From Fulvivirga sp. M361 (lineage in GTDB: Bacteria > Bacteroidota > Bacteroidia > Cytophagales > Cyclobacteriaceae): 64,000 nucleotides of DNA. Within the stretch, counting starts at the first letter, position 1, and every line of letters begins with the position of its first letter. Below, in pieces: positions 1-64,000 of this stretch. The DNA is taken from NCBI RefSeq assembly GCF_007097395.1, contig NZ_VKDC01000009.1, positions 248,001 through 312,000 of the forward strand, given 5' to 3'. The translations under genes and the position numbers were made by a program. The notes below the pieces were generated by a model. The model was not told the origin of the DNA and made no database searches. It saw only the letters and a program-made list of their open reading frames with translations.

Positions 1-1291
1 AAAAATCATTATGTCGCGGCCACCCTTCCCAGGAAATGTATTTCTGATAAGGCAAATTGGAGATGCCCATAGCATGGTCCGCATTACCATCATCCGCCAG
101 GCGGACCTCGGGTAATGTGTTAAGCCCCAATTGATGTATTGCATTGGTGGAAGTATTCATCACCGCTGTATAACTTCTCTTTTGATCGTCTTCCAGCTCT
201 ACATTCTGTTGGGTATGAAGCCTGCTGTCCTGGTAGTTCCATATTTCTACATTTACGATCTCTTCAGGAAGGAGTGTAGTGTCCTTGACCACAGGTGGAG
301 GTGAGGTGCCGAAAAACAGCCTTGAACCGTTATCAGAAAAATAAAGATTACCATGTTTATTTACCACCCATCCATCAGGCTTTTCCCCAACATCATTATT
401 CGCTTTTACCCGGGCAGAATCCATTCCGGGCTTCCAGTACCTGAGCTCTACATTTCTTACCAGGGCTTTGGTAGTATCAAGATCAGACAGAAAAGCAACC
501 TGCTTCCCATCTTCAGATAACGCCAGCTGCTTGTATTTACCTTTACTACGTGTCATAGGTACGGTAGATTTTTCTGTGACATCATAATAGTAAACGCCTG
601 GAAGTAGTACGCTATCTATACCGGTAGTATGATACAGCAGGGCCTTCCCTTTTTCTGCAAACAAATAATCCAGCACATATTTCAAAGTATCCTGGGTGCC
701 ATCTTCCAGGTTTCTTACCACCAGGTGGTAGCCGTTTTCTTTACTAACTTTTTTCTCTTTTTTCTTCTTTGGCTTTTTAACTTTAGTGCTGTCATTGCTG
801 TGTTTCGTGGTGTCCTTTTCTATACGTTTTTCTTCCAGCTTGTAAGCAATGTGGCTGCTCCACTTTTCAGGCACTTTAACGTTCTTGACCCTTGGTATTT
901 TCCAGAGTGTTTTGGTTTGCAAATTGTAGATACCCAGACTGTCTTTGGGCAGTTTTTTTTCTTTTACCTTCTTCCGCTTCAGATCATTGAGTGAGTCAAG
1001 CGCAGGTTTGATCGTGAAGATCACATATTTTGAATCCCAGGTGAAACGTGCACTTTCTGACCTGGAAAATGAGGCAATCTCTTTTCCCCCGGTCTCGGCG
1101 ATCTTTAGCGTGACATCACCTTTACCAGGCTTAAGATGGTACAATACGTATTTACCGTTAGCAGCTATTTGTTCACCACGCAGACGATTCCATGTATCAA
1201 AATCGTCATGGTTCATAGGTCGTTTTTGTGAAAATGTGATGCCTGAAATTAACAGTAAAAATATAAGGGACAGGAGATTTTTGTAATGCAT
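1..1291 (-). CDS. S9 family peptidase (prolyl oligopeptidase/DPP-IV type), N-terminal part, runs off the window
   Basis: The reverse strand is open from an ATG at 1291 to the window edge (about 430 codons). The protein starts MHYKNLLSLIFLLLISG, a signal peptide ending near TFSQ, so it is exported. What follows reads like the N-terminal beta-propeller of S9 peptidases: an opening MNHDDFDTWNRLRGEQIAANG segment, blade-like repeats such as TWDSKYVIFTIKP and LALSEDGKQVAFLSD, and a Lys-rich insert near residues 165-185. The catalytic alpha/beta-hydrolase domain with Ser-Asp-His would lie beyond base 1 and is not visible. Assignment to S9 is by propeller pattern and family knowledge. A Bacteroidota amidohydrolase-type propeller protein is the main alternative. 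Confidence 0.75.
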   Translation of the reverse strand, partial: MHYKNLLSLIFLLLISGITFSQKRPMNHDDFDTWNRLRGEQIAANGKYVLYHLKPGKGDVTLKIAETGGKEIASFSRSESARFTWDSKYVIFTIKPALDSLNDLKRKKVKEKKLPKDSLGIYNLQTKTLWKIPRVKNVKVPEKWSSHIAYKLEEKRIEKDTTKHSNDSTKVKKPKKKKEKKVSKENGYHLVVRNLEDGTQDTLKYVLDYLFAEKGKALLYHTTGIDSVLLPGVYYYDVTEKSTVPMTRSKGKYKQLALSEDGKQVAFLSDLDTTKALVRNVELRYWKPGMDSARVKANNDVGEKPDGWVVNKHGNLYFSDNGSRLFFGTSPPPVVKDTTLLPEEIVNVEIWNYQDSRLHTQQNVELEDDQKRSYTAVMNTSTNAIHQLGLNTLPEVRLADDGNADHAMGISNLPYQKYISWEGWPRHNDF

Positions 1292-1416
1292 AGCACAGAT
1301 TTTAAGCAAGAAGTAGTGAAGGTAGAGACGAATTGCTTACCATACGTACTATTTTTACTTGAGAGGCGAGTCAGGAAGTATGCCGCGGGCAATATAAACT
1401 CGTACTAACGGGCATC

Positions 1417-1677
1417 TTAGTGGTTATCCCCTTTTGCTGCTTGTTTCAACGGTTCCAACAACTGTCCGAGCCCGTTGATCTTTATTTCATAAATGGTAGA
1501 CAGTAACATACCGATTTTTCCTTTTGGAAATCCGTTGCTATGAAACCATTCGAGATAGTAAACCGGTAAGTCACATAAGATGGTATCCTTATACTTGCCA
1601 AAGGGCATTTTCATCCGCACTAACTGCAACAATATTTCCGGGTCAGGCTTCAGTTCGTTGGTGTTAAATTCATTCAT
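1417..1677 (-). CDS. DUF3820 family protein
   Basis: An 86-residue soluble protein. The core KMPFGKYKDTILCDLPVYYL followed by EWFHSNGFPKGKIG and the tail EIKINGLGQLLEPL match the DUF3820 pattern (the Pfam name is a putative quorum-sensing-regulated virulence factor). Length is normal for the family, and the biochemical role is unknown. It lies 16 bp downstream of the radical SAM gene on the same strand and is probably co-transcribed with it. Nothing in the sequence indicates secretion or metal binding. Confidence 0.75.
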   Translation of the reverse strand: MNEFNTNELKPDPEILLQLVRMKMPFGKYKDTILCDLPVYYLEWFHSNGFPKGKIGMLLSTIYEIKINGLGQLLEPLKQAAKGDNH

Positions 1678-1693
1678 GTAGATATCAAAAGAA

Positions 1694-2677
1694 TCAAATT
1701 TTTAATAGCTCTTTCCAGGTCCCTTTTATACGATTATACTTAAGCGTACTCGGTAATGCTTTCCACCAGTATTTGTTCAATTCCACGGCAAAGCTGGGTT
1801 GCATATAGCAATTTATGGTGCAACCCTCACATTCAGGTAAGCGGCCTTCCAGCGCGACAAGTTGTTGCACTTCTTCCGATTGATATAATTCATAAAGATT
1901 ATTATCAATGTTGAATGCTTTTAACCCAAGGTGGTAACAAGGTAACACCAATTGGTTTTCAGGAGAAATAACCACGGTAGAACTGGCGGCTTTACATACC
2001 GGATCATGGGTGTTATTACCTCCATCCCTTCTGAGTTGTATAAAACCATCGTTAAGATATACTCCTTTTCGCTTACCCCAGGAAGATAGTTTATCCAGGG
2101 TTTCATTGGAAAGTGAGGGGCCGCTTTCTACCTGGTTATAATCGAAGATCGGGTTTAGAATGAGCACCAATCCGTTCGGCCTGCATAGGGTAGTATAGAC
2201 GGTTTCGATCTGATCGATATTATTTTCCATGGCAGTAAAAAGAATATCGGGACGTTCTCCCAATGCCCTGGCCAGGGCAATGGAATTCATCAGAATATCG
2301 AAACACGCTACTCCCCTGGATGCATCATGTTCCTCACGGGTAGCGGAATCCAGGGAAAAGTGGAGCATGTCTATTTTACCGGCTAATTTTTCAGCCCATT
2401 TTGGATAAAGGAGTCCGTTGGTAGTGAGGGTCGTAATAAAACCATAGCTTTTGGCCATTTCGAGTAACTTATCTATCTCGCGGTGCAGTAATGGCTCACC
2501 ACCGGTAAAATCAATGACTTTTACGCCTAATTTTTTTAGTTGGGCAAAATTTGCCTCGGCCGATTTCAGCTCTACATAAGGAGACGGTCGTTCCCAGATA
2601 TCACAAAACGCACATTTCGCATTACAACGATACGTAACGTAATAATTGCACAACACCGGATGTGATATCAGCCTCAT
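1694..2677 (-). CDS. Radical SAM protein with SPASM-like C-terminal cysteines
   Basis: The radical SAM cluster motif CxxxCxxC is seen as CNAKCAFC (Cys18, 22 and 25 from the ATG at 2677). It is followed by the FTGGEPLLH SAM-binding stretch and a TIM-barrel-like sequence. The C-terminus carries further cysteines (DPVCKAAS, LPCYHLG, CEGCTINC) typical of auxiliary cluster ligation in SPASM/Twitch-type enzymes. A TTG 33 bases upstream would add 11 residues; I prefer the ATG because MRLISHPVLCNYYVTYRC is how such proteins usually begin. The substrate cannot be told. It is divergent from the hydrolase at 2883 and upstream of the DUF3820 gene. Confidence 0.85.
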   Translation of the reverse strand: MRLISHPVLCNYYVTYRCNAKCAFCDIWERPSPYVELKSAEANFAQLKKLGVKVIDFTGGEPLLHREIDKLLEMAKSYGFITTLTTNGLLYPKWAEKLAGKIDMLHFSLDSATREEHDASRGVACFDILMNSIALARALGERPDILFTAMENNIDQIETVYTTLCRPNGLVLILNPIFDYNQVESGPSLSNETLDKLSSWGKRKGVYLNDGFIQLRRDGGNNTHDPVCKAASSTVVISPENQLVLPCYHLGLKAFNIDNNLYELYQSEEVQQLVALEGRLPECEGCTINCYMQPSFAVELNKYWWKALPSTLKYNRIKGTWKELLKI

Positions 2678-2882
2678 GGTATGAAGGTATGTATTTTCCA
2701 ATGGAAGCAAACATGCTGCAACAAGTTATTTGGATTATTGCTTTTCAGCATATAAATCCTTCCAACCATCTGCGTAATTTACTTTTGAAAGCAATGCGTT
2801 CGCTTATTCCAACCAAATTTATCAACTTTAGAAAGACATGCCTGACCACAATAGGTTATCTGGCTTTAAACAGTTATTGTCT

Positions 2883-4517
2883 ATGCGTTTTATAAAAAGA
2901 TCCATTCCAATCATCGTTTTACTCTTATTCATCTTTAGCGCTACTTTTGGGCAGGAGCAACAGCGTAAAGCGGATTCACTGGTAGCCAAGGCTATTCCCC
3001 TGGGAGAGCACGGCATGTCCGTTTTGGTGGCTCAACGTGACAAAGTGCTTTACTCCCGTCAGGCAGGATATGCAGTAGTCAACGAGCAACAAAAAGTAGA
3101 TGAAGGAACTATTTTCAGAATAGGTTCGGTTTCAAAACAATTTACCGCATCGGCCATCCTAAAGTTGGTGGAAATGGGTAAAATGAACCTGAAAGATCCG
3201 TTGAACAAGTACATTCTTGATTTTCCGGGGGGTGAAAAAGTGACCATACACCACTTATTAACACATACCAGCGGGATCAAGAGTTATACAAATGAGTCCA
3301 ACTTCCTCGAGCGTGTTACCACATCCATAGAAAAAGAAAAGTTGGTAGATGAAATTAAGTCATTGGGCTATGATTTTGAACCTGGTGAAGAATGGAAGTA
3401 CAATAACTCCGCTTATTTCATCTTAGGGTATCTGGTGGAAACGGTTTCTGAAATGAGTTATGAAAAATTCCTGATCAAGCACTTTTTCAAGCCGGCTGAG
3501 ATGAAAAATACCGGTGTTTATTCAAATTCTAAAAAATACAAAAACGAAGCGTTGGGCTACAGCATGCAAAAAGGGGGTATCAAAGACGCTCTTGATTGGG
3601 ATATGACCTGGGCAGGCGGTGCGGGCAACCTGTACAGTACGGCGGATGATCTTCTTAAATGGAATAAAGCGCTATTTGGTGGCCAGATACTAAACAAAGA
3701 AAACATCTCAAAAGCACATACCAAAGTTAAGCTAAATGATGGCGCGGACTACCCTTACGGATATGGGTGGGGATTAAACAAATACAGAGGGCAGGAAAGG
3801 ATAGGACATAGTGGAGGCTTGAATGGTTTTCTTTCTTACCTGGCATACTACCCGGAAATAGACGCTACAGTGATCGTGCTGTCTAACTGCTCACCGGCAA
3901 AAAACCTGGTCCCTGCCAGCTTTGCAGAGAAGCTGACGGATATATTCTTTCACGAAGACCTGGAAACGAATAAAGAGATCACCTTAGATGCCTCCGATCT
4001 TGAAAAATATGTAGGCCGTTATGAGTACCCGGGAAGTACTATCATGAACGTCACGCTGGACGACGGCCATCTTTTTGCCCGGTTGACCGGGCAAAATGGC
4101 TATGAAATATTTCCTAAAGGGGAGCACGTTTTCTTTTGGAAAGTTGTTAATGCTGAGATTACCTTTCTGCTGGACGGGGATGAAGTAGTAAGTGCAATGC
4201 ACAAGCAAAGCGGTCACGAGTTCAAAGCTGCTAAATTGGAAAGCAAACAACCGATCACACTTTCTGCCGATGCTTTTAGCAAGTATGCAGGAGAATATGA
4301 TCTGGTGGGTAAACCTGTGAAAGTATGGGCTGACAATGGGTTATTTTATACGCAAATAGAAGGTCAGCCGGCATTCCAGATAGTGCCCGAGACAGAGGAG
4401 AAATTTTTTATGACCGATATGGCTGTAGAAATAGAATTTGAAATAACTGATGGCATAACTTCAGGATTGGTCATACATCAGGCAGGTAAAAAAATAACAG
4501 CAAGTAAAATCAATTGA
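2883..4517 (+). CDS. Serine hydrolase, class C beta-lactamase/penicillin-binding-protein-like, exported
   Basis: The signal peptide is RSIPIIVLLLFIFSATFGQ. The protein has the three class C motifs: SxxK as SVSK (Ser82-Lys85), YxN as YNN (Tyr173-Asn175) and HxG as HSGG (His309-Gly311). The family hydrolyses D-Ala-containing peptides, esters or lactams through the SxxK serine. The 544-residue length exceeds the catalytic domain; the last 170 residues form two repeated beta-rich units (starting SDLEKYVGRYEYPG and DAFSKYAGEYDLVG), common in the non-lactamase members. I start at 2883, where the signal peptide begins; an in-frame upstream ATG at 2838 would put polar residues before it. The cupin gene starts one base after its stop. 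Confidence 0.88.
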   Translation: MRFIKRSIPIIVLLLFIFSATFGQEQQRKADSLVAKAIPLGEHGMSVLVAQRDKVLYSRQAGYAVVNEQQKVDEGTIFRIGSVSKQFTASAILKLVEMGKMNLKDPLNKYILDFPGGEKVTIHHLLTHTSGIKSYTNESNFLERVTTSIEKEKLVDEIKSLGYDFEPGEEWKYNNSAYFILGYLVETVSEMSYEKFLIKHFFKPAEMKNTGVYSNSKKYKNEALGYSMQKGGIKDALDWDMTWAGGAGNLYSTADDLLKWNKALFGGQILNKENISKAHTKVKLNDGADYPYGYGWGLNKYRGQERIGHSGGLNGFLSYLAYYPEIDATVIVLSNCSPAKNLVPASFAEKLTDIFFHEDLETNKEITLDASDLEKYVGRYEYPGSTIMNVTLDDGHLFARLTGQNGYEIFPKGEHVFFWKVVNAEITFLLDGDEVVSAMHKQSGHEFKAAKLESKQPITLSADAFSKYAGEYDLVGKPVKVWADNGLFYTQIEGQPAFQIVPETEEKFFMTDMAVEIEFEITDGITSGLVIHQAGKKITASKIN

Positions 4518-4518
4518 A

Positions 4519-4839
4519 ATGAATCATAAAAGTCTTAAGGACATTGACAGTAAAGAACTACTCCCCGGTTTTCATGGCAAATTCATTCATTCGGAGAATA
4601 TGACATTTGCCTATTGGGATATACAAGCAGGCTCAGCACTACCGGAACATCACCATGAGCATGAGCAAGTGGCTAACATTTTAGAAGGGGAGTTTGAATT
4701 TATCATAAACGGAGAAATAACACGATGTAAAACCGGTGACGTAGTGGTGCTTCCATCCAATACGCCACATGCCGGCAAAGCCCTTACGTATTGCCGTATC
4801 CTGGATGTTTTTAACCCGGTAAGAGAAGACTATCAATAA
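4519..4839 (+). CDS. Cupin-domain protein
   Basis: A 106-residue single-domain cupin. Motif 1 is seen as PEHHHEHEQVANILEGEFEF (metal-binding His residues plus Glu) and motif 2 as GDVVVLPSNTPHAG. Such mini-cupins bind a divalent metal and are sensors, isomerases or dioxygenases; the substrate is not inferable. Its ATG lies one base after the stop of the serine hydrolase, so the two are probably translationally coupled and one operon. No signal peptide, so cytoplasmic. Confidence 0.85.
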   Translation: MNHKSLKDIDSKELLPGFHGKFIHSENMTFAYWDIQAGSALPEHHHEHEQVANILEGEFEFIINGEITRCKTGDVVVLPSNTPHAGKALTYCRILDVFNPVREDYQ

Positions 4840-5024
4840 TAAAATAAAAGATCGCGACGATTCTAAACCGTGGCGTTTCCATTTTTCCGAGAAGTGGTGA
4901 GCGCTATTTCTTGAGTGGTATAGTAAGGCCAAACATTATAACCTCTTCCACCATCTCTATGGCGAAACCAGCGGAATTTTTTATTGTAGTTATTATCAAT
5001 AATCCATAGAAACTATTAAATAGG

Positions 5025-5924
5025 ATGAGTAAAGGGAAAGAATTAAAGCGTGAAGAAAAAAATAATCGACTTGCCATATTTGAAGGAGCAGAGATTAGAA
5101 AAGTCTATTTTGACCATGATTGGTATTATGTAATTGAAGATATAATAAAAGCATTAACAGACTCGAAAGACCCAAAAGGATATATCAAAGATATGCGGAG
5201 AAGGGATAAAGAGTTATCTAAAGGGTGGGGGCAAATTGCCACCCCCCTTCCTATTGAAACCAAAGGAGGCAAGCAACTCATTAATTGTGCAAATAATGAG
5301 GGTGTATTAAGACTCGTTCAAACAGTACCTTCCAAAAAAGCTGAACCTTTTAAAAGATGGTTGGCGAAAATTGGAGCCGAGAGAATCGAAGAGATCGAAC
5401 AACCCGCCAAGGCAATAGAACGAGCTAAAGGTTATTATTTACAAAAGGGATATTCTCCTGATTGGGTACAGACCAGAATTGCCGGTATTGACACAAGAGT
5501 AACATTCACAGATAAATTGAAAGAAAGTGGTATCAAAGAAGGCTTCCAATATGCTGTTTTGACAAATGAAATGTACGAATCCTGGTCTGGTTTTACAGCA
5601 GCTCAATACAAAGAACACAAGGGTATAAGCAAGAAGGATAGTTTGAGAGATAACATGACTCCAATGGAGTTGGCTACAACCCTATTCAGTGAAACAGCAG
5701 CAAAAGAGTTGATAGAAAAGTCAGGCGCAAAGGGATTTATTCAAACCAAAAATCAGATACATATCGCAGGAAATATTACGAAAGAAGCTTTAACTAAACT
5801 TGAAAAAGAAACAGGTAAAAAAGTAGTGACGCATGAAAATATGAAGTCTCTTAACAGTGTTAAAGTACAAAAAGAGCTTGCCCAAAGTAAGTCAGATAAC
5901 GCCGAAGCCCCGGATGAAGAATAA
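5025..5924 (+). CDS. Bro-N domain protein (phage antirepressor/DinD-like)
   Basis: Residues about 15-120 read as a Bro-N domain: LAIFEGAEIRKVYFDHDWYY, then a VIEDIIKALTDSKDPKGYIK helix and the AEPFKRWLAKIGAERIEEI segment that ends Bro-N domains. The C-terminal half (about 130-260) resembles the helical partner domain of DNA-damage-inducible DinD-type proteins (TNEMYESWSGFTAAQYKEHK). Bro-N proteins bind DNA and are common as phage antirepressors, but no phage structural genes are nearby, so this may be a domesticated or stranded gene. It has its own AT-rich upstream region and no operon partner. Confidence 0.8.
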   Translation: MSKGKELKREEKNNRLAIFEGAEIRKVYFDHDWYYVIEDIIKALTDSKDPKGYIKDMRRRDKELSKGWGQIATPLPIETKGGKQLINCANNEGVLRLVQTVPSKKAEPFKRWLAKIGAERIEEIEQPAKAIERAKGYYLQKGYSPDWVQTRIAGIDTRVTFTDKLKESGIKEGFQYAVLTNEMYESWSGFTAAQYKEHKGISKKDSLRDNMTPMELATTLFSETAAKELIEKSGAKGFIQTKNQIHIAGNITKEALTKLEKETGKKVVTHENMKSLNSVKVQKELAQSKSDNAEAPDEE

Positions 5925-6115
5925 TGGGATTTTAATCAAAAACTTATCAAGCCAATAAGACATAACCCTAAAGACAAGGATAAATAATATGGTGGTTCAT
6001 ACTTCTTTAGATCAGATTAGTGCTCTAAGCGGTATTTAACCTGTTGGACAAAGATGAAGAAACATTCCTATTGAGACTGTAAACTAAACTCTGTCTAAAT
6101 GGGTTTGGTGTATAT

Positions 6116-6129
6116 ATGATAAATATCAT
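6116..6129. promoter_or_regulatory. Perfect 14-bp dyad upstream of the copper-type gene cluster
   Basis: The sequence ATGATAAATATCAT has perfect 6-base arms around AA and lies 45 bases before the first gene of the MbnP/MbnH cluster. A Bacteroidota-like -7 element (TATATTTG) is at 6159-6166, though it is very close to the ATG. A dyad of this kind suits a homodimeric regulator such as a Fur- or Crp-type protein; this is inference, and no regulator gene is adjacent. Confidence 0.35.
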
Positions 6130-6173
6130 AAAATTTCATATAAATAGATCGGGACACCTATATTTGTCGCAAA

Positions 6174-6557
6174 ATGAATGTAGTCAGACATAGTATCATT
6201 GCACTGTTAGTGTTCAGTATGCTTAGCAGCTCCCTGATGATACCATTGGTATATCTCGATTTTGAGATAAGACGAGACTACATTGCTGAAGTATTGTGTG
6301 TCAAAAAAGATGAACCCATCACCGTGTGTGGGGGCCAGTGCTTTCTCAATAACCAGCTGGAGCAGGCAAGGCAGCAACAGGAAAGTAACGATGAAAAGAC
6401 TACACACAGATACACCGTAGATCTTTATTCATACCATGATCCATTGCCTGCAATTTCTAATAAAAGTATTCCTTTTAGCGCTTCATTTTTTACTGTGAAT
6501 GAAGAGCTATATCTCAATCTGTTTGTGAACCGGATCTTTCACCCCCCTCAGGCTTAA
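6174..6557 (+). CDS. Small exported/membrane-anchored protein with CGGxCFL motif (copy 1)
   Basis: A 127-residue protein with one hydrophobic N-terminal segment (residues 7-27) followed by LDFEIRRDYIAEVLCVKK and the motif CGGQCFL (Cys42, Cys52, Cys56). It ends IFHPPQA. A clear paralog sits at 9607 with the same order: hydrophobic segment, YLDF, VLC, EPITVCGG-C, and a C-terminal IFxPP. Related Bacteroidota proteins with a CNGKCYL-type motif are familiar as small proteins of unknown function. Three conserved cysteines outside the membrane suggest metal or redox chemistry; copper is inferred only from the MbnP/MbnH neighbours. First gene of the cluster. Confidence 0.75.
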   Translation: MNVVRHSIIALLVFSMLSSSLMIPLVYLDFEIRRDYIAEVLCVKKDEPITVCGGQCFLNNQLEQARQQQESNDEKTTHRYTVDLYSYHDPLPAISNKSIPFSASFFTVNEELYLNLFVNRIFHPPQA

Positions 6558-6658
6558 CTAAGCGCCCCACTACTTTTTTTTAACACTCAAGCCTTATTTC
6601 GTTGCCATCAACGCAGTTATAGGCATGGGTTTTTATTCACCGATGAACAGTATTGATA

Positions 6659-7531
6659 ATGAAATTTTATAATCTTTTTTTCTTACCCCTATTTTTATTC
6701 GCCCTGATCAGTTGCGATAGCGATGATGATGCAACCCTTTCCGGCGAACCTGGCACAGTAGCCTTAAAATTTGATAATATAGCGCCCAGCAGCACTTCTG
6801 ATGACAATGTAAACCTTGTCCTGCTAGAGCCTGGTTCTACTACCTTCGCCTATAGAAATGATATGGACCAGGAGTTTAACGTTACCGTTCTGAAATACCT
6901 GATCTCAGAAGTTAAATTAACAGGACCTAATGGGGAAGAATTTATCAACCCCATGGAGATCACCGCTGACGATGCAAAAGGGTATTATCTTGTTGACCAA
7001 AAGAACTTGCTCACCAGTGGAAGGTTTTCGCTCAGTGATGTGCCCGCAGGCACTTACGATCAGATATCTTTTACGGTAGGCGTAGAAGAAGAAGGGGTGG
7101 CTGAAGGCGCTGCCGGAGGGGTACTGTCTCAGGGCAATGGGGCCCGTGACGCGGATATGTTCTGGAACTGGAATGTAGGCTACCAGGCGATAAGAATGGA
7201 AGGGTTTGCCCCTGCATCTCCTGCTGACGGAGAGCAGGTAGCGGCGTTTGGAGAAAGCGTCAATGAAACGGATGTGGACGGTTTTGCTTTTCACGTCGGT
7301 GGCTGGGCTAACCCTAATAACAACCGGGAGGTGACCATTGAGATAGATCCGATCACGGTAGCGGCCAATACGGCTCCTGAGATCCATCTGGTGTTTGATG
7401 TATCAGAGTTTTTAGGGGGTATCAATGACATTGATTTTTCCAAGACATTCAATGTACATAGTCCCACGTCAGCAGAGCCATTGGCTAATAACGCTGCCAG
7501 GGCTTTCAAATTTGATCATATCCATAACTGA
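6659..7531 (+). CDS. mbnP: MbnP-family copper-binding lipoprotein
   Basis: Lipoprotein signal with lipobox ALISC (Cys19). The 290-residue protein shows the MbnP-like pattern: an N-terminal VALKFDNIAP strand, EFNVTVLKYLISEVKL, DVPAGTYDQISFTVGV, and the diagnostic DMFWNWNVGYQAIRMEG (Trp169, Trp171) followed by FAFHVGGW (His212, Trp216). In studied MbnP proteins the partner diheme enzyme MbnH converts a tryptophan to kynurenine, which then helps bind copper. The gene lies 35 bp upstream of an MbnH-like gene, so the pair is intact. A TTG six bases upstream is a less likely start. Which Trp is modified is not decidable here. Confidence 0.88.
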   Translation: MKFYNLFFLPLFLFALISCDSDDDATLSGEPGTVALKFDNIAPSSTSDDNVNLVLLEPGSTTFAYRNDMDQEFNVTVLKYLISEVKLTGPNGEEFINPMEITADDAKGYYLVDQKNLLTSGRFSLSDVPAGTYDQISFTVGVEEEGVAEGAAGGVLSQGNGARDADMFWNWNVGYQAIRMEGFAPASPADGEQVAAFGESVNETDVDGFAFHVGGWANPNNNREVTIEIDPITVAANTAPEIHLVFDVSEFLGGINDIDFSKTFNVHSPTSAEPLANNAARAFKFDHIHN

Positions 7532-7566
7532 TCACCGGTTATTCTTTAAAATCATAAGATAAAAGA

Positions 7567-8610
7567 ATGAACTTTATTGAAAGGTTCTTAGCAGCCATAG
7601 TTTGCGCCGTTGTTCTGGCGGCATGCCATGACGACACAGGCTTAGCTCCTAATGAAGCGTTTGAGTTTAAGGTTCCGGAAAATTTTCCGGAGCCCACCTA
7701 CACGTTTAAAAACAATCCGGTATCCAGGGAAGGTTTTGAATTGGGAAAAAAACTCTTTTTCGACCCGGTACTTTCCCGTGATCAGACCATTGCTTGCAGC
7801 AGCTGCCATGCACAGTCCGTCGCTTTTGCCGATCCGCAACACAGGCTCAGTATTGGTATTGAAGACCGCATTGGTAAACGTAACGCTCCACAGATCGCCA
7901 ACCTGGCTTTCCAGTCCTCATTCTTTTGGGATGGAGGGGTTACACATGTTGATTTCATACCGGTAAATGCCATTGAAAATGAGCTGGAAATGGATAACGA
8001 TATCTCGGTGATCTTAGCGCGCTTAAGGGCCGATGAAGATTATAAAGATCGTTTCGAAGCCGTATTCGGTGGTGATACGATTAACTCAGGCCGGTTATTA
8101 CATACCCTTTCCCAGTTTATGGTGATGCTGGTATCTGCTGATTCCAGGTATGACAAACACGTTCGTAACGAAGGTGAAACCCTGACGAAAGAAGAACTGG
8201 AAGGTAGAGTGATCTTTGAAAATAAGTGCAGCAACTGCCATTCAGGAACACTTTTTACCAACGGGGGTTTTGCTAATAACGGACTGGAAAGTGATTTCAG
8301 CAGGGATACCGGCAGAGCAATTATCACTGAACGGACTGATGACATCGGAAAGTTTAAAATACCGAGCTTAAGAAATGTAGCGCTTACCAGCCCGTATATG
8401 CATGACGGCCGTTTTGAAACACTTGAGGAAGTGCTGGAGCATTATTCAGATGGTGTGGTAGACTCACCTACGTTAGCCTCGGAGCTTCGGAAAGACGATG
8501 GTTTTGGCATTGCACTAAGCGATGTAGAGCAACAAAAGATCATTGCTTTTTTGAATACGCTTACGGATAACGAATTCATCATAGACGAACGATTCAGGAG
8601 AAATAACTAG
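7567..8610 (+). CDS. mbnH: MbnH-like diheme c-type peroxidase/oxygenase (MauG family), lipoprotein
   Basis: Lipobox VLAAC (Cys20), so anchored outside the inner membrane. Two heme c sites are present, CSSCH (77-81) and CSNCH (221-225), in the arrangement of the bacterial cytochrome c peroxidase/MauG family, with the family motifs KKLFFDPVLSRD, NAPQIANLAF, FFWDGG and SPYMHDGRF. At 347 residues it is of normal length. MbnH enzymes use peroxide chemistry to oxidise a tryptophan of MbnP; the adjacent mbnP gene supports that role over a simple peroxidase. It is followed after three bases by the barrel gene, implying a tight operon. Confidence 0.88.
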   Translation: MNFIERFLAAIVCAVVLAACHDDTGLAPNEAFEFKVPENFPEPTYTFKNNPVSREGFELGKKLFFDPVLSRDQTIACSSCHAQSVAFADPQHRLSIGIEDRIGKRNAPQIANLAFQSSFFWDGGVTHVDFIPVNAIENELEMDNDISVILARLRADEDYKDRFEAVFGGDTINSGRLLHTLSQFMVMLVSADSRYDKHVRNEGETLTKEELEGRVIFENKCSNCHSGTLFTNGGFANNGLESDFSRDTGRAIITERTDDIGKFKIPSLRNVALTSPYMHDGRFETLEEVLEHYSDGVVDSPTLASELRKDDGFGIALSDVEQQKIIAFLNTLTDNEFIIDERFRRNN

Positions 8611-8613
8611 ACT

Positions 8614-9585
8614 ATGCATAAAATGAAAAATATATTACTATTGAGCATAGGGCTAGTAATATTAGCACCAAAAGCCTATGGCTGTGATGTCTGCGGATGT
8701 AAGCTGGGTGGGTATTCCATGGGTATACTGCCCCAGTTTGACAATCATTTCATAGGCCTACGCTATAGCCATGCCAGTTTTAACGCCTATATTGACAACC
8801 GGCTGACGGAAGATGAATTTTCTAACGATACCTACCGGAGAATAGACCTGATAGGCAGGTACAGCCTGTCTTCCAAGGTGCAGCTCAGCTTTATGTTGCC
8901 CTTTATCAGTAATGACATGGATGGTAATGTGCAATCCGTGGAATCTCAGGGCATCGGTGACCCGATGGTGTTAATAAACTATAACCTGTGGAATAACGCA
9001 GATAATCCGGGTTCACTTTGGAACCATTCCTTGTTGGTAGGCGGAGGCATAAAACTTCCTTTTGGTGATGATGACAAGTTAGATAATGATGAACTCATTA
9101 ATCGCAACTTTCAACTGGGAACCGGAAGTGTGGATTATGTATTCTCACTGAACTATGCTGTGCGCAGACAAAACATAGGCCTGAACCTGGAGTCTGCTTA
9201 TCAGATCAATGGTACCAATGATGTAGATTATACCTTCGGCAACCAGTTTAACGCCAGCTTATATACTTTTTACTGGTGGCAAAGGCCAAATTTTGTGCTG
9301 TTACCGTATTTGGGAGGCTATTTCGAAAAAGCCCAAAAGCATTACGATGGTGATATTGAACAAGTCAATACAGGTGGCAAAGCGCTTTTTGCTACCACAG
9401 GCCTTCAACTGATGGTAGGGCGGTTTATGCTGGACGCCAGGTACCAGGCACCACTGTATCAACAATTCAACGCAGAAGAAATTGTGTCTATTGAATCTGA
9501 CGACCGCTACACAGTCGGGGTGAATTTTAGCATCGGGAAAAGGAAAAAATCAAACCGGAAGAATATAGATAAGCTTTACAACTGA
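8614..9585 (+). CDS. Outer-membrane beta-barrel protein with N-terminal CDVCGC motif
   Basis: Signal peptide ending near KAYG, directly followed by CDVCGC (Cys24, 27, 29 from the first ATG) and LGGYSMGILPQF. The rest consists of alternating beta strands (HFIGLRYSHASF, VQLSFMLPFIS, YTVGVNFSIG) typical of small transporter-like outer-membrane barrels in Bacteroidota. A second ATG at 8623 would also keep the signal peptide. The mature N-terminus with three closely spaced cysteines could bind a soft metal. Between mbnH and the second CGGxC protein, it may be the channel or surface site of the system; this role is inferred from context. Confidence 0.7.
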   Translation: MHKMKNILLLSIGLVILAPKAYGCDVCGCKLGGYSMGILPQFDNHFIGLRYSHASFNAYIDNRLTEDEFSNDTYRRIDLIGRYSLSSKVQLSFMLPFISNDMDGNVQSVESQGIGDPMVLINYNLWNNADNPGSLWNHSLLVGGGIKLPFGDDDKLDNDELINRNFQLGTGSVDYVFSLNYAVRRQNIGLNLESAYQINGTNDVDYTFGNQFNASLYTFYWWQRPNFVLLPYLGGYFEKAQKHYDGDIEQVNTGGKALFATTGLQLMVGRFMLDARYQAPLYQQFNAEEIVSIESDDRYTVGVNFSIGKRKKSNRKNIDKLYN

Positions 9586-9606
9586 TCGATAAGGAATTCT
9601 CATGCT

Positions 9607-10014
9607 ATGAATGGACCCATGAACAACCCAAAAAGGATACTTTCTGTTGTCCTGGTCATTTTATTAATGACCAATGCCTTGCTGGTGCCATTCATCTACC
9701 TTGATTTTAATTTGAGAAAAGATTTCATCGCGCGTGTACTTTGCCGGAAAAAAGAGGAGCCTATTACCGTTTGTGGGGGCTCTTGTTACCTGAAAGAGCA
9801 ACTCAGGAAAGTAACGGAACCACAGGGTACAGAAACAAACCGACATAAGTCGACGCCGGAAACATTCTTCTACTATGAAAAAATAACCCCCATTAAGTAT
9901 TCCACACACCTATTTTCTTACCTCTTTCACCGACAAAAGCACCATCACTCCTATTATACTTCTCATTTTTTATCTGCTATATTCCGGCCTCCCCGCAGCT
10001 ATTTTTTCTGCTAG
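9607..10014 (+). CDS. Small exported/membrane-anchored protein with CGGxCYL motif (copy 2)
   Basis: Paralog of the protein at 6174: hydrophobic segment (residues 11-31), FIYLDFNLRKDFIARVLC, EPITVCGGSCYL (Cys46, Cys56, Cys60) and the C-terminal IFRPP. It additionally has a His-rich stretch (HRQKHHHSYYTSH) before the end and a terminal Cys. An internal ATG at 9619 is an alternative start. Its position immediately before the TonB receptor mirrors copy 1 immediately before mbnP, as if each heads a sub-module. Function unknown; metal handling is inferred from cysteines, histidines and context. Confidence 0.72.
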   Translation: MNGPMNNPKRILSVVLVILLMTNALLVPFIYLDFNLRKDFIARVLCRKKEEPITVCGGSCYLKEQLRKVTEPQGTETNRHKSTPETFFYYEKITPIKYSTHLFSYLFHRQKHHHSYYTSHFLSAIFRPPRSYFFC

Positions 10015-10099
10015 CCGAACTACCACCCCGGACCATAACCAATCGCCCGGCTTCAGAAGGTAGAAAACACACTTTATTCACATGATCTGAAACCACAAA

Positions 10100-12517
10100 A
10101 TGAACAGACTATACAGGATGGTAGTTGGACTTCTTTGTTTCATTACCTTATCCCAAGCTCAAAATGTCACCGGAAAAGTGACGGAAAACAATGGTGAGCG
10201 TATCGCCAATGCTACGATTGCCGTATTGAATACAAACCACGGAACAGCTACGGACGAAGAGGGTAATTTTCAATTAACCCTTCCCCCCGGTGCTTATACC
10301 CTTTCCGTAAGCGCTATAGGGTATGCTTCGGCCATAGAGCCTATTGTCGTGGACACCAGTAACACGGTCGTAAACATTCCATTGGAAGAAAGCTCTACCA
10401 CGTTGGACGAGGTAGTGGTAAGCGCGCAACGTACTGAGCAGAACATTATTAAAACCCCGGTATCTGTAACATCACTTTCTTCCCGAAAGATAGAAGATAC
10501 CCGGATCTGGGAGTTGGAAGATTTAAATGCACTGGTGCCCAATTATTACTATGGGGAAATCGGCGTTGGATTTCAACAAATTCAGAGCATACGCGGTATC
10601 TCAGTGTTCAGCGAAAATCCTGCGATAGCTACCTATATCGATGGAGTGAACCAACTCGATATTTTAGCGAACGGATTTCAGTTGACGGATATAGAAAGCA
10701 TTGAGGTACTACGAGGGCCGCAAGGCACCCTTTTCGGAAGAAACGCCATGGGTGGGGTGATCAACATTGTGACCAAAAAGCCTACCAATAAGACGTCAGC
10801 CCATGTACAGGTGAGTGCTGGTAACCTGGGACTTCAGCGTTATGCCTTTGGTGTGAAGGCGCCGCTGCTGAAGAATAAACTTTATGTTGGGCTGACCGGA
10901 CTTTATCAGTCACATGAAGGCTTTTTAAGGAATGATACTACCGGTACCGTGGATATACAGCCTGGTGCACAAGGGGCTAGGGTGGGTGACGAAACATCGT
11001 ATTACGGTAATCTGCATTTGAAATGGTTAGTCAATGACCGCTTTGATGCAGCTTTAAACGTTAAAGCACAGCTAGACGATTCTGATGCCAGTAATTTCTT
11101 CATTTACCAGGCGAACGACAGCCTGGCAAAAGCGAATCCTGATCAGGTACGGTTGGGTAGGGTGGGTGAGCACAGGAGGGATGTGGTGAACACCGCCCTT
11201 TCTATGAATTATTATACACCGGATGTTACGTTATCTTCTACAAGTACCTATCAGATGATAGGGTTATCGTACGATAACATTTATGAGGCTAATCCCGGGT
11301 TCGGAGGTACATTTTATGCCTCTCATAAAGACGGTGACTTCGGGGTACGGTCCGAACCGCAAAAGGTCTTCACACAGGAGTTAAAGATCACCTCAGCAAA
11401 TGAAAAAACCGGACTCAACTACACGGGTGGTGTTTTTTATTTTAATCAAACGGCTTTTGAACCCACTACGAACATCGGGATCAACTATGGCCCGCTGGTA
11501 GGGCCTGTTTTCGTTCCCGGATATACCGCTGATACCTACGTGGTTTTTAAAAACAATGGTGAAAATTATGGTTTTGCCGCTTTTGGCCAGTTGTCTAATG
11601 ACATCACGGACCGGCTGACCCTTACGGCAGGTTTTCGCTATGATTATGAAAAAAGGGAGAATACCTTCAATGGATTTGGAGACCTGATCTACCAGGGAGG
11701 GGAAGAAATAGAATTCAAACAGGACACCTCTTTAAGTGTTGACTTCAGCGCCTTTTCTCCAAAGGTGGCCTTATCATTCAAGCCCAGTAAGACGTCCAAT
11801 GCCTACTTTAGCTATACAAGAGGCTTTCGGGCAGGAGGGATCAACACCCAGCGCATTCAGGACGTTGACCTGACTTTTGACCCGGAATATTCGGATAATG
11901 TGGAAGTGGGATACAAAGGAAATTTTCTGCAAAACCGATTGTTCTTCGCCTCCACAGCCTACTACATCCATTGGGATGATATCCAGTTTTTTAACCAGGT
12001 GTCCCCTAACGTATTTTTAACGGACAACGTAGGCAGCGCTATTTCTTACGGACTGGAACTGGAAATGTCAGCCATTCCGCTGAAAAACTTACAGTTTGAT
12101 GCCGCCTACGGGGTAAATGAATCCGAGTATCAGGATTTTACACTAAACTCAGGCGGAGAAACAGTACAGTTAGAAGGAAACAGACTGGCCAACACACCGA
12201 CCTCTACCCTCTTTTTGGGAATGCAATATGACGTTCCTCTGTTTTTTGACATAAACTTAATGGGGCGCTTAGAGCTGCGGCGAACGGGTGAGTTGTTTTC
12301 CGATAGGGAGAATGACCTTGTCATTGACCCATATCATCTCGTCAATACCAAATGGGGGATTTCGTACCGCAACCAACTGGACGTGTCCTTTTGGGTAAGA
12401 AACCTGGACAACCAACGCTACATTGCTTATGCCTCCCCCAGCACTATCGGGGGTAATCGAAATTCACTGAGCTCTGCGCCGAGGACTTACGGAATTACAT
12501 TTACCGCAAAATTTTAA
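10100..12517 (+). CDS. TonB-dependent outer-membrane receptor
   Basis: An 805-residue receptor. Signal peptide to about residue 20; a carboxypeptidase-regulatory-like domain at about 22-105 (VTGKVTENNGERIANATIAV), usual in Bacteroidota receptors; a plug domain starting LDEVVVSAQRTEQ and containing IEVLRGPQGTLFGRNAMGG; then a barrel ending in a C-terminal Phe (ITFTAKF). These proteins import scarce chelated ligands using the TonB/ExbBD energy system. No SusD partner is present, so a metal chelate or other small ligand fits better than a glycan. Its position after mbnP/mbnH suggests a copper complex, which is inference; siderophore receptors have the same architecture. Confidence 0.88.
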   Translation: MNRLYRMVVGLLCFITLSQAQNVTGKVTENNGERIANATIAVLNTNHGTATDEEGNFQLTLPPGAYTLSVSAIGYASAIEPIVVDTSNTVVNIPLEESSTTLDEVVVSAQRTEQNIIKTPVSVTSLSSRKIEDTRIWELEDLNALVPNYYYGEIGVGFQQIQSIRGISVFSENPAIATYIDGVNQLDILANGFQLTDIESIEVLRGPQGTLFGRNAMGGVINIVTKKPTNKTSAHVQVSAGNLGLQRYAFGVKAPLLKNKLYVGLTGLYQSHEGFLRNDTTGTVDIQPGAQGARVGDETSYYGNLHLKWLVNDRFDAALNVKAQLDDSDASNFFIYQANDSLAKANPDQVRLGRVGEHRRDVVNTALSMNYYTPDVTLSSTSTYQMIGLSYDNIYEANPGFGGTFYASHKDGDFGVRSEPQKVFTQELKITSANEKTGLNYTGGVFYFNQTAFEPTTNIGINYGPLVGPVFVPGYTADTYVVFKNNGENYGFAAFGQLSNDITDRLTLTAGFRYDYEKRENTFNGFGDLIYQGGEEIEFKQDTSLSVDFSAFSPKVALSFKPSKTSNAYFSYTRGFRAGGINTQRIQDVDLTFDPEYSDNVEVGYKGNFLQNRLFFASTAYYIHWDDIQFFNQVSPNVFLTDNVGSAISYGLELEMSAIPLKNLQFDAAYGVNESEYQDFTLNSGGETVQLEGNRLANTPTSTLFLGMQYDVPLFFDINLMGRLELRRTGELFSDRENDLVIDPYHLVNTKWGISYRNQLDVSFWVRNLDNQRYIAYASPSTIGGNRNSLSSAPRTYGITFTAKF

Positions 12518-12538
12518 CCACTCAGAAACTTTCTTAAA

Positions 12539-13414
12539 ATGAAAAATTTAAAATACTCCCATTATTTTCTATGGACCACCCTAGCGATAACAGGCACATT
12601 GAGCTGCAAGCCTCCCCAAACGGAGGAAACAGGCCCTGCAAATACCACAAAAAAAGAAGCTACAGGAGCGATAGAGATCACGCCGGAAAATCATGATGAT
12701 AAGATGAGCAGTGTTTTGGGTACGCCAAAACATAACATCCGGTCCATTGGCATTTTAGTCTACGACGGTGTCAATATCCTTGATGTTATGGGTCCGCGAT
12801 ATGTATTGGGTCAGGTCATGGGCGCTAAAACGGAATTGATAGCTGTCAATCCAGGGAACATCAAAACGGTGATGGGCGTGGAGCTGGTACCTAACACCGT
12901 TATGGATTCGGTAGATCAGTTAGACATACTGGTGGTCCCCGGAGGTTTTAAAGGGACCCTACTTGGCGCTTACGACAGTAGAATACATCAATGGATCAAA
13001 AAGATAGATCAGACGTCAACCTATACCACGTCCGTCTGTACTGGCGGTTGGATATTAGGCGCCGCAGGCTTGCTCAAAGGCCGAAAAGCGACTACTAACT
13101 GGTACCAGGCAGAAGAAATGTTAAAAAGATATGGGGCCACTTTCGTTAAGGAACGCTACGTAAATGACGGTAAGTACTGGACTTCGGCCGGGGTTACGGC
13201 AGGTATGGATATGTCGCTGGCCATATTAAATGATCTGTATGGCGAGAACTATACCCAGGCCGTGATGCTGGACATGGAGTACGATCCGGCACCACCTATC
13301 AAAGGCGGCAGCCCTGAAAAGACTGTCCCGGAGGTATACCAGATGATGGAAGCGATGTACGCTATGGGGATAGTGCCATTGCTGGATAGCTTGGATGGGG
13401 TGATTGGGAAGTGA
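12539..13414 (+). CDS. DJ-1/PfpI-family lipoprotein, isonitrile-hydratase-like
   Basis: Lipobox GTLSC (Cys23), then a linker and a DJ-1/PfpI fold from about residue 66: IGILVYDGVNILDVMGPRYV, LDILVVPGGF, and the nucleophile elbow SVCTGGWILGAAGLLKG with Cys167. The stretch RKATTNWYQAEEMLKRYGA and SAGVTAGMDMSLAIL resembles isonitrile hydratase (InhA) and the sensor domain of GlxA-type regulators. It lies 21 bp after the TonB receptor and is the last gene of the cluster. Substrate is unknown; hydrolysis of an isonitrile copper chelator would fit the context but is speculation. A second, more distant DJ-1 lipoprotein is at 58560. Confidence 0.82.
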   Translation: MKNLKYSHYFLWTTLAITGTLSCKPPQTEETGPANTTKKEATGAIEITPENHDDKMSSVLGTPKHNIRSIGILVYDGVNILDVMGPRYVLGQVMGAKTELIAVNPGNIKTVMGVELVPNTVMDSVDQLDILVVPGGFKGTLLGAYDSRIHQWIKKIDQTSTYTTSVCTGGWILGAAGLLKGRKATTNWYQAEEMLKRYGATFVKERYVNDGKYWTSAGVTAGMDMSLAILNDLYGENYTQAVMLDMEYDPAPPIKGGSPEKTVPEVYQMMEAMYAMGIVPLLDSLDGVIGK

Positions 13415-13723
13415 CCGTATGCCCAATGACATCAATGTACTGAGCACGTAGCTAAGGTCTATTGCTACTTGACTCTCTTCGGGTTCTTGTAAGGGGCTTG
13501 AGGAGGGGGTTACTTTCTATTTGAGTTCGGGATGCTCAAACTCGCATTAGAAATACTAAATCTTAAAAGAAAATGGGAGCGCATTACACTTTGCTAAATG
13601 CGCTCCAGAAGGAAGACGAAAAAGTAGCGATGCCGGAGAAGCTTTTGGGGGTAAAAAGTAAGTCTGAATTTATTTTACCTGATTGCAGCAACCTTTGTAC
13701 GTAATTCCGTCAACTTATGGATG
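13415..13723. other. Intergenic region with a degenerate B-repeat
   Basis: No gene is seen. Bases 13500-13560 (TTACTTTCTATTTG, then GCATTAGAAATACTAAAT) are a decayed copy of the first half of the B repeat described at 30584. The rest has no recognised signal. Confidence 0.4.
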
Positions 13724-14037
13724 TTAGTGTTTATTGACATCCATTAACTTTTCGATCAGTTGAGCTGGGTTTTGCCTGTTGTCCCAGATAAGCAAGAGTT
13801 TAAGACATGCCGTATAATTCCGATAAAACAGACAGACGGATTTGTGAATTAGCAGTTGACGAAATTCACTGTTCTTGAAAGCCGGAGCAGATCAGGGTTC
13901 TTTTGAATCCGGGATATTCGATAATCCCGCTGATTAAGGAATTGGTCGGTTACTTGTTCATTCCAAAGTTCAGTGATGAAATCCGAGGTTTGTTGTAATG
14001 ATTTTCTGGCTGTTGGGGTCCAGATGACTTTCTTCAT
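13724..14037 (-). pseudogene. parE: ParE/RelE-type toxin, frameshifted
   Basis: From the ATG at 14037 the frame reads MKKVIWTPTARKSLQQTSDF, a standard ParE/RelE opening, up to residue 62, where it stops at 13849. One frame over, the missing half is present and ends at 13724: EFRQLLIHKSVCLFYR, then LLLIWDNRQNPAQL, which is the conserved ParE C-terminus (FY-R and WDNRQ-P). A single-base deletion around 13870-13880 explains it. Joined, the protein would be about 103 residues, normal for the family. The antitoxin gene overlaps its start by one base and is intact. The toxin is probably inactive unless the frameshift is an error or is bypassed. Confidence 0.85.
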
Positions 14038-14243
14038 TATCTATTCAGAATGTCTCTTGAATTAGTATGTTCAACGCAGTCATCCGGACTTTCAGAATCT
14101 GAAATCTTGAGCAGTTCGACTATTTCCCTGGGGAGGTCATCAAGTGAAGCCTTTCGGAAACCTTCCATTTGATCTATTACCGTTTCATCATCCAGGTTTG
14201 TGATCCAGTTAATGAGGGAGATCTTTCTCTGTTCAATTGACAT
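14037..14243 (-). CDS. Antitoxin of a ParE-type addiction module
   Basis: A 68-residue acidic protein beginning MSIEQRKISLINWITNLDDE and VIDQMEGFRKA, the pattern of Bacteroidota antitoxins that precede ParE toxins. Its stop and the toxin start share one base (TAATG), so translation is coupled. It would bind and neutralise the toxin and repress the operon. Since the toxin is frameshifted, the antitoxin may now be a stand-alone regulator or simply a remnant. Confidence 0.75.
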   Translation of the reverse strand: MSIEQRKISLINWITNLDDETVIDQMEGFRKASLDDLPREIVELLKISDSESPDDCVEHTNSRDILNR

Positions 14244-14336
14244 ATATGAAAGTTAATAATTTTGCGTCCGGAAGTCAATTAATACCAAGTTTCCATATCA
14301 AAGCGCTGTAATTTGGACCCGGTTAACTTTGTTCGC

Positions 14337-14374
14337 ACTGGTGGTAGGTTATGCGCAGCGTTCCTACCACCAGT
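14337..14374. terminator. 12-bp perfect hairpin after the adhesin gene
   Basis: Arms ACTGGTGGTAGG (14337-14348) and CCTACCACCAGT (14363-14374) are perfectly complementary, with a 14-base loop. It lies 36 bp beyond the stop of the reverse-strand adhesin gene, where a transcript end is expected. There is no strong T-run on either side. Confidence 0.6.
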
Positions 14375-14409
14375 TCATTGGACAGATTATGACGAACCCC
14401 CTTTGGTTT

Positions 14410-17400
14410 TTAGTTGTCGCTAATCAATAGCTTCCCCGCTTCGAGCATCCTGGCGTTGACAAATACTTTGTACCAATACATGCCCTGAGGCAGGTCACTG
14501 CGATATAAAATGATTTCTCGTGTTCCTTCTAAATGCCTTACTTCGTTGCCCAGGGCATCAAAAAGTAATACCTGTAGTCTTTCATCAGTTTCGATGGCAC
14601 TATTCAAACGGAAGGTGGTAAAAGAAGAGAAGGGATTAGGGTGGACCGTCATCTGCACCATAATGTTTTCATAGGATACCGCAATAGTCTTGGAGTATTC
14701 AAAAGCACCATCAAAATCTGTTTGTTTAAGACGATAGTAAGATACTCCATGAACAGGGAACTGATCTGTGTACGTATAGTTTAAAAGTTGGCTACTATTA
14801 CCCGCACCCTGCACAACTTCCAATGCCTGGAAGTTACTGGCATCCATACTTCTTTCAAGGGTAAAAAAGTCATTGAAAAGTTCAGTGGCCGTTACCCATT
14901 TCAATTCAACACTGTTTTTATCCGATGCCACTTTGGCCTCAAAGCTTACCAGTTCCACAGGCAGGGGAGCAATGCTGACGGTAACCGTTTGTAATTGCTC
15001 TATCGAGCATGTAATAGGGTCAGTGTCGGTGCCCAGTACATTAAAAGTTGTAGTAGAAGTTAAACTCCCTGTGGGCAGTAATATTGTGCCACCGGTACCA
15101 ACTACGGCTGAGCCAATAGTTGAATCATCAGCATCATTTCTTAGCTGATAGCTCACGTTTACTTCAGAGTTAGCAACTTCTATCGTAGTAGATCCTCCTG
15201 AACCTAAATTATCGTTGGTACTGGTTATACCACGGTCATTAAACGGATTGGGATAAACCGTAATGGCTGCTGTATTGGCGTTTAGCCCTGAGCATGAGGT
15301 GTCAGGGATCTTTTTAGCTTCTATCTGGAGTGTCTCGGAACCAGTGAGTGTAAATGAGTTAAACGTAATAGACCCACCGGTGCCCAGCAAGGATGAACTG
15401 CGGTCCGTGGTATTACTGTTATCTCTTAAGGTATAGATGACACTGGTCTCAGAATTTGTGAGTTGTACCTGGGCAGATGTGCTTGCACATATCTCATTGG
15501 TAAGAACGTTCACCGTCCGGTCGGTTAATGGAGCTGTACAAGATACCGTGACCGTATTGGAAACTGCACTTTCTGTATTTCCTGCTTCCGTGGCAGTAGC
15601 GGCAAGTGTACCGCCTGCATACAAGTCAAAATTAGCGGCGCTGAGTCCACTCAAAGTCCAGTTGCCTCCTGATACTGAAGTCGTACCCAGAGATATTCCA
15701 TCGATATAAGTGGTAATAACTGTCCCGTCAGCAGAGGCAGATGTTCCTGTTACTGAGGTTCCGCCTTCACTGTACGATCCGGAAATCACCGGCGCGGTAC
15801 TATTGGCCAGAACGGTGACCGGCGAAGAGAGTAAGCTGGTACTTTTACCGGTAGTGGTAGCGGTGGCGGTAACTACTTCTCCGGTATTCAATGTTGGTAC
15901 GGTTATAGTCCAGTTTCCATTGGCATCCACGGTGCCAGTGTTTTGCGAGGCACCATCCACAAATACTTCTATTATTGTTCCTGAATCTTCTGAGCTGGTA
16001 CCTGAAACACTTGTTGACCCATTAGGAATGGGGCTTGTCACGGATGGAGTACCGGACTGTTCAGTGACAGAGCGACTGGCTGCCCCTGATATACAACTTC
16101 CTGAACTGAATGCCCTTACCTCAATCAGGCTGCCCAGACTGAGGGATAAGGTCGAAAAGGTCCAGTTTCCTGATGTAGCGGTAGTAGTGCTTTGTTGGAA
16201 GCCATCGATATACAGGTAAATCGTGGCATCTGTTGTGGCCGTACCGGCGATACTGGATGTGCTTGTTTCTATAGGATTTGTCGAAATAACAGGAGTTGCC
16301 TCCGTGCCTGATACCCCTGACCCTCCACCATTCAGGCATATATCCGAACTTCCGTCATCCGCAAATTGCGGAGTAGATTCACATTTGCCAGTCTCCACAG
16401 CGGTGATCCAATAGCTGCCTGCCAGGCATTGTAAACCTCCTGCGGAACAGCCTCCGCTGGCACTGCAATTATAGAGGAAAGTTGGATTGGCAGGATTACC
16501 TGCGTCGTAATCTATCGTAGTGGTCAGGCTGGTTACTAATCCTCCATTATTGTAAATATTAATGGTAGTACCCGATAAAGCGTCGACTACATAGCCTTCA
16601 ATACCCTTACGCGAAAAACAGATTATTGTAGGCTGAGTGCTGCATACACTTCCTACGATTACCTCGTCGGCATTTAAAGATTCCGATTCACTGATAACGG
16701 TGGCGGTGGCGGTAAGAACGTCATTCACCACTAAAGCAGGCAGGCCCGACAGTGTCCACCCTCCTCCTGATACGGTGGTCGTGCCCACGGACATATTATT
16801 AACAAAAACTTCAATAATAGTACCGTCAGCTTCTACAGATGTACCGCTAACACTGGTATCACCTCCGTTTACTGGTCCGGTAATGGCAGGTGTTTCGCTA
16901 CGGATGGGAGGGAAGCCGCCGTTAATATCTATAGGTGAAGTAGGTACCTGTCCCAGAATGATCTCTTCCCAAATATTTTCCAGGTTTCCTCCAAAGGCAT
17001 TGTTATCAACACCTCCCACATCAGAAACACCCCCTGTAATGCCGCTTTGTGTACTGATGACCGTATTGGATGCTGCGCGTATGGCGGTAGAAGTGGATAT
17101 ACTTGGGAAGAAGGTTGTTATCGTAGCAAAAGGGATATAGAAGTCATAAAAATAATCAGGATCAGAACAGGTAGTTGAAAAGGCAACAGACTTTTGAGCA
17201 TAATCATCATAGGCCAATGTGGTCTGCAAAGTGGGGCTTGTGCTTCCATCTACATCATATAACCTGACTCCAAAATTAGTCACTAACTGGATCTCAATTT
17301 CAAACCCGGGGTTACCGACCACATAGTTAGGATCTGCCTGGGAGCCGCTGCTGCCAAATCGATTGTCCGTATCAATAAGGACACTGTAGCCTTTCGAATT

Positions 17401-17778
17401 GGGGCCAAACCCCCCTAGTCTGAATCGAAAAAGCCAGTTATCAGCTCCATCCAGGAAAAAAGCAGAGGAGTATTTTGTACCATCGTCCGCAAAATCGGTA
17501 AAACCACAACCCGGCCCGGTTGCTACATCGTTGCCAGGTTCAACAGATGGTACGGTTAATGGCTGGAATGGAATTTCGCTCTCACTGTTATCATTTACAC
17601 TAAAGCCACCATTACCAGTTGATACATAACCATCGCCGTTAGGATCCATAACGGCCGCTCCGGCTACACTGGCCGGGTCAACGATGAGCCCCGGGGTCTG
17701 GCCGAAACAGGAAGCGATTCCAAAAAGCAACAAGACAAGACTAAGCAGACAATTCTTTTTCATTCCTTTCAGATTCAT
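14410..17778 (-). CDS. Large secreted repeat protein with T9SS type A sorting domain
   Basis: 1122 residues. Signal peptide (LLSLVLLLFGIASCFGQ), then a DPNGDGYVSTGNGG calcium-loop-like stretch and a region of about 250 residues resembling family-9 carbohydrate-binding or DOMON-like folds. At least four Ig-like repeats follow, recognisable by SVSGTS-(E/A)-DGTIIEVFVDG and GNWT(L/I) (about residues 300-345, 500-545, 575-620, 660-705). Next come two cysteine-bearing units and a C-terminal T9SS domain (VHPNPFSSFTTF to GKLLISDN). It is exported through the outer membrane and anchored or released at the cell surface. Likely an adhesin; ligand unknown. An internal ATG at 17763 is an equally good start. 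Confidence 0.8.
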   Translation of the reverse strand: MNLKGMKKNCLLSLVLLLFGIASCFGQTPGLIVDPASVAGAAVMDPNGDGYVSTGNGGFSVNDNSESEIPFQPLTVPSVEPGNDVATGPGCGFTDFADDGTKYSSAFFLDGADNWLFRFRLGGFGPNSKGYSVLIDTDNRFGSSGSQADPNYVVGNPGFEIEIQLVTNFGVRLYDVDGSTSPTLQTTLAYDDYAQKSVAFSTTCSDPDYFYDFYIPFATITTFFPSISTSTAIRAASNTVISTQSGITGGVSDVGGVDNNAFGGNLENIWEEIILGQVPTSPIDINGGFPPIRSETPAITGPVNGGDTSVSGTSVEADGTIIEVFVNNMSVGTTTVSGGGWTLSGLPALVVNDVLTATATVISESESLNADEVIVGSVCSTQPTIICFSRKGIEGYVVDALSGTTINIYNNGGLVTSLTTTIDYDAGNPANPTFLYNCSASGGCSAGGLQCLAGSYWITAVETGKCESTPQFADDGSSDICLNGGGSGVSGTEATPVISTNPIETSTSSIAGTATTDATIYLYIDGFQQSTTTATSGNWTFSTLSLSLGSLIEVRAFSSGSCISGAASRSVTEQSGTPSVTSPIPNGSTSVSGTSSEDSGTIIEVFVDGASQNTGTVDANGNWTITVPTLNTGEVVTATATTTGKSTSLLSSPVTVLANSTAPVISGSYSEGGTSVTGTSASADGTVITTYIDGISLGTTSVSGGNWTLSGLSAANFDLYAGGTLAATATEAGNTESAVSNTVTVSCTAPLTDRTVNVLTNEICASTSAQVQLTNSETSVIYTLRDNSNTTDRSSSLLGTGGSITFNSFTLTGSETLQIEAKKIPDTSCSGLNANTAAITVYPNPFNDRGITSTNDNLGSGGSTTIEVANSEVNVSYQLRNDADDSTIGSAVVGTGGTILLPTGSLTSTTTFNVLGTDTDPITCSIEQLQTVTVSIAPLPVELVSFEAKVASDKNSVELKWVTATELFNDFFTLERSMDASNFQALEVVQGAGNSSQLLNYTYTDQFPVHGVSYYRLKQTDFDGAFEYSKTIAVSYENIMVQMTVHPNPFSSFTTFRLNSAIETDERLQVLLFDALGNEVRHLEGTREIILYRSDLPQGMYWYKVFVNARMLEAGKLLISDN

Positions 17779-18062
17779 TTATAGTAAACTTTAGAATGAA
17801 CAGACACTATATGTATGAAAGGAGCTGGTCAATTCATTTTTGCCGGGGGAACATGTATGGCAAACCGTTAGGTTCTTTTAGGGTTAAAACATGGCCCAAA
17901 TAAAATTGTTTAAATAAAATATTATTATTATAAATTAAAATATATATAGAATATACTAAAATTATTTATATTAAAACAATCTATCACCTTATTATTTCAG
18001 AAACGGAATACAGGAGTATTAATGACGATACTATTTTGAATAGGTGAAACTACATACATAGT
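17779..18062. other. AT-rich intergenic region
   Basis: Bases 17895-18000 are almost entirely A and T and lie upstream of the adhesin gene on the reverse strand, consistent with a promoter region. No coding potential and no clear hairpin were seen. Confidence 0.4.
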
Positions 18063-19109
18063 TTATTGAACAATTAGTTTTGTTATTTCCATGCCTGACC
18101 TAAGCAGGTATATTCCGGGAATTATAAATCCTGTAAGTTCAACTTTAACCTGCTTATGGTCCATTCTTATTTTTTTGATCAATTGTCCTGTTGAATCATA
18201 CAAGTACATTAGTTCTCCTTCTGACCAATTGTGTTTCAATATATTGAAATGATCGCCTTGAATCGGATTAGGAGAAACCCGAAAGCTGTTTGGTAACAAA
18301 GAGACGGTCGAGATCACATCAAAATATTCGAAGGTTCCGTCCCTGTCAACTGCCTTTAACCTATAATAAGACCGGCCGCTACCAGTTTCAGGGTATGACC
18401 AGGAATACTTTACAGTGTGATGACTATTGCCGGCGGCAGGATGATACCCCAGAGAATCAAAATCTACTCCATTTACGGATCGCTCAATAATAAAATAGTC
18501 TGAGTTTACCTCAGTAACTGTGCCCCATTCAATTTCAATCAACGATGAACCTCTGTTATAGTCAGCGGTAAAATATAGAAGCTCTACAGGCAATATAGTG
18601 TTTTCACACCCCTGAAAACTATTGGTCCCATCGGTGACAGTGCCCGGATTAGAACAAGTACCCCCAATGGAGATATTGCCTGTCAACCCGACATTAAGAA
18701 CGGCACCTACCCCGGATCCTTCACCATTGGTAAAGTTTCCATCGATGGTCAGGTTTCCAAGTATGGAAACATCACTGCTGTTATTTTTATTTAGAAAGTC
18801 CTGATCAACTTTGGAAGTACTCCCCAAATTAACAACCACAACAGAATTATTATCGAACGTCAGGTTTCCGGTTACAGTAAGTATTGCAGGAGAGTTTACC
18901 GTGATTGAACCAGTATTAACCGTAAAATCCCCAATAATAACGATGTCATGATTAATGATTAGGTCATCATTCTGACTAGGAGTACAGCTACAATCCGAAC
19001 CTCCATTAACACTTGACCATGTGCCATCCGCCCGGCTGTATAATGTTGCTCCAAAGATTGAATTATGGTAAAAAAGCAGGCAAAATAAAAGAAAAAGAAT
19101 ATGCCGCAT
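18063..19109 (-). CDS. Secreted protein with T9SS sorting domain
   Basis: 348 residues. Signal peptide (HILFLLFCLLFYHNSIFGA), then TWSSVNGGSDCSCTPSQNDD and a run of short beta-strand repeats with NLTFDNNS and NLTIDGNF, as in parallel beta-helix or G8-like surface proteins. The last 170 residues are the standard Bacteroidota tail: LPVELLYFTADY, then a fibronectin-like segment with SYYRLKAVDRDGTFEYFD, and the T9SS domain (VSPNPIQGDHF to ITKLIVQ). It shares the LPVEL-type tail with the 1122-residue neighbour, which is on the same strand 285 bp further on. Function is unknown beyond surface location. Confidence 0.78.
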   Translation of the reverse strand: MRHILFLLFCLLFYHNSIFGATLYSRADGTWSSVNGGSDCSCTPSQNDDLIINHDIVIIGDFTVNTGSITVNSPAILTVTGNLTFDNNSVVVVNLGSTSKVDQDFLNKNNSSDVSILGNLTIDGNFTNGEGSGVGAVLNVGLTGNISIGGTCSNPGTVTDGTNSFQGCENTILPVELLYFTADYNRGSSLIEIEWGTVTEVNSDYFIIERSVNGVDFDSLGYHPAAGNSHHTVKYSWSYPETGSGRSYYRLKAVDRDGTFEYFDVISTVSLLPNSFRVSPNPIQGDHFNILKHNWSEGELMYLYDSTGQLIKKIRMDHKQVKVELTGFIIPGIYLLRSGMEITKLIVQ

Positions 19110-19263
19110 CTCTGACAGGTTTTCAGACTATGTACGATATTAAAATTAATCTATGGTTTAACCCGATGTTATCGCTGAGTTGTAGCAAAAGTTCGGTGGA
19201 TCGCAAAACTTTAAGGAGGGAAGGAAACGTGTCGATAACTCAGCGTATGAATGCGGCCCCCCT

Positions 19264-19287
19264 ATCACGCTGGTCGTAGGATATCCT
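19264..19287. repeat. Left half of palindromic IS target, including the target duplication
   Basis: This half reads ATCACGCTGGTCGT (19264-19277) followed by AGGATATCCT (19278-19287). The latter is repeated at 20691-20700 and is the 10-bp target duplication of the IS. Joined to 20701-20714, the empty site would be a perfect 38-bp palindrome. Confidence 0.8.
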
Positions 19288-20690
19288 CAATGCTGTCAAC
19301 TTAAGGTTTTATAAAGCTTTTTTCTTAGGCATATGAAACTTTCTGGCTGATCGTCTCTTCTTGAATCTTGGGAATTTTCTATGGGGTACAATCGCGGTTT
19401 TACTACTTTTTATCTGCTTTTTAAGTTGCTCTAATTTAGCAGGGATATCTTTTTCGAGAAACAGGATGCTAATCACTTGATTTCTAAGTATTCCAGTAGC
19501 TGTCTTCCGGTTAATCTGATAGGTGTATTTATTCTTTTTGTCTGTCTGCTGTTCTTGAAGTTCTTCTTCTGCCTCGTTAATAAGCATATTGACCAAGTTA
19601 CTGCCCAATAGGCAGGCATGGAAGTCCTGTAAAACGCCTTCGACTGTTTTAGCAGAAAAATTTTCCAGTTCCATACTATCCTTGAGATAATCGTAATAGG
19701 TCTCTACACCCCAGCGCAGCGCATACAACTCATTTAATTCATCATGACTGGCCTGTTCCATATTGGTGAGCAGGTATTCATACCGGCCTGCTGATAATTT
19801 AATCCGAACGATCCTGACCGTTAAAGGTTCTTTAAAGCGACTACCCCGTTTTTCCCCTTTCTTGGTATACCATAGAGTAGGGTTAAGAAGGATCAAAGCT
19901 TCTTGCTTGTCTGAGTGAACAAATTCAGTAACCGGTTTACAAAAATCCTTCTTACAACGAATTAAAAAGAAATCCCCGTTACGCGCCATCATTGTACACA
20001 AGTCATGGGAGGGATACCCTCTGTCCATCAAATAAAGGGATTTGTCCAGAGTATCACTTTGGGAAGATATGTGTTCATATTGCTCACGAAACAGATCGGT
20101 TTCGCTTTTCTCCAAGCTGGCTAATCGTCCGCTAACCACGACTCGATTGTATACATCATAGACTAAAGAGGCGCGTCCCATGGGCATGCCTTTTGCCGTC
20201 TTATTCTTCCATTGTCCGAAATGTGTGATGAGCTGTTTAGCAGCAGGAAGTTGACACAGACTGCCATCGACAGCCAAAAGCCTGAATTTATTTTGGTAGG
20301 ACCTGTATAAAGTACTTTCATAGAAAGCTGTTACATAGAACGCATTGAGTTCAATAAAAGCCGTATGCTTCAGCTTTTTGCGTGCTTTACTGAAGGCTTG
20401 CTTGGTGCAGGTTCGCTCTGGGGTGACGCTGTTGAGAAAGGTAAAGATTTCAACGCTGATCCCCTTAACAAGGCGATTAATTAACATCGTGGCTAGTTGT
20501 GTGAAACCCAAGATCCTTTGCCGTTTAAAGTGGTGTGGAGCGTTAATATGTTTTTGTTGAAAAGAGCTGTCATTACGTTTAATCTTGAGTTCAGAAAAAA
20601 ATAGAAGATAACGTACTCATAACCTTAAGAAGGGTAGATAGAATCATTAAAAACCGAAAGTTAAAACAATTCCTTAAGTTGACACCATTG
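19288..20690 (-). mobile_element. IS4-family insertion sequence, 1403 bp
   Basis: The ends are 19-bp inverted repeats, CAATGCTGTCAACTTAAGG at 19288-19306 and its complement with one mismatch at 20672-20690. They are flanked by the direct repeat AGGATATCCT (19278-19287 and 20691-20700); a 10-bp duplication is within the IS4 range. A single reverse-strand transposase gene fills the element. The clean ends and intact duplication point to a fairly recent insertion. Confidence 0.9.
19309..20511 (-). CDS. IS4-family transposase (DDE), N-terminus possibly in another frame
   Basis: DDE-type signatures are visible: first Asp in LLAVDGSLCQLP, second in LYLMDRGYPSHDL, and Glu in ALRWGVETYYDYLKDS (the YREK-like region). 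The continuous frame has only a TTG at 20511 as a start. Upstream, the same frame stays open through HINAPHHFKRQRILGFTQL, a typical IS4 N-terminus, back to a run of seven A on the plus strand (20595-20601). Across that run, shifting one base joins it to an ATG at 20620 (MSTLSSIF). The full protein would thus be about 436 residues. It is either a slippage-expressed or a slightly broken transposase. Confidence 0.88.
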   Translation of the reverse strand: MGFTQLATMLINRLVKGISVEIFTFLNSVTPERTCTKQAFSKARKKLKHTAFIELNAFYVTAFYESTLYRSYQNKFRLLAVDGSLCQLPAAKQLITHFGQWKNKTAKGMPMGRASLVYDVYNRVVVSGRLASLEKSETDLFREQYEHISSQSDTLDKSLYLMDRGYPSHDLCTMMARNGDFFLIRCKKDFCKPVTEFVHSDKQEALILLNPTLWYTKKGEKRGSRFKEPLTVRIVRIKLSAGRYEYLLTNMEQASHDELNELYALRWGVETYYDYLKDSMELENFSAKTVEGVLQDFHACLLGSNLVNMLINEAEEELQEQQTDKKNKYTYQINRKTATGILRNQVISILFLEKDIPAKLEQLKKQIKSSKTAIVPHRKFPRFKKRRSARKFHMPKKKAL

Positions 20691-20714
20691 AGGATATCCT
20701 ACGACCAGCGTGAT
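20691..20714. repeat. Right half of palindromic IS target, including the target duplication
   Basis: Contains AGGATATCCT (20691-20700) then ACGACCAGCGTGAT. The same ACGACCAGCGTG ending occurs in A-family repeats at 22613-22624 and 38199-38210, so the IS probably inserted into a member of, or a hairpin related to, that family. Confidence 0.75.
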
Positions 20715-21120
20715 TAACATCAATAAAATTAGATCGATCAGAAAGGATAAAACTATTATAATGAATGACTCTTTACAGGTTTTAGTATCTATACGCAATC
20801 GCTCGAAGTTAGCTGATCTTATTTCTCATCTGTCCTGACCTGGTTACCACACTCGTTAACCAATCAGTATCGCTTATTAAGTGAAAATACTCGTTCATGA
20901 TTTATGACTGGTATTCCGGGGTGACTGCGCCTAGATTTACTTAATCGAAAGGATGATTAGGTTATATGAAACTTGAGTAATCACTTAATCTGTTCGTCAA
21001 GGAGGTTTTGGTAACAATTCAACTATATTATTATAATAGTACTTGTTACATGATCAAAGGCTCCATAGAATTTCTATAAGATTGGACAAAATTAATTTCA
21101 ACAACTAACCCGTAAAAATT
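20715..21120. other. Intergenic region, no recognised feature
   Basis: About 400 bases between the IS and the small secreted protein. No open frame with coding character and no repeat family member was seen. The last 60 bases are AT-rich and probably hold the promoter of the gene at 21121. Confidence 0.4.
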
Positions 21121-21522
21121 ATGAAAAATTTGTCAATGAAGATTGTAATGGCTTCCTTTTTGATATTCACTTTAATGAGTTCAATAAAGGCCCAAACATG
21201 TACTGGAAACGTTGGAATAAGCGGCCCCGTCGGAATGCCTCCCGGCACGCAGGCTACCTACTTAATAAATTGTTTCCCACCTTCTTATTCAATTAACGTT
21301 ATGTGGACGGTTCAGGGAGGAACTTTTTCAAATGGTTCAACTACCATTATAAAATCTGGTTATGGATCACATCAAGTCGAAGTGACATGGTCTTCTGTTT
21401 GTGAAGAGTACAAAAATGCTAATGTATCCTATGTTGCATACGACTCCTGGCCTCCTATATACCCTGAATACTATGGATCAATAGGTGTTGGTAACCAAGT
21501 ATCTTGTGGGTCTTGGAACTAA
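21121..21522 (+). CDS. Small secreted protein, PKD-like fold
   Basis: 133 residues with a signal peptide (IVMASFLIFTLMSSIKAQ). The mature part TCTGNVGISGPVGMPPGTQA, then NVMWTVQGGTFSNGST and SHQVEVTWSS looks like one PKD/Ig-like beta-sandwich (the W-V-GG-F and V-V-W spacing). No T9SS tail or lipobox, so it is released to the periplasm or medium. A very strong hairpin follows 62 bp downstream. The function is not recognisable. Confidence 0.6.
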   Translation: MKNLSMKIVMASFLIFTLMSSIKAQTCTGNVGISGPVGMPPGTQATYLINCFPPSYSINVMWTVQGGTFSNGSTTIIKSGYGSHQVEVTWSSVCEEYKNANVSYVAYDSWPPIYPEYYGSIGVGNQVSCGSWN

Positions 21523-21583
21523 GCTAACCCTAATTTATACATCATCTATTTGTTCTCATTGTAATTAACCGGAAGAAGTAGTT

Positions 21584-21643
21584 GATTCAAATAAGTAAGC
21601 CGTAAGAGTTGATACCAATTCTTACGGCTTACTTATTTGAATC
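21584..21643. terminator. Perfect 24-bp stem hairpin
   Basis: Arms at 21584-21607 and 21620-21643 are perfectly complementary over 24 bases (the left arm begins GATTCAAATAAG), with a 12-base loop. It follows the small secreted protein gene, as a terminator would. The stem is much longer than a normal intrinsic terminator. Confidence 0.7.
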
Positions 21644-21995
21644 GGTGTTGATGTATAGTGTATCGAGCCTGTTGCTTCCTCTCAGCAGAATTGACCGACC
21701 TTCGTTCTTTTAAGTCTTCCGTAGGAAGGTTTAGAAGTAAATAATGAATTCGAGTGTCTCTGACACGGCACAATAGGATTCATTATGAAGTTCTGCTAAA
21801 GAGGATCCGTTGGGGGTTCATCATGCGTTCAGTGAGTTATCGTTAGGGCAGCAGCATTGCACTATCACTGCGTAGGGTCGAAGTACTGAAAAAGGGTGAT
21901 GGTATGGTACAAAGGGCGCTTGTACTTTACAAATGCCGGTTGTATTTTACCAGTGCAATGCCCTGAATGTATAAAATCTTAATAACTTTAAGTCT

Positions 21996-22427
21996 ATGGA
22001 AAGTACTACGACACCCCGACCAAAACACCTGGGCAGAAACATCCGTCGCGTTCGTGAGATCCTGGGTGTGAAGCAAGACACTGTGGCAGAAAAGCTAGGT
22101 GTAACCCAACAAACCGTTTCCAATATTGAGAGCAACGAAGCGGTGGAAAGTGAAACCATTGAAAAGATCGCTGGTATTCTCGGCGTAAACCCTGAAGCGA
22201 TCAAGAGTTTTAATGAAGAGAGCGTTGTTTACAATATCCAAAATAATCATGAAGGCGCTACTTTAAACACCAGCCCGAATTACCAACAAAATAATAATTG
22301 CACCTTCAACCCCATCGATAAATGGGTAGAGGCCATGGAAAAAAATGAAAAGCTGTATGAAGCCCTGTTGAAAAGTGAGCGTGAGAAGGTGGCGATGCTG
22401 GAGAAGGTTTTGGAAGGGAGGGAGTAG
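21996..22427 (+). CDS. XRE-family transcriptional regulator
   Basis: 143 residues. A helix-turn-helix at about residues 11-65: LGRNIRRVREILGVKQDTVA, then EKLGVTQQTVSNIE and IEKIAGILGVNPEAIKSF. The C-terminus has a polar linker with many Asn and a coiled-coil-like end (EKNEKLYEALLKSEREKVAM), a common Bacteroidota layout. It likely dimerises through the coiled coil and controls nearby genes; the target is unknown. It stands alone between repeats, with the IS and T9SS genes around it. Confidence 0.85.
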   Translation: MESTTTPRPKHLGRNIRRVREILGVKQDTVAEKLGVTQQTVSNIESNEAVESETIEKIAGILGVNPEAIKSFNEESVVYNIQNNHEGATLNTSPNYQQNNNCTFNPIDKWVEAMEKNEKLYEALLKSEREKVAMLEKVLEGRE

Positions 22428-22496
22428 TTTTTTTAACTGGTTTCTGTCTGTAAACCTTCCGGTAGTCGATTAAGCGTAGCGTTCCTACATTTTCAA

Positions 22497-22624
22497 TTTG
22501 ATCCTCATTGCAAAAAAGACCAGTTGTGGTTCTGTAAAGTTTCCTATGTTTATTCCAATACATTCTAAACCTTTTTATACCCACCGGGCGGACGCTCTAA
22601 GCCAATAGTAGTACGACCAGCGTG
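22497..22624. repeat. B-tail plus A-family repeat (copy A1)
   Basis: Bases 22497-22530 match the tail of the B repeat (TTTGATCCTCATTGC, then AGACCAGTTG). Bases 22531-22624 match the A family (CTGTAAAGTTTCCTATG, then TATACCCACCGGGCGGACGC, ending ACGACCAGCGTG). Other A copies are at 38059, 39060 and 41149. Confidence 0.65.
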
Positions 22625-22627
22625 ATA

Positions 22628-22705
22628 GATTACCCTGTCGGATCCTACTACCTCGTCTTACAGGGTGGTAAGCAGCCGGTAGTGAAAAAGCTGATGATCT
22701 GTTGA
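22628..22705 (+). pseudogene. Relic of a T9SS C-terminal sorting domain
   Basis: The frame from 22628 reads DYPVGSYYLVLQGGKQPVVK then KLMIC and a stop. The last 25 residues of the T9SS protein at 22873 are DYPAGTYYLIVQGGKEPVVK then RLMIR. This is therefore the tail of a lost paralog; the frame is closed by a stop at 22598 inside the adjoining A repeat, and nothing further upstream resembles the rest of such a gene. Confidence 0.75.
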
Positions 22706-22753
22706 AAGTGAAAAGTAAACGTATAAGATTTACTGTTATGTAAATGAATGGAT

Positions 22754-22801
22754 GCCTGCAAGGTTTAAAGTTTTACAACGATAAGCCTTGCAGGCTTTGT
22801 T
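22754..22801 (+). terminator. Hairpin terminator
   Basis: GCCTGCAAGG (22754-22763) pairs with CCTTGCAGGC (22786-22795), followed by TTTGTT. It lies downstream of the T9SS relic and before the next gene, so it probably was the terminator of the lost paralog. Confidence 0.6.
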
Positions 22802-22872
22802 AAATTGTATAATAATTATAAAAAACTTATATGACTTACCAAAGTATATAATGCATACTATATATTACAGTC

Positions 22873-25797
22873 ATGAAGTCTAATAGGCAAACCCGACATT
22901 CCATATTTGATATCATATATCCCATATCCCTTGCCATCCTACTCTTTTTCTTTGTGGGGAACACGCTATTTGCTCAAGTGAGTAATTATTCTTTCGAAAA
23001 TAGTAATAAACCTATAGCCAATTTCAATGAAAAATTTTCATTGATAAAGACTAGAGACGTTTTTGATCCAACAAAGCAAGGAGCTATTGTAATAAACAAT
23101 AGTATGGAGGAGGACACCACTTTTGTGACAGGAGTGGGTTTTCCTATTGGTTTTGATTTTCAATATGACGGGCAGTACTTTGATCGTTTTGCGGCTTCTA
23201 CTAATGGCTATATTAAATTAGGTAAATCCGATGAAACATTTACTATTAAACAGGATACACTCACGGGAGCTGTATTTGATGCGGATTACGCAACTGAAAG
23301 ACAAAATAGTATTGTCGCGTTTCAAACGGATGTGAGCACACAAATACCTTTTGGGTTCGCTTTAAACCATGTAGCAGGCCAAGGTTTTCCCGGAGAGAAA
23401 AAAACAACTATTGACTGGTCTTTTTCTTACAGTGCTGGTTTTTATGAAGATTACCCTTCTGGTAGTGGCATCAGACGGTTTTTTACCCAACTTGTTTTAT
23501 CTCAACAAAATGGACAAATCGACATTACCTATGCGGTAGGTTCTCCTTTTGCTTCCCATATCAATAAAGTGGCTGTGGGCCTGCGGGGCTCTCAACTAAA
23601 TAACAACCCTGAAAATCTACACTCACGTAGTGTAACGGAGGGAGTTAATAACTGGACTACTTCTGAAAAAAGTACTGATCCTGATGCAGTAATGGATTTC
23701 AATCGTGACTTAATTGCCCTTTCCCGCTCCGGTGATCCTGATTCCCGCACTTTCAGTTTTACTCCTCCTTTCGATAGCTCCGCTTTACCAGAAAATCCTG
23801 TAGCCTACTTTCGGGTACCGGATTATTATCCCGATGCAGAATTCGGTGTTGATCCAATAGATGATTTTGCTGAATACTATATCCTGGCCGATGGGTCGGA
23901 CAACATTAGCCGTAATCCTGCGCTGGGCTGGTCACAGGCCAGCCAGTTGGACAATACCTATGATGTATACCTGAGTACGGATAACCCACCGCTAGACCTG
24001 CTGGTATCAGGCAGAACCGCACAACGCTGGCTGGACTTACCCGAAATGGCACCGGGCACTACTTACTATTTGGGAATAGTAGCCCATAACAAAAACGGTA
24101 CTACCCCTATGGGCATCACCTCTTTTACCACCCAGGATGGACTGGAGTATTGTAGCAATTCTTCGTTTGGCGGTATAGGCATTATTAAATCAGTAGAATT
24201 CAATACACTCAACTACCAGACTTCCTCCGCAATTGAGGATATAGTAGAGTTCCCTTTGGAAGTCCCCTTTACCACTACCGTAAGACGCGGGCAGACTTAC
24301 ACCTTCAGGTATGTGGAATCTACCTCTAATACAGTCAATGGTAGTTGTTGGGCATTTATAGACTACAATCAGAATGGGCTGCTAAGCGAGACCAATTCCA
24401 GTACTGATGAAGAAATGACTCTGGTAGGATCTACCACACCAGGTATTACTCTCGAAAAACAGATCACCATTCCATTAAATGCCAAACTAGGCAATACCCG
24501 AATGAGGGTTAAGGTCATTGGCACAAATATAGGCGGCAACAACCCTTATGACCCTTGCATCGGCAACGGACTTAGACAGGACTACACTATCACCATTGCC
24601 CCGTCATTGAGCTGTGTAGGCTTTACCATGGCTCCTCAAGCACAGCCACTTTCTTGCTTTGAAGGTGCAGATGGAAGCATTGACTTGCAACTTGAAGGAG
24701 GTAGGGAGCCTTATACTATAAACTGGCAGAAAGATGGTGCAGCTTACCCTGGCACATCCACTATACTTAGTAACCTGGAGCGGGGTACTTACCGTGCTTT
24801 TGTTACTGATGATGCTGGCTGCGACATGCAAACTTCTTTGATAGCAGTAACACAACCTGCTGCGCTGCAGCTGAACGATACCACAATCGTATCTTTATTA
24901 TGTGCCGATGCTTCTAATGGAAGCATTGAATTAACTGTAGGAGGTGGTACTGAACCATACAGCTATTTGTGGAGCAATGGACAAACCACTGCCACAGCTA
25001 CCAACCTGACAGCGGGAAGTTATACCGTTACTATTACGGATGCCAAAGGTTGCAGCATTGTTCCAAAGGCGTTTAGCACCATTGCACCGCAGACAATGAT
25101 TATAGAAAACCAGGAAGTAAATCCTATAAGTTGTAAAGAGGCAGAGGATGGAAGCATCTCCTTAACTATTGCTGGCGGCACTGAGCCTTATACGTATACA
25201 TGGAGTAATGGACAAACCACACCTGCTATAACAGGGCTAACCGCAGGGCAATACATCGTAGAGGTTACTGATGGTAATGGTTGCACGCTCACACCGGAAG
25301 CGTTTAACATCTCTATACCGGAAGCCTTAACCGCTGAGATAATTATTGATGATACGGGGGCGAGTACTAATTTAGTTGTTCTGGCAACAGGAGGTGTTTC
25401 GCCTTATGTCATTGTATGGTCTAATCAGCACAACGAAGCAGTATTAGAAAATGTGGAGACCGGAAATTATGCGGTTACCATCACTGATAACAGGGGTTGT
25501 ACCCTCATTATTGATGATATTATAGTAGAAGCTGAAGTGGTTACCGGAATAGGCAGCCCGGAACTTTCTCCTATTACTTTTTATCCCAATCCTGTGGATG
25601 AGATGTTGACTGTAATTTTACCTGATGGTGAAAACCGACAGTTGTCATTGATCAATAGCCAGGGTCAAACCCTTTGGCAAGAAAAGGTCTCAGGCAGTGA
25701 AACGGTGATTGATGGAATGGATTACCCTGCAGGAACCTACTACCTGATAGTACAGGGAGGTAAAGAGCCGGTGGTGAAAAGGCTGATGATTCGTTAA
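22873..25797 (+). CDS. Large secreted protein with GEVED and SprB-type repeats and T9SS sorting domain
   Basis: 974 residues. Signal peptide to about residue 35 (LLFFFVGNTLFAQ). Residues 40-400 form a beta-rich N-terminal region. A GEVED domain follows (CWAFIDYNQNGLLSE, about 497-515). Next are three to four SprB-like repeats, each with (C)-x-(A)-DGSI-L-GG-PY-W-G and AG-Y-V-TD-GC (about 595-890). The C-terminal T9SS type A domain starts FYPNPVDEMLTVIL and ends KRLMIR. SprB repeats occur in gliding and adhesion proteins, so a surface adhesin is likely. A truncated sibling of its C-terminus lies 168 bp upstream. Confidence 0.82.
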   Translation: MKSNRQTRHSIFDIIYPISLAILLFFFVGNTLFAQVSNYSFENSNKPIANFNEKFSLIKTRDVFDPTKQGAIVINNSMEEDTTFVTGVGFPIGFDFQYDGQYFDRFAASTNGYIKLGKSDETFTIKQDTLTGAVFDADYATERQNSIVAFQTDVSTQIPFGFALNHVAGQGFPGEKKTTIDWSFSYSAGFYEDYPSGSGIRRFFTQLVLSQQNGQIDITYAVGSPFASHINKVAVGLRGSQLNNNPENLHSRSVTEGVNNWTTSEKSTDPDAVMDFNRDLIALSRSGDPDSRTFSFTPPFDSSALPENPVAYFRVPDYYPDAEFGVDPIDDFAEYYILADGSDNISRNPALGWSQASQLDNTYDVYLSTDNPPLDLLVSGRTAQRWLDLPEMAPGTTYYLGIVAHNKNGTTPMGITSFTTQDGLEYCSNSSFGGIGIIKSVEFNTLNYQTSSAIEDIVEFPLEVPFTTTVRRGQTYTFRYVESTSNTVNGSCWAFIDYNQNGLLSETNSSTDEEMTLVGSTTPGITLEKQITIPLNAKLGNTRMRVKVIGTNIGGNNPYDPCIGNGLRQDYTITIAPSLSCVGFTMAPQAQPLSCFEGADGSIDLQLEGGREPYTINWQKDGAAYPGTSTILSNLERGTYRAFVTDDAGCDMQTSLIAVTQPAALQLNDTTIVSLLCADASNGSIELTVGGGTEPYSYLWSNGQTTATATNLTAGSYTVTITDAKGCSIVPKAFSTIAPQTMIIENQEVNPISCKEAEDGSISLTIAGGTEPYTYTWSNGQTTPAITGLTAGQYIVEVTDGNGCTLTPEAFNISIPEALTAEIIIDDTGASTNLVVLATGGVSPYVIVWSNQHNEAVLENVETGNYAVTITDNRGCTLIIDDIIVEAEVVTGIGSPELSPITFYPNPVDEMLTVILPDGENRQLSLINSQGQTLWQEKVSGSETVIDGMDYPAGTYYLIVQGGKEPVVKRLMIR

Positions 25798-26222
25798 AAG
25801 TACATATGTATTAAAAACTAATGTTCAGATTCATGATACACCAATAATTCCGCGTCTGTGTAGCGGATTAAGGAGTATTCAGTAAGGAAAGAGATAGCAT
25901 TTTAATGCGGCTTATCAACAACGTGAACCAAATCAACCAACCCTTCCCTCTGGTCTTAGGACCGCTACGCTAAACCTAAGGCCCATCCATATGCAAGAAC
26001 ATCTGCTCAGACTTCATTCATTGCAGTATTTTCCATATCTAAGGACCTGGGTGAGTGTTCTCGAACCTTTCTAAGTAGATAGTATGTCTATATAGACTTA
26101 CTGTAGGTGTGCATTAGAGGTTTGCCCAGCTGGAATAGCTTTTATTGGGCGTTCGTACTCTTCTTCTAAAAAAATTGCTTCAAATAATTTTCTCGCTTTG
26201 GGTCCAAGATTATTTCATGATA
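25798..26222. other. Intergenic region
   Basis: No gene seen. It contains CGTGAACCAAATCAAC at 25921-25936, which recurs at 28740-28755 beside a B repeat, so fragments of an interspersed element are probably present. No hairpin stands out. Confidence 0.35.
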
Positions 26223-26866
26223 CTACGAAGGTTCCATATAGTCAATCCATGCATTTTCGTTTTTCTCTATGTCGGACTTGATTTGATTTTTTATTCTTTC
26301 TCTTGCACCACTTATTAGGTTAAGCCAAACTTCACCAGGGTTTTTCAGAATTTCAACAGATTTTATCTCACTAACTTTAATGGTTATTTTCTTATCCTCA
26401 TTGTTTCGACCGAAACCTACATGTAGAGATAATGGTAATTTCTTATACATCACCATTTCGTCAAGCAATTTATATTTATCTATGTCAATGGTTGTTTTTG
26501 TAATAGTCTTTTCTTCTTTGTCAAATTCTGTTTTTGTTTCAGGAATCCGCTGTTTACTCACATTTTCTACATAATACAATTTTGAAGTTCCCGTTCGATA
26601 TGAACCATAATTGTTTGGAGTAAACTGTCCAAATGAAAAGCTGTAAAGTTCAAGCTGTTTTACACCATCGTTATGCGCAAAGCAAAAGCCATGAGGTTTG
26701 TAATTGTATTCATAACCTCCGGCCCAAACGTTATTATACCTTCAACGGTATTACCGTCTTTTAACGTCACTTTACAAATAGCTTGAATTGCCGGTGCGCC
26801 AAGGTCGGCTTTTATGGTGCCAATAAGGGTCAAAGTCAGTAAAATAGTCGAGAGTATTTTTTTCAT
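26223..26866 (-). pseudogene. Secreted protein of unknown family, frameshifted
   Basis: The start at 26866 gives a signal peptide (MKKILSTILLTLTLIGTIKA) and ICKVTLKDGNTVEGIIT, then runs to a stop at 26660 in an unlikely sequence. In another frame the protein continues from about 26745 as NVWAGGYEYNYKPHGFCF, QLELYSFSFGQFTPNNYGSY, and through YYVENVSKQRIPETKT to the stop at 26223. The joined product is about 215 residues. The break falls within AATAACGTTTGGGCC near 26740-26750 and fits a one-base deletion. The internal Met at 26579 is not a real start. No family is recognised. Confidence 0.7.
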
Positions 26867-26956
26867 AAGTTTTTTAATACGAAGCCTCCTACGGGCTCTC
26901 TTTGCAAGGGCCTATTAGACAAGTTAATTCTATACTTTAAGAAAAATCATCGTAAC

Positions 26957-27697
26957 CTATTCAGACTTTTTTGAGCTACTTATTTTTTCGTCGGGATCTT
27001 CTGTAGGTATTTCTCCATCGCCCTTTTTTTCATCTTCCTCTGTGGAGTTAAGCTCTGCAAGTGAATCAACGATGTCTGATTGGATTGGATTGCCCTTTCC
27101 TGTGATGAGCCAGTTCAGGCTATGCATATCCAGGTAATCAAACGCCGAAAAGAACTGATTCAAAATATCGAGATTAAGGTTTTTCCGGCCTGATTTGTAT
27201 TCGGCAAATTCACTGAGGTCTATACCTGCTTTTTGGGCTACCTCGGTGTCATTTTGCATGTGATCGTACTCCCGCACCTGGTTGACCAGCATATAGAATC
27301 GGTGTTGTATCCTGTCTGTGCTTATCTCATTGGGTGATGCCGGTACATCGTGCATTTTGATTATATCTTGCGCGGCCTTTTTATAGCCCTCGTATTCGCT
27401 TTTCAGCTTGTCATATTCATGCCTGCTTACACTATCCTCCGCTTTTATATATATTTCCCCGGGTTCGTTGGCAAGGGGTCCTTCAAGATCATCACCAAAC
27501 ATGATATTTGCGTCTATGTTGTAGTGTTGGAATATTTTCCTCAGTTTGCTTACACCTATGTCGGAAGATCCTCTCAAAAATTTACTAAAGGTCCCACTCC
27601 CCAAGCCGCATTCTTTTTCTACACTATTGGCCGAAATATCTCTTTTTGCAAAGTATGAAGCAATTTCTTTATACCAATCTTCCGATTTACTGCTCAT
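26957..27697 (-). CDS. Regulator with two HTH domains
   Basis: 246 residues. N-terminal HTH (about 8-65): YKEIASYFAKRDISANSVEK, then GLGSGTFSKFLRG and SKLRKIFQHYNID. After a charged coiled-coil-like linker (HEYDKLKSEYEGYKKAAQD), a second HTH-like unit at about 135-205 has EVAQKAGIDLSEFAEYKSG and the Bacteroidota ending LNWLITGKGNP. The tail is acidic and low-complexity. It probably represses itself and the divergent genes at 27828: a 39-bp dyad lies 20 bp upstream of its start. Two HTH units in one chain allow binding of both halves of a long site. Confidence 0.75.
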   Translation of the reverse strand: MSSKSEDWYKEIASYFAKRDISANSVEKECGLGSGTFSKFLRGSSDIGVSKLRKIFQHYNIDANIMFGDDLEGPLANEPGEIYIKAEDSVSRHEYDKLKSEYEGYKKAAQDIIKMHDVPASPNEISTDRIQHRFYMLVNQVREYDHMQNDTEVAQKAGIDLSEFAEYKSGRKNLNLDILNQFFSAFDYLDMHSLNWLITGKGNPIQSDIVDSLAELNSTEEDEKKGDGEIPTEDPDEKISSSKKSE

Positions 27698-27716
27698 GTT
27701 TTTCTATTTTACTAGC

Positions 27717-27755
27717 CATATATTCCTATATGAATTTTGCAATTCGGAATATATG
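27717..27755. promoter_or_regulatory. Nested dyad operator between divergent regulators
   Basis: CATATATTCC (27717-27726) pairs with GGAATATATG (27746-27755). Inside it GAATT (27732-27736) pairs with AATTC (27741-27745). The two-layer symmetry lies between the divergent start codons at 27697 and 27828, where an operator for the two-HTH regulator is expected. Confidence 0.5.
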
Positions 27756-27784
27756 CCTTACATTCGTTTATAGTACCGACAAAA

Positions 27785-27809
27785 TATGTCGAAAAATGTC
27801 GAAAAATGT
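27785..27809. promoter_or_regulatory. Tandem ATGTCGAAAA direct repeats
   Basis: ATGTCGAAAA occurs twice in tandem and a third partial ATGT follows. If translation of the next gene starts at 27828, these lie in its leader and could be operator iterons. If it starts at 27786 they are coding (MSKNVEKC). Confidence 0.35.
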
Positions 27810-27827
27810 ATAACAAACCTATGGAAA

Positions 27828-28040
27828 ATGGAGCTAAACGAGATTAAGCGATATATGAAACATGGGGACATGACCTTAATTGCGGAAATGTCCGGCTGCC
27901 ACAGGCAAACAGTCGAAAATACGTTTAAAGGCAAGTTCATTAATAAAGTGGTGATACAATGCGCTCAGATCGTGGCTGAGAATCGAAAGAAAAAACTCGA
28001 AGAAATGTCGCAAAAAGATTATTTAGGTAAGGTCTTATGA
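27828..28040 (+). CDS. Small HTH protein
   Basis: About 70 residues from the preferred ATG at 27828: MELNEIKRYMKHGDMTLIAE, then MSGCHRQTVENTFKGKF, a compact helix-turn-helix that ends in a Lys/Glu-rich helix. An ATG at 27786 would add 14 residues that are unrelated to the fold and overlap tandem repeats. It overlaps the next gene by four bases (ATGA), so the two are coupled. It is divergent from the two-HTH regulator, a layout typical of phage or plasmid switches. Confidence 0.6.
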   Translation: MELNEIKRYMKHGDMTLIAEMSGCHRQTVENTFKGKFINKVVIQCAQIVAENRKKKLEEMSQKDYLGKVL

Positions 28041-28357
28041 TCTGTGACGCACTCCTGGCTTCTTTAAGGGAGCGCTTCCCGAGCGCCTGGTTTAACCTCT
28101 GTGAAGCTTACCGGCAGTGGTTTAACTACGTCATCCGGCTGGAGGCCCGGCCTTCGGTCACGAGTTGTACAGGCAGGCGTGCTGCTGAATTTGATCAGGT
28201 TGATTTTTACGACACCCTTTCCATGTATATGACCAGTGGCATGCACGTGAAATGGGAAAGATCTTTGGTAGAGAGTTATAAGCCGCAGGCGAAAGTCTTT
28301 AACACCGTTTTGGCAATGCTTTTTTATTCTACCGAAAACGTTTTTAAGATAAATTGA
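28037..28357 (+). CDS. Hypothetical protein coupled to the small HTH gene
   Basis: 106 residues, overlapping the upstream gene by ATGA. The sequence is rich in Trp and Tyr with no signal peptide (LRERFPSAWFNLCEAYRQWF, YDTLSMYMTSGMHVKWE). No family is recognised. Its 3' end overlaps the convergent KilAC-like gene by 34 bases. The coupling to a regulator gene and the compact size suit a phage-type accessory protein, but the role is unknown. Confidence 0.55.
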   Translation: MICDALLASLRERFPSAWFNLCEAYRQWFNYVIRLEARPSVTSCTGRRAAEFDQVDFYDTLSMYMTSGMHVKWERSLVESYKPQAKVFNTVLAMLFYSTENVFKIN

Positions 28358-28563
28358 AAGCCCTTACGGGTCCATACAATGGATAAAGTGTTTTTGTCAA
28401 TGATGGTTTGCGCGTAACCCTTGTTTTCAAGTTTTGAACTAAGTACGAGTATTCCTTTTTGCTGCACGAGTATTTTATTGGCGAGCAGTCTTTTAGTAAG
28501 TAAGTGGGGCGACATGCCTAATACTTTGCAAACGGTTTCCGTAGTGTATAAGATATCCTGCAT
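28324..28563 (-). CDS. Phage antirepressor KilAC-like domain protein
   Basis: 79 residues that match only the C-terminal KilAC domain: TTETVCKVLGMSPHLLTKRL, ANKILVQQKGILVLSSKL, NKGYAQTIID and the closing VWTRKGFQFILK. Full antirepressors carry an N-terminal Bro-N or Ant domain, which is absent here, so this is either a stand-alone KilAC protein or a truncated gene. It binds DNA in known homologs. Together with the HTH genes at 26957-28040 it makes a small phage-like regulatory set. Confidence 0.7.
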   Translation of the reverse strand: MQDILYTTETVCKVLGMSPHLLTKRLLANKILVQQKGILVLSSKLENKGYAQTIIDKNTLSIVWTRKGFQFILKTFSVE

Positions 28564-28790
28564 TTTGCCAAGATAGAAAAGTCAATGTTCTTGACAAATC
28601 AGTAGTGAAATCCGATTTCATTACCGGAGGAGATTAATGGTTATTTTTTGTAAAAAGTTGAATGATCTTATTTTAAAAAGGTCAATCCGGCACTTCTTAT
28701 CCCTTATCGCTTCATGACTTAAAGTGTGATAGCCAACGGCGTGAACCAAATCAACTCTCGTAAACCATAAAGACCAAGCATTAACAAAAA

Positions 28791-28932
28791 GAAAGTATTT
28801 TCTAACTAAGTATGAGGCTTTAAAATCAGCATTAAAAATGCTGGCTATTTCGGCTTGGGATCACCGTTTGGTCCTCTTTGCAAAAAAGGACCAGTTCGGT
28901 TTTCAAAATGTGTTACCGACTCGCTTTTTGCT
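28791..28932. repeat. B-family interspersed repeat (copy B1)
   Basis: Key words: AAGTATTTTCTAACTAAGTA, GCATTAAAAATGCTGGC (a small hairpin), GGTCCTCTTTGC and GGACCAGTTCGG. The copy continues into AAAATGTGTTACCGACTCGC, which is also found at the end of copy B2 (30700-30719). Confidence 0.7.
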
Positions 28933-28968
28933 CCACCTCAGCGCCTCTCGTAAAGGACTCTGAGGTGG
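28933..28968 (-). terminator. D-family hairpin after the esterase gene
   Basis: CCACCTCAG (28933-28941) pairs with CTGAGGTGG (28960-28968) around the core CGCCTCTCGTAAAGGACT. The core CTCTCGTA-AGGACT recurs in other hairpins at 40922 and 42353, with different but complementary flanking arms. It sits 18 bp beyond the esterase stop. Confidence 0.6.
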
Positions 28969-28985
28969 ATAAAATTTAATCTAGC

Positions 28986-29864
28986 TTAATTCTTTGCCAG
29001 TTCCAGTTCTTTTAAAAAGCCCCACATTTTTTCATTTAACATTAAGCGTTTTTCTTTTGAAAATTTTCCATGACTACCTCCTTCAATGGTGATCAATTCC
29101 GTTTTAATGCGATTTATTTTCAGTTTTTCATAAAGAAGGACGGATTGTTCGTATGGAACAAGCGGGTCTTTGGTCCCATGAACAATGAATGTTGGAGGAC
29201 TATTTTTATCCACGTAATACAATGGAGACACAGATTCGATAAATTCCCTGTTTTTATAACCATCGCCCAACCATCTTTTTACCGAACTACTACTCTGCGT
29301 CATTAACGTTAAGTCGGATGGTCCGTATCTATCAATAATTGCGGCAATTTTAATGTTAGCATCGTATGCACAGTTGGTATCAAACTTTCTGTTGTTACCC
29401 AATAAACCGGTCATAAGAGCCAAATGGCCTCCCGTAGAAGCTCCCATGACGACAATCTTGCTCGTATCAATATTGAATTCTTTGGCATGTTTACATAAAT
29501 AAACCAGAGCACATCGAAGGTCTTCAATCGCTCCGGGAGCTGGAGAAACGTCTACCAGGCGGTATTCCACATTGGCAACAGCAAATCCTTCCTTAAAAAA
29601 ATAGCCAAAACCAGTTTGAGACTCTTTAACACCATGGTTCCAGCCTCCTCCATGAATGTTAATAACAACCGGGGTAGGTTTTTCTGAAACGGGATTAGTA
29701 TAGATATCCATACGACCTTCCCAATGACCTGTTTGGGTATAGATTAAGTCAACTTCAGCGTTGTAATGATCCGGGTATTTAACGGGTGTATAGGTTGTTT
29801 CCTGACACGATACATCAAGAAAGAATCCCAGCGTGAGTATTGTCAATAAAACAGGTCTTTTCAT
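28986..29864 (-). CDS. Exported alpha/beta hydrolase (BD-FAE/carboxylesterase type)
   Basis: 292 residues with a signal or lipoprotein leader (LTLGFFLDVSC, Cys20). The oxyanion motif HGGGW is at 71-75 and the nucleophile elbow GASTGGH at 141-147 (Ser143). The acid is probably Asp in VHGTKDPLVPYE and the base His in IEGGSHGKF. This is the layout of BD-FAE-type feruloyl/acetyl esterases and hormone-sensitive-lipase relatives. The substrate, perhaps an acylated glycan, is inferred from the family only. It lies downstream of the GNAT gene on the same strand. Confidence 0.82.
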   Translation of the reverse strand: MKRPVLLTILTLGFFLDVSCQETTYTPVKYPDHYNAEVDLIYTQTGHWEGRMDIYTNPVSEKPTPVVINIHGGGWNHGVKESQTGFGYFFKEGFAVANVEYRLVDVSPAPGAIEDLRCALVYLCKHAKEFNIDTSKIVVMGASTGGHLALMTGLLGNNRKFDTNCAYDANIKIAAIIDRYGPSDLTLMTQSSSSVKRWLGDGYKNREFIESVSPLYYVDKNSPPTFIVHGTKDPLVPYEQSVLLYEKLKINRIKTELITIEGGSHGKFSKEKRLMLNEKMWGFLKELELAKN

Positions 29865-29948
29865 ATGTAATTGAAGTTTTATGTTTTGCTAGCAGGTAAG
29901 GGTTAATGTAAAGTACGTTTTAATGAATTTCACGCTATGCTAGCAGCT

Positions 29949-30449
29949 TTATTTTTTGCCTTTAACCTCATCTTTGTTCTTAACAGGTTTCTCTAACCTA
30001 TACCTGATGAACCGTTCATTTCCAATCTCTACTTCTTTATCCTCCTTGAACCCGAGGCGTAATATTCCCTTAATTCGCGTTCTTGTGGGAGGAAACAATA
30101 CTGTCACAGAAGTTAATCCCAAGTTATCAAAGGCCCTGCTTATTATTTCTTTATATAAGACTTTGCCTATACCCCAGTAATCCGAATGCAACACCAATGC
30201 CAGGTCTGCTTCTCCGCTCTCGGGCTGTAATCCACCCCAGCCGGCAAACTGATCATTTACAATAAACGCCCACGGACCATAGCCATGTTCAGTCCAAAGC
30301 TGTTCTTTGGATGCTACAAATTTATCACAATCGCTTTCGCTAAAGTCACTTTGCAATAACGGCATTTGTCGTCTCACTAACGGATTGTTCATTAATTCAA
30401 TAATGTCTGATTTTTCAATTTCCGCCAGTCTCTTAAATTCAATGTTCAT
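29949..30449 (-). CDS. GNAT-family N-acetyltransferase
   Basis: 166 residues with the GNAT layout: AGWGGLQPESGEADLALVLH and the acetyl-CoA loop YWGIGKVLYKEIISRAF (a Q/RxxGxG/A-like pyrophosphate loop). The last strands end LGFKEDKEVEIGNERFIRY. The tail is Lys-rich. The substrate is unknown. It stands between the sigma factor and the esterase but is separated from the sigma gene by a B repeat. Confidence 0.75.
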   Translation of the reverse strand: MNIEFKRLAEIEKSDIIELMNNPLVRRQMPLLQSDFSESDCDKFVASKEQLWTEHGYGPWAFIVNDQFAGWGGLQPESGEADLALVLHSDYWGIGKVLYKEIISRAFDNLGLTSVTVLFPPTRTRIKGILRLGFKEDKEVEIGNERFIRYRLEKPVKNKDEVKGKK

Positions 30450-30583
30450 CTTCTTATATTACGCTAACTACTAAACTACTACCTCTCACTTCAAGTGTTA
30501 GTAAGCATTTACAAATGACGTATAAACAGTACTTAAAGTTAGCATCCTTAGAAAAGCGACAAAAATCAGGTCCGAACCACGAA

Positions 30584-30725
30584 TGTGATACTTTCTGAAT
30601 TAAGTATGGAGCTTCTAAAACCCGTACAAAAAATGCTGACTATCCCGGTGTGGAATCACCGTTAGACCCTCTTTGCAAAAGAGGACCAGTTGGGTTTTTA
30701 AAATGTGTTATCGACTCGCTTTTTC
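30584..30725. repeat. B-family interspersed repeat (copy B2), overlapping a CDS end
   Basis: Contains GTGATACTTTCTGAATTAAG, CTCTTTGCAAAAGAGG (30669-30684, a hairpin with a short loop) and GAGGACCAGTTGGG, then AAAATGTGTTATCGACTCGC. The last part, shared with copy B1, includes the stop and final codons of the sigma-factor gene at 30708. Confidence 0.75.
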
Positions 30726-31928
30726 TAATTTGTTATTAATTAATTCTTTTTCATTTTCCTTGGTGGCGAATTCAATGGCTTTGTTTAAATACTCCGTTTC
30801 TTTATCACTATTGTTATTCATATGGTAAAGTTCGGCTAACAGACAGAAGTAGTGATGGTTGTCTTTTAGTTCTAATTTATGGGCCTCTTGAATGGCTTCA
30901 TCAACGGAATTTGCCCGTGCCAGGGCGTAGGTCCTATTCATAGCGATGACAGGTGAATAATCTATCGTAAGCAACTTATTATACAACTGCAATATGTTAT
31001 TCCATTTTCCTTCGGTTTCTTCCGTATGCCAATAAGCGATTGCAGCTTCAAGATGGTACTTGCTTACACTATTTCCTACAGCAGAAAGGTTAAGGTACTT
31101 CCTGCCTTTTTGGATCAGGTCTTTGTTCCATTTTCTTTTATCCTGCTCATGATACAAAAGATCACCGTTTTCTCCCGATGTCCTTGCCTCTAACCGGGAG
31201 GCATGGAAACACATCAAGGCGATCAGGGCATATATTTTTTGCTTTGGAAAGATCTTTTGCTCAGACAGGAAAAGGCCGAGTCGTATGGCTTCCCAACACA
31301 TTTCATACCGGACATTTTCTTCATTCTTACCGCTATAATACCCTTCATTAAACATTAAATAGATAACTCTTAGTACATTATCAAGCCTGTCGACGTATTG
31401 CTTTGAGGTAAGGTCCGTTTCAACCCGATCACGTTCTTTGATTACTTTTTTAGCTCTGTATAATTTTTTGTTGATAGTTTCTTTATTCGACAACAGTGCG
31501 CCGGCAATCTCTTCAATATTAAAACCACATAAAATTCTTAAGGCAATACAAAGCTGAGATTCAATCTTGAGTTTAGGGTCACAGAGCACAAATATCATAT
31601 GAAGCTGACTGTCTTCAATTATTTTATCCGTAATTTCTGTGATGTTGAATTGCTGATTTCCAGCGCCTAATTCAGGGGTGATTTTTTCATCATAGATTTT
31701 TTTTCTCCGGTAATGTTCGTTCAACAGGTTCTGGGCGACTTTCCTGAGCCAGGCTTTTGGAAATTCAGGAATACCTTTATGCGACCAGGCTTTCAGGGCC
31801 CTCAGAAAAGTATCGGATACAATATCTTCCGCTAATTGCAGGTCGGTTAATCCATAATAATTGCTGAGTACAGCAATCAGGTTGCTGTACTCAGACTTAA
31901 ATATCTCCGACAGTTGTTTGTCGTCCAT
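30708..31928 (-). CDS. ECF42-type RNA polymerase sigma factor with C-terminal TPR-like extension
   Basis: 406 residues. Region 2 is at about 10-75 (LAEDIVSDTFLRALKAWSHK, PKAWLRKVAQNLLNEHYRRK) and region 4 at about 120-175 (CIALRILCGFNIEEIAGALL, INKKLYRAKKVIKER). The remainder is the long helical extension of this group (MFNEGYYSG, LEAAIAYWHTEE, PVIAMNRTYALARA). The marker DPKLKIESQ stands where other members have DCHPAL. The partner DGPF gene lies 29 bp upstream, the canonical pairing for ECF42. No anti-sigma factor is present; the C-terminal extension is thought to regulate activity. The last five codons lie in a B repeat. Confidence 0.88.
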   Translation of the reverse strand: MDDKQLSEIFKSEYSNLIAVLSNYYGLTDLQLAEDIVSDTFLRALKAWSHKGIPEFPKAWLRKVAQNLLNEHYRRKKIYDEKITPELGAGNQQFNITEITDKIIEDSQLHMIFVLCDPKLKIESQLCIALRILCGFNIEEIAGALLSNKETINKKLYRAKKVIKERDRVETDLTSKQYVDRLDNVLRVIYLMFNEGYYSGKNEENVRYEMCWEAIRLGLFLSEQKIFPKQKIYALIALMCFHASRLEARTSGENGDLLYHEQDKRKWNKDLIQKGRKYLNLSAVGNSVSKYHLEAAIAYWHTEETEGKWNNILQLYNKLLTIDYSPVIAMNRTYALARANSVDEAIQEAHKLELKDNHHYFCLLAELYHMNNNSDKETEYLNKAIEFATKENEKELINNKLEKASR

Positions 31929-31957
31929 AATAACTGTGTTTCCCAGTTAAACAGACA

Positions 31958-32308
31958 CTACATTCCGTCAAGGATCATAATGTCTCTGACTTCTACTTTA
32001 CCGCCGATACCTAATGCAGGGCAACCCTTACCCAGTTGGATGGCCTCTTCAATAGAATCTGCCGCCACGATAATAAAACCCCCAACAATCTCTTTGACTT
32101 CTGCATACGGACCGTCTGTAACGGACCCATCGGCATGCATGGTTTTTCCTTCAAAGCCAAGGGCTTCTCCCGGATTTTTAAGTTTACCTTGTGCACCAAT
32201 TCCACCCATCCAATCCTGCCAGGCTTTGACCTCTTCCTGTAGTTGTTCCGGGGTAGGGTCAAGGTCCGGATTTGGTTCGCTGTGAAATAGCATCATAAAA
32301 TTTTTCAT
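31958..32308 (-). CDS. YCII-related (DGPF) domain protein
   Basis: 116 residues: MKNFMMLFHSEPN, then LKNPGEALGFEGKTMHADGS and the signature VTDGPYAEVKEIVGGFIIV followed by DSIEEAIQLGKGCP. This is the DGPF/YCII fold, a small dimeric barrel. These proteins are almost always encoded beside ECF42 sigma factors and are thought to be part of the regulated output, with unclear biochemistry. First gene of the pair, promoter expected at 32310-32400. Confidence 0.88.
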   Translation of the reverse strand: MKNFMMLFHSEPNPDLDPTPEQLQEEVKAWQDWMGGIGAQGKLKNPGEALGFEGKTMHADGSVTDGPYAEVKEIVGGFIIVAADSIEEAIQLGKGCPALGIGGKVEVRDIMILDGM

Positions 32309-32483
32309 GTCTTTTGTGTTTAATGAATAAAAAATAAGAATTCATATCCATAATGATCGGAAACCTGGAAATTGGACAACAATCTAATTTTTTTCTGTCT
32401 GTAACCAAAAAATTAACACGCTATGTAGTTGCTTCTGCTTTGTTTATTAACAGCTTACCACTAACTGGTGAGTAACAACAATA

Positions 32484-32729
32484 TCGTTATCCTATATCTA
32501 AAATAGCCATAAGCGCATGTTTGGACTGATTTCCCCTTACAATTTGTTCGCTTTATGAACATTCATGATCATACTGGTTACACCCTCAAGGCTATAAAGC
32601 TCCCAACCTAAAAAAGTAAGGTGATACTTTCTGAATTAAATGTGGAGCTTCTGAAACCCGCATTAGAACTGCTGGCTATCTTGATGTGGAATTACCATTT
32701 GATCCTCTTTGCAAAAGAGGACAGTTGGG
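32484..32729. repeat. Composite C-B repeat (copy C1/B3)
   Basis: The C part starts AACAATATCGTTATC, then AAAATAGCCATAAGCGCATG and TTGTTCGCTTTATGAAC. The B part starts at 32621 (GTGATACTTTCTGAATTAAA) and includes GATCCTCTTTGCAAAAGAGG (32701-32720). The same order is found at 33636-33890. Confidence 0.75.
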
Positions 32730-32739
32730 AGAACCTCAA

Positions 32740-32759
32740 CCTGAGTCATTTGACTCAGG
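32740..32759. terminator. Short perfect hairpin after the B repeat
   Basis: CCTGAGTCA pairs with TGACTCAGG around TT. It follows copy B3 in the way that hairpins of the D type follow B1. Confidence 0.45.
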
Positions 32760-33101
32760 TCAGGCTCGATTATGATCTTTTCATTTATTTTCCGAGCAGT
32801 AAATCTTTTCTCTTAATTCGTTGATCTATTATTCTGTTGCACTAGGTAAGTATGGGCCCTTCTATCATATTAACCAGTTTGGCATCCAACTCTCCAAATT
32901 TCTCTCCCGGTTACTTCTGTTTTACTAGGAATTCTGAGAAGATAACACTGTTATTTATGGCTGACAGAAGAACCTTATGTATTTTCTCAAAACTTAAAAT
33001 CTCAAAATTATGGTCTGTAATAATGTGCACCAAAAGCTAATGCTGCTATTAATTTTTTTATTACATTACATTGTTTCACATAAATACTGGAAATATAGAT
33101 T

Positions 33102-33560
33102 ATGAAGATTTTTAACTTTATTACTATTTGTACATTACTTTTATTGATTGCATGTAATTCTGAACAGAGTAAAGAAATCGATCCAAAGTTAAGCAATGCA
33201 TTAATTGAAGAATACAAAGAGGCAACCAAGCAAGATAATATTGACGGCCTAATGAATCTGGTTTATTGGGAAAATGTCCAGGACGATGTCAAAGAGATGA
33301 TGGTAAACACCTCTAACGCAGTACTGAAGCATGAATTTCTGTCTGCAGAAGTTGTACCAATGCCAGAGGACTTTGAGACTACCTATATTCGTAATGGTAA
33401 TAAGTACGGTTTCAAAATAGAGCCATTTGCAAAGTTGATCGTTCAGTTCAATCCTGAGGCTGAAGTTCACCATATGAAAAAGAAAGAATATTTTGTGACC
33501 GAACTTAATGGAAAATATATTCTAACTACCGTAGCATTACTCGAAGAAAATGTGGAGTAA
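33102..33560 (+). CDS. Lipoprotein of unknown function
   Basis: 152 residues. Lipobox LLIAC (Cys18). After a short linker the protein has an NTF2-like appearance: LIEEYKEATKQDNIDGLMNL, VQDDVKEMM, and a C-terminal KKEYFVTELNGKYILTTVAL beta pair. That match is weak. The gene stands alone between two C-B repeats and has an AT-rich upstream region. Likely membrane-attached in the periplasm. Confidence 0.65.
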   Translation: MKIFNFITICTLLLLIACNSEQSKEIDPKLSNALIEEYKEATKQDNIDGLMNLVYWENVQDDVKEMMVNTSNAVLKHEFLSAEVVPMPEDFETTYIRNGNKYGFKIEPFAKLIVQFNPEAEVHHMKKKEYFVTELNGKYILTTVALLEENVE

Positions 33561-33635
33561 ACATGAGAGGTGATAGTAGAATAAATGAGTTAATATTTTT
33601 TTACACCTGTTTTCGAACCAATTGATCATAACTAG

Positions 33636-33890
33636 TCAATAACAAGGATACCGTTATCAGATCACTAAAACAGCCATAAGTGCGTACCTGAGCTGATTCA
33701 ACCACACTATTTGTTCGCTTTATAAATACTTACCAACAGATCGGTAAAACCTTCAAAAACCTAACTCCTAAATAAGGAGGAGGTGCTTTCTAAATAGGTA
33801 TGGAGGTTTTAAAACCTGCATTAAAAATGCTGGCTACCACGGTATTTAATTACCATTTGATCCTCTTTGCGAAATAAGACCAGTTGGGGG
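33636..33890. repeat. Composite C-B repeat (copy C2/B4)
   Basis: The C part: ATACCGTTATCAGATCACTA, then AACAGCCATAAGTGCGTAC and CTATTTGTTCGCTTTATAAA. The B part from about 33788: GGTGCTTTCTAAATAGGTAT, GCATTAAAAATGCTGGCTAC, TTTGATCCTCTTTGC and GACCAGTTGGGG. Confidence 0.75.
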
Positions 33891-33964
33891 CACTGCGGAG
33901 ACGTAAAAGCGCAAAGTTTGTATAGACGTAGAAAGTCTCTCGGCGTCTTTGCGTCTCTGTGGTG
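33891..33964. repeat. Imperfect long hairpin
   Basis: CACTGCGGAGACGTAAAAGCG (33891-33911) is imperfectly complementary to CGTCTTTGCGTCTCTGTGGTG (33944-33964). The wording (GCGTCTTTGCGTCTCTGTGG) is that of repeats often seen between genes in Bacteroidota. It directly abuts copy B4. Confidence 0.45.
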
Positions 33965-34098
33965 AAAAAGTTAACTGAATGCAAAAAGGATGATTAGGGG
34001 AAAATCCCTGGCCTTTCTAAAGTAAAATCCATCATCCCTGTCAGTCCGTATTTACGGACAGTGTAAGCCTGGAAAGTGTGATAATCAGTCCCATCGTT

Positions 34099-34524
34099 CT
34101 ACCGTGAGTGCGCCATGCACAGGCCCACGTCCTGGGCTTGGTCTATATTGTGGAAGAAAGGTACATCCATATCCAGTGTGAGGGTGACCTTACCCTCCAC
34201 GGATGATAGCCCTGCCAGGACAAACTCCGCTCCCTTGTCTGTGGCGTAGCTGCGCAGGTAGGTGACAGCCATATAAAGCCAGGCCATGATGGCGGCTTCC
34301 ATTATGGTTTTGAACACATTTGCTATGAAGGTTGGGGTAAAACCCTGTACCGAAAAACAAAAGAACTGGCTTTGATATGCTTCCGCCAGCTGGTCGAAAA
34401 AGAGTCCTGTCGTGAAGGTGCAGAGAGTGGTTTTAGGGAGTTTATTGGTGGTTGGTTTCTGGATGTTCGGGTGTCTTCCCCTTTTGTTAAAATAGCAGCG
34501 TGTTGATACACCATCAAGCAGGGT
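34099..34524 (-). other. Unassigned open frame, possibly a decayed gene
   Basis: The reverse strand is open for 141 codons between stops, but the only starts are a GTG at 34317 and internal ATGs. The translation (LLDGVSTRCYFNKRGRHPN, then FFDQLAEAYQSQFFCFSVQG and YLRSYATDKGAEFVLAGLSS) has no recognised family. The last 220 bases look richer in G and C than the surroundings. The opposite strand is open in the same place, so coding status is uncertain. Confidence 0.3.
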
Positions 34525-34564
34525 TCATTTCTTCTCAGTCATCCGGTACAACTGAGCGAGGCCT

Positions 34565-35464
34565 TTATTTGTTTGCAATGTAATGATAACGTATGCCTAT
34601 TTGTATTCCATATAAGTGGCTACTAGCGCCATTAAATTGAGTGATTATCTCATTGCCATTTGCCAAGAAAGTGGTGTCAATACCTCGCTGAATGGATGTA
34701 GTATTCAATGAGCCTCCTGCAAAAACAGAAATATTGTTAAAGACCTTTCTCGAAAAAAATAAACGTATTTCATAACCGTATCCTTTAGAATCATGAGAAA
34801 AACTGAGAGGGTGCTGGAATATATCTATTAAGTTCCAATCTGCTTCAGCTCTATAGTCAACTGCATACCAGCTAAAAATCAAAGATGAATAGTATGCCTT
34901 ACCTAATGAAATAGTTCCATCGATTATCATTTTTATTCCTTCAAGGTTCATTTGATAAGTGCTTTTTAAGTTCTGATTTTGGCTATCAAGAATATAAAAT
35001 TTTTGTTCTTGCATATAGTACGAAACGGACGGAACAACATTGACTTTGGAAGAAATGCTAATAGGTATGCCAACCCCGGTAGTCAATGCTCTAAAATGAC
35101 CTTTGTCGCTCTCAAAAGATTGATTAAAAGTTGGGTTTGTTCGATTATCTCCATCATAGTCTGTATCTAAACCCTTGCCGCTTATTACCCTATTGTGTTG
35201 ATAACGGAGCGAAAATCTCAAATTCTTATGAGGAGTATAACTTGATGCCAATAAGTAGCCTAGTGAATGTATCTTATTGAATTGTAATTCTGACAAGACA
35301 TTTGGCGACTTTCCTTCCAGGTTTCCCGCTATGGACCAACTTAGGTCTCTATTGTTAAATGCGGTACCTAGTTCCACAGAGAGTGTTTCTCTTTGAATTT
35401 GGCAGTAAAGAGGCGCTGGTAGAAGAAATAAAAACAAACTCAAGCAAAGAAGACTTTCCTTCAT
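34565..35464 (-). CDS. Outer-membrane beta-barrel protein (omptin/PomS-like pattern)
   Basis: 299 residues with a signal peptide (LSLFLFLLPAPLYCQ). Strong beta-strand alternation throughout, ending IQIGIRYHYIANK. The stretch SELQFNKIHSLGY, then LDTDYDGDNRTNPTF and FESDKGHFRALTTGVGIPI resembles the DSDYDGDNRT signature of the Protochlamydia outer-membrane-protein group, a 10-strand omptin-like barrel. Whether it is an enzyme or porin is unclear. It lies downstream of the astacin gene on the same strand but is separated from it by a strong hairpin. Confidence 0.65.
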   Translation of the reverse strand: MKESLLCLSLFLFLLPAPLYCQIQRETLSVELGTAFNNRDLSWSIAGNLEGKSPNVLSELQFNKIHSLGYLLASSYTPHKNLRFSLRYQHNRVISGKGLDTDYDGDNRTNPTFNQSFESDKGHFRALTTGVGIPISISSKVNVVPSVSYYMQEQKFYILDSQNQNLKSTYQMNLEGIKMIIDGTISLGKAYYSSLIFSWYAVDYRAEADWNLIDIFQHPLSFSHDSKGYGYEIRLFFSRKVFNNISVFAGGSLNTTSIQRGIDTTFLANGNEIITQFNGASSHLYGIQIGIRYHYIANK

Positions 35465-35481
35465 TTTACAAAAAAAGCGTA

Positions 35482-35528
35482 ATTAAAAATGCATAATGTT
35501 TCATTGCAAAACATTATGCATTTTTAAT
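35482..35528 (-). terminator. 20-bp perfect hairpin between astacin and barrel genes
   Basis: ATTAAAAATGCATAATGTTT (35482-35501) is perfectly complementary to 35509-35528, with a 7-base loop. It lies 27 bp past the astacin stop and 18 bp before the barrel start, so it probably ends the astacin transcript. An operator is possible. Confidence 0.7.
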
Positions 35529-35554
35529 GAAATTATTGATTTGTATCAGTTACA

Positions 35555-36658
35555 TCAAAAATTATTTGGTAAGCGACAGCAGTTTGGAGGGTTAGGGTTG
35601 CCATTATTAAGTTGAGCTTGTAGCTGAAGTCTTTCACTTGCTGACATTATTGTATTATCAGGTTTAAATACGACTGGTGCAAGTTCTGCATATATATCAG
35701 ATCGTGCTATATATGGTATATAAATGGAATTGGCCCATGATCTGTCTCCTCCCGAAAGTACATTTCCACCTGTCCATGTGGTACCATCCTTTCTTGTCAT
35801 TACCGGTATACTCGGATTGATCGCAAAATCAAATGAGCCATACATCATCACTGAGTTGTAATCCAGAGGTCCCACGGCGTAGTAGTTCGTAGTACGCTTA
35901 TTAAAGTTGTGACGGTTATCGCTAGGTACGTTAGACAAATTCAGGTTGATAAAACTATCCCTATCAAACCTGCTCTGCTCATGTAGCAATCCTATTGCAT
36001 GCCCAATCTCGTGAATAGCTACTGCTACTGTTTGAAAAGCTGCAATATTTACCGCTTGCCTACCACCTATTCTTCCAACAAATGAGCTGTTTACGGTAGA
36101 GTTAACAAATTCAAGATAAGGATATGCAAATCCATAAACCGGGTCTACAGTAGGTTGACCTGTTGCATTATAGAATCGCACATTTGTATTAGCCTCCCAA
36201 TGCTGAAGTGCCTGACGAATAATATTTCTCCGGTCAAAAGTCAAGGTAGGAGAATAGACAAATCTAACCATCGCCCACATATTAAACGGGGTAGGGTTTA
36301 TACCAAACGCCCTGGGAACAGCCACATTATCTTCGCCTGCTTTGACTGGTATATTATATACCGGATGTATATTTCGAGTTTGACTGGCAGCCTCTGAAGG
36401 ATCTTCAACGATAATGTCTCCGAACTCGTCTAATGCCTCAAGTTGTGTTTGAGATAGCATCAAATCTCCTTGCCAGTAAAAATTGTCACCTTTTTTTTCA
36501 ACAATGGCACCTGATTTAAGGGTGATGAGGCCATCCTCATAAGACAAAAAATTCTCCTGGGAGCCTTCCTGATCATCTAAAGGTGTATCTCCCTCATTAC
36601 AGGCAGAAAGGAAAAATAAGAGTGATAGACAGTAAAGAAAATAACGTAAATTTTTCAT
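35555..36658 (-). CDS. Astacin-like zinc metalloprotease (M12A), lipoprotein
   Basis: 367 residues. Lipobox LSAC (Cys20). A pro-region (about 21-125) precedes the protease domain (MWAMVRFVYSPTLTFDRRNI). The zinc motif HEIGHAIGLLHEQSRFDRD contains His216, Glu217, His220 and His226 and matches the astacin HExxHxxGxxHExxRxDRD signature. The Met-turn is SVMMYGSF. The C-terminus is short with a Cys pair (NCCRLPNNF). As a surface lipoprotein it could degrade extracellular protein or process a partner. Closest neighbours are a small lipoprotein upstream and a barrel downstream. Confidence 0.88.
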   Translation of the reverse strand: MKNLRYFLYCLSLLFFLSACNEGDTPLDDQEGSQENFLSYEDGLITLKSGAIVEKKGDNFYWQGDLMLSQTQLEALDEFGDIIVEDPSEAASQTRNIHPVYNIPVKAGEDNVAVPRAFGINPTPFNMWAMVRFVYSPTLTFDRRNIIRQALQHWEANTNVRFYNATGQPTVDPVYGFAYPYLEFVNSTVNSSFVGRIGGRQAVNIAAFQTVAVAIHEIGHAIGLLHEQSRFDRDSFINLNLSNVPSDNRHNFNKRTTNYYAVGPLDYNSVMMYGSFDFAINPSIPVMTRKDGTTWTGGNVLSGGDRSWANSIYIPYIARSDIYAELAPVVFKPDNTIMSASERLQLQAQLNNGNPNPPNCCRLPNNF

Positions 36659-36815
36659 AACTTTTGTATTTAGTAAATTGAATTATTAGGGTGAATAATG
36701 TAAAATAAGTAATGCAAGAAAAAACTACCGGATACAGCATTGCCTTGCCTAACGGATGAATATTTTAGAGGTAGCGCTAACTACCAGTAGAAATATTCCG
36801 ATTTGTCAAAATAGA

Positions 36816-37265
36816 TCAATTGAGATCTTGATCCCTGATAACCAGCTCAAAATCAGTGAGCCCAAAACCGTTTTCTTCTAGGTTTTGATCTAGAATATTC
36901 CAGTTATCATTGGATATAGGTGATATTACCAATAAGGGGTCGGTAAATGAGTTAGACAATTCATAGAATTGAATTTCTGTGAAAGCGTCTGACGGTAGTG
37001 GATTGATTCCTATGTCGCCATAACTAAAGAGTAGTTTTGAATCGTTCCTAGTTACTTTTTTGGAACTATCGATTTCCATTCCAAGTGAAGTAGACTTGGT
37101 AAAGATTATCATTAGATCGGTAGCACTTTGGTTATTTACAAAGTAACGAGCAGAACCTGCCGGATCTACGATCAACTCGGCTTCATTTTTTTCATCTTCA
37201 CATGAAAAAAAAAGTAAAGGCGCCATACAAATAATAGGAATTCTTAGTGGGGGTAAAATATCCAT
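36816..37265 (-). CDS. Small lipoprotein of unknown function
   Basis: 149 residues with lipobox LLFFSC (about Cys22), followed by EDEKNEAELIVDPAGSAR. The mature part is beta-rich (YFVNNQSATDLMIIFTKS, AFTEIQFYELSN, GLTDFELVIRDQDLN). No family recognised. It lies 157 bp upstream of the astacin gene on the same strand and might be expressed with it. Confidence 0.6.
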   Translation of the reverse strand: MDILPPLRIPIICMAPLLFFSCEDEKNEAELIVDPAGSARYFVNNQSATDLMIIFTKSTSLGMEIDSSKKVTRNDSKLLFSYGDIGINPLPSDAFTEIQFYELSNSFTDPLLVISPISNDNWNILDQNLEENGFGLTDFELVIRDQDLN

Positions 37266-37631
37266 AATGTTTTGACTTTTGTAGTAAAAAGTTAACTAGT
37301 TATCTACTAGTTAAATATCCTTTATTGAATCTGATTTCTTCGTATAAGAAACCACATAAACTATTTATTTCTTTAAACAAAAATAAAGCGTAGTCGCTAA
37401 TAATGAAATTTTTTTATAGAATAATAAATCAATCAAAAGTCATTCAGTAGTGGTCATAATGATCAATAAGAAGTCTTGAGTACTGACGCATAATAGGTTA
37501 TGCATAGATGAAATAGTATCATTTTTTTTAAAAAAATTTCTTTCCGATTTATATGTCATTGCGGTCGGTACAGAATCATTTTCAGTCACATGAAAATCGT
37601 TCCAGGCCTAAGCAAAACCACTCCGGGCCGC

Positions 37632-37727
37632 CTGCCGCGCCTTTCCCCACACCAAAGGCTCGCAGTGTCGATCTTTAGTTATAATGAGGCTTGTCTTGAG
37701 CCGGTTTTATATGGATAAGAGATAAAC
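37632..37727. repeat. E direct repeat, copy 1
   Basis: Shares CTGCCGCGCCTTTCCC, AAAGGCTCGCAGT-TCGAT, AGTTATAAT and GCTTGTCTT-AGCC with copy 2 at 37935-38039, same orientation, about 300 bp apart. Function unknown. Confidence 0.65.
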
Positions 37728-37934
37728 TACCTACCGGTCGTTATTGCGAACCCCGAGCGTAGGCCTGAGGGTAGCGTGAAGCAATCTCCTTATCGTGTGT
37801 CGGGAGTGTTCTATTCTATGCTTACCGATCTGGGAGGGTTCCTTCCTTTTTCTTAGGGCCTCATCGCCATACCGGTTAGGTACACAGGTAGGTTTGGAGC
37901 AGTAAAGGCTCAGCCAATACCTTGAGCGGGGAGA

Positions 37935-38039
37935 CTGCCGCGCCTTTCCCTACGCATGGCCCATCAAAAGGCTCGCAGTATCGATCCGTAGTTATAATTA
38001 AGCTTGTCTTAAGCCAGTTTGATATGAATACCGATAAAC
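37935..38039. repeat. E direct repeat, copy 2
   Basis: Second copy of the element at 37632, with an extra 10-15 bases after CTTTCCC. Between the two lies the AATCTCC-type repeat stretch, so the unit may be larger than the matching part. Confidence 0.65.
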
Positions 38040-38058
38040 GAGGGGATAAGATCGCAAC

Positions 38059-38210
38059 ACAGCCAGACTAATACTATAGCCAGGGTGGAAAGATTGAAAA
38101 ACCTGTAAAGTTTGTTATGCCCATTTTGATATAGCCTAAATCTACTTTATACCCACCGGGTGGATGCCCTGCGCCAAGAATAGGTCACAGAACATCCCAC
38201 GACCAGCGTG
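38059..38210. repeat. A-family repeat (copy A2)
   Basis: Reads CAGCCAGACTAATACTATAG, then AACCTGTAAAGTTTGTTATG, TATACCCACCGGGTGGATGC and ends CACGACCAGCGTG. The most complete of the A copies. Confidence 0.7.
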
Positions 38211-38300
38211 TGTATTCACACAGATGCTAAAACGTTGAAATCTGCTTCTTCATCCTCATCTACAATCCTCTACGAAAGACTTTGAGTAAGGTACAAAAGC

Positions 38301-38342
38301 ATCGGGCAGAGAGCTTTCACCACCGGCTGTGCCCGATATTTT
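38301..38342 (+). terminator. Terminator-like hairpin without an upstream gene
   Basis: ATCGGGCA (38301-38308) pairs with TGCCCGAT (38330-38337), followed by ATTTTTC. No forward-strand gene ends before it for several kilobases. It is therefore either a leader attenuator or the end of an unseen small RNA. Confidence 0.5.
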
Positions 38343-38421
38343 TCTGACAACGTTTTGGAATATCATGTTGCTCAATAAGTTAGAAATAATTAACTATATG
38401 TTAGAAATAAATAACACTAAG

Positions 38422-38853
38422 ATGAAAAGAAGAAAAATTGACTCATTCTGGTTTTTAGCATCTGCTGTAGTTCTGACACTTCTGGCTTACTGGCTGTATA
38501 GTACGTTGCAACCACTCCACCTTTGGGCTTATGTCTTGCTTGGGGCACTAGCGGTAATTGCAGGTTTCCAGTTGTATTTTGGTATTGAAGCCTTTAAAAA
38601 TGAAAAGTTAGGCCTTGAGCCTCATGATGAGCTTTCGAAACGGATCAAAGAAAGAGCTGCGGCGAAGGCGTTTAAATTCTCAATTTTAATGTGGCTTTTT
38701 GCTTTGATATTTTTCATTGACCTGGTCCCTATCGAATCATTTAGGGTAGTGAAAATGGTGGTTGCTTTTGGTATGTTGGGGATGGTACTTATCTATTTGA
38801 TTACTTGGTTTTACCTTTCGAAGGCAGGAATTCACAATGAAAACGAGAATTAA
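38422..38853 (+). CDS. Membrane protein of an XRE-coupled pair (DUF2178-like)
   Basis: 143 residues from the ATG at 38422 ([11 protein letters not shown]). Four hydrophobic segments: [56 protein letters not shown] and [20 protein letters not shown]. An ATG at 38398 is possible; a GTG at 38329 lies inside the hairpin and is rejected. It overlaps the following XRE gene by 17 bases. This two-gene unit (small membrane protein plus YozG-like regulator) is frequent in Bacteroidota and Firmicutes; the membrane protein may sense a signal and hold or modulate the regulator, which is inference. Confidence 0.75.
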
Positions 38854-39034
38854 GGAACTTCGTGCCAGGGATAACCTTACACAGGTTGATCTTGCTCGAA
38901 AAGTTGGTGTTCGCAGAGAAACAATTGTATTCCTGGAAAAGGGAAAATACAATCCTTCTTTGAAAATGGCTTATGACATTTCCAGGGTGTTTAAAATGAA
39001 GATTGAGGATGTTTTCATCCTGGACCAGGTCTAA
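38837..39034 (+). CDS. XRE-family helix-turn-helix regulator (YozG type)
   Basis: 65 residues, almost all of them one [23 protein letters not shown], then [20 protein letters not shown] and [13 protein letters not shown]. The sequence pattern is that of the very short XRE regulators encoded with a membrane protein. It overlaps the membrane protein gene by 17 bases, so synthesis is coupled. Downstream is an A repeat. Confidence 0.9.
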
Positions 39035-39059
39035 GTTTGGGGAAAATGGAATAGGTTGG

Positions 39060-39176
39060 ACTGTAGCCAAGCTAATGCTATGGCCAAAATAGAAAAATTG
39101 AAACACCTGTAAAGTTTGCTGTGTCCATTGGGTTACTCACCGGGCGGACGCCCAAGCCTATGGTAGATCGTAGGTT
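39060..39176. repeat. A-family repeat (copy A3)
   Basis: CTGTAGCCAAGCTAATGCTA, then ACACCTGTAAAGTTTGCTGT and ACTCACCGGGCGGACGCCC. It starts 25 bp after the XRE stop. Confidence 0.7.
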
Positions 39177-39228
39177 ATTCTATTACCGGCTTGAAATAAA
39201 TAATTGTTTCATATTCCTCAATCGAGGG

Positions 39229-39340
39229 GGAGATACTTTCTAAATAGGTATGGAGGTTTTAAAACCCGCATTAAAAATGCTGGCTACCTCGGTATGAAAT
39301 TCCCGTTTGATCCTCTTTGCAAAAGAGGACCAGTGTGGGT
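39229..39340. repeat. B-family repeat (copy B5)
   Basis: AGATACTTTCTAAATAGGTA, TTTTAAAACCCGCATTAAAA, GATCCTCTTTGCAAAAGAGG and ACCAGTGTGGG. Very close to copy B4 at 33788. Confidence 0.75.
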
Positions 39341-39623
39341 CAAGTTAATTGAATGTAAGTATAATTTCGAAATAGGTTTCAGTTTTGGTCTATGCCTGCC
39401 ATTGGTAAGTAAAAACTGATCAGGAAGGTGTAAAAACTAATTTTTGTTAGTGTACTTTTTTGGTTTGTATTAGGCTTTTTTTCAAACCATTGCTTGACTA
39501 AATTAGTAATGATTAACCTATCGATTTTTAAAGGTGCTTTGTAGTAAATTCAACTAACCCCATAACCGGTGAAATATCTATTCAAGTTTAAGCACTCAAC
39601 GGGTTCCAAGTTGACGGTCAAAG

Positions 39624-39719
39624 ATGATACACGCACAAGAAGTAAAGCTAGAGCTTAATGTTCCTGGTTCTGATTATATTTTTAAGTAGGATTATGATCT
39701 TCCATCATTGGAGAGATGA
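39624..39719 (+). pseudogene. Relic of a tail-fibre-like protein C-terminus with a nonsense codon
   Basis: The frame reads MIHAQEVKLELNVPGSDYIF, K, then a TAG at 39687, and in the same frame DYDLPSLER. Intact Bacteroidota proteins of this type read NVPGADYVFEEDYDLPSLEE, so the TAG replaces a Glu codon. The following codon is also a stop after LER. Only the start of the conserved C-terminal domain is left; the gene at 39815 has an intact version. Confidence 0.65.
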
Positions 39720-39814
39720 ATATGCTCTGGTTCACGAAAGTGAAAGAATTGACACCATCGTATAATTAAGTAAAATCAAAAAATTGAAAACCCGTAATAT
39801 AAACCAAAACCAAC

Positions 39815-40825
39815 ATGAAAACTTTCTTTATTCTGAGTATATGTGTTATTTGTAGCCTTAATCAAGCTATTTCTCAAAGTTGGAGTGGAACCACTCCGGG
39901 TAATATTTACTACAACAGTGGCAACGTTGGAATTCAAAATACCAACCCTCTTAGTCCATTGATGATTGGAGGCCCTATAGGGACAAATGTTGAGACCAAT
40001 GGGATCACCCTTTCTCATCTTCATAATGTCATTGAGTTCATTAACTCGGATTATTCTCTTGGCTATGGTGCGAAGATATACGGTAAGGATGAAGGTACCG
40101 GAAGAACGAGTTTAAGAGTCGCCGTAAGAGGGAATAGCAACACATGGCAAGATGCTTTATACATTGGCGCTTCCGATGAAGGTGGGGCCAATAATGGGTT
40201 GGTGGGTGTTGGTACGACTACCCCCGAAGCAGGTCTTCATGTAAAAAAAATTCATACACTGGGGGATGGTAGCCAGATAGCCGCAAGATTTGGCGACTCG
40301 TTTAATCATTGGACCTATTTTGGACCTGATAATAGTGGCCGAATAAGAGGAGGAAGTGAAGGGTATTTATGGATTGAAAGTAATCCGAATGGGGGAAGTG
40401 ATAAAAGACTTTATCTGAATGCCGCTTCTCCCGGAGATGTGACGATAGCTGTAGGGGGAGGTAATGTTTTAATAGGAAAAGTTACTCAAGCCAATACTGC
40501 TTATAAACTTGATATAGCGGGTTCCGTCCGGGCCAATGAGATTGTTGTCAATACTACCGGAGCAGATTATGTCTTTGAAGAAGGTTACCATTTAAGAAGC
40601 CTTAATGAGGTGGAGGACTATATCCAGGAACATGGTCATTTACCAGGGATTCCCTCTGCCTTGGAAATGCAAGAGAAAGGGATGGCTGTAGGCGAGTTGA
40701 ATAAGAAACTTTTAGAGAAAGTGGAGGAAATGACGCTTTACCAAATTGAATTAATGAAGATCATTAAGGAGCAGAATGAGAGACTATCTAATCTAGAAAA
40801 AAGGAGAAATGAGGAAAATAATTAA
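39815..40825 (+). CDS. Secreted tail-fibre/endosialidase-chaperone-like protein
   Basis: 336 residues with a signal peptide (FFILSICVICSLNQAISQ). It opens with YYNSGNVGIQNTNPLSPLMI and later GLVGVGTTTPEAGLHVKK, the short VGIGT-P-L-V repeats of this group. The C-terminal part is NEIVVNTTGADYVFEEGYHL, then EVEDYIQEHGHLPGIPSALE and a coiled coil (LLEKVEEMTLYQIELMKIIK). This tail is extremely widespread in Bacteroidota secreted proteins and resembles phage tail-fibre chaperone domains. Its role is unknown, possibly surface attachment. It overlaps the start of a small downstream frame. Confidence 0.78.
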   Translation: MKTFFILSICVICSLNQAISQSWSGTTPGNIYYNSGNVGIQNTNPLSPLMIGGPIGTNVETNGITLSHLHNVIEFINSDYSLGYGAKIYGKDEGTGRTSLRVAVRGNSNTWQDALYIGASDEGGANNGLVGVGTTTPEAGLHVKKIHTLGDGSQIAARFGDSFNHWTYFGPDNSGRIRGGSEGYLWIESNPNGGSDKRLYLNAASPGDVTIAVGGGNVLIGKVTQANTAYKLDIAGSVRANEIVVNTTGADYVFEEGYHLRSLNEVEDYIQEHGHLPGIPSALEMQEKGMAVGELNKKLLEKVEEMTLYQIELMKIIKEQNERLSNLEKRRNEENN

Positions 40826-40958
40826 CATTATATCATTGATATTTGCTCTTCAAGGAGTATGGTATGCGATTGATGTTGAATTTGATATAGGTAGTGTTCA
40901 AACCCCTATCATTTCGCCCAGCTCAGAGTCTCTCGTAGAGGACTCTGAGAAACGATGA
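40809..40958 (+). CDS. Small membrane-like peptide overlapping the previous gene
   Basis: A 49-codon frame starts at 40809, 17 bases before the end of the upstream gene, preceded by AAGGAG at an apt spacing. It reads MRKIINIISLIFALQGVWYA, then IDVEFDIGSVQTPIISPSSE and SLVEDSEKR. The first 20 residues look like a signal peptide or membrane helix. The final part is made by a D-family hairpin, so it may be the truncated start of a gene cut off by repeat insertion. It could also be chance. Confidence 0.35.
   Translation: MRKIINIISLIFALQGVWYAIDVEFDIGSVQTPIISPSSESLVEDSEKR
40922..40949. terminator. D-family hairpin (copy D2)
   Basis: CTCAGAGTC (40922-40930) pairs with GACTCTGAG (40941-40949) around TCTCGTAGAG. 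It shares the CTCTCGTA-AGGACT core with the hairpins at 28933 and 42353. Confidence 0.6.
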
Positions 40959-40976
40959 AACTGAGTCCTGAAACAA

Positions 40977-41070
40977 GAGAAAGTGATGCTCTATAAAGTA
41001 GACGGGAGGCTTCTAACCAGCTCTTTCGCTGTGGAATAGTCGTTTGGTTCTCTTTGTAGAAGAGGGCTAA
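40977..41070. repeat. B-family repeat, degenerate (copy B6)
   Basis: AAAGTGATGCTCTATAAAGT, GGGAGGCTTCTAACCAGC, GGTTCTCTTTGTAGAAGAGG. The hairpin arms are preserved in a diverged form. Confidence 0.55.
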
Positions 41071-41148
41071 TCGAATACAACGGTCACTATTGTTGCATGT
41101 CGTTTTTTTATTCTAATTCAAGTATTCTTTCAAACTGCGACGTAGGGT

Positions 41149-41215
41149 CTGTAGCACAATGCTATGGGCAGGGGAGAAATTAAAAACCCTGTAAAGTTTG
41201 CTATGCCCATTCCCC
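41149..41215. repeat. A-family repeat, partial (copy A4)
   Basis: CTGTAGCACAATGCTATGGG, then CCCTGTAAAGTTTGCTATGC and CCATTCC. It lacks the CCACCGGGCGG half. Confidence 0.6.
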
Positions 41216-41394
41216 TATGCTTTTCATAGATCATTATTAAAACCGGGAAAGAGAGCAAATAATTCACGAATTGAGAAGGTACTGGGTTATTAATAATGTC
41301 TTAAACGTTTCCGGCAAAAGGCGCTTTTACATTCCTTCCTCCTAATCTTTTGATCAGTATTCCGGGGAGGAATTTACCCGTTGCGGGCAATAAG

Positions 41395-42315
41395 CTATTT
41401 CATTTTAAGGTTTGCTTTTAGTTGCACTAATTCGCCAAGTAATTTTGTTTGGGCCACCAGTCCGGGTATGCCCATTTCATCGGCCAGTCTTGCAGTTTCA
41501 AGATTTAAACTTTCTATTTCTGTTTTTCTTTGATTAAGTATATCGACATAAGTAGAAATCAGTTGCCCGTCTGACCGTTGGCTAATGAGCATCAGGTTTT
41601 CCTCAATTTTATTGTGGTCAAGATGGACACCTTGCTTTTGTGCCAGTGAAACACATTCTCTAATAACAACTCTCGCCAGTTTTGCAGCTTCGGAATTTCT
41701 GTGAAAAATACCATTGTCTGTTTCAAGCAGAGGACAGATTGAATTAAAGGCACAATTGATGATCACTTTAGTCCATACATAATTAATAATGTCAGGTTCA
41801 CTTCGAAAGCTGAAGTATGGAGTGTTGATTTGGTCAACTAACGTTTCGAGCCGGTCGTTGTTTCCTTGTAAATTCCCGACAGGAGAAGCTGTAACGCTCT
41901 TAAACGTTACTTCATTATTGCTCGTAATCTGACTTGTTGAAAATAGGACGCAGCGATATAATCTTTTAAAACCTTCAAAAGGTCGCTCAATGTTAAGTCC
42001 ATTTTGAAGTAAGACAACAGAAAAAACTCCTTTTTTATCGTTAAGTTTTTCAGCTATTTGTGCATTTGCAAAAGTTTTGGTGGCAATTAAGACAATACCA
42101 TTAATGGTTGGTAAATGGCTTAATGTGGTAGTGGTAATACTTTCTTGAAATCTTTGGTCCTTGCCAATGACAGTTATATTTTCTTCTGTAGCAGGTATGT
42201 TATCCACACTTCCTCTTACCAGTGTCACCTGCTTATTTTCAAGCTTTAAAAACACGGCTAGTGCTTTACCAATAGCACCTGAGCCAATAATATAAATAGG
42301 TTGTGTCTTGTTCAT
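41395..42315 (-). CDS. Ketopantoate-reductase-like (ApbA/PanE) dehydrogenase
   Basis: 306 residues. N-terminal Rossmann motif IYIIGSGAIGKALAVFLKLE (GxGxxG, residues 11-16), then the ApbA/PanE layout: VLIATKTFANAQIAEKL, VVLLQNGLNIERPF and the C-terminal helical domain with YVWTKVIINCAFNSICPLLE (catalytic Lys) and QRSDGQLISTYVDILNQRKT EIESLN. The family reduces 2-dehydropantoate with NADPH for pantothenate synthesis, but many paralogs act on other 2-keto acids. The gene is not beside other pan genes, so the specific reaction is uncertain. Confidence 0.82.
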   Translation of the reverse strand: MNKTQPIYIIGSGAIGKALAVFLKLENKQVTLVRGSVDNIPATEENITVIGKDQRFQESITTTTLSHLPTINGIVLIATKTFANAQIAEKLNDKKGVFSVVLLQNGLNIERPFEGFKRLYRCVLFSTSQITSNNEVTFKSVTASPVGNLQGNNDRLETLVDQINTPYFSFRSEPDIINYVWTKVIINCAFNSICPLLETDNGIFHRNSEAAKLARVVIRECVSLAQKQGVHLDHNKIEENLMLISQRSDGQLISTYVDILNQRKTEIESLNLETARLADEMGIPGLVAQTKLLGELVQLKANLKMK

Positions 42316-42352
42316 TTGTTTGGTTTTCTGAGATAATATGAATTTACCTGTT

Positions 42353-42380
42353 TCTCAGAGTCCTCTACGAGAGACTGAGA
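42353..42380. terminator. D-family hairpin (copy D3)
   Basis: TCTCAG (42353-42358) pairs with CTGAGA (42375-42380). The complement of the core is TCTCTCGTAGAGGACT, identical to the D2 core. It lies 40 bp after the ferredoxin stop on the reverse strand. Confidence 0.55.
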
Positions 42381-42419
42381 GGGGGGAGGCTTTGTTGGAC
42401 AACACCTCTCTTTTGCTTT

Positions 42420-42647
42420 TTAAACAAACGATACCTGAATTATTTTGACAGGACAATTAGTGGCTGCCTGAACATTTTCAGCGTATTCATCGTCATTGAC
42501 CAGTACCTGGTATATTCCTTTCTTTTCCTTACCCTCAATCAGATTACATCGACCGTCTTTTTTTGATACGCGCCACCTGTTCGGTGCAGCTTCAACACAA
42601 CCGTTGCATCCGATGCATTTTCCTCTGTAAAATACAATTCGAACCAT
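42420..42647 (-). CDS. Small [4Fe-4S] ferredoxin
   Basis: 75 residues. Cluster ligands are CIGCNGC (Cys11, 14, 17) and a distal Cys in ATNCPVKII near the C-terminus, the 3+1 arrangement of single-cluster ferredoxins. It starts at the last base of the U32 stop (TAATG overlap), so the two proteins are made together. The ferredoxin may supply electrons or help cluster maintenance for the U32 enzyme; this is inference from coupling. No signal peptide. Confidence 0.85.
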   Translation of the reverse strand: MVRIVFYRGKCIGCNGCVEAAPNRWRVSKKDGRCNLIEGKEKKGIYQVLVNDDEYAENVQAATNCPVKIIQVSFV

Positions 42648-43885
42648 TAATCCGTAACTATTTTGTATAGCTTGGAAGAGGGTTTGATCGTTTCATCGAC
42701 TTTCATGGAGAAAATATCTCCTTTCTTCACCAGGTCAACACTTTTTTGGTCTACCCTGATTTCTGTTACTTCCGTCTTATGGACACCAATATTTGGCCCC
42801 GTAATTAATATTTTATCTCCCTTGCTTAAGGTGTGAGATTCCATTCTGAATTCCCCCACGTTTACCTTACCGAAATACTTGATGCCTCTGCCCAGGAATA
42901 GTTTCTTCTCTGTGGCCTTTGATCCATAGGAGTCGTTCCATTCTCCCATTTTTCGTCCCAGGTAATAGCCGTCCCAAAATCCGCGGTTGTACACGGTTGC
43001 CAGTTCGGTTGTCCAATGTTCGATCTTGTCTGCCGTGTAATTTCCTTCCCGGATAGATGAAACGGCTTGCTGATAACAACGTACCACAGTGTCAACATAA
43101 TCAGCCGAGCGACCTCTTCCTTCGATTTTAAGGATACTCACCCCGCTTTCTATGACTTTATCCAGAAACCCGATAGTGCAGAGGTCTTTCGCACTCATGA
43201 TGTACTCATTATCGATTTCCAGTTCAACACCATCATCTTTACTGGTTACAATGTATTCCTTTCGGCAGTTTTGAATACAGGCTCCCCTGTTGGCAGATGC
43301 ATTATCAGAATGAAGGCTTAAATAACATTTTCCTGATATGGCCATACAAAGCGCTCCATGAGCAAACACCTCCAATCTAACTAATTTACCAGATGGCCCC
43401 TTAATTTGCCTTCGTTCTATTTCCTGTGCTATTTCTGCCACTTGTCTCAGGCTTAGTTCCCTGGACAGGACTATTACATCGGCAAAGGCAGCATAGAACT
43501 CAACGGTTTCAATGTTGGTAATATTCGCCTGGGTAGAAATATGTAAAGGCATTTCAATGGATTTGCAATAAGACATAACGGCATGGTCTGATGCAATAAC
43601 AGCTGAAATTCCATGCTCTTTTGCATGGTCTACAATGGACCTCATCAGGCTGATATCATGACTGTAAAGCACTGTATTCAGCGTGAGATAAGATCTGACC
43701 TTATTGTCCTTACATATTTTGCTGATCTCCTTTAGGTCATCTCTTGTGAAGTTGACAGACGAACGTGCCCTCATATTGAGTTGTTCTGTGCCAAAATAGA
43801 TAGCGTTACATCCTGACTTTATAGCAGCAGTAAGTGATTCAAATGAACCTGCAGGGGCCAATATTTCTACTTGTTTGTTATTCAT
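42647..43885 (-). CDS. U32 family peptidase-like protein (TrhP/YegQ group)
   Basis: 412 residues: VEILAPAGSFESLTAAIKSG, NAIYFGTEQLNMRARSSVNF, HISTQANITNIETVEFY, and the U32 signature EVFAHGALCMAISGKCYLSL with NRGACIQNCRKEY. The four cysteines of this region (CM-GKCYL-GACIQNC) are Fe-S ligands in studied U32 proteins. TrhP/YegQ-type members take part in tRNA wobble-uridine or rRNA hydroxylation rather than proteolysis. The C-terminal beta domain (YFGKVNVGEFRMESHTLSKG) is typical of this branch. Overlaps the ferredoxin gene by one base. Confidence 0.82.
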   Translation of the reverse strand: MNNKQVEILAPAGSFESLTAAIKSGCNAIYFGTEQLNMRARSSVNFTRDDLKEISKICKDNKVRSYLTLNTVLYSHDISLMRSIVDHAKEHGISAVIASDHAVMSYCKSIEMPLHISTQANITNIETVEFYAAFADVIVLSRELSLRQVAEIAQEIERRQIKGPSGKLVRLEVFAHGALCMAISGKCYLSLHSDNASANRGACIQNCRKEYIVTSKDDGVELEIDNEYIMSAKDLCTIGFLDKVIESGVSILKIEGRGRSADYVDTVVRCYQQAVSSIREGNYTADKIEHWTTELATVYNRGFWDGYYLGRKMGEWNDSYGSKATEKKLFLGRGIKYFGKVNVGEFRMESHTLSKGDKILITGPNIGVHKTEVTEIRVDQKSVDLVKKGDIFSMKVDETIKPSSKLYKIVTD

Positions 43886-43915
43886 CCTGACTTGATGTTG
43901 TATTACGGGTTAATC

Positions 43916-44010
43916 ACAACCATATTATAATCAAACCACTAAAATAGCCATAAATGTATGTCCGAACGGATTTAGTCTGCCAGTTTCTACCGACAGAGCC
44001 GCCTCCATGG
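43916..44010. repeat. C-family repeat, partial (copy C3)
   Basis: ACCATATTATAATCAAACCA, CTAAAATAGCCATAAATGTA and GTCCGAACGGATTTAG. The B half is missing. Confidence 0.55.
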
Positions 44011-44086
44011 TTATGAGTATTTAGTTATCCTGGTTAATCTTAGAAATCAAAGTACTAAATCATACCATTCTTTGATTTCTTAAAGG

Positions 44087-46855
44087 TCATAAACTGCACA
44101 ATAATTTAATCACTCTTTTTAAATTACTGACATCAGAATACCTCCTGAATAACTCTTGCCTACTTTCATCGAAGCCTGAAGTTCCATTGGTGATGGACAC
44201 TTCCAGCAATAATTCCAGAAGCTTTTTAAAATACTTTGGAACTGCTTGAGGGGAAGTGGATTGGATGGAATGTAAAATGATTTCTTCAACCGCCTCCGAA
44301 TGCTGTTTTGATACGCCGGATATTGTTTTTAATTCTGCCACCAGACGATTCAACCTCATGTAATGCGAACAGATCATTTTATCAAGGATTTTCCCCATCA
44401 ATTCCAAATTGATTCTGCTTTGATGTATGGCAGAAATAACCGCTTCAGTGGCCATTGCTTTTACCGACTTTTCACTGCACCCAAGTCCTGCGCAAATGGT
44501 AAGGCATTTCATTTCGTCAAGAGATTGATTGGACAAACAGAGGTCTTCCAAGAAATACTTTGACGGAATATCGGACACCGAAGAGTAACCTGCACAAGAC
44601 CCTATCCACCTTGCTGCTATTGAATAACAAACATCTTGTTTATTTGGAGTGCTGGAAAGCATCCATTTAATATCCATTTCACGGTCATATTCCATGAACC
44701 ATCCGTCGAAGTGACTCAATAACTGTAATGGATAAATAAGTTTGTGGTTACTATTTTCGATCTTATTGTCTTCTCTCTTCTTTAAGACATTGAGACTTGA
44801 AAACAACCCTTTTTTTGCTGTAGTATCTTTCAATTGCAGAGGTGGATCGATAATTATTTTGTCGTGGTGATATGGCCCTTTGTCAATATGGATATTCCAT
44901 TTTAATAGTGCAGGTTCCACCACATCATAGTAGGAATCGTATTCGCTGTGTATTTTTAGAATTTCGTTTGGTGAAAGGGTTCTGGCCGCTGCCAGCCATG
45001 CAAATGGAAATTTATCAGGCTTATAATTTCCTTGAAGAAACATAAATTCAACAATGTTTCTAATTTCTCCGGATACGATGGACAACTTTTGTTTGTCAAA
45101 CTCCGAATTCATGTCTAATCGTACGATGGCCTGGATCAGGTCGTGTTCATCAATGGCTTGATTTGCTTTTTGGTTATCAGCTACCCTGTCCACAAAAGTG
45201 TTGGCATCAATAAAATAAGGTTTAATGTCAGGAATGGATAATGGATTGTAATCTTTTCCATTTCTTTTGATCTGCAGATATTGGTTAAGCCGTGCTTTTT
45301 GAAAAAGAAATATCCTGGACATCTTAAAGCTTTCATACTTAGCTTCATATTCGATGTCATAATTAAAATCATTTATCCAGGAAAGGAGAAAACCTGCTAA
45401 ATATCCTCTGGTGAAACTGAATCCGTCAGAAAGATTGTACCAGTGTATTATTCTTTTCTCAATAGGCTTTAATAGTTCTACCGGAAATTCCTTTATTAAA
45501 AAGGCAGATTGATAGATTTGTTCGATGTCTGCGATATTGGAAGGTGATTCCAATGTTCTGGTGATGTGATAACTAAGTTCCTGTGCATCCAATATGGGTT
45601 CAATGGTCTCTCTGAAGGCTTCTACCGATTGAATATCCTCCTCTCCGGGATCCGGGCTAATAGAATGATCAGTCTCGATCCATTTTGCAAAATCAATTTT
45701 TAATGAAGGGAGTACGCATTCTTTATATTGTTTTAGTTCATCACAAATAATGGAATCGTACCCCGGCATTTTGCCAAGAAGATTACAGATCTTTTTCTGA
45801 ACATCGACATCAGAAAGCAATAAGCCGCGAATGATTTTTTGGATCACAAGTGGGCTGAAACTGGCGTCATTTTTAACGATTTTTTCGAGTATGGAAATGG
45901 CCATATTCACAACACCTTTTTTGTCAGAAATGAGGACATGATCCACTTGATCAAGGTATTTTTGCGGATCCAGCAGGTTATTTTTTGAAAGTAGATGTAA
46001 TGCTTTCAGCGCAAAAGACTTTGTTGGCCCGATAGCATTAGATAATAGTGAAAGGTACTGATCTTCCAATGACTTTCTCTCTGAAAGGGTTGGATTAAGA
46101 AACTCATGAAACCTGGAAAACCATCCGGAACGAAATTGTATCCATTCATTTTTGAGCGGATCAAAGGTCTTTTCGAGAATTTCCTGTCTGTTTAGTTTCC
46201 CATTGGTGATCAACTTCTCAATGGTCTTATCCCAATAGGGAGGTCCGCCATATTTTTCAATACTAGACATATTAGCGTCTCCTGTTCCCTGTACCTGAAA
46301 TATCCTCCAAAAGTCTTCCGAGAGCACATCGTTATTCTCAACAAGAAAATGGTACAGGTTATTGGTATTATCACGATCATTGAAACGTAGCCTTTCAGGA
46401 ATGCTTATTAAACCAACGATATAGTTATCCGACGTTGGTTTTGGGATCACTCCCTCTGTATAGTATTTTCTAACATGATCATAGGCTCGAAAATTCTGAT
46501 CCAGAATATGATCGAAATATTGAGGGATCCAGTTTAGCCGGAGTTTTTTAATTGCCCTGAAAACAGCGGGCTCTTTAATAGACCAGTAGGCTGTCCAGTC
46601 TAACTTCTTTATATCACTGTAACTCCAAAGCGCCAAACACCCAATGAAGCATTTAGGTCTTAGGGCTATTTTAGTTTGATCACGGGTTTCCCAGTTAAAT
46701 AGTTCTTTGGAGATCGGTTTTAGTTGAAGAGCGGCTTTTTTTTTCTGGTCACTTCCAATTCCAGTGACATATTCGAACCATTCCTGATCAGTCATGGTGG
46801 TCATATTTTCATACAGATGAATGTCTTCCATAGCCGTTTTAGTTTTTTTACTCAT
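44087..46855 (-). CDS. DUF6493-type protein of a SWIM-coupled pair
   Basis: 922 residues, no signal peptide or membrane segments. Mostly alpha-helical, with HEAT/ARM-like stretches (ALKALHLLSKNNLLDPQKYL, VNMAISILEKIVKN, VQKKICNLLGKMPG) in the first half. The ends (DWTAYWSIKEPAVFRAIKKL, and PFAWLAAARTLSPNEILKIH) match the large DUF6493/MolR-like partner of SWIM-domain proteins. It overlaps the SWIM gene by 8 bases, so the two are translationally coupled. In other bacteria this pair is often accompanied by MoxR-type ATPase and VWA genes, which are absent here. Function unknown; scaffold or conflict system is speculation. Confidence 0.7.
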   Translation of the reverse strand: MSKKTKTAMEDIHLYENMTTMTDQEWFEYVTGIGSDQKKKAALQLKPISKELFNWETRDQTKIALRPKCFIGCLALWSYSDIKKLDWTAYWSIKEPAVFRAIKKLRLNWIPQYFDHILDQNFRAYDHVRKYYTEGVIPKPTSDNYIVGLISIPERLRFNDRDNTNNLYHFLVENNDVLSEDFWRIFQVQGTGDANMSSIEKYGGPPYWDKTIEKLITNGKLNRQEILEKTFDPLKNEWIQFRSGWFSRFHEFLNPTLSERKSLEDQYLSLLSNAIGPTKSFALKALHLLSKNNLLDPQKYLDQVDHVLISDKKGVVNMAISILEKIVKNDASFSPLVIQKIIRGLLLSDVDVQKKICNLLGKMPGYDSIICDELKQYKECVLPSLKIDFAKWIETDHSISPDPGEEDIQSVEAFRETIEPILDAQELSYHITRTLESPSNIADIEQIYQSAFLIKEFPVELLKPIEKRIIHWYNLSDGFSFTRGYLAGFLLSWINDFNYDIEYEAKYESFKMSRIFLFQKARLNQYLQIKRNGKDYNPLSIPDIKPYFIDANTFVDRVADNQKANQAIDEHDLIQAIVRLDMNSEFDKQKLSIVSGEIRNIVEFMFLQGNYKPDKFPFAWLAAARTLSPNEILKIHSEYDSYYDVVEPALLKWNIHIDKGPYHHDKIIIDPPLQLKDTTAKKGLFSSLNVLKKREDNKIENSNHKLIYPLQLLSHFDGWFMEYDREMDIKWMLSSTPNKQDVCYSIAARWIGSCAGYSSVSDIPSKYFLEDLCLSNQSLDEMKCLTICAGLGCSEKSVKAMATEAVISAIHQSRINLELMGKILDKMICSHYMRLNRLVAELKTISGVSKQHSEAVEEIILHSIQSTSPQAVPKYFKKLLELLLEVSITNGTSGFDESRQELFRRYSDVSNLKRVIKLLCSL

Positions 46856-48209
46856 TTTGAGTTAGTCTTAATTTTACAGCCAGAATGTGTTTACAATCCC
46901 CTCTATCTCCCTGATGCTTTCCATACCAGGTACATGTGCACTTTGATGTATTTCTTACGATCATAACGTGATGTATGGCATCCGTTCCTTTTACATTTGC
47001 CCGGGTACAGGAATCATTTCTTTCAATAATTTGAACATTATCCCCCTCCAATAGCTTTTTTGCAGATTTGTAACGAGGGTTTAGGTTGAATTCATCCGTT
47101 CGTTTAATAGGTAGTTCTCTGTAGTAATATGCTCTCTGCACCAGGTCATACCCTAACAGACCCGAAGTTGCCAGTCTGGCTAACGTAGCATCGACTTCTT
47201 CACTGGAATAGTCGTTTAATATTGAAAACACATACTTATTAACGGAGTCATTATCTTTGAACTTCGTACGAATAGACGTGATGATCTCCTGGTCTACATC
47301 TGTGACAAGGTCATTCAATATCTTACCTTCACCGGAAAAGCCCCGCCAAACATCCCCGGAAATTACCAGGGTGAAATCAATTCCATCAAATGTCAGCCTC
47401 CAGGCAGATACCGTATGATGATCAGAGGCAAATATTTGTAATTTGTCAGCATAATTGATTATGTCCTCTAAAAGTCTAAGTCTTTCGACTCCGTTAACAT
47501 GAATGGAATCTGTCTTCTTAACCGTTGAAAATCTATGTGGCCCAATAGTGGTGAGGTAGAATGGTGTCTTATTGTTTAAATTTTTTGGGATTGATCTGAT
47601 GAGTTGAACCGCCTGGACCTTGTTGAGTTCAAGCCTGAGGTCTGTTTGAGCAAGAAAGGCTTGCGTATTTGCCAGACCCTTAAGCCATCTTTTTGGTAAC
47701 GGAACTTTCTTTTCAATTATGTCCTTTTCGTTTTTCTTAACTGATATGCTTTCTTCACCAACTTCAAGAATTAGTTCATCACTTTGTCTTAGTGTGGAAA
47801 GTTGATTTAACATTTCACTGTTAAAATCAACATTGGTAGTTCCATTTGAAATCTTGATTCCTGTCGTTTCACTTTGGTCAATATCAACTTTGGCATAAAT
47901 TCCACAACATGTTGAAAAGCCTTCGAATCTGATTTTATCATTACCAACGGATATTATAGGATCGCTTAATGCACTGATATTTTGTAATGCATTAGCTGGA
48001 ATAAAATAGCGCGATGCAACCACTCTTGATAAAGTGCGAAGCGTCTTCCCAAATATAAAAGGGTTGGTGATGGTACCACGAAAAAGAAACGGACTTTTGC
48101 CGGGCTCTTCCTGGACAGGGAGTTGTAAGCTTAACTGCTTATGACCTTCTATTTCACTCAGGTGCGAAGTACCATGGAATTTAAGAGTATTCGTTATTAC
48201 CTCACGCAT
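46848..48209 (-). CDS. SWIM zinc-finger protein
   Basis: 453 residues. The SWIM motif is near the C-terminus: CTCTWYGKHQGDRGDCKHIL, CxC followed by CxH. The N-terminal 400 residues contain a beta-rich region with WRLTFDGIDFTLVISGDVWR, AYYYRELPI and YKSAKKLLEGDNVQIIERN, as in SWIM proteins coupled to DUF6493. The motif binds zinc and mediates DNA or protein contacts. First gene of the two-gene unit. Confidence 0.8.
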   Translation of the reverse strand: MREVITNTLKFHGTSHLSEIEGHKQLSLQLPVQEEPGKSPFLFRGTITNPFIFGKTLRTLSRVVASRYFIPANALQNISALSDPIISVGNDKIRFEGFSTCCGIYAKVDIDQSETTGIKISNGTTNVDFNSEMLNQLSTLRQSDELILEVGEESISVKKNEKDIIEKKVPLPKRWLKGLANTQAFLAQTDLRLELNKVQAVQLIRSIPKNLNNKTPFYLTTIGPHRFSTVKKTDSIHVNGVERLRLLEDIINYADKLQIFASDHHTVSAWRLTFDGIDFTLVISGDVWRGFSGEGKILNDLVTDVDQEIITSIRTKFKDNDSVNKYVFSILNDYSSEEVDATLARLATSGLLGYDLVQRAYYYRELPIKRTDEFNLNPRYKSAKKLLEGDNVQIIERNDSCTRANVKGTDAIHHVMIVRNTSKCTCTWYGKHQGDRGDCKHILAVKLRLTQNE

Positions 48210-48498
48210 GTTCTTTTTGAAGTCTCACAGGTCAATATTGTTTTATGTCATTTTTAAAACGGACTTATTTTTATCAAGCACTATATTGGGCGGCCTTACC
48301 AAAAAATTAGACGGCTTAATTAAGAGATCAAATTAGCAACATAAACCGTCAAATGAAAAGTCAAATTATCAAGACAATAAAATCCAGCGAGCAAGGTGGT
48401 AAGGTAGGGGCATCTGGCGTGGAATGAAGATCCAATCGAGCTTTCCTCCTTACGGAGTTGTCATACACCTCTCTTGCAAAGACCTGCTGAGAGGATTA
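48210..48498. other. Intergenic region upstream of the SWIM gene
   Basis: No gene seen; the sequence upstream of 48209 is AT-rich and likely holds the promoter of the SWIM/DUF6493 unit. Confidence 0.35.
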
Positions 48499-48948
48499 TT
48501 ATTTTTTGACATACCACTTAAAAGAAGAACTACCAAGTTTATGTTCTATGATTTCACCACTGATAACGTTTCTGGTCATGCGGTCCATTTTTCCATTCGT
48601 TCCGCCTATGAATGTCCATTCTAAGTTTTCTTTAAGCCGGATAGCACCTTCATCAAAATCGGGAGATTGTCCGGTGATCGGCCTTATTTGTGCATGGACG
48701 ATGGAGTCACTTTGTATGGTCAGGAAAGCAGCATCCGATAAATGCTCAACGCTTATTTTTTGTATGTTCGGGTGCTGAAAACCCCAGGCAATTCTTACTT
48801 CCTTACCGGTCCGTATTGCATTTATTAAGTTTTGAATGTTCCCTTCCACAGCTTGTCCGTTGGTGTCGTTGTGGTATACCAGCTCCCAATTTTGAGCAGA
48901 TAGTTGAAGGGTACTTGTCAGGATAAGAATGGTTAAACCAATTTTCAT
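48499..48948 (-). CDS. Secreted protein of unknown function, VirK-like pattern
   Basis: 149 residues with a signal peptide (IGLTILILTSTLQLSAQ). The mature sequence NWELVYHNDTNGQAVEGNIQ, then LINAIRTGKEVRIAWGFQHP, HLSDAAFLTIQSDSIVHAQI and GTNGKMDRMTRNV resembles VirK-type small secreted proteins (G-i-LI-AI-G--VRI-W). That link is weak. It is divergent from the MFS transporter gene, with a D-type hairpin between them. Confidence 0.55.
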   Translation of the reverse strand: MKIGLTILILTSTLQLSAQNWELVYHNDTNGQAVEGNIQNLINAIRTGKEVRIAWGFQHPNIQKISVEHLSDAAFLTIQSDSIVHAQIRPITGQSPDFDEGAIRLKENLEWTFIGGTNGKMDRMTRNVISGEIIEHKLGSSSFKWYVKK

Positions 48949-49001
48949 AATGAATAAATTTGATACTGATTGAATTACGATAGAGCTTAAAGATTGTTTT
49001 T

Positions 49002-49044
49002 CCTCCTTCTCAGCGACCGCATACGAGAGAGACTGAGAAGGAGG
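49002..49044. terminator. D-family hairpin (copy D4), 12-bp perfect stem
   Basis: CCTCCTTCTCAG (49002-49013) pairs with CTGAGAAGGAGG (49033-49044). On the reverse strand the loop contains TCTCTCGTA, the D-core beginning. It lies between the divergent genes at 48948 and 49184, which is unusual for a terminator and suggests the element is mobile or regulatory. Confidence 0.55.
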
Positions 49045-49183
49045 TTAAATCTCATGTTTGTTAGCAGAAAATACTATTCCTCTGATGAACTTATGCATAT
49101 ACGTTCGAAGGGTTATCTTGTTTTTAGCAGAGCAGGATGGATATAAAAGGCATTTACTATATTCGCCGAATAATTCTGACCGA

Positions 49184-50491
49184 ATGCTCAACAATAAGAA
49201 AACAATTAATGCCTGGTGTATGTACGACTGGGCCAATTCCGTATATTCACTTACCATCACTTCAGCCGTTTTTCCCATTTATTATCAGGCAGTTGCTGTA
49301 AATGCAAATGGAGGAGATACGGTACGTTTCTTCGGGGTGGAAGTGGTGAACTCGGTGCTTTATTCCTATGCACTTTCTGTGTCTTTTCTTCTGGTTGCGA
49401 TCATGCTGCCTATTCTCTCAGGAATAGCTGATTATGCAGGGAAAAAGAAATTTTTTCTTAAGGTTTTTATGTTCTTAGGATCTTTTTCATGCATTGGTCT
49501 TTTCTTTTTTACGGGGAAAAATATTGAATGGGGGATCCTATGTTCGGTACTGGCCAGCATAGGCTATTCGGGCAGCCTTGTCTTTTATGATGCCTTCTTA
49601 AACGAGATTGTCACCGTAGATCAACGAGATATAGTAAGTGCAAAGGGCTATTCCTATGGATACCTGGGGGGTGTGATTTTGCTGGTGATTAATTTGCTGG
49701 TCATTACATTTTACGATGCGTTTGGTCTTCCGGGAGAAGGCGTGGCTTCCAGGGTTGCGTTTCTGACGGTAGGTGTTTGGTGGATCGTATTTTCCTTGTA
49801 TGCGATGTCTAAGCTTCCTGAAAACCCCCATGACAGGAAGCCTAAAGGGTACTATCTCACCAATGGATACCGGGAACTTCGCCACGTGTGGAAGCAACTA
49901 AAAGAAATGGATGGAATGCGAAAGTACCTTTTGGCATTTTTCTTCTACAACATGGGCGTGCAGACTGTCATGTACCTGGCCGCTACATTTGGATCTAAAG
50001 AGTTGAAGCTTTCGGCAGATAAACTTATCATGACCATTTTGCTCATCCAGTTTTTAGGAATAGCAGGAGCTTATTTCTTTGCCTATCTCTCAAAACGCAA
50101 AGGGAATGTTCAGTCATTGCTGGTCACGATTGTCATTTGGATCTTTTGCTGTGTATATGCCTATTTCGTGACAGAAGAAACGCAATTTTATGCTTTAGCG
50201 GCGGTAGTGGGATTGATCATGGGTGGGATACAGGCTCTTTCGAGAGCGACATTCTCAAAGATAATGCCGGTAGACACAGTAGATACTGCCTCTTTCTTTA
50301 GCTTCTATGATGTTACGTTCAACCTGTCTATTGTTATAGGCACCTTTGTTTACGGATACATCGAACAGGTAACGGGCAGCATGAGAAATAGTACGTTGGC
50401 ACTTGCGTCGTTTTTTGTCATTGGAATGATTTTTCTTTCGCAGGTGAAACTTAAAAGTGTAAAAACTCAGACCGCTGATGTACCGTCCTGA
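49184..50491 (+). CDS. MFS transporter, UMF1/Atg22 family
   Basis: About 435 residues from the ATG at 49184: NKKTINAWCMYDWANSVYSL is the conserved start of UMF1 (Atg22-like) transporters. Twelve hydrophobic segments can be traced, with the MFS loop ADYAGKKKFFLK between TM2 and TM3, and ALSRATFSKIMP in the second half. An upstream ATG at 49058 would add 42 residues that do not look like a transporter and cross the hairpin side, so it is rejected. The substrate is unknown; amino acids are suspected for the family. Confidence 0.85.
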   Translation: MLNNKKTINAWCMYDWANSVYSLTITSAVFPIYYQAVAVNANGGDTVRFFGVEVVNSVLYSYALSVSFLLVAIMLPILSGIADYAGKKKFFLKVFMFLGSFSCIGLFFFTGKNIEWGILCSVLASIGYSGSLVFYDAFLNEIVTVDQRDIVSAKGYSYGYLGGVILLVINLLVITFYDAFGLPGEGVASRVAFLTVGVWWIVFSLYAMSKLPENPHDRKPKGYYLTNGYRELRHVWKQLKEMDGMRKYLLAFFFYNMGVQTVMYLAATFGSKELKLSADKLIMTILLIQFLGIAGAYFFAYLSKRKGNVQSLLVTIVIWIFCCVYAYFVTEETQFYALAAVVGLIMGGIQALSRATFSKIMPVDTVDTASFFSFYDVTFNLSIVIGTFVYGYIEQVTGSMRNSTLALASFFVIGMIFLSQVKLKSVKTQTADVPS

Positions 50492-50812
50492 AATTAATGA
50501 CGGACAAATTTTACAAAGCCCATGAGTGGTAGTTTTTGCTTTATTTTTTAAAGCGCTTAGAAATAAATCAAAGTTTGCTATAAGCACTATCAAAGAAGAT
50601 TTATCTTTGTGGCGCTAAAATTTTTGGATGTTTAGATTTAAAAAGGATTTGGTGAAGTAAATAACCTTGGGCTGAATGCCAAAGGTTATCCCCTCTGTTT
50701 GACTCAGGCATGTTCTTGTCAGAGTTACTTTCATATCTATATACTAATAATGTAAGGCTTGACTAAAACGTCAAAGTGTTATGTCATGTCTTCGAAAATA
50801 AATTGAAACATC
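50492..50812. other. Intergenic region, nothing recognised
   Basis: About 320 bases between two forward genes. No coding frame, repeat or clear terminator hairpin was found. The AT-rich second half may hold the methyltransferase promoter. Confidence 0.35.
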
Positions 50813-51586
50813 ATGAGTAATGAAAATAAATCAATTCACGAATTCGACCTCAATTTAATCTGCGAATATTTTTCAGGCGTCGAACGACAAGGCCCGGGTA
50901 GCCCCGAGGTAACGATCAAAGCACTAAGCTTTATCGACAATCTTACGAATGGATCCTATATTGCCGACATTGGTTGCGGAACAGGTGGCCAAACCATGGT
51001 TATGGCCCAAAATACCCCCGGGCACATTACAGGCATCGACTTATTTCCGGGTTTTATAGATTTATTTAATGGGAATGCAAAGAAGCTGGGTCTTCAGGAT
51101 AGAGTAGACGGTATTGTTGGCTCGATGGATAACCTTCCCTTCAAAAAAGACGAGTTAGACTTGATCTGGTCAGAAGGGGCCATTTATAATATAGGCTTTG
51201 AACGGGGCTTGAGAGAATGGCGGAAATTTCTCAAAGCAGGTGGTTATATTGCTGTTTCTGAAATATCATGGTTTACCAAAGAACGACCTTCCGAACTCAA
51301 TGAGTTTTGGCAGGATGCTTATTCTGAGATAGACACTATTCCAAATAAGGTGGAGCAAATGCAAAATTCCGGATATGTCCCTGTTGCCACTTTTATCTTA
51401 CCGGAAAATTGCTGGACGGAACATTTTTATGTTCCACAAGTTGCTGCACAAGAAGCCTTTTTAAAGAAATATGCAGACAATAAAACGGCGGTAGAATTCA
51501 TAGTAAACCAACAGGATGAAGCTCAGTTATATGATAAGTATAAAGAGTACTATGGCTATGTATTTTACATCGGAAAGAAGGTTTAA
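50813..51586 (+). CDS. Class I SAM-dependent methyltransferase
   Basis: 257 residues. Motif I is [16 protein letters not shown] (about 57-72), motif [18 protein letters not shown], then [20 protein letters not shown] and [20 protein letters not shown]. It is a cytosolic class I (Rossmann-like) methyltransferase. The acceptor cannot be told from the sequence. It stands alone with a good terminator 14 bp after its stop. Confidence 0.88.
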
Positions 51587-51600
51587 ATAATTTATGTAAT

Positions 51601-51632
51601 AAGGATTGTCCTGGTTTTTCAGGGCAATCCTT
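51601..51632 (+). terminator. Intrinsic terminator of the methyltransferase gene
   Basis: AAGGATTGTCCTG (51601-51613) pairs with CAGGGCAATCCTT (51620-51632) with one mismatch and a GTTTTT loop, followed by AAATC. Confidence 0.75.
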
Positions 51633-51711
51633 AAATCTGGAAATTAGATCTATTCTATGATTCGAATCGATACAAATGTTCTCCCGGCATTGGGGCCTGC
51701 CGGGTCTTTGT

Positions 51712-52572
51712 TCATTTTTTCAGTTGCTCTTTTAAATAGTTTTCCAATGTTGTAGGAAGTTTTTTCGTGTCATTGGGTTGTTCAGGAACAGTCTTATGGT
51801 CAATAACGGCTTGTGTCATATCTGAAAGGTTTTTTGCTGTATTTTCCGTAAACCCGACTGACAAAAGCATTTCTTTCCATTGCTCCTTGGGTAGGGATTG
51901 AACGGTTACTTCTTTGTCGAGCAATTTCGAAAAGATTCTGGCAACATCGAGCGAACTGTATTTTTGTTGTCCCGTCAATTCAAAAATTCGTCTGTTTCCC
52001 GCAGTTGACTGTTCTGTCATGGCCCGGGCTATGAATTTTGCCAGGTCAATCGGTGAATTCATTTCGATTTTTAAGTTTTCAGGGAAAAAGGTGGGTAATA
52101 CACCATACCGCGCTACAGTTTCCAGATAGCCAAGCCAATTGCTGAAATAATAGGACGGTCTGATAAATACTTTATCGATAGCTAAATCATCAAAACCCTG
52201 TTCTAACATCCGTGACATGAAAATATTACCTGTATTGCCTTCTATGTGTGCTCCAATACATGACAAGCCTATGATTTTTTGAATCCCGGCCGCCTGAACG
52301 ACTTTTCTGTAATTTTCAATTATCCGTTTCGTGTCCTCAATGATATTATTTGATCCGGGGTTCTCAGGTGTCAAAACAAAAATCGCGGTTCCTCCTTTAC
52401 ATGCTTCTGTAAGTTGTTCTACATTGAACAAGTCTGCCTTTCGGGCTTCAATGGTTTTGTCTACAAGCTTTTTGGGATTTCTGACGACAGCTCTTACGGG
52501 GAATCTGTTTCTTTTGATTTCGTTAATAAGGTTTGAGCCTACCTGCCCCGTTGCTCCTACAATGATGTTCAT
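51712..52572 (-). CDS. NmrA-like NAD(P)-binding protein
   Basis: 286 residues with MNIIVGATGQVGSNLINEIK (GxxGxxG) and VRAVVRNPKKL, then VFIRPSYYFSNWLGYLETVA and FELTGQQKYSSLDVARIFSK. This is the NmrA/atypical SDR group, which senses the NADP(H) ratio or reduces quinones. The Tyr-x-x-x-Lys catalytic pair is absent, as in sensory members. No operon partner. Confidence 0.83.
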   Translation of the reverse strand: MNIIVGATGQVGSNLINEIKRNRFPVRAVVRNPKKLVDKTIEARKADLFNVEQLTEACKGGTAIFVLTPENPGSNNIIEDTKRIIENYRKVVQAAGIQKIIGLSCIGAHIEGNTGNIFMSRMLEQGFDDLAIDKVFIRPSYYFSNWLGYLETVARYGVLPTFFPENLKIEMNSPIDLAKFIARAMTEQSTAGNRRIFELTGQQKYSSLDVARIFSKLLDKEVTVQSLPKEQWKEMLLSVGFTENTAKNLSDMTQAVIDHKTVPEQPNDTKKLPTTLENYLKEQLKK

Positions 52573-52745
52573 ACCTTTTGCTTTAAGTGAATGATACTAC
52601 AAAAGTAGAATGACACTGTGACAGCAGTATGTCAGGGGTAGAGAGACCTATCAACAATGCTTTTTAAGGCATTTCCATCTTACTTCGGCAGGCTGAAAAG
52701 GTTTGATCAAGTTAAGTTGAAGCTGTATTTACGGTGTTAATGCGA

Positions 52746-53198
52746 TCAGAGGGCAAAGGTTAGTGGTAAGATGATACGCTGCTCCACATATTCATTGTTC
52801 AGTTCGGCAGGTGACCATTTTGGCATGCCTTTTATAGTTTCTATGACTTCCCGCTCGATCTGCTCATCTTCCAGCAATTCATTCGTCTTGATCAGGCCCT
52901 GAAACGCCTCTGTTTCTGCTTTTTTTATTATCTGAACTGAATTTTGGTTGACAGATCCATCTTCTTGTATGACAAATTGAACATAGACCTTGCCCTGTAA
53001 TTTTTGCTTTCGCGCTTTCTTGGGGTACTTGATCTTTTTTGCTACGTATTTGTAGAATTTTTGATACCCACCTTTAGGAATGGCTGACTTGTCCACCATT
53101 TTAAACTTCGGTAAAGAGTCCTGGTTGTCCGGAACCTGGCCGAATGAGTGACTGCAAAGTAAGATTAGTATGAGAAAAGTGGATAGATAGCGGGCCAT
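52746..53198 (-). CDS. TonB C-terminal domain protein
   Basis: About 150 residues from the ATG at 53198 (MARYLSTFLILILLCSHSFG), a signal peptide. The TonB-C pattern follows: YPKKARKQKLQGKVYVQFVI, EDGSVNQNSVQIIKKAETEA, then MPKWSPAELNNEYVEQRIIL and the typical closing PLTFAL. The TM anchor and Pro-rich linker of a full TonB are lacking, so it is an exported TonB-like protein, common in Bacteroidota. An upstream ATG at 53282 would place a basic stretch before the signal and is less likely. Confidence 0.8.
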   Translation of the reverse strand: MARYLSTFLILILLCSHSFGQVPDNQDSLPKFKMVDKSAIPKGGYQKFYKYVAKKIKYPKKARKQKLQGKVYVQFVIQEDGSVNQNSVQIIKKAETEAFQGLIKTNELLEDEQIEREVIETIKGMPKWSPAELNNEYVEQRIILPLTFAL

Positions 53199-53330
53199 GG
53201 TGATGAGATATTTCTTAAAGTTAAGCGTGGGTATTTGATTAATCCGCCTGAGTGCTTTTATAAAAGTACACCGGATAGCCATGACAGTATACTTACAGAT
53301 GAAAGTCCATTCCTAATGCCTCAGCGACTG

Positions 53331-53909
53331 CTACACGGTTTTTTCAGCATTATTGAAATATGTGGATTTATCTATTGTTACCACCACTATAATCAGAATG
53401 ATGTCAATCATTATACCGAATATATTTCCAAACCCGGCAGACATCGCCATCAGCCCGCCCGCCGGGTCCAAGGCTAATACGAACGATTGAATAACACTAA
53501 ATACAATGCTTGTTACCAGGGCGAGATAAACCAGTTTAATGGAGAATTCTTTTTTTATTAGAAGAAATACTCCGGAGAGGACATATAGTATGGCTACTAA
53601 TAAACCGATGTACCCAAATCTTACTGTCCATGTTTTGGTGAAGTCTGATACAGCAAACACTTTTTGCATTCCTTCAGTCATATTTTTAAACATTTCAGCA
53701 TCAGGGGCTTCATAAATATTTGAACCGGATGTAGTTGACAGACTATCAAAAGAGTTTTCACCCTTGTAACCTGACATTTTCTCCATCATATCTTGCTGCA
53801 TTTCGAGCATTTCAGGCATATTAATGGCCTGGATATTTTTTGTTACGCTGCATCCTCCAAACAGCATTAAACAAATTCCCACGACGATTGCCCATGTTGG
53901 TGTTTTCAT
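53331..53909 (-). CDS. Membrane protein of unknown function
   Basis: 192 residues. An N-terminal lipobox-like GGCSV (about Cys20) is followed by a Met-rich stretch (INMPEMLEMQQDMMEKMSGY) and three hydrophobic segments (FGYIGLLVAILYVLSGVFLL, LVYLALVTSIVFSVIQSFVL, FGNIFGIMIDIILIIVVVTI). The Met-rich region could bind soft metals, but there is no other support. No family recognised. Confidence 0.6.
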   Translation of the reverse strand: MKTPTWAIVVGICLMLFGGCSVTKNIQAINMPEMLEMQQDMMEKMSGYKGENSFDSLSTTSGSNIYEAPDAEMFKNMTEGMQKVFAVSDFTKTWTVRFGYIGLLVAILYVLSGVFLLIKKEFSIKLVYLALVTSIVFSVIQSFVLALDPAGGLMAMSAGFGNIFGIMIDIILIIVVVTIDKSTYFNNAEKTV

Positions 53910-54124
53910 ATCTTTAAAAGGTCATAAATTTCGCAAAGCCTGCTCATAGCATGGGCCATTCCTATTGTACTTTTCAAATTTACTCAAACCCTTTAGCAAT
54001 TTAAGAGGAGGATATATTTCAGAAATATGTCGGGTTCACTCATAGCAAGACTTTTTTATAGATTGGAACATGCCTGGCGCAAATAGGATTCATTAGGCTT
54101 GGTAACCCGGCCTGAGTCCACTAC

Positions 54125-54526
54125 CTATACCACAGCTTCTGCTTCTATCTCAATCATAAACGCGTCGTTTGCCAAACCTTTTACATTTATCCATGTACTG
54201 GCCGGAGGAGACTGAAGGCCAAAGGTTTCCTTTAAAACCTTACTTATTATTTCTCCGTCTTCTTGCTTATAATCCACGATGTAAATTCGTAGCATCACTA
54301 TATTTTCCAAACTTCCTCCAACCGACCCAATGGCGATCTTTAAATTATCCATTGCTTTTTTCATTTGTTTTTCCAGGTCGCCTGCCCCTACAATGTTCAT
54401 ATCTTCATCCCAGGCCACCTGACCTGACATGAAAACCAGCTTGCCCGGCTTACAGGTTACAATTTGTGAAAAGCCGTACTGCATGGAATTGAACAATTCA
54501 TTGGGGTTTATGCTCTCTTTATTCAT
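54125..54526 (-). CDS. ridA: RidA-family enamine/imine deaminase
   Basis: 133 residues of the YjgF/YER057c/UK114 (Rid) fold: GFSQIVTCKPGKLVFMSGQV, LEKQMKKAMDNLKIAIGSVG, NIVMLRIYIVDY and PASTWINVKGLANDAFMIEI EAEAVV. Members hydrolyse reactive enamine/imine intermediates. The Arg for carboxylate binding appears as MLRIYIVD. No signal peptide, cytosolic. It could also be a Rid paralog with another substrate. Confidence 0.85.
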   Translation of the reverse strand: MNKESINPNELFNSMQYGFSQIVTCKPGKLVFMSGQVAWDEDMNIVGAGDLEKQMKKAMDNLKIAIGSVGGSLENIVMLRIYIVDYKQEDGEIISKVLKETFGLQSPPASTWINVKGLANDAFMIEIEAEAVV

Positions 54527-54640
54527 TTTTTAGGATTTACGGTGATCGGGTTTTCGTGAATGTTACTTATTATGAAATCGCAATTTATGGCTTTTCCGGT
54601 AAGTCATGGTTTTTTTTACCTACCCCAATAAGTTCGTATG

Positions 54641-55888
54641 CTACTCAACGATTGAGCTATATAATTCCGTTTTAAAGTCCTCTTTATTCATTTGATCTCC
54701 TATCCGCTCTGCCTTCTTTTTAAAGTCACTATTATTTATCAATTCGAGAACTTTTGGTTCAAGGGCCTTTTGACTGATGTTACTTATTTTGATTCCTTTC
54801 GGCCCGGCGCCAATGTCATAGATTATTTTATCCCATACAAATTGGTCTATGATATGTGGGATGATCATGGTGGCACATCCATATTTGAGTGCCAAATGAG
54901 TGGTTCCGGAACCTCCGTGATGAATTACCCCATATACTTTCGGAAAGATCCGGTCATACGGGACCTGTGAAACAAAATGGACCTGTTCAGGGTCAAATTT
55001 ATCTGGTGGAACTAACCCTCCGGAAGCGGTATTAATAATTGCCGGTATTTTATTTTTTTCCAGAATGTCCAAAAAGATTTTTGTCTTTTTTTCGGGTTCG
55101 GGATTGATCATAGAACCGAAAGTGATGAACAGTATTTTGTCATGCCTTTCTATAAATTCCGTCAGGTCCTTGTCCGGATGCCAGTTATCATTCTTTTTCT
55201 TTTCGTTATACCCCAATACTTTAAGGTTCTGATTCCAATAGCCTGGTCTGGAGAAAAGAGATGGAGAAATGGTATAGATGCATTTGCCGTTCTTAAGAAT
55301 GTTTCGCACCTGTTTTCGACTTATTTTGTGTTTGACCTTCAGCCATTTCCTGGTCATCATTACGGTGGTCACCATACCAAAATGGGCCAGTGAAAAAGTA
55401 AGTTTATTGAAAAACGTACCAAAGTTACTGTTAAAGGCTACGTGTGTATGACCTTTTACAAAGTGCATATAAGGCAACGGACTTAAGAACGTCGTTTTTC
55501 CACTATTTTTCAGTTCCCAAAGTATGGGATAAACGGCTTTTCCATTGTAAATGATCCTGTCCGGATGTTCACGTTCGATCAACTGGTATTGTTTGTTCGC
55601 AAGCTCTTTGTTGGGATCGGACTGATTGATAGCAAGTTTTATATAAGCAATAAACTTCTTTATGCCTGAGCTGCCGCCCATGGCTGCTTTTCCATCTTCA
55701 CTTTCCAGAAGTGCAATAAATTTTGATCCCAAAGAAGCAAATGTCAGATTGGAATCTTCCGCAAGGCTTCTGAATTGTTCGGGAAAAGCACAGATTACTT
55801 CATGTCCTTTTTCTTTCAGCATTTCACCAATGGGTAAAAAAGGTTCCATATCTCCGCGAGTTCCCACTGATATTAAAATTATCTTCAT
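54641..55888 (-). CDS. Glycosyltransferase, GT1/UGT-type (sterol or macrolide glucosyltransferase-like)
   Basis: 415 residues with the GT-B layout. N-terminus MKIILISVGTRGDMEPFLPI is the GTRGD signature of the sterol/rhamnolipid glucosyltransferase group. The acceptor half has GHEVICAFPEQF and the donor half FITFGSMINPEP and the nucleotide-sugar motif GVIHHGGSGTTHLALKYGCA. The HGGSGTT stretch is diagnostic of GT1. The substrate, probably a lipid or polyketide, is not inferable. Stand-alone gene. Confidence 0.85.
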   Translation of the reverse strand: MKIILISVGTRGDMEPFLPIGEMLKEKGHEVICAFPEQFRSLAEDSNLTFASLGSKFIALLESEDGKAAMGGSSGIKKFIAYIKLAINQSDPNKELANKQYQLIEREHPDRIIYNGKAVYPILWELKNSGKTTFLSPLPYMHFVKGHTHVAFNSNFGTFFNKLTFSLAHFGMVTTVMMTRKWLKVKHKISRKQVRNILKNGKCIYTISPSLFSRPGYWNQNLKVLGYNEKKKNDNWHPDKDLTEFIERHDKILFITFGSMINPEPEKKTKIFLDILEKNKIPAIINTASGGLVPPDKFDPEQVHFVSQVPYDRIFPKVYGVIHHGGSGTTHLALKYGCATMIIPHIIDQFVWDKIIYDIGAGPKGIKISNISQKALEPKVLELINNSDFKKKAERIGDQMNKEDFKTELYSSIVE

Positions 55889-56187
55889 CTGCGTCTTAGT
55901 TGGTTACAACATATTGGCGCTATTCCGTTTTTACGCATTTATAAACATTGGTAAATGCCTTTTCCTTTAATTTAAAACGATCTTCCAAAAGCTATAAAAG
56001 TCCAACCTCAAACTTTGCAAAACAGGCTAAATAGCACCTTATATTTCCGGGTATCAGGGCTCGTTTTCACAGTAATGTGGACTCTCCATGCAGCGACACA
56101 TTCTATTTGAGGTGAGGTCGCTGCAATGGTGTCTTATTGCCGATTTACCCTTTGACGCTCTTTGTAAAGAGGGCTAGTGGGTGGTAT
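55889..56187. repeat. Intergenic region with partial C/B repeat fragments (copy B7)
   Basis: TTCCAAAAGCTATAAAAGTC (55982-56001) recalls the C-B joint at 60478 and the TTTACCCTTTGACGCTCTTTG at 56145-56165 with TAAAGAGGGCTAG matches the B tail. No gene seen. Confidence 0.5.
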
Positions 56188-57714
56188 TTAATTAGAAGTC
56201 TGATCAATAAACTCATCAACATCATTTTTGAATTGCTGCATAGAAGGTTTATGCGTATACATCATATGTCCGGCTTCATAATATTTCATAATGATATTCT
56301 TCTTCAATTCAGGTTCCAGTCCCATATGATTGATGGAATATTCCACTCCATAGAAAACGGTGGCAAGATCATAATAGCCGTTCAGGATCAGGATCTTTAA
56401 ATTTGGATTTCTTTTCATGGCGGAGGTCATATCCGGAAGTGTACTAACGGAGACTTGTGCATTCCAAATAACGTTTCCGCTATGGCCCCAGTCCCACTTG
56501 AAGTCTTTCCTCGAACCGGTACTGGTCGTATAGGTCAGGTCTTTCCTTACCTTCAAGTCATTATACAGATAGTCCTTATAAGCTGAAATGTATGGGGGAG
56601 AGATCGCATCACTTTGTGGGTCTGTGATGGCAGATTGTGACAGGAGGTCTTCATTTTTTCCTGTGAACCGGGCATCCAGTCGTCCTACGGTAAGCCCTTC
56701 ATCCCTCAGTAATTCCTGAAAATATTCGTGGTTTTTTACCCTTAGATCAGCCTTGAGCCAATACGACTTGTCCAGGCCTGACAGATCGGCTAATTTTTGA
56801 GCTACCGATCCTTTTTCTTGCGGACTTAACTGGTCGCCTTTGAGCAGGGCTGGTGCATATTCATTTTCGGTAAAGCTTCTTACTCCCTTTAAGAATGATT
56901 CTAATGATTCTCCTTTTTCCTCCAGCTTATTGTGGTACCACGCAGTAGCTGCATAGGTAGGAAAATGGATCAGATAAGCCATATCATCCCCCGGCCCAAA
57001 CAGGAGATGTTGTAATTCAAAGACGGCAGAAACCATAATGACGCCATTCATGGCAATACCTTTATCCTGTAAGTATTTGACCAATGCTGCATTTCTGAAG
57101 GTACCATAACTTTCACCTAACAAGTATTTTGGAGCATTGAATTTTTCTGCACGGATAAGGAACTGTTCTATAAAAAGACCGATGCTTCTTACATCCTGAT
57201 CTACTCCCCAAAAATCTTCCCATTTAGCTTCTCCTATGGGTTTACTAAAGCCTACACCTATGGGGTCTATCATCACCAGGTCGGCCTTGTCGAGTATTGA
57301 AAACTCATTATTGACCACTTTATAGGGGGCCGGTCTGGTATAGTCAGGGTCATTGATCTCTATTCGCTTTGGACCCAATACTCCAAAATGCAACCAGAAA
57401 GAGGCAGACAGAGGTCCGCCATTAAATGCGAAAACGATGGGTCTGTTTTCATTCGGGCTGGCTTTACTATATTTCTTATAATGCGTAAAACCAAATAAAG
57501 CGATGGGCTTATCATTTTCATCCCTCAGTTGAAGTGTTCCTGCTTCAGTGGCGAGGTTAATGATTTTACCATTAATAGTCACGGATTGGGTAGAAGTAAA
57601 TATTTCACCCGGTGGCAAATCCTTCTGGTCCGTTTTTTCCTGGGCAAATGAACTGGCAGTGAAAAAGATAAGGGCGGCGGCAATGCATTGTGTTTTCATC
57701 AAATTAAGATCCAT
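56188..57714 (-). CDS. S10 family serine carboxypeptidase, exported
   Basis: 508 residues. Signal peptide (CIAAALIFFTASSFAQ). The S10 catalytic set is GESYGT (nucleophile Ser), NGYYDLAT (Asp) and YEAGHMMY (His). Other family stretches are VFAFNGGPLSASFWLHFGVL and DLVMIDPIGVGFSKP. It removes C-terminal residues from peptides in the periplasm or outside; specificity is not predictable. An internal ATG at 57699 is an equally good start. It stands alone. Confidence 0.87.
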   Translation of the reverse strand: MDLNLMKTQCIAAALIFFTASSFAQEKTDQKDLPPGEIFTSTQSVTINGKIINLATEAGTLQLRDENDKPIALFGFTHYKKYSKASPNENRPIVFAFNGGPLSASFWLHFGVLGPKRIEINDPDYTRPAPYKVVNNEFSILDKADLVMIDPIGVGFSKPIGEAKWEDFWGVDQDVRSIGLFIEQFLIRAEKFNAPKYLLGESYGTFRNAALVKYLQDKGIAMNGVIMVSAVFELQHLLFGPGDDMAYLIHFPTYAATAWYHNKLEEKGESLESFLKGVRSFTENEYAPALLKGDQLSPQEKGSVAQKLADLSGLDKSYWLKADLRVKNHEYFQELLRDEGLTVGRLDARFTGKNEDLLSQSAITDPQSDAISPPYISAYKDYLYNDLKVRKDLTYTTSTGSRKDFKWDWGHSGNVIWNAQVSVSTLPDMTSAMKRNPNLKILILNGYYDLATVFYGVEYSINHMGLEPELKKNIIMKYYEAGHMMYTHKPSMQQFKNDVDEFIDQTSN

Positions 57715-57998
57715 GATGATGTAAAGTTTTAAGTGTCTATACTACTGAGTATTCGTCAGAACGTTAGTGTAGGATATATGTGTGTTATACCCGGCTAAGA
57801 GCAGCAAAATAGTGAAATCTGACGGTGCTTCCAAAGTATCGGGAAGACACGTCTCTCAGAAGATAAAAACTACTACAAACTGTACTTCTGTGAAAATGCA
57901 GACCTTTCCTCAAAGGCAGATTCACGATGATGTCTGCTCCGAACTCTGCCGGAATCACTTTTGCACACCTGCCTTCCTATATATTGCTATGGTTAGTT
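57715..57998. other. Intergenic region, nothing recognised
   Basis: No gene or repeat seen. A 75-codon forward frame at 57782 has no coding character and overlaps the 3' end of the L,D-transpeptidase gene. Confidence 0.35.
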
Positions 57999-58505
57999 TT
58001 AAGGGTTGATCCGGATTGGCGTTCCAATGGGTACTGAGGCGAAAAGTTCTTCAACTTCCAAGTTGGTTATCGCGATACATCCATCAGTCCAGTCATACAA
58101 TCTTTGAAATTTGCCGATCCATCCGTTCCCATTTTTTAATCCATGGATTTTGATGTCTCCACCCGGATTGTCGGAGTTACTTCGATCTGTTTTGTTTGGA
58201 TATGATATTCCTAAGTTCAGATGAAATCGACTGTTCGCATTTTTGTCATTGATGGAATAAAGCCCTTCAGGGGTTCGGCTGTCGCCTTGTTTAAGCTTAT
58301 GTCCAAGTGGGTTACCTCCAAGAGATATTCTGTAGGTTTTTATCCGTTCGCCATTGGACCAGAATTCCATTTCACGTTTCGCTTTGTTTACAATAAGTTT
58401 ATCTGCTTTTATCCCTTCAGGTAGGGGTTGTTCAGGCCACTTGGCATACGCGATCAGGATTAAAACCGGTAAAAGAATGATGAGTATCTTGGTGATTCGT
58501 TTCAC
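57999..58505 (-). CDS. L,D-transpeptidase (YkuD family)
   Basis: 168 residues with an N-terminal membrane anchor or signal (ILIILLPVLILIAYA). The YkuD domain shows IKIHGLKNG (His121) and DWTDGCIAI (Cys143), matching the HxG...SxGC(I/V)R-type site except that the position after Ile is Ala. The family cross-links peptidoglycan 3-3 or attaches proteins. Short form without LysM repeats. It is followed by the DJ-1 gene on the same strand. Confidence 0.87.
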   Translation of the reverse strand: MKRITKILIILLPVLILIAYAKWPEQPLPEGIKADKLIVNKAKREMEFWSNGERIKTYRISLGGNPLGHKLKQGDSRTPEGLYSINDKNANSRFHLNLGISYPNKTDRSNSDNPGGDIKIHGLKNGNGWIGKFQRLYDWTDGCIAITNLEVEELFASVPIGTPIRINP

Positions 58506-58559
58506 TTTTATTCAAGTATCAAAACTCCTATTTTTCATTTGTGTTGTCAGGCACCGTAT

Positions 58560-59315
58560 TTATTTTTTCCAATTTTGAAGTCGGTCGATATATAAATAGC
58601 TTTCGATAAATTTCCTGTGTTCGGTACTCGTCATTTTTTCTACTAAATTCAGAGCCGAAATGTAGCTCGTTAAATTTCCGTTCGACGAACTAAATTTTCC
58701 GTCCTCAACAAAGGTTACTAAACTATCATTTTGAACTTTTAAATCCGGGTATTCCTTCTGTAACTGTTTCCCGCCACCAATATAGGTCACGATTTTATGT
58801 CCATTTGCAATTCCCGACTTTCCAATAAGCTGTGCCCCGGCACAATTACTTACTACATATTCGGTTTCTTTGTTTTTCGTTTGAATAAACTCTACCAATT
58901 GGTCATTATTGACCTGAGCATACATATCATAGCCACTGGGAACAAATAAAGCGGTTAATTTGGGGCAATTTTCAAAAGTGTAATCAGGAATAAATCGCAT
59001 ACCTTCTTCAGTAGTGATTGGATTTTCCGTTTGCGCTATGGTTATTACATTAAAGAGTTGTTTTCCGTTTTTGTTTGGTTTCCCAAAAACATCTGATGTT
59101 GCTATAACTTCTCCTTGCAAAACACCATTAAACATAAGAAGACCTATTGTTGGCAACTCGGATTTGAACGGTTTTAAGTGTTTTGTCAGCGTGTCAGATT
59201 GTGACTCAGCTTGATCAATATTCTCAATTTTGAGGTTGTTTTTTGACTTCTCGGTATTACAGTTAACAAAAATAGTTGCAAAAAAAAGTGTTGTTATAAG
59301 GCTTAAAGATTTCAT
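58560..59315 (-). CDS. DJ-1/PfpI-family lipoprotein
   Basis: 251 residues. Lipobox IFVNC (Cys19). The DJ-1 fold begins TIGLLMFNGVLQGEVIATSD, then KLTALFVPSGYDMYAQ and the nucleophile elbow VVSNCAGAQLIGKSGIANGH (Cys at the elbow). The sequence HKIVTYIGGGKQL follows as in PfpI/GATase1 proteins. It differs clearly from the isonitrile-hydratase-like relative at 12539. Role unknown; stress protection or sensing in the periplasm is possible. Confidence 0.78.
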   Translation of the reverse strand: MKSLSLITTLFFATIFVNCNTEKSKNNLKIENIDQAESQSDTLTKHLKPFKSELPTIGLLMFNGVLQGEVIATSDVFGKPNKNGKQLFNVITIAQTENPITTEEGMRFIPDYTFENCPKLTALFVPSGYDMYAQVNNDQLVEFIQTKNKETEYVVSNCAGAQLIGKSGIANGHKIVTYIGGGKQLQKEYPDLKVQNDSLVTFVEDGKFSSSNGNLTSYISALNLVEKMTSTEHRKFIESYLYIDRLQNWKK

Positions 59316-59383
59316 GTTTTATTTCTTTCGGTTGGTTTAATGATCGTTCCAAAATATTGCTCTTTATATGTGTAGTAATCGGG

Positions 59384-59671
59384 TCAGTTATACGGCGTTC
59401 TTATTTTGTTTTCTTCGGTTATAGCTTTTTCAAGAGAACCAGGTTGAAGACGGACGTTTTTCAATTTTCGCAGAGTTTTCCGAAACGGATAACTTAGTGC
59501 TGATGGTTCCTTAAAACGTGTGGAAACCGGATGAAATAAAAGTGGAAAGAAATTATAGTCGTTAGGGTCAACCAAAACAATTTGGTAACCTGCCGAATTA
59601 CCTGATCTTTTTACAAGTTCCAAATTTGTATAATCTCCTCCTGCAACAGCCATCTTTTCAGTGTTTTTCAC
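59384..59671 (-). pseudogene. N-terminal relic of a type II NADH dehydrogenase-like protein
   Basis: 95 residues: MAVAGGDYTNLELVKRSG, then YQIVLVDPNDYNFFPLLFHP, VSTRFKEPSALSYPFRKTLR and LKNVRLQPGSLEKAI. Intact NDH-2 enzymes read GGGFAGL, VLVDKNNYHFFPPLLYQVAT and SYPFRK here and are over 400 residues. The FAD-binding GxGxxG is degraded (GGDYTN), and the rest of the gene is missing. It is therefore a decayed fragment. Confidence 0.7.
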
Positions 59672-59742
59672 CCTTAAGATTCCCTTTTGATTTAATGTAA
59701 AACAAAGGTAGTCGAACCAGTTGTGGCAAAAATTAAGCTGGT

Positions 59743-60321
59743 TTAAGAAAGTTGTTTTCTTTTAATTTCACTTAAATATTCAGGGGTTAAGCCAAGAAAA
59801 CTTGCTAAAAGGTATTGTGGCACACGTTGCACAAAATCTGGAAAATTATCTCGAAACCTGAAAAAAATTTCTTCTTTAGAAAAGCTGTTTATGTATTTCA
59901 AACGCATTAATGCAGCGCCGTAAGCCGTCTCGTAAATAATCCTGAAATATTTTTCCATTTTTGGAAATTTATCTAATAGCTCTTGATATTTTGAAAAAGA
60001 GATTGTTAAAATCTGTGAATCCTCGACGGTTTCAATGTAGAAATTAGATTGTTTTTGGTTTTGAAATGCAAGAAAATCGGTTAACCACCAATTCTCTATA
60101 GCGAATTGTGAGGTTTTTTGGTTACCCAAACTATCTATAAAGTATAATTGTAAGCACCCTTTTGTAACAAAAAATAGCTTGTAGCATCGTCTTCCGGCAA
60201 GAAGCAATGTTTCTTTTTTACTGTAGGAATGACAATCGAAAAAGAGTATGATTTCAGCTAATTCTTCTTCTGAAAGGGTCAAATAAGTTTTTATATGGTT
60301 TATTAAAGTACTTTCAGTCAT
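59743..60321 (-). CDS. Crp/Fnr-family regulator
   Basis: 192 residues. cNMP-binding-like N-terminus (LTLSEEELAEIILFFDCHSY, LLLAGRRCYKLFFVTKGCLQ LYFI) and a C-terminal HTH (VQRVPQYLLASFLGLTPEYL SEIKRKQ). The protein lacks obvious Fe-S cysteines, so it is of the CRP-like type common in Bacteroidota. Target genes unknown; the NDH-2 relic and the DJ-1 gene lie downstream on the same strand. Confidence 0.87.
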   Translation of the reverse strand: MTESTLINHIKTYLTLSEEELAEIILFFDCHSYSKKETLLLAGRRCYKLFFVTKGCLQLYFIDSLGNQKTSQFAIENWWLTDFLAFQNQKQSNFYIETVEDSQILTISFSKYQELLDKFPKMEKYFRIIYETAYGAALMRLKYINSFSKEEIFFRFRDNFPDFVQRVPQYLLASFLGLTPEYLSEIKRKQLS

Positions 60322-60780
60322 TGGTTCGTATTGTGCCCAAACTAGCTAATAACTACAATATCGTTATCAGACCATTAAAATAACCATAAGTGTGTAACTT
60401 GATCTAAGCTTACTATTTATCCTGTTTTATAAACGCTTATAGTCATTTGAAAATAGGTTTTAAAATTAGCGTATTCTTCCAAAAACTATAAAGACCCATT
60501 CGTTAGGGTGATGAAGGTGTGCAACGCGGCGTCATGGGTAGGCTTTGGTTTAACACAGAGTAACCGAAGCTTGGAGGGAGATACTACGTTCAGGTAAGTA
60601 TAAGCCGGCCAGATCTTGGGGATAGGGGACTTTGTTTGGGAGTCTTTTTACGAACAGAAAATAAAATTTGAAAAATTAGTAGCCCGGATAAGGCTCAAAT
60701 CCATGTACTTTTTTAGGCGAGTATTTTCATATCTTTTTAATTAAATACATTTACTTAGCTCTTTATTCAACCTCACCGGC
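60322..60780. other. Intergenic region with a C-repeat
   Basis: The first 200 bases hold copy C4; the rest is without a recognised gene or signal and contains the upstream region of the TPR regulator. Confidence 0.45.
60355..60540. repeat. C-family repeat with degraded B part (copy C4)
   Basis: CAATATCGTTATCAGACCAT, TAAAATAACCATAAGTGTGT, TTTTATAAACGCTTATAG and, after a joint, CCAAAAACTATAAAGACCCA, then GGGTGATGAAGGTGTGCAAC. Confidence 0.6.
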
Positions 60781-62352
60781 ATGAAATATGTATTGACATC
60801 ATTTTGTCTTTTAATAGTAATCAGTGGCTATAGCTACGGAGCTCAATATCCGGAACAAGTAGATTCCCTCTGTGCAGTTGCCGATCATTTATACAAAAGG
60901 AGTGCTTATGACAGTGCTAAGTTGATTTATCATGAGGCTATGGCAATAGTAGAAGAAAGAGCGGATTCATCTAAAATGGCCGAAATATGGAATGCGTTGG
61001 GATCGATTGCTTATTACCAAAATGATTTTCCGGAAGCAATGAAATTTTTCATGCAATACATGCGATTTATTGAACTTCATGGTGAAGGCGATGAATACGT
61101 AAAGGCGCTGATTAATATTGGTTCTGTACATCAATGGCAAAATAACCTGGAAAAAGCAAAAACATTTTTTGATAAAGCGCTTGCCGTAAGTATAGAAAAT
61201 GACGACCTCTATCATGCGGCACTTGCCTACCAGAATATCGGGGTTTTCTTTTGGATAAAAGAAATGCGCGACTCCTCTTTGGTGAATTGCCGGAGATCGT
61301 TTGCTATTTTCGAACAACTTGGTGAATCGATTCGGGCCGCACGTTTAGCGTCAAATATTGGAATTTTGTATGGAGAAATAGAAAGGTACGATAGTGCTAT
61401 TGTGAACCATAAGAGAGCATTACAGGTGTTTGAAAAAGAAGAGGATCGATTTAGTGTGAGTAAGGCCTCCAACAATTTGGCGAATGTATATCTACTTTCA
61501 GGAAAACCAAACCTTGCAAAACCATTAATAGACAAAGGACTGTCCATTGGAAAAGAGACCGGAAGCTTTAGTCTCCAAAAGATCTCTTACGAGAATTATC
61601 TATTATACTATCAAATGACCCAACTTCCGGACTCTATCTTTAGTGTAGTTGATAAACTAATGGCGGTAAAAGATAGCATCATGAACGAATCAACCACTGA
61701 ACAAATCAATGAGTTACAAGCCAAATACGAATCGGATAAAAAGGAGCAGGAAATAGCCAACTTGTCATTGGCAAAAACAAATGCGGAAGCAAGGAGAAAT
61801 ATCTATTTAATAAGTACTTTGACCATCTTTTGTATTGCAGCGTTTATTCTTTTCTGGTTTCTGTATCGAATACGAAAGAACAGGCAGCTTAAGCAAAAAG
61901 AAGAACTTATTGTGAAACAACAATTTCAACAATATGAATTTCAACTAAAAACCTATACGGATCGCCTGGTAGAAAAATCAATCCGAATCGAAGAATTGAA
62001 CCATGAAATAGAATTAGTAAAAAATGACATTTCAGGAGAATGCCCATCCTATAATGGGACCATTGATCACTTGATGCAATCCACTATCCTGACGCATGAC
62101 GAATGGATGGAATACAAAAAACTGTTCACTCAAGTATATCCGGGCTTTTTTAATTCGCTTAGAAAGTCTTACAATGACCTTACAGATACAGAGGAAAGGC
62201 TATTGGCTCTCTCCAAGCTCAATCTTCAAAACAAAGAAATAGCATCGATGATTGGTATTTCAGTAAAAAGTGTGAACAAGTCAAAATACCGACTTAGAAA
62301 AAAACTCAAGATTAATCCGGAAGATTTTGAGGAGATCGTAGCAAGTTTCTAA
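60781..62352 (+). CDS. TPR protein with membrane segment and LuxR-type HTH
   Basis: 523 residues. Signal peptide (LTSFCLLIVISGYSYG), then TPR repeats at about 25-290 (AEIWNALGSIAYYQNDFPEA, VKALINIGSVHQWQNNLEKA, ARLASNIGILYGEIERYDSA, SKASNNLANVYLLSGKPNLA). A transmembrane helix (IYLISTLTIFCIAAFILFWF) and a coiled coil follow, then a C-terminal HTH at about 465-515 (YNDLTDTEERLLALSKLNLQ, KEIASMIGISVKSVNKSKYR). This periplasmic-TPR/cytoplasmic-HTH design is characteristic of Bacteroidota regulators. It would transduce an envelope signal directly to DNA; target unknown. Confidence 0.85.
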   Translation: MKYVLTSFCLLIVISGYSYGAQYPEQVDSLCAVADHLYKRSAYDSAKLIYHEAMAIVEERADSSKMAEIWNALGSIAYYQNDFPEAMKFFMQYMRFIELHGEGDEYVKALINIGSVHQWQNNLEKAKTFFDKALAVSIENDDLYHAALAYQNIGVFFWIKEMRDSSLVNCRRSFAIFEQLGESIRAARLASNIGILYGEIERYDSAIVNHKRALQVFEKEEDRFSVSKASNNLANVYLLSGKPNLAKPLIDKGLSIGKETGSFSLQKISYENYLLYYQMTQLPDSIFSVVDKLMAVKDSIMNESTTEQINELQAKYESDKKEQEIANLSLAKTNAEARRNIYLISTLTIFCIAAFILFWFLYRIRKNRQLKQKEELIVKQQFQQYEFQLKTYTDRLVEKSIRIEELNHEIELVKNDISGECPSYNGTIDHLMQSTILTHDEWMEYKKLFTQVYPGFFNSLRKSYNDLTDTEERLLALSKLNLQNKEIASMIGISVKSVNKSKYRLRKKLKINPEDFEEIVASF

Positions 62353-62554
62353 GAAAATGAATGATAACTGTAGGAATTAGCATAAATCAGTTCTTTGAGC
62401 TTTTGATTTATATGTCCTGCCTGTGTTTGCGTTGCGTTTCAGAAGCTCTTTCATTGAAAGGTTGTCGGGAATTATCCTTTGGGTTGCATTAGGGATAAGA
62501 TGGAAAAGAAAAAGACTTGATTAAAAACTCTGGGGATACTGAAACACCCTCGCA

Positions 62555-63448
62555 TTAATATTTTAGATACCAGTCGAAATGTTCTTTTAGAATTTCTTGC
62601 TTTTGCGCCCTTACGAATTCGAGAAAAGCATGGCTAGCTGGAGCCAGTTTCTTTCCTTTTAACCAAATCAAACGCCATTCGGTTTTTATAGGTAATCCGT
62701 CAGAAGGTAAGATATGTGTTTGGCCGTTTAACAGTTCATTTTGGATTCCTATTAAAGGCATTATTGAATACCCCAACCCGGCAATAACGGCTTGTTTTAC
62801 AGCCTCATTCGATGTAAGTTCGATGCGTTTTCGCTGTCTTTTCTGGTGGGCTTCAAAATAATCTTCCATAGCCAAACGGGTTGCCGAACCTTCTTCTCGA
62901 TAGATCAATGGCTTTTGCTCATTTCGCACGGCTGTATCCCCAACCAGGTACAACTTGTTTTCTACAAGAATTTCTTCTTCAATACTGAGCTTCTCCGGGA
63001 TAACGGAGACCAATGCAAAATCGGTTTCATTATTCTTTAAGCTTTCAACCACTCTACTCTTATTGGTAACATCAAGCAACAGGTCAATGCCGGGATTGGC
63101 CTGTAAAAAACCCGATAGAAAAAAGGGGATGACATACTTACCTGTTGAAGCAGACGAAATACTGAGTTTCCCGGTCATAATACCTTGAAAGGCCTGGGTT
63201 TTATAGTTAATGGTATCAAGTTCCTGGATCACGCGTTCAGCGATCAGGGCAATTTCCTTACCGAAATCGGTAATGTAGAGTTGACGACCCACCACTTCCG
63301 TAAGTGGAATATCAAACTGCTCCTGCAAGTTCCTGAGTTGGATTGAAACCGCCGGCTGGGTCATAAACAGCTCTTCAGATGCTTTAGTAATACTTTGTGT
63401 TTGAACGACTTTTAGAAAAATCTGAAGCTGATGAATCGTATAATTCAT
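62555..63448 (-). CDS. LysR-family transcriptional regulator
   Basis: 297 residues. N-terminal winged HTH: YTIHQLQIFLKVVQTQSITK, ASEELFMTQPAVSIQLRNLQ EQFD. The effector domain begins near residue 90 (GKLSISSASTGKYVIPFFLS) and ends with the C-terminal SHAFLEFVRAQ. The CbbR/CysB-like pattern fits carbon or nitrogen control. It is divergent from the NuoL/DabB-like gene, 110 bp away, and probably regulates it. Confidence 0.9.
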   Translation of the reverse strand: MNYTIHQLQIFLKVVQTQSITKASEELFMTQPAVSIQLRNLQEQFDIPLTEVVGRQLYITDFGKEIALIAERVIQELDTINYKTQAFQGIMTGKLSISSASTGKYVIPFFLSGFLQANPGIDLLLDVTNKSRVVESLKNNETDFALVSVIPEKLSIEEEILVENKLYLVGDTAVRNEQKPLIYREEGSATRLAMEDYFEAHQKRQRKRIELTSNEAVKQAVIAGLGYSIMPLIGIQNELLNGQTHILPSDGLPIKTEWRLIWLKGKKLAPASHAFLEFVRAQKQEILKEHFDWYLKY

Positions 63449-63462
63449 AAATATTATTTATG
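63446..63462. promoter_or_regulatory. LysR-type dyad over the regulator start codon
   Basis: CATAAATATTATTTATG is a perfect palindrome with 7-base arms around ATT. Its left three bases are the complement of the LysR start codon. It fits T-N11-A-type LysR sites and would allow autoregulation. A further AT-rich repeat (ATAAATATAAATAAAAATTT) follows at 63472-63491. Confidence 0.5.
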
Positions 63463-63557
63463 TATTCTATAATAAATATAAATAAAAATTTATAAATACA
63501 ATTTTCAATCTTTGCCACGATTTTAAACTATTGACCAGCATACCATAAACTATTATT

Positions 63558-64000
63558 ATGACCTACACTTTAGTGGCCGTGATTGCCTTGATTTCACCTC
63601 TTGCCTTTATTATTACAGCCATTGCCTCCTGGTTTCAACCTGGCATGCGTCCGTATCTTATCAGGCAACTGGTTACCGTGTCATCAGCAACTGGCATTAT
63701 TACCTCCGGCATATGTGGATATCTGGTGGTTCAAAACGGGCTATTGGAAACTCCTTTTATAGGTTTCTACGAACTCGGATTCAGTTTAAGGTTAGATGCA
63801 TTAAGTGTCCTAATGTTCACTATGATTGCACTAATCGCCTTTATTGTTGTTCGGTTCAGCATAAATTATCTGGATGGAGATAAACGCCAAGGTATTTTCC
63901 TGGGGAGGCTGGCGGCAACCATTGCTTCCGTACAATTCCTGGTTCTTGCGGGAAACCTGGGTGTATTATTGTTGTCATGGATTGTTATGAGCATTTGTCT
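63558..64000 (+). CDS. dabB: NuoL-like/DabB proton-conducting membrane subunit, 5' part
   Basis: The forward frame is open from 63558 to the window edge. It reads MTYTLVAVIALISPLAFIIT, then ITSGICGYLVVQNGLLETPF, GFYELGFSLRLDALSVLMFT and MIALIAFIVVRFSINYLDGD, with repeated membrane helices. The LDALSVLMFTMI and YLDGD stretches are those of NuoL/MrpA-type subunits. A stand-alone member divergent from a LysR gene is the layout of the DAB/MpsAB inorganic carbon accumulator, whose partner DabA (DUF2309) would follow. The rest of a nuo or mrp operon is the alternative; the downstream gene is not visible. Confidence 0.65.
   Translation, partial: MTYTLVAVIALISPLAFIITAIASWFQPGMRPYLIRQLVTVSSATGIITSGICGYLVVQNGLLETPFIGFYELGFSLRLDALSVLMFTMIALIAFIVVRFSINYLDGDKRQGIFLGRLAATIASVQFLVLAGNLGVLLLSWIVMSIC

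Follow-up and report, generated by a model that had tools for sequence, protein, structure and literature searches.

The window, a 64,000-nucleotide stretch of Fulvivirga sp. M361 DNA, contains across 6174..13414 seven genes that all run in the forward (+) direction, as read from the sequence and its open reading frames, with intergenic gaps of 101, 35, 3, 21, 85 and 21 bases in gene order. The first gene, which we call leader 1 (6174..6557), encodes a small, putatively exported protein of 127 aa with a C-x9-CGGQC motif (C42 to CGGQC at residues 52-56; 6297..6341) and a C-terminal IFHPP. A gap of 101 nt (6558..6658; 24 C and 16 G) separates it from the gene of an MbnP lipoprotein (6659..7531), which is followed by those of an MbnH-like di-heme lipoprotein with two CxxCH motifs (7567..8610) and a predicted outer-membrane barrel (8614..9585). 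Leader 2 (9607..10014), likewise a small and putatively exported protein, has 135 aa, a CGGSC motif and a C-terminal IFRPP; after a gap of 85 nt (10015..10099; 28 C and 12 G) come a TonB-dependent receptor (10100..12517) and a DJ-1/PfpI-domain lipoprotein (12539..13414). These coordinates bear out the seven forward genes with gaps of 3-101 bp described in an earlier note on this DNA, and the motifs it named (CGGQC and CGGSC, WNW, HVGGW, two CxxCH, CDVCGC and the lipobox cysteines) are all in place. A terminator-like hairpin at 13473..13507 (+), 59 nt past the DJ-1 stop, matches the consensus and possibly ends the unit; such sites numbered 15 in 9.7 kb compared with 9.1 in shuffled sequences. 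Sigma-70 promoter signals did not exceed chance in a consensus scan (19 sites, 19.7 expected). The listed TTG start of mbnP at 6653 lies two codons upstream of the ATG at 6659, from which MbnP residues are numbered here.

The MbnP protein matches Pfam PF20243 with 124.6 bits (cut-off 27) and NCBIfam TIGR04052 with 25.7 bits, under the cut-off of 140, while the di-heme protein matches Pfam CCP_MauG with 170.2 bits (cut-off 25.6) and has MbnH as its best NCBIfam family (TIGR04039, 214.5 bits), under the cut-off of 362.85. The expected profile matches were therefore obtained for PF20243 and missed at both NCBIfam cut-offs. In MbnP, a lipobox with C19 precedes DSDDD, and W169 and W171 of WNW and H212 of HVGGW are invariant in 41/41 relatives; H243 and H287 are each kept in 40 of the 41, and H289, which closes the HxH at the end, in 38. 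All 28 relatives of the di-heme protein, whose lipobox cysteine is C20, have C77xxCH81, C221xxCH225 and Y293. The PDB matches of this protein are headed by 6e1c, 'Di-heme enzyme' (3.5e-44), and Y293 aligns with a Tyr of this structure at a position where the peroxidase 1iqc has Met; we take this Tyr to be the MauG-type axial ligand. In MbnP/MbnH systems, a Trp of MbnP is converted to kynurenine. The MbnP profile finds a single PDB entry, 7l6g, so weakly (4.9e-5) that there is no firm alignment from which to transfer copper-ligand positions. With PF20243 above its cut-off and the WxW, His and Tyr positions invariant, the assignment of an MbnP/MbnH-type pair stands, and no MbnB-type gene (PF05114) was found in the Fulvivirga genome, which is 97.55% complete. 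This aspect is not new, MbnP/MbnH pairs outside methanobactin operons, some with TonB receptors nearby, having been described before (PMC3621798). The window pair shares with MbnP/MbnH, MopE/SACCP and CorA/CorB a copper-binding partner and a di-heme MauG-like enzyme, and differs from them, as far as published accounts describe these, in its Cys-motif barrel, its leader peptides and the lack of a detected MbnB gene. PMC3912023 describes CorA and MopE as kynurenine-using, copper-repressible proteins.

Judged from gene order, the locus is composed of two modules, leader-MbnP-MbnH-barrel and leader-TonB-DJ1. The first is a conserved core that is common in Bacteroidota. A single conserved unit of seven genes had to be rejected, since their order was not repeated in the loci searched, 80 with the barrel and 47 with MbnP, within the extent of the sequences. 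A barrel followed directly by leader-TonB-DJ1 occurs in 0 of the 80 barrel loci (retained from 454 relatives), as far as the sequence reaches, 6 of them ending too close to the barrel for gene order to be judged. Hence, the proposed co-occurrence of the seven families holds for the order of the core and fails for the full set in these loci. Locus L142 has a leader and a TonB gene 1.5 kb past its barrel. TonB-DJ1 and MbnP/MbnH are also found together in another arrangement: in the congener locus L073, leader-TonB-DJ1 stands upstream of a different MbnP and MbnH pair, whose scores are above the NCBIfam cut-offs (242 compared with 140, and 526 compared with 363). Another congener, at locus L054, has a copper ATPase gene beside the core.

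The predicted barrel carries CDVCGC at its mature N-terminus, just past the signal segment. It belongs to a family without a profile name: it had no Pfam match at E <= 0.1, a sequence search of the PDB gave no relative (best E 0.028), and just 2 of 41 relatives matched a Pfam family of related meaning, Phenol_MetA_deg. The TonB receptor scores 132.3 bits for the Pfam TonB barrel (cut-off 27) and the DJ-1 protein, with a lipobox at C23, 98 bits for DJ-1_PfpI (PF01965; cut-off 26.6). As OprC-type copper motifs are given as CxxxM and HxM in PMC11213822, and the receptor has neither, its single Cys being within the signal segment, we rejected it as an OprC-type copper receptor.

What are the two small cysteine proteins? 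In Pfam they match no family at E <= 0.1, and NCBIfam gives no match. An N-terminal hydrophobic segment is visible by eye in both, and both end in Pro-Pro near the stop (leader 1 in ..RIFHPPQA, leader 2 in ..AIFRPPRSYFFC), 2 and 6 residues from the C-terminus, respectively. The earlier note did not mention these Pro-Pro ends. Counted from the first Cys of CGGxC, the Pro-Pro lies 72 residues further on in both proteins, and 64 residues separate the Cys motif from the Pro motif.

These features extend to a family. C42, C52, C56 and L58 of leader 1 are invariant in 29/29 aligned rows, of which 27 (omitting L036 and L045) made up a profile, A4, restricted to the N-terminal Cys region and without C-terminal columns. 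This profile matches 115 of 296 Bacteroidota genomes. We examined 130 leader loci, window leader 1 among them, mostly in E-value order, so that most of the weakest listed matches were left out; some came from genomes also used in training, where the profile had no C-terminal columns. Among these listed matches, 129/130 leaders have PP within their last 25 residues, 68 of the 130 carry it as FHPP or FRPP, and 112/130 have just 2-4 residues past it. In the barrel loci together with the window, PP is found near the C-terminus of 75/76 leaders, which brings the combined set to 202/204. Of the remaining gene-like ORFs at these loci, the same was true of 54/1367, and of 38/543 among those below 250 aa, the control ORFs being mechanically called, so that they may contain some false genes or unrecognised leaders. 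In the leaders with a regular Cys motif (112/130, then 182/204), the distance from CxGxC to PP averages 72.2 residues (sd 2.3, n=182). The 45 columns preceding the Pro motif have mostly 0.2-0.8 bits, compared with 4.3 for CxGxCxL and PP; the spacer is thus of fixed length with nearly no sequence conservation. The Pro codons of the motif are mixed and, therefore, selection acts on the peptide. All 14 leaders that lack CxGxC still keep PP. The next gene, defined as the longest same-strand ORF starting -250 to +900 nt from the leader stop and trimmed to 280 aa, existed for all but 3 of the 130 leaders; these 127 genes gave 54 TonB plug, 31 MbnP, 10 YtkA and 6 SCO1 matches and, by TonB type, 34 TonB-hemin and 32 TonB-copper matches. 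The neighbours are of copper type. The near-equal TonB-hemin and TonB-copper counts, together with the missing OprC motif, do not single out copper as the cargo of the window receptor.

The gap after leader 1 is a possible site of control. Downstream of leader stops, C exceeds G (+2.9 vs -0.5, p=1.5e-6, and +1.8 vs -0.6, p=7e-4), with p values that are overstated because the loci share ancestry. In the barrel set, a measure of C-rich windows in the gaps was not significant (p=0.13), and terminator-like hairpins were not rarer than in controls (5/74 vs 29/301). No RNA fold sets the leader gaps apart (p=0.17) and no conserved fold after the leader was supported; a fold scan of the two window gaps gave no stem-loop and no unusual fold, either for leader 1 (6540-6680, z -0.62) or for leader 2 (9990-10120, z 0.76).

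By analogy, the layout of the leaders looks like that of the copper-responsive nascent-chain regulators CruR and CutF (PMC9426467, PMC9973294, PMC12992588). CruR, a DUF2946 protein (PF11162), is the leader of a copper TonB operon in Bordetella pertussis, and CruR operons may also contain MbnPH-like genes (PMC9426467). CruR is described as a small exported ORF that has two paired Cys and, near its end, Pro-Pro, and that stands first in a TonB operon; the window leaders, which are putatively exported, resemble it in this. However, it has CXXC where the window leaders have CGGxC and an upstream Cys, RAPP where they end in IFHPP or IFRPP, and 45 residues between the motifs instead of 64. The window leaders do not match PF11162 at E <= 0.1, and hhalign gives a probability of 0.3% for the leader family and DUF2946, in a comparison set of just 6 rows. 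PF11162 itself is present in 8/296 Bacteroidota genomes, the Fulvivirga genome not being one of them, and in the five genomes for which both positions are given, its sites differ from those of the leaders. Besides Rhodobacter capsulatus CutF, the CutF-like group has 5,334 listed members, with Bacteroidota accounting for 19% of the list, or 40% when normalised; as that report describes them, these proteins share with the leaders CxxxC, a Pro-rich C-terminus and a next gene on the same strand, with a shorter motif distance of 45 residues (PMC9973294). CutF uses a stem-loop, and copper raises CutO, opposite to the direction expected here (PMC9973294). Both window leaders pass the CutF-like filters of that report on length (<150 aa), on PP among the last 15 residues and on a same-strand gene within 1000 nt, with 127/135 aa and gaps of 101/85; for its further filter, an N-terminal signal peptide, their hydrophobic segment is a candidate. 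Because CutF-like Bacteroidota proteins have already been counted in bulk, we rate the leaders as a probable variant within the copper nascent-chain regulators and not as a new kind. The RAPP-like arrest peptides (SecM, ApdA, ApdP and the RQH family) share with the leaders, as far as their reports describe, a Pro motif at the C-terminus of a uORF product, secreted in their case and putatively so in the leaders, and differ in the residues before PP and in their target genes. PMC10987492 reports Pro-ending uORF clusters before sec genes only in Bacteroidota; PMC12992588 reports TonB-related RAPP/RGPP uORFs throughout Gram-negatives and those before copper-related genes as absent in Bacteroidota.

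We propose, with a probability of about 60% and on the strength of their sequences, that the two CGGxC proteins are cis-acting regulatory leader peptides that respond to copper through nascent-chain arrest. Each module would be headed by a leader gene acting as a regulatory upstream ORF, whose product would be exported during synthesis through its N-terminal hydrophobic segment. The ribosome would tend to stall on the C-terminal I-F-[H/R]-P-P (proposed arrest codons 6534..6548 in leader 1 and 9979..9993 in leader 2, both +), at which point C-x9-CxGxC, 72 residues back, would be outside the tunnel and across the membrane. The exposed Cys motif might then bind periplasmic copper, and the bound copper would alter the ribosome dwell time and so switch the downstream genes. 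As these are of uptake type, expression would be expected when copper is scarce, with shut-off in its presence, possibly through Rho acting on the C-rich gap. In module 1, the MbnH-like enzyme would oxidise a Trp of the MbnP WxW to kynurenine, completing a copper site, and the barrel with its Cys motif would also be made, with a presumed location at the cell surface; module 2 would make the TonB receptor and the DJ-1 lipoprotein. A wider notion has in our view slightly less than an even chance of being correct: much of the copper handling of Bacteroidota would depend on a phylum-wide family of nascent-chain sensors that cannot be related to CruR/DUF2946 by sequence, with their own I-F-[H/R]-P-P arrest code and a 72-residue ruler that places the Cys sensor in the periplasm during the stall.

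Alternatively, the CxGxC proteins might be membrane-anchored or periplasmic copper chaperones that feed MbnP or the TonB system, PP being a binding or stability element. This comes close to the view of the earlier note, which had them work with the pair in a copper scavenging or sensing pathway, and we regard it as unlikely: three invariant cysteines and copper-type neighbours fit a copper binder and the hydrophobic segment fits anchoring, but around 45 unconserved residues of fixed length with PP against the stop are hard to explain in this manner, as is the retention of PP in leaders without CxGxC. The leader-peptide reading explains both proteins better. Regulation could also have the opposite sense, with copper prolonging the stall and turning the operon on, and with MbnP/MbnH and the barrel serving copper buffering or defence. 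CutF, which has CxxxC and ends in a Pro-rich stretch, is described as working this way (PMC9973294), and the ATPase gene next to the core in the congener locus L054 is one for copper export; the prevalence of TonB receptors and MbnP after the leaders, the lack of a stem-loop in the window gaps and the production of CorA/CorB, analogues of MbnP/MbnH, at low copper (PMC3912023) make this sense of the switch improbable.

A further alternative concerns the pair itself. Were the di-heme protein an ordinary peroxidase that forms no kynurenine, the pair would not be MbnP/MbnH in function; the scores under both NCBIfam cut-offs, and the several peroxidases that match the protein at 1e-30 or better, would agree with this. 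It is nevertheless quite improbable, given 6e1c as the top PDB match, a Y293 that is kept in all relatives and is Tyr as in 6e1c and not Met as in 1iqc, and the WxW and H212 that never vary in MbnP.

The new part of the locus is thus the two small CGGxC proteins, which from their sequences look like probable regulatory upstream ORFs. Reading them as leaders gives a proposed function to small proteins unnamed by Pfam and NCBIfam and, if true, means that copper in the periplasm is sensed directly by a protein still being made. IF[H/R]PP would then be a second Pro-Pro arrest code, comparable with RAPP on other ribosomes, and a family with a nearly invariant PP end and a fixed ruler predicts sharply what toeprinting and reporter assays should show. 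In addition, the leader family connects MbnP/MbnH with a TonB receptor and a DJ-1 lipoprotein and offers a route to finding Bacteroidota copper operons from sequence. In the Fulvivirga genome, IF[HQR]PP at <=9 residues from a stop and behind at least 60 open codons occurs at four sites, and these four are its four members of the leader family.

All seven forward genes at 6174–13414, with the gaps and motifs that the earlier note had claimed, were borne out on the window sequence, which belongs to a genome of 8.1 Mb in 148 contigs. Pfam names four of the products (MbnP, di-heme protein, TonB receptor and DJ-1 protein), and searches of Pfam and NCBIfam gave no match for the predicted outer-membrane barrel or for the two small CGGxC proteins, proposed regulatory leaders (leader 1, 6174–6557; leader 2, 9607–10014). 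The ORF directly upstream of leader 1 (5025–5924, forward strand) carries a BRO domain at its N-terminus (PF02498, 38.8 bits), a type found in phage and mobile genes, and a second gene whose product is distantly related to the DJ-1 protein (38 bits) lies at 58560–59315 on the reverse strand.

A leader profile restricted to the N-terminal and Cys region (27 rows) matches 115 of 296 Bacteroidota genomes. We examined 130 leader proteins among the matches listed, mostly by E-value and including leader 1, and 129 carry PP in the last 25 residues (exception L280; in L287 it lies 17 residues from the end), as do 75 of the 76 leaders from the barrel loci and the window (exception L120, 5620–5967). In the joined sets, PP occurs within the last 25 residues of 202/204 leaders and within the last ten of 198/204. 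Among 1,367 further gene-like ORFs from these loci the two counts are 54 and 37 (38 and 29 for the 543 shorter than 250 aa); these controls were called mechanically and may include some false genes or unrecognised leaders. Of 129 leaders, 72 have H and 19 have R immediately before PP, and 68 show FHPP or FRPP. The distance from CxGxC to PP is 72.2 residues (sd 2.3; the 182 of 204 leaders with a regular Cys motif), and exactly 72 in both window leaders. When the proteins are aligned on PP, the 45 upstream columns mostly hold 0.2 to 0.8 bits, I-F-[H/R] reaches 1.5, 2.0 and 2.0, and each P 4.3; the spacer is thus kept in length and not in sequence. Proline codons at PP are mixed (CCT 99, CCC 60, CCG 53, CCA 46), so it is the peptide that is under selection. 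Across the window's own genome I-F-[H/Q/R]-P-P occurs 25 times (reversed control pattern, 17); 13 of these sites lie at most nine residues from a stop, and only four of the 13 follow at least 60 open codons, namely the genome's four family members.

The leaders resemble CruR and CutF in being small, putatively exported ORFs that combine a Cys pair with PP against the stop at a fixed distance, and in standing ahead of copper-type genes. In CruR, copper relieves a stall at RAPP, so that Rho cuts transcription of a TonB gene (PMC9426467), an arrest demonstrated in vitro (PMC12992588), and in CutF copper prolongs a stall-like state and opens a stem-loop (PMC9973294). The CutF authors allow about 30 residues for the tunnel and 17 for the membrane; by this count a Cys motif lying 68 to 72 residues upstream would be some 20 to 25 residues past the membrane, in the periplasm. 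The nature of the target genes suggests that copper would shut off the leader-headed genes, as for CruR and for CorA/CorB, described as copper-repressible (PMC3912023); the response may instead run in the opposite sense, copper turning these genes on.

The window leaders have no PF11162 match, no RAPP and a different spacing, and so fall outside the CruR family. DUF2946 proteins occur in 8 of the same 296 genomes (five over the cut-off), with matched stretches ending in RAPP or RGPP in six of six aligned, and hhalign found no relation between them and the leaders (probability 0.3%, with a DUF2946 set of six rows only). These rare proteins (L296–L301) coexist with the FHPP family. The window leaders pass the CutF-like filters applied, those on length, C-terminal PP and next gene. 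Since Bacteroidota make up 19% (raw) or 40% (normalised) of 5,334 CutF-like proteins in PMC9973294, this kind of leader is already known, and ours may be on that list; MbnPH-like genes in CruR operons are likewise reported in PMC9426467. The portions of related literature consulted describe neither a leader-MbnP-MbnH-barrel unit nor an IF[H/R]PP terminus nor a 72-residue ruler.

What do the leaders precede? Taking the longest same-strand ORF starting –250 to +900 nt from the leader stop, cut to 280 aa, a next ORF was found for 127 of the 130: TonB plug 54, MbnP 31, YtkA 10, SCO1/SenC 6, Phenol_MetA_deg 5 and di-heme MauG-type 4. At 1e-10 the TonB-copper model matches 32 and the TonB-hemin model 34, so the models alone leave the cargo unfixed. 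In the window's genome, one further leader (L340) precedes a TonB receptor with TonB-copper as best NCBIfam family (221.7 bits, below the cut-off of 472.45) and another (L339) a small lipoprotein. This lipoprotein of about 150 aa recurs behind leaders in the genus (L073:4405–4863; L077:7719–8186; L339:8091, reverse strand, the own-genome copy); the L073 copy had no Pfam match.

Of 58 genomes, 35 contain PF20243, including that of the window. Scanning with the barrel alignment gave 454 encoding stretches; 80 of these were compared and 74 judged, the sequence ending too near the barrel in the other six. Leader-MbnP-MbnH-barrel is the order in 25 of these 74, two leaders precede MbnP-MbnH-barrel in 12, MbnP-MbnH-barrel stands without a profile-detected leader in 12, and leader-barrel alone accounts for 12, the remaining orders being rarer. 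From these orders, the seven genes, presented in the earlier note as one unit, are instead a conserved core and a second module of leader, TonB and DJ-1. The 12 loci with a leader directly before the Cys-motif barrel and no MbnP/MbnH between (L127, L128, L134, L135, L143, L144, L148, L152, L153, L156, L158, L161) make leader and barrel a pair of their own; the L128 record is labelled Candidatus Competibacteraceae, outside Bacteroidota, and reflects either bin contamination or transfer. The profile finds a leader in 59 of the 74 loci. Fourteen of the other 15 have a small ORF without CxGxC, with PP at its end, directly before MbnP, and in the fifteenth, L159, a leader-TonB pair lies farther upstream. 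These 14 leaders (L087, L089, L102, L103, L104, L105, L110, L111, L113, L125, L130, L131, L136, L140) show a single Cys, or CGKTC/CGQTC.

The congener locus L073 reads leader, small lipoprotein, TonB, DJ-1, MbnP, di-heme enzyme. Its TonB (821 bits) and DJ-1 (403 bits) are the closest to the window's among the loci compared, and its MbnP (242.2 vs 140) and MbnH (525.6 vs 362.85) pass the NCBIfam cut-offs. TonB-DJ1 and MbnP/MbnH are thereby linked in a second operon of different build. The core of a further congener (L054) lies next to the gene of a copper-translocating P-type ATPase (608.5 bits vs 397 for TIGR01511).

The gap between leader and next ORF has a median of 126 nt (quartiles 78 and 214). 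In the first 80 nt downstream of the leader stop, the excess of C over G in the phylum set is +2.9 against –0.5 for controls (p=1.5e-6), and in the barrel loci +1.8 against –0.6 (p=7e-4). A measure of C-rich windows reaches significance in the phylum set (p=0.0045) and not in the barrel set (p=0.13), and folding strength does not differ from controls (p=0.17), all p values being overstated because the loci share ancestry. In the phylum set, terminator-like hairpins are less frequent than among controls (7/128 vs 22/85); in the barrel set they are not (5/74 vs 29/301).

The window MbnP scores 124.6 bits in Pfam (cut-off 27) and 25.7 in NCBIfam, far below the cut-off of 140, and MbnH is the best NCBIfam family of the di-heme protein at 214.5 bits, below 362.85; we therefore call the pair MbnP/MbnH-like. 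Among PDB entries, 6e1c, 'Di-heme enzyme', matches the di-heme protein best (3.5e-44). Y293 of the di-heme protein, invariant in 28/28 relatives, corresponds to a Tyr in 6e1c and to Met in the peroxidase 1iqc, and would be a MauG-type axial ligand. W169, W171 and H212 of MbnP are invariant in 41/41 relatives, among which the C-terminal HxH is nearly so. The lipobox cysteines of both proteins are invariant, with at least two acidic residues within five places after the Cys in 34/41 MbnP and 18/28 di-heme relatives. CDSDDD of the window MbnP resembles SDDDD, which has been inferred to direct lipoproteins of Bacteroides fragilis to the surface (PMC5080379). A cell-surface location is plausible. 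The di-heme enzyme also exists in a longer form, at L073:9016–10716 (566 aa, residues 223–558 being the MbnH domain) and L077:9027–10712 (561 aa).
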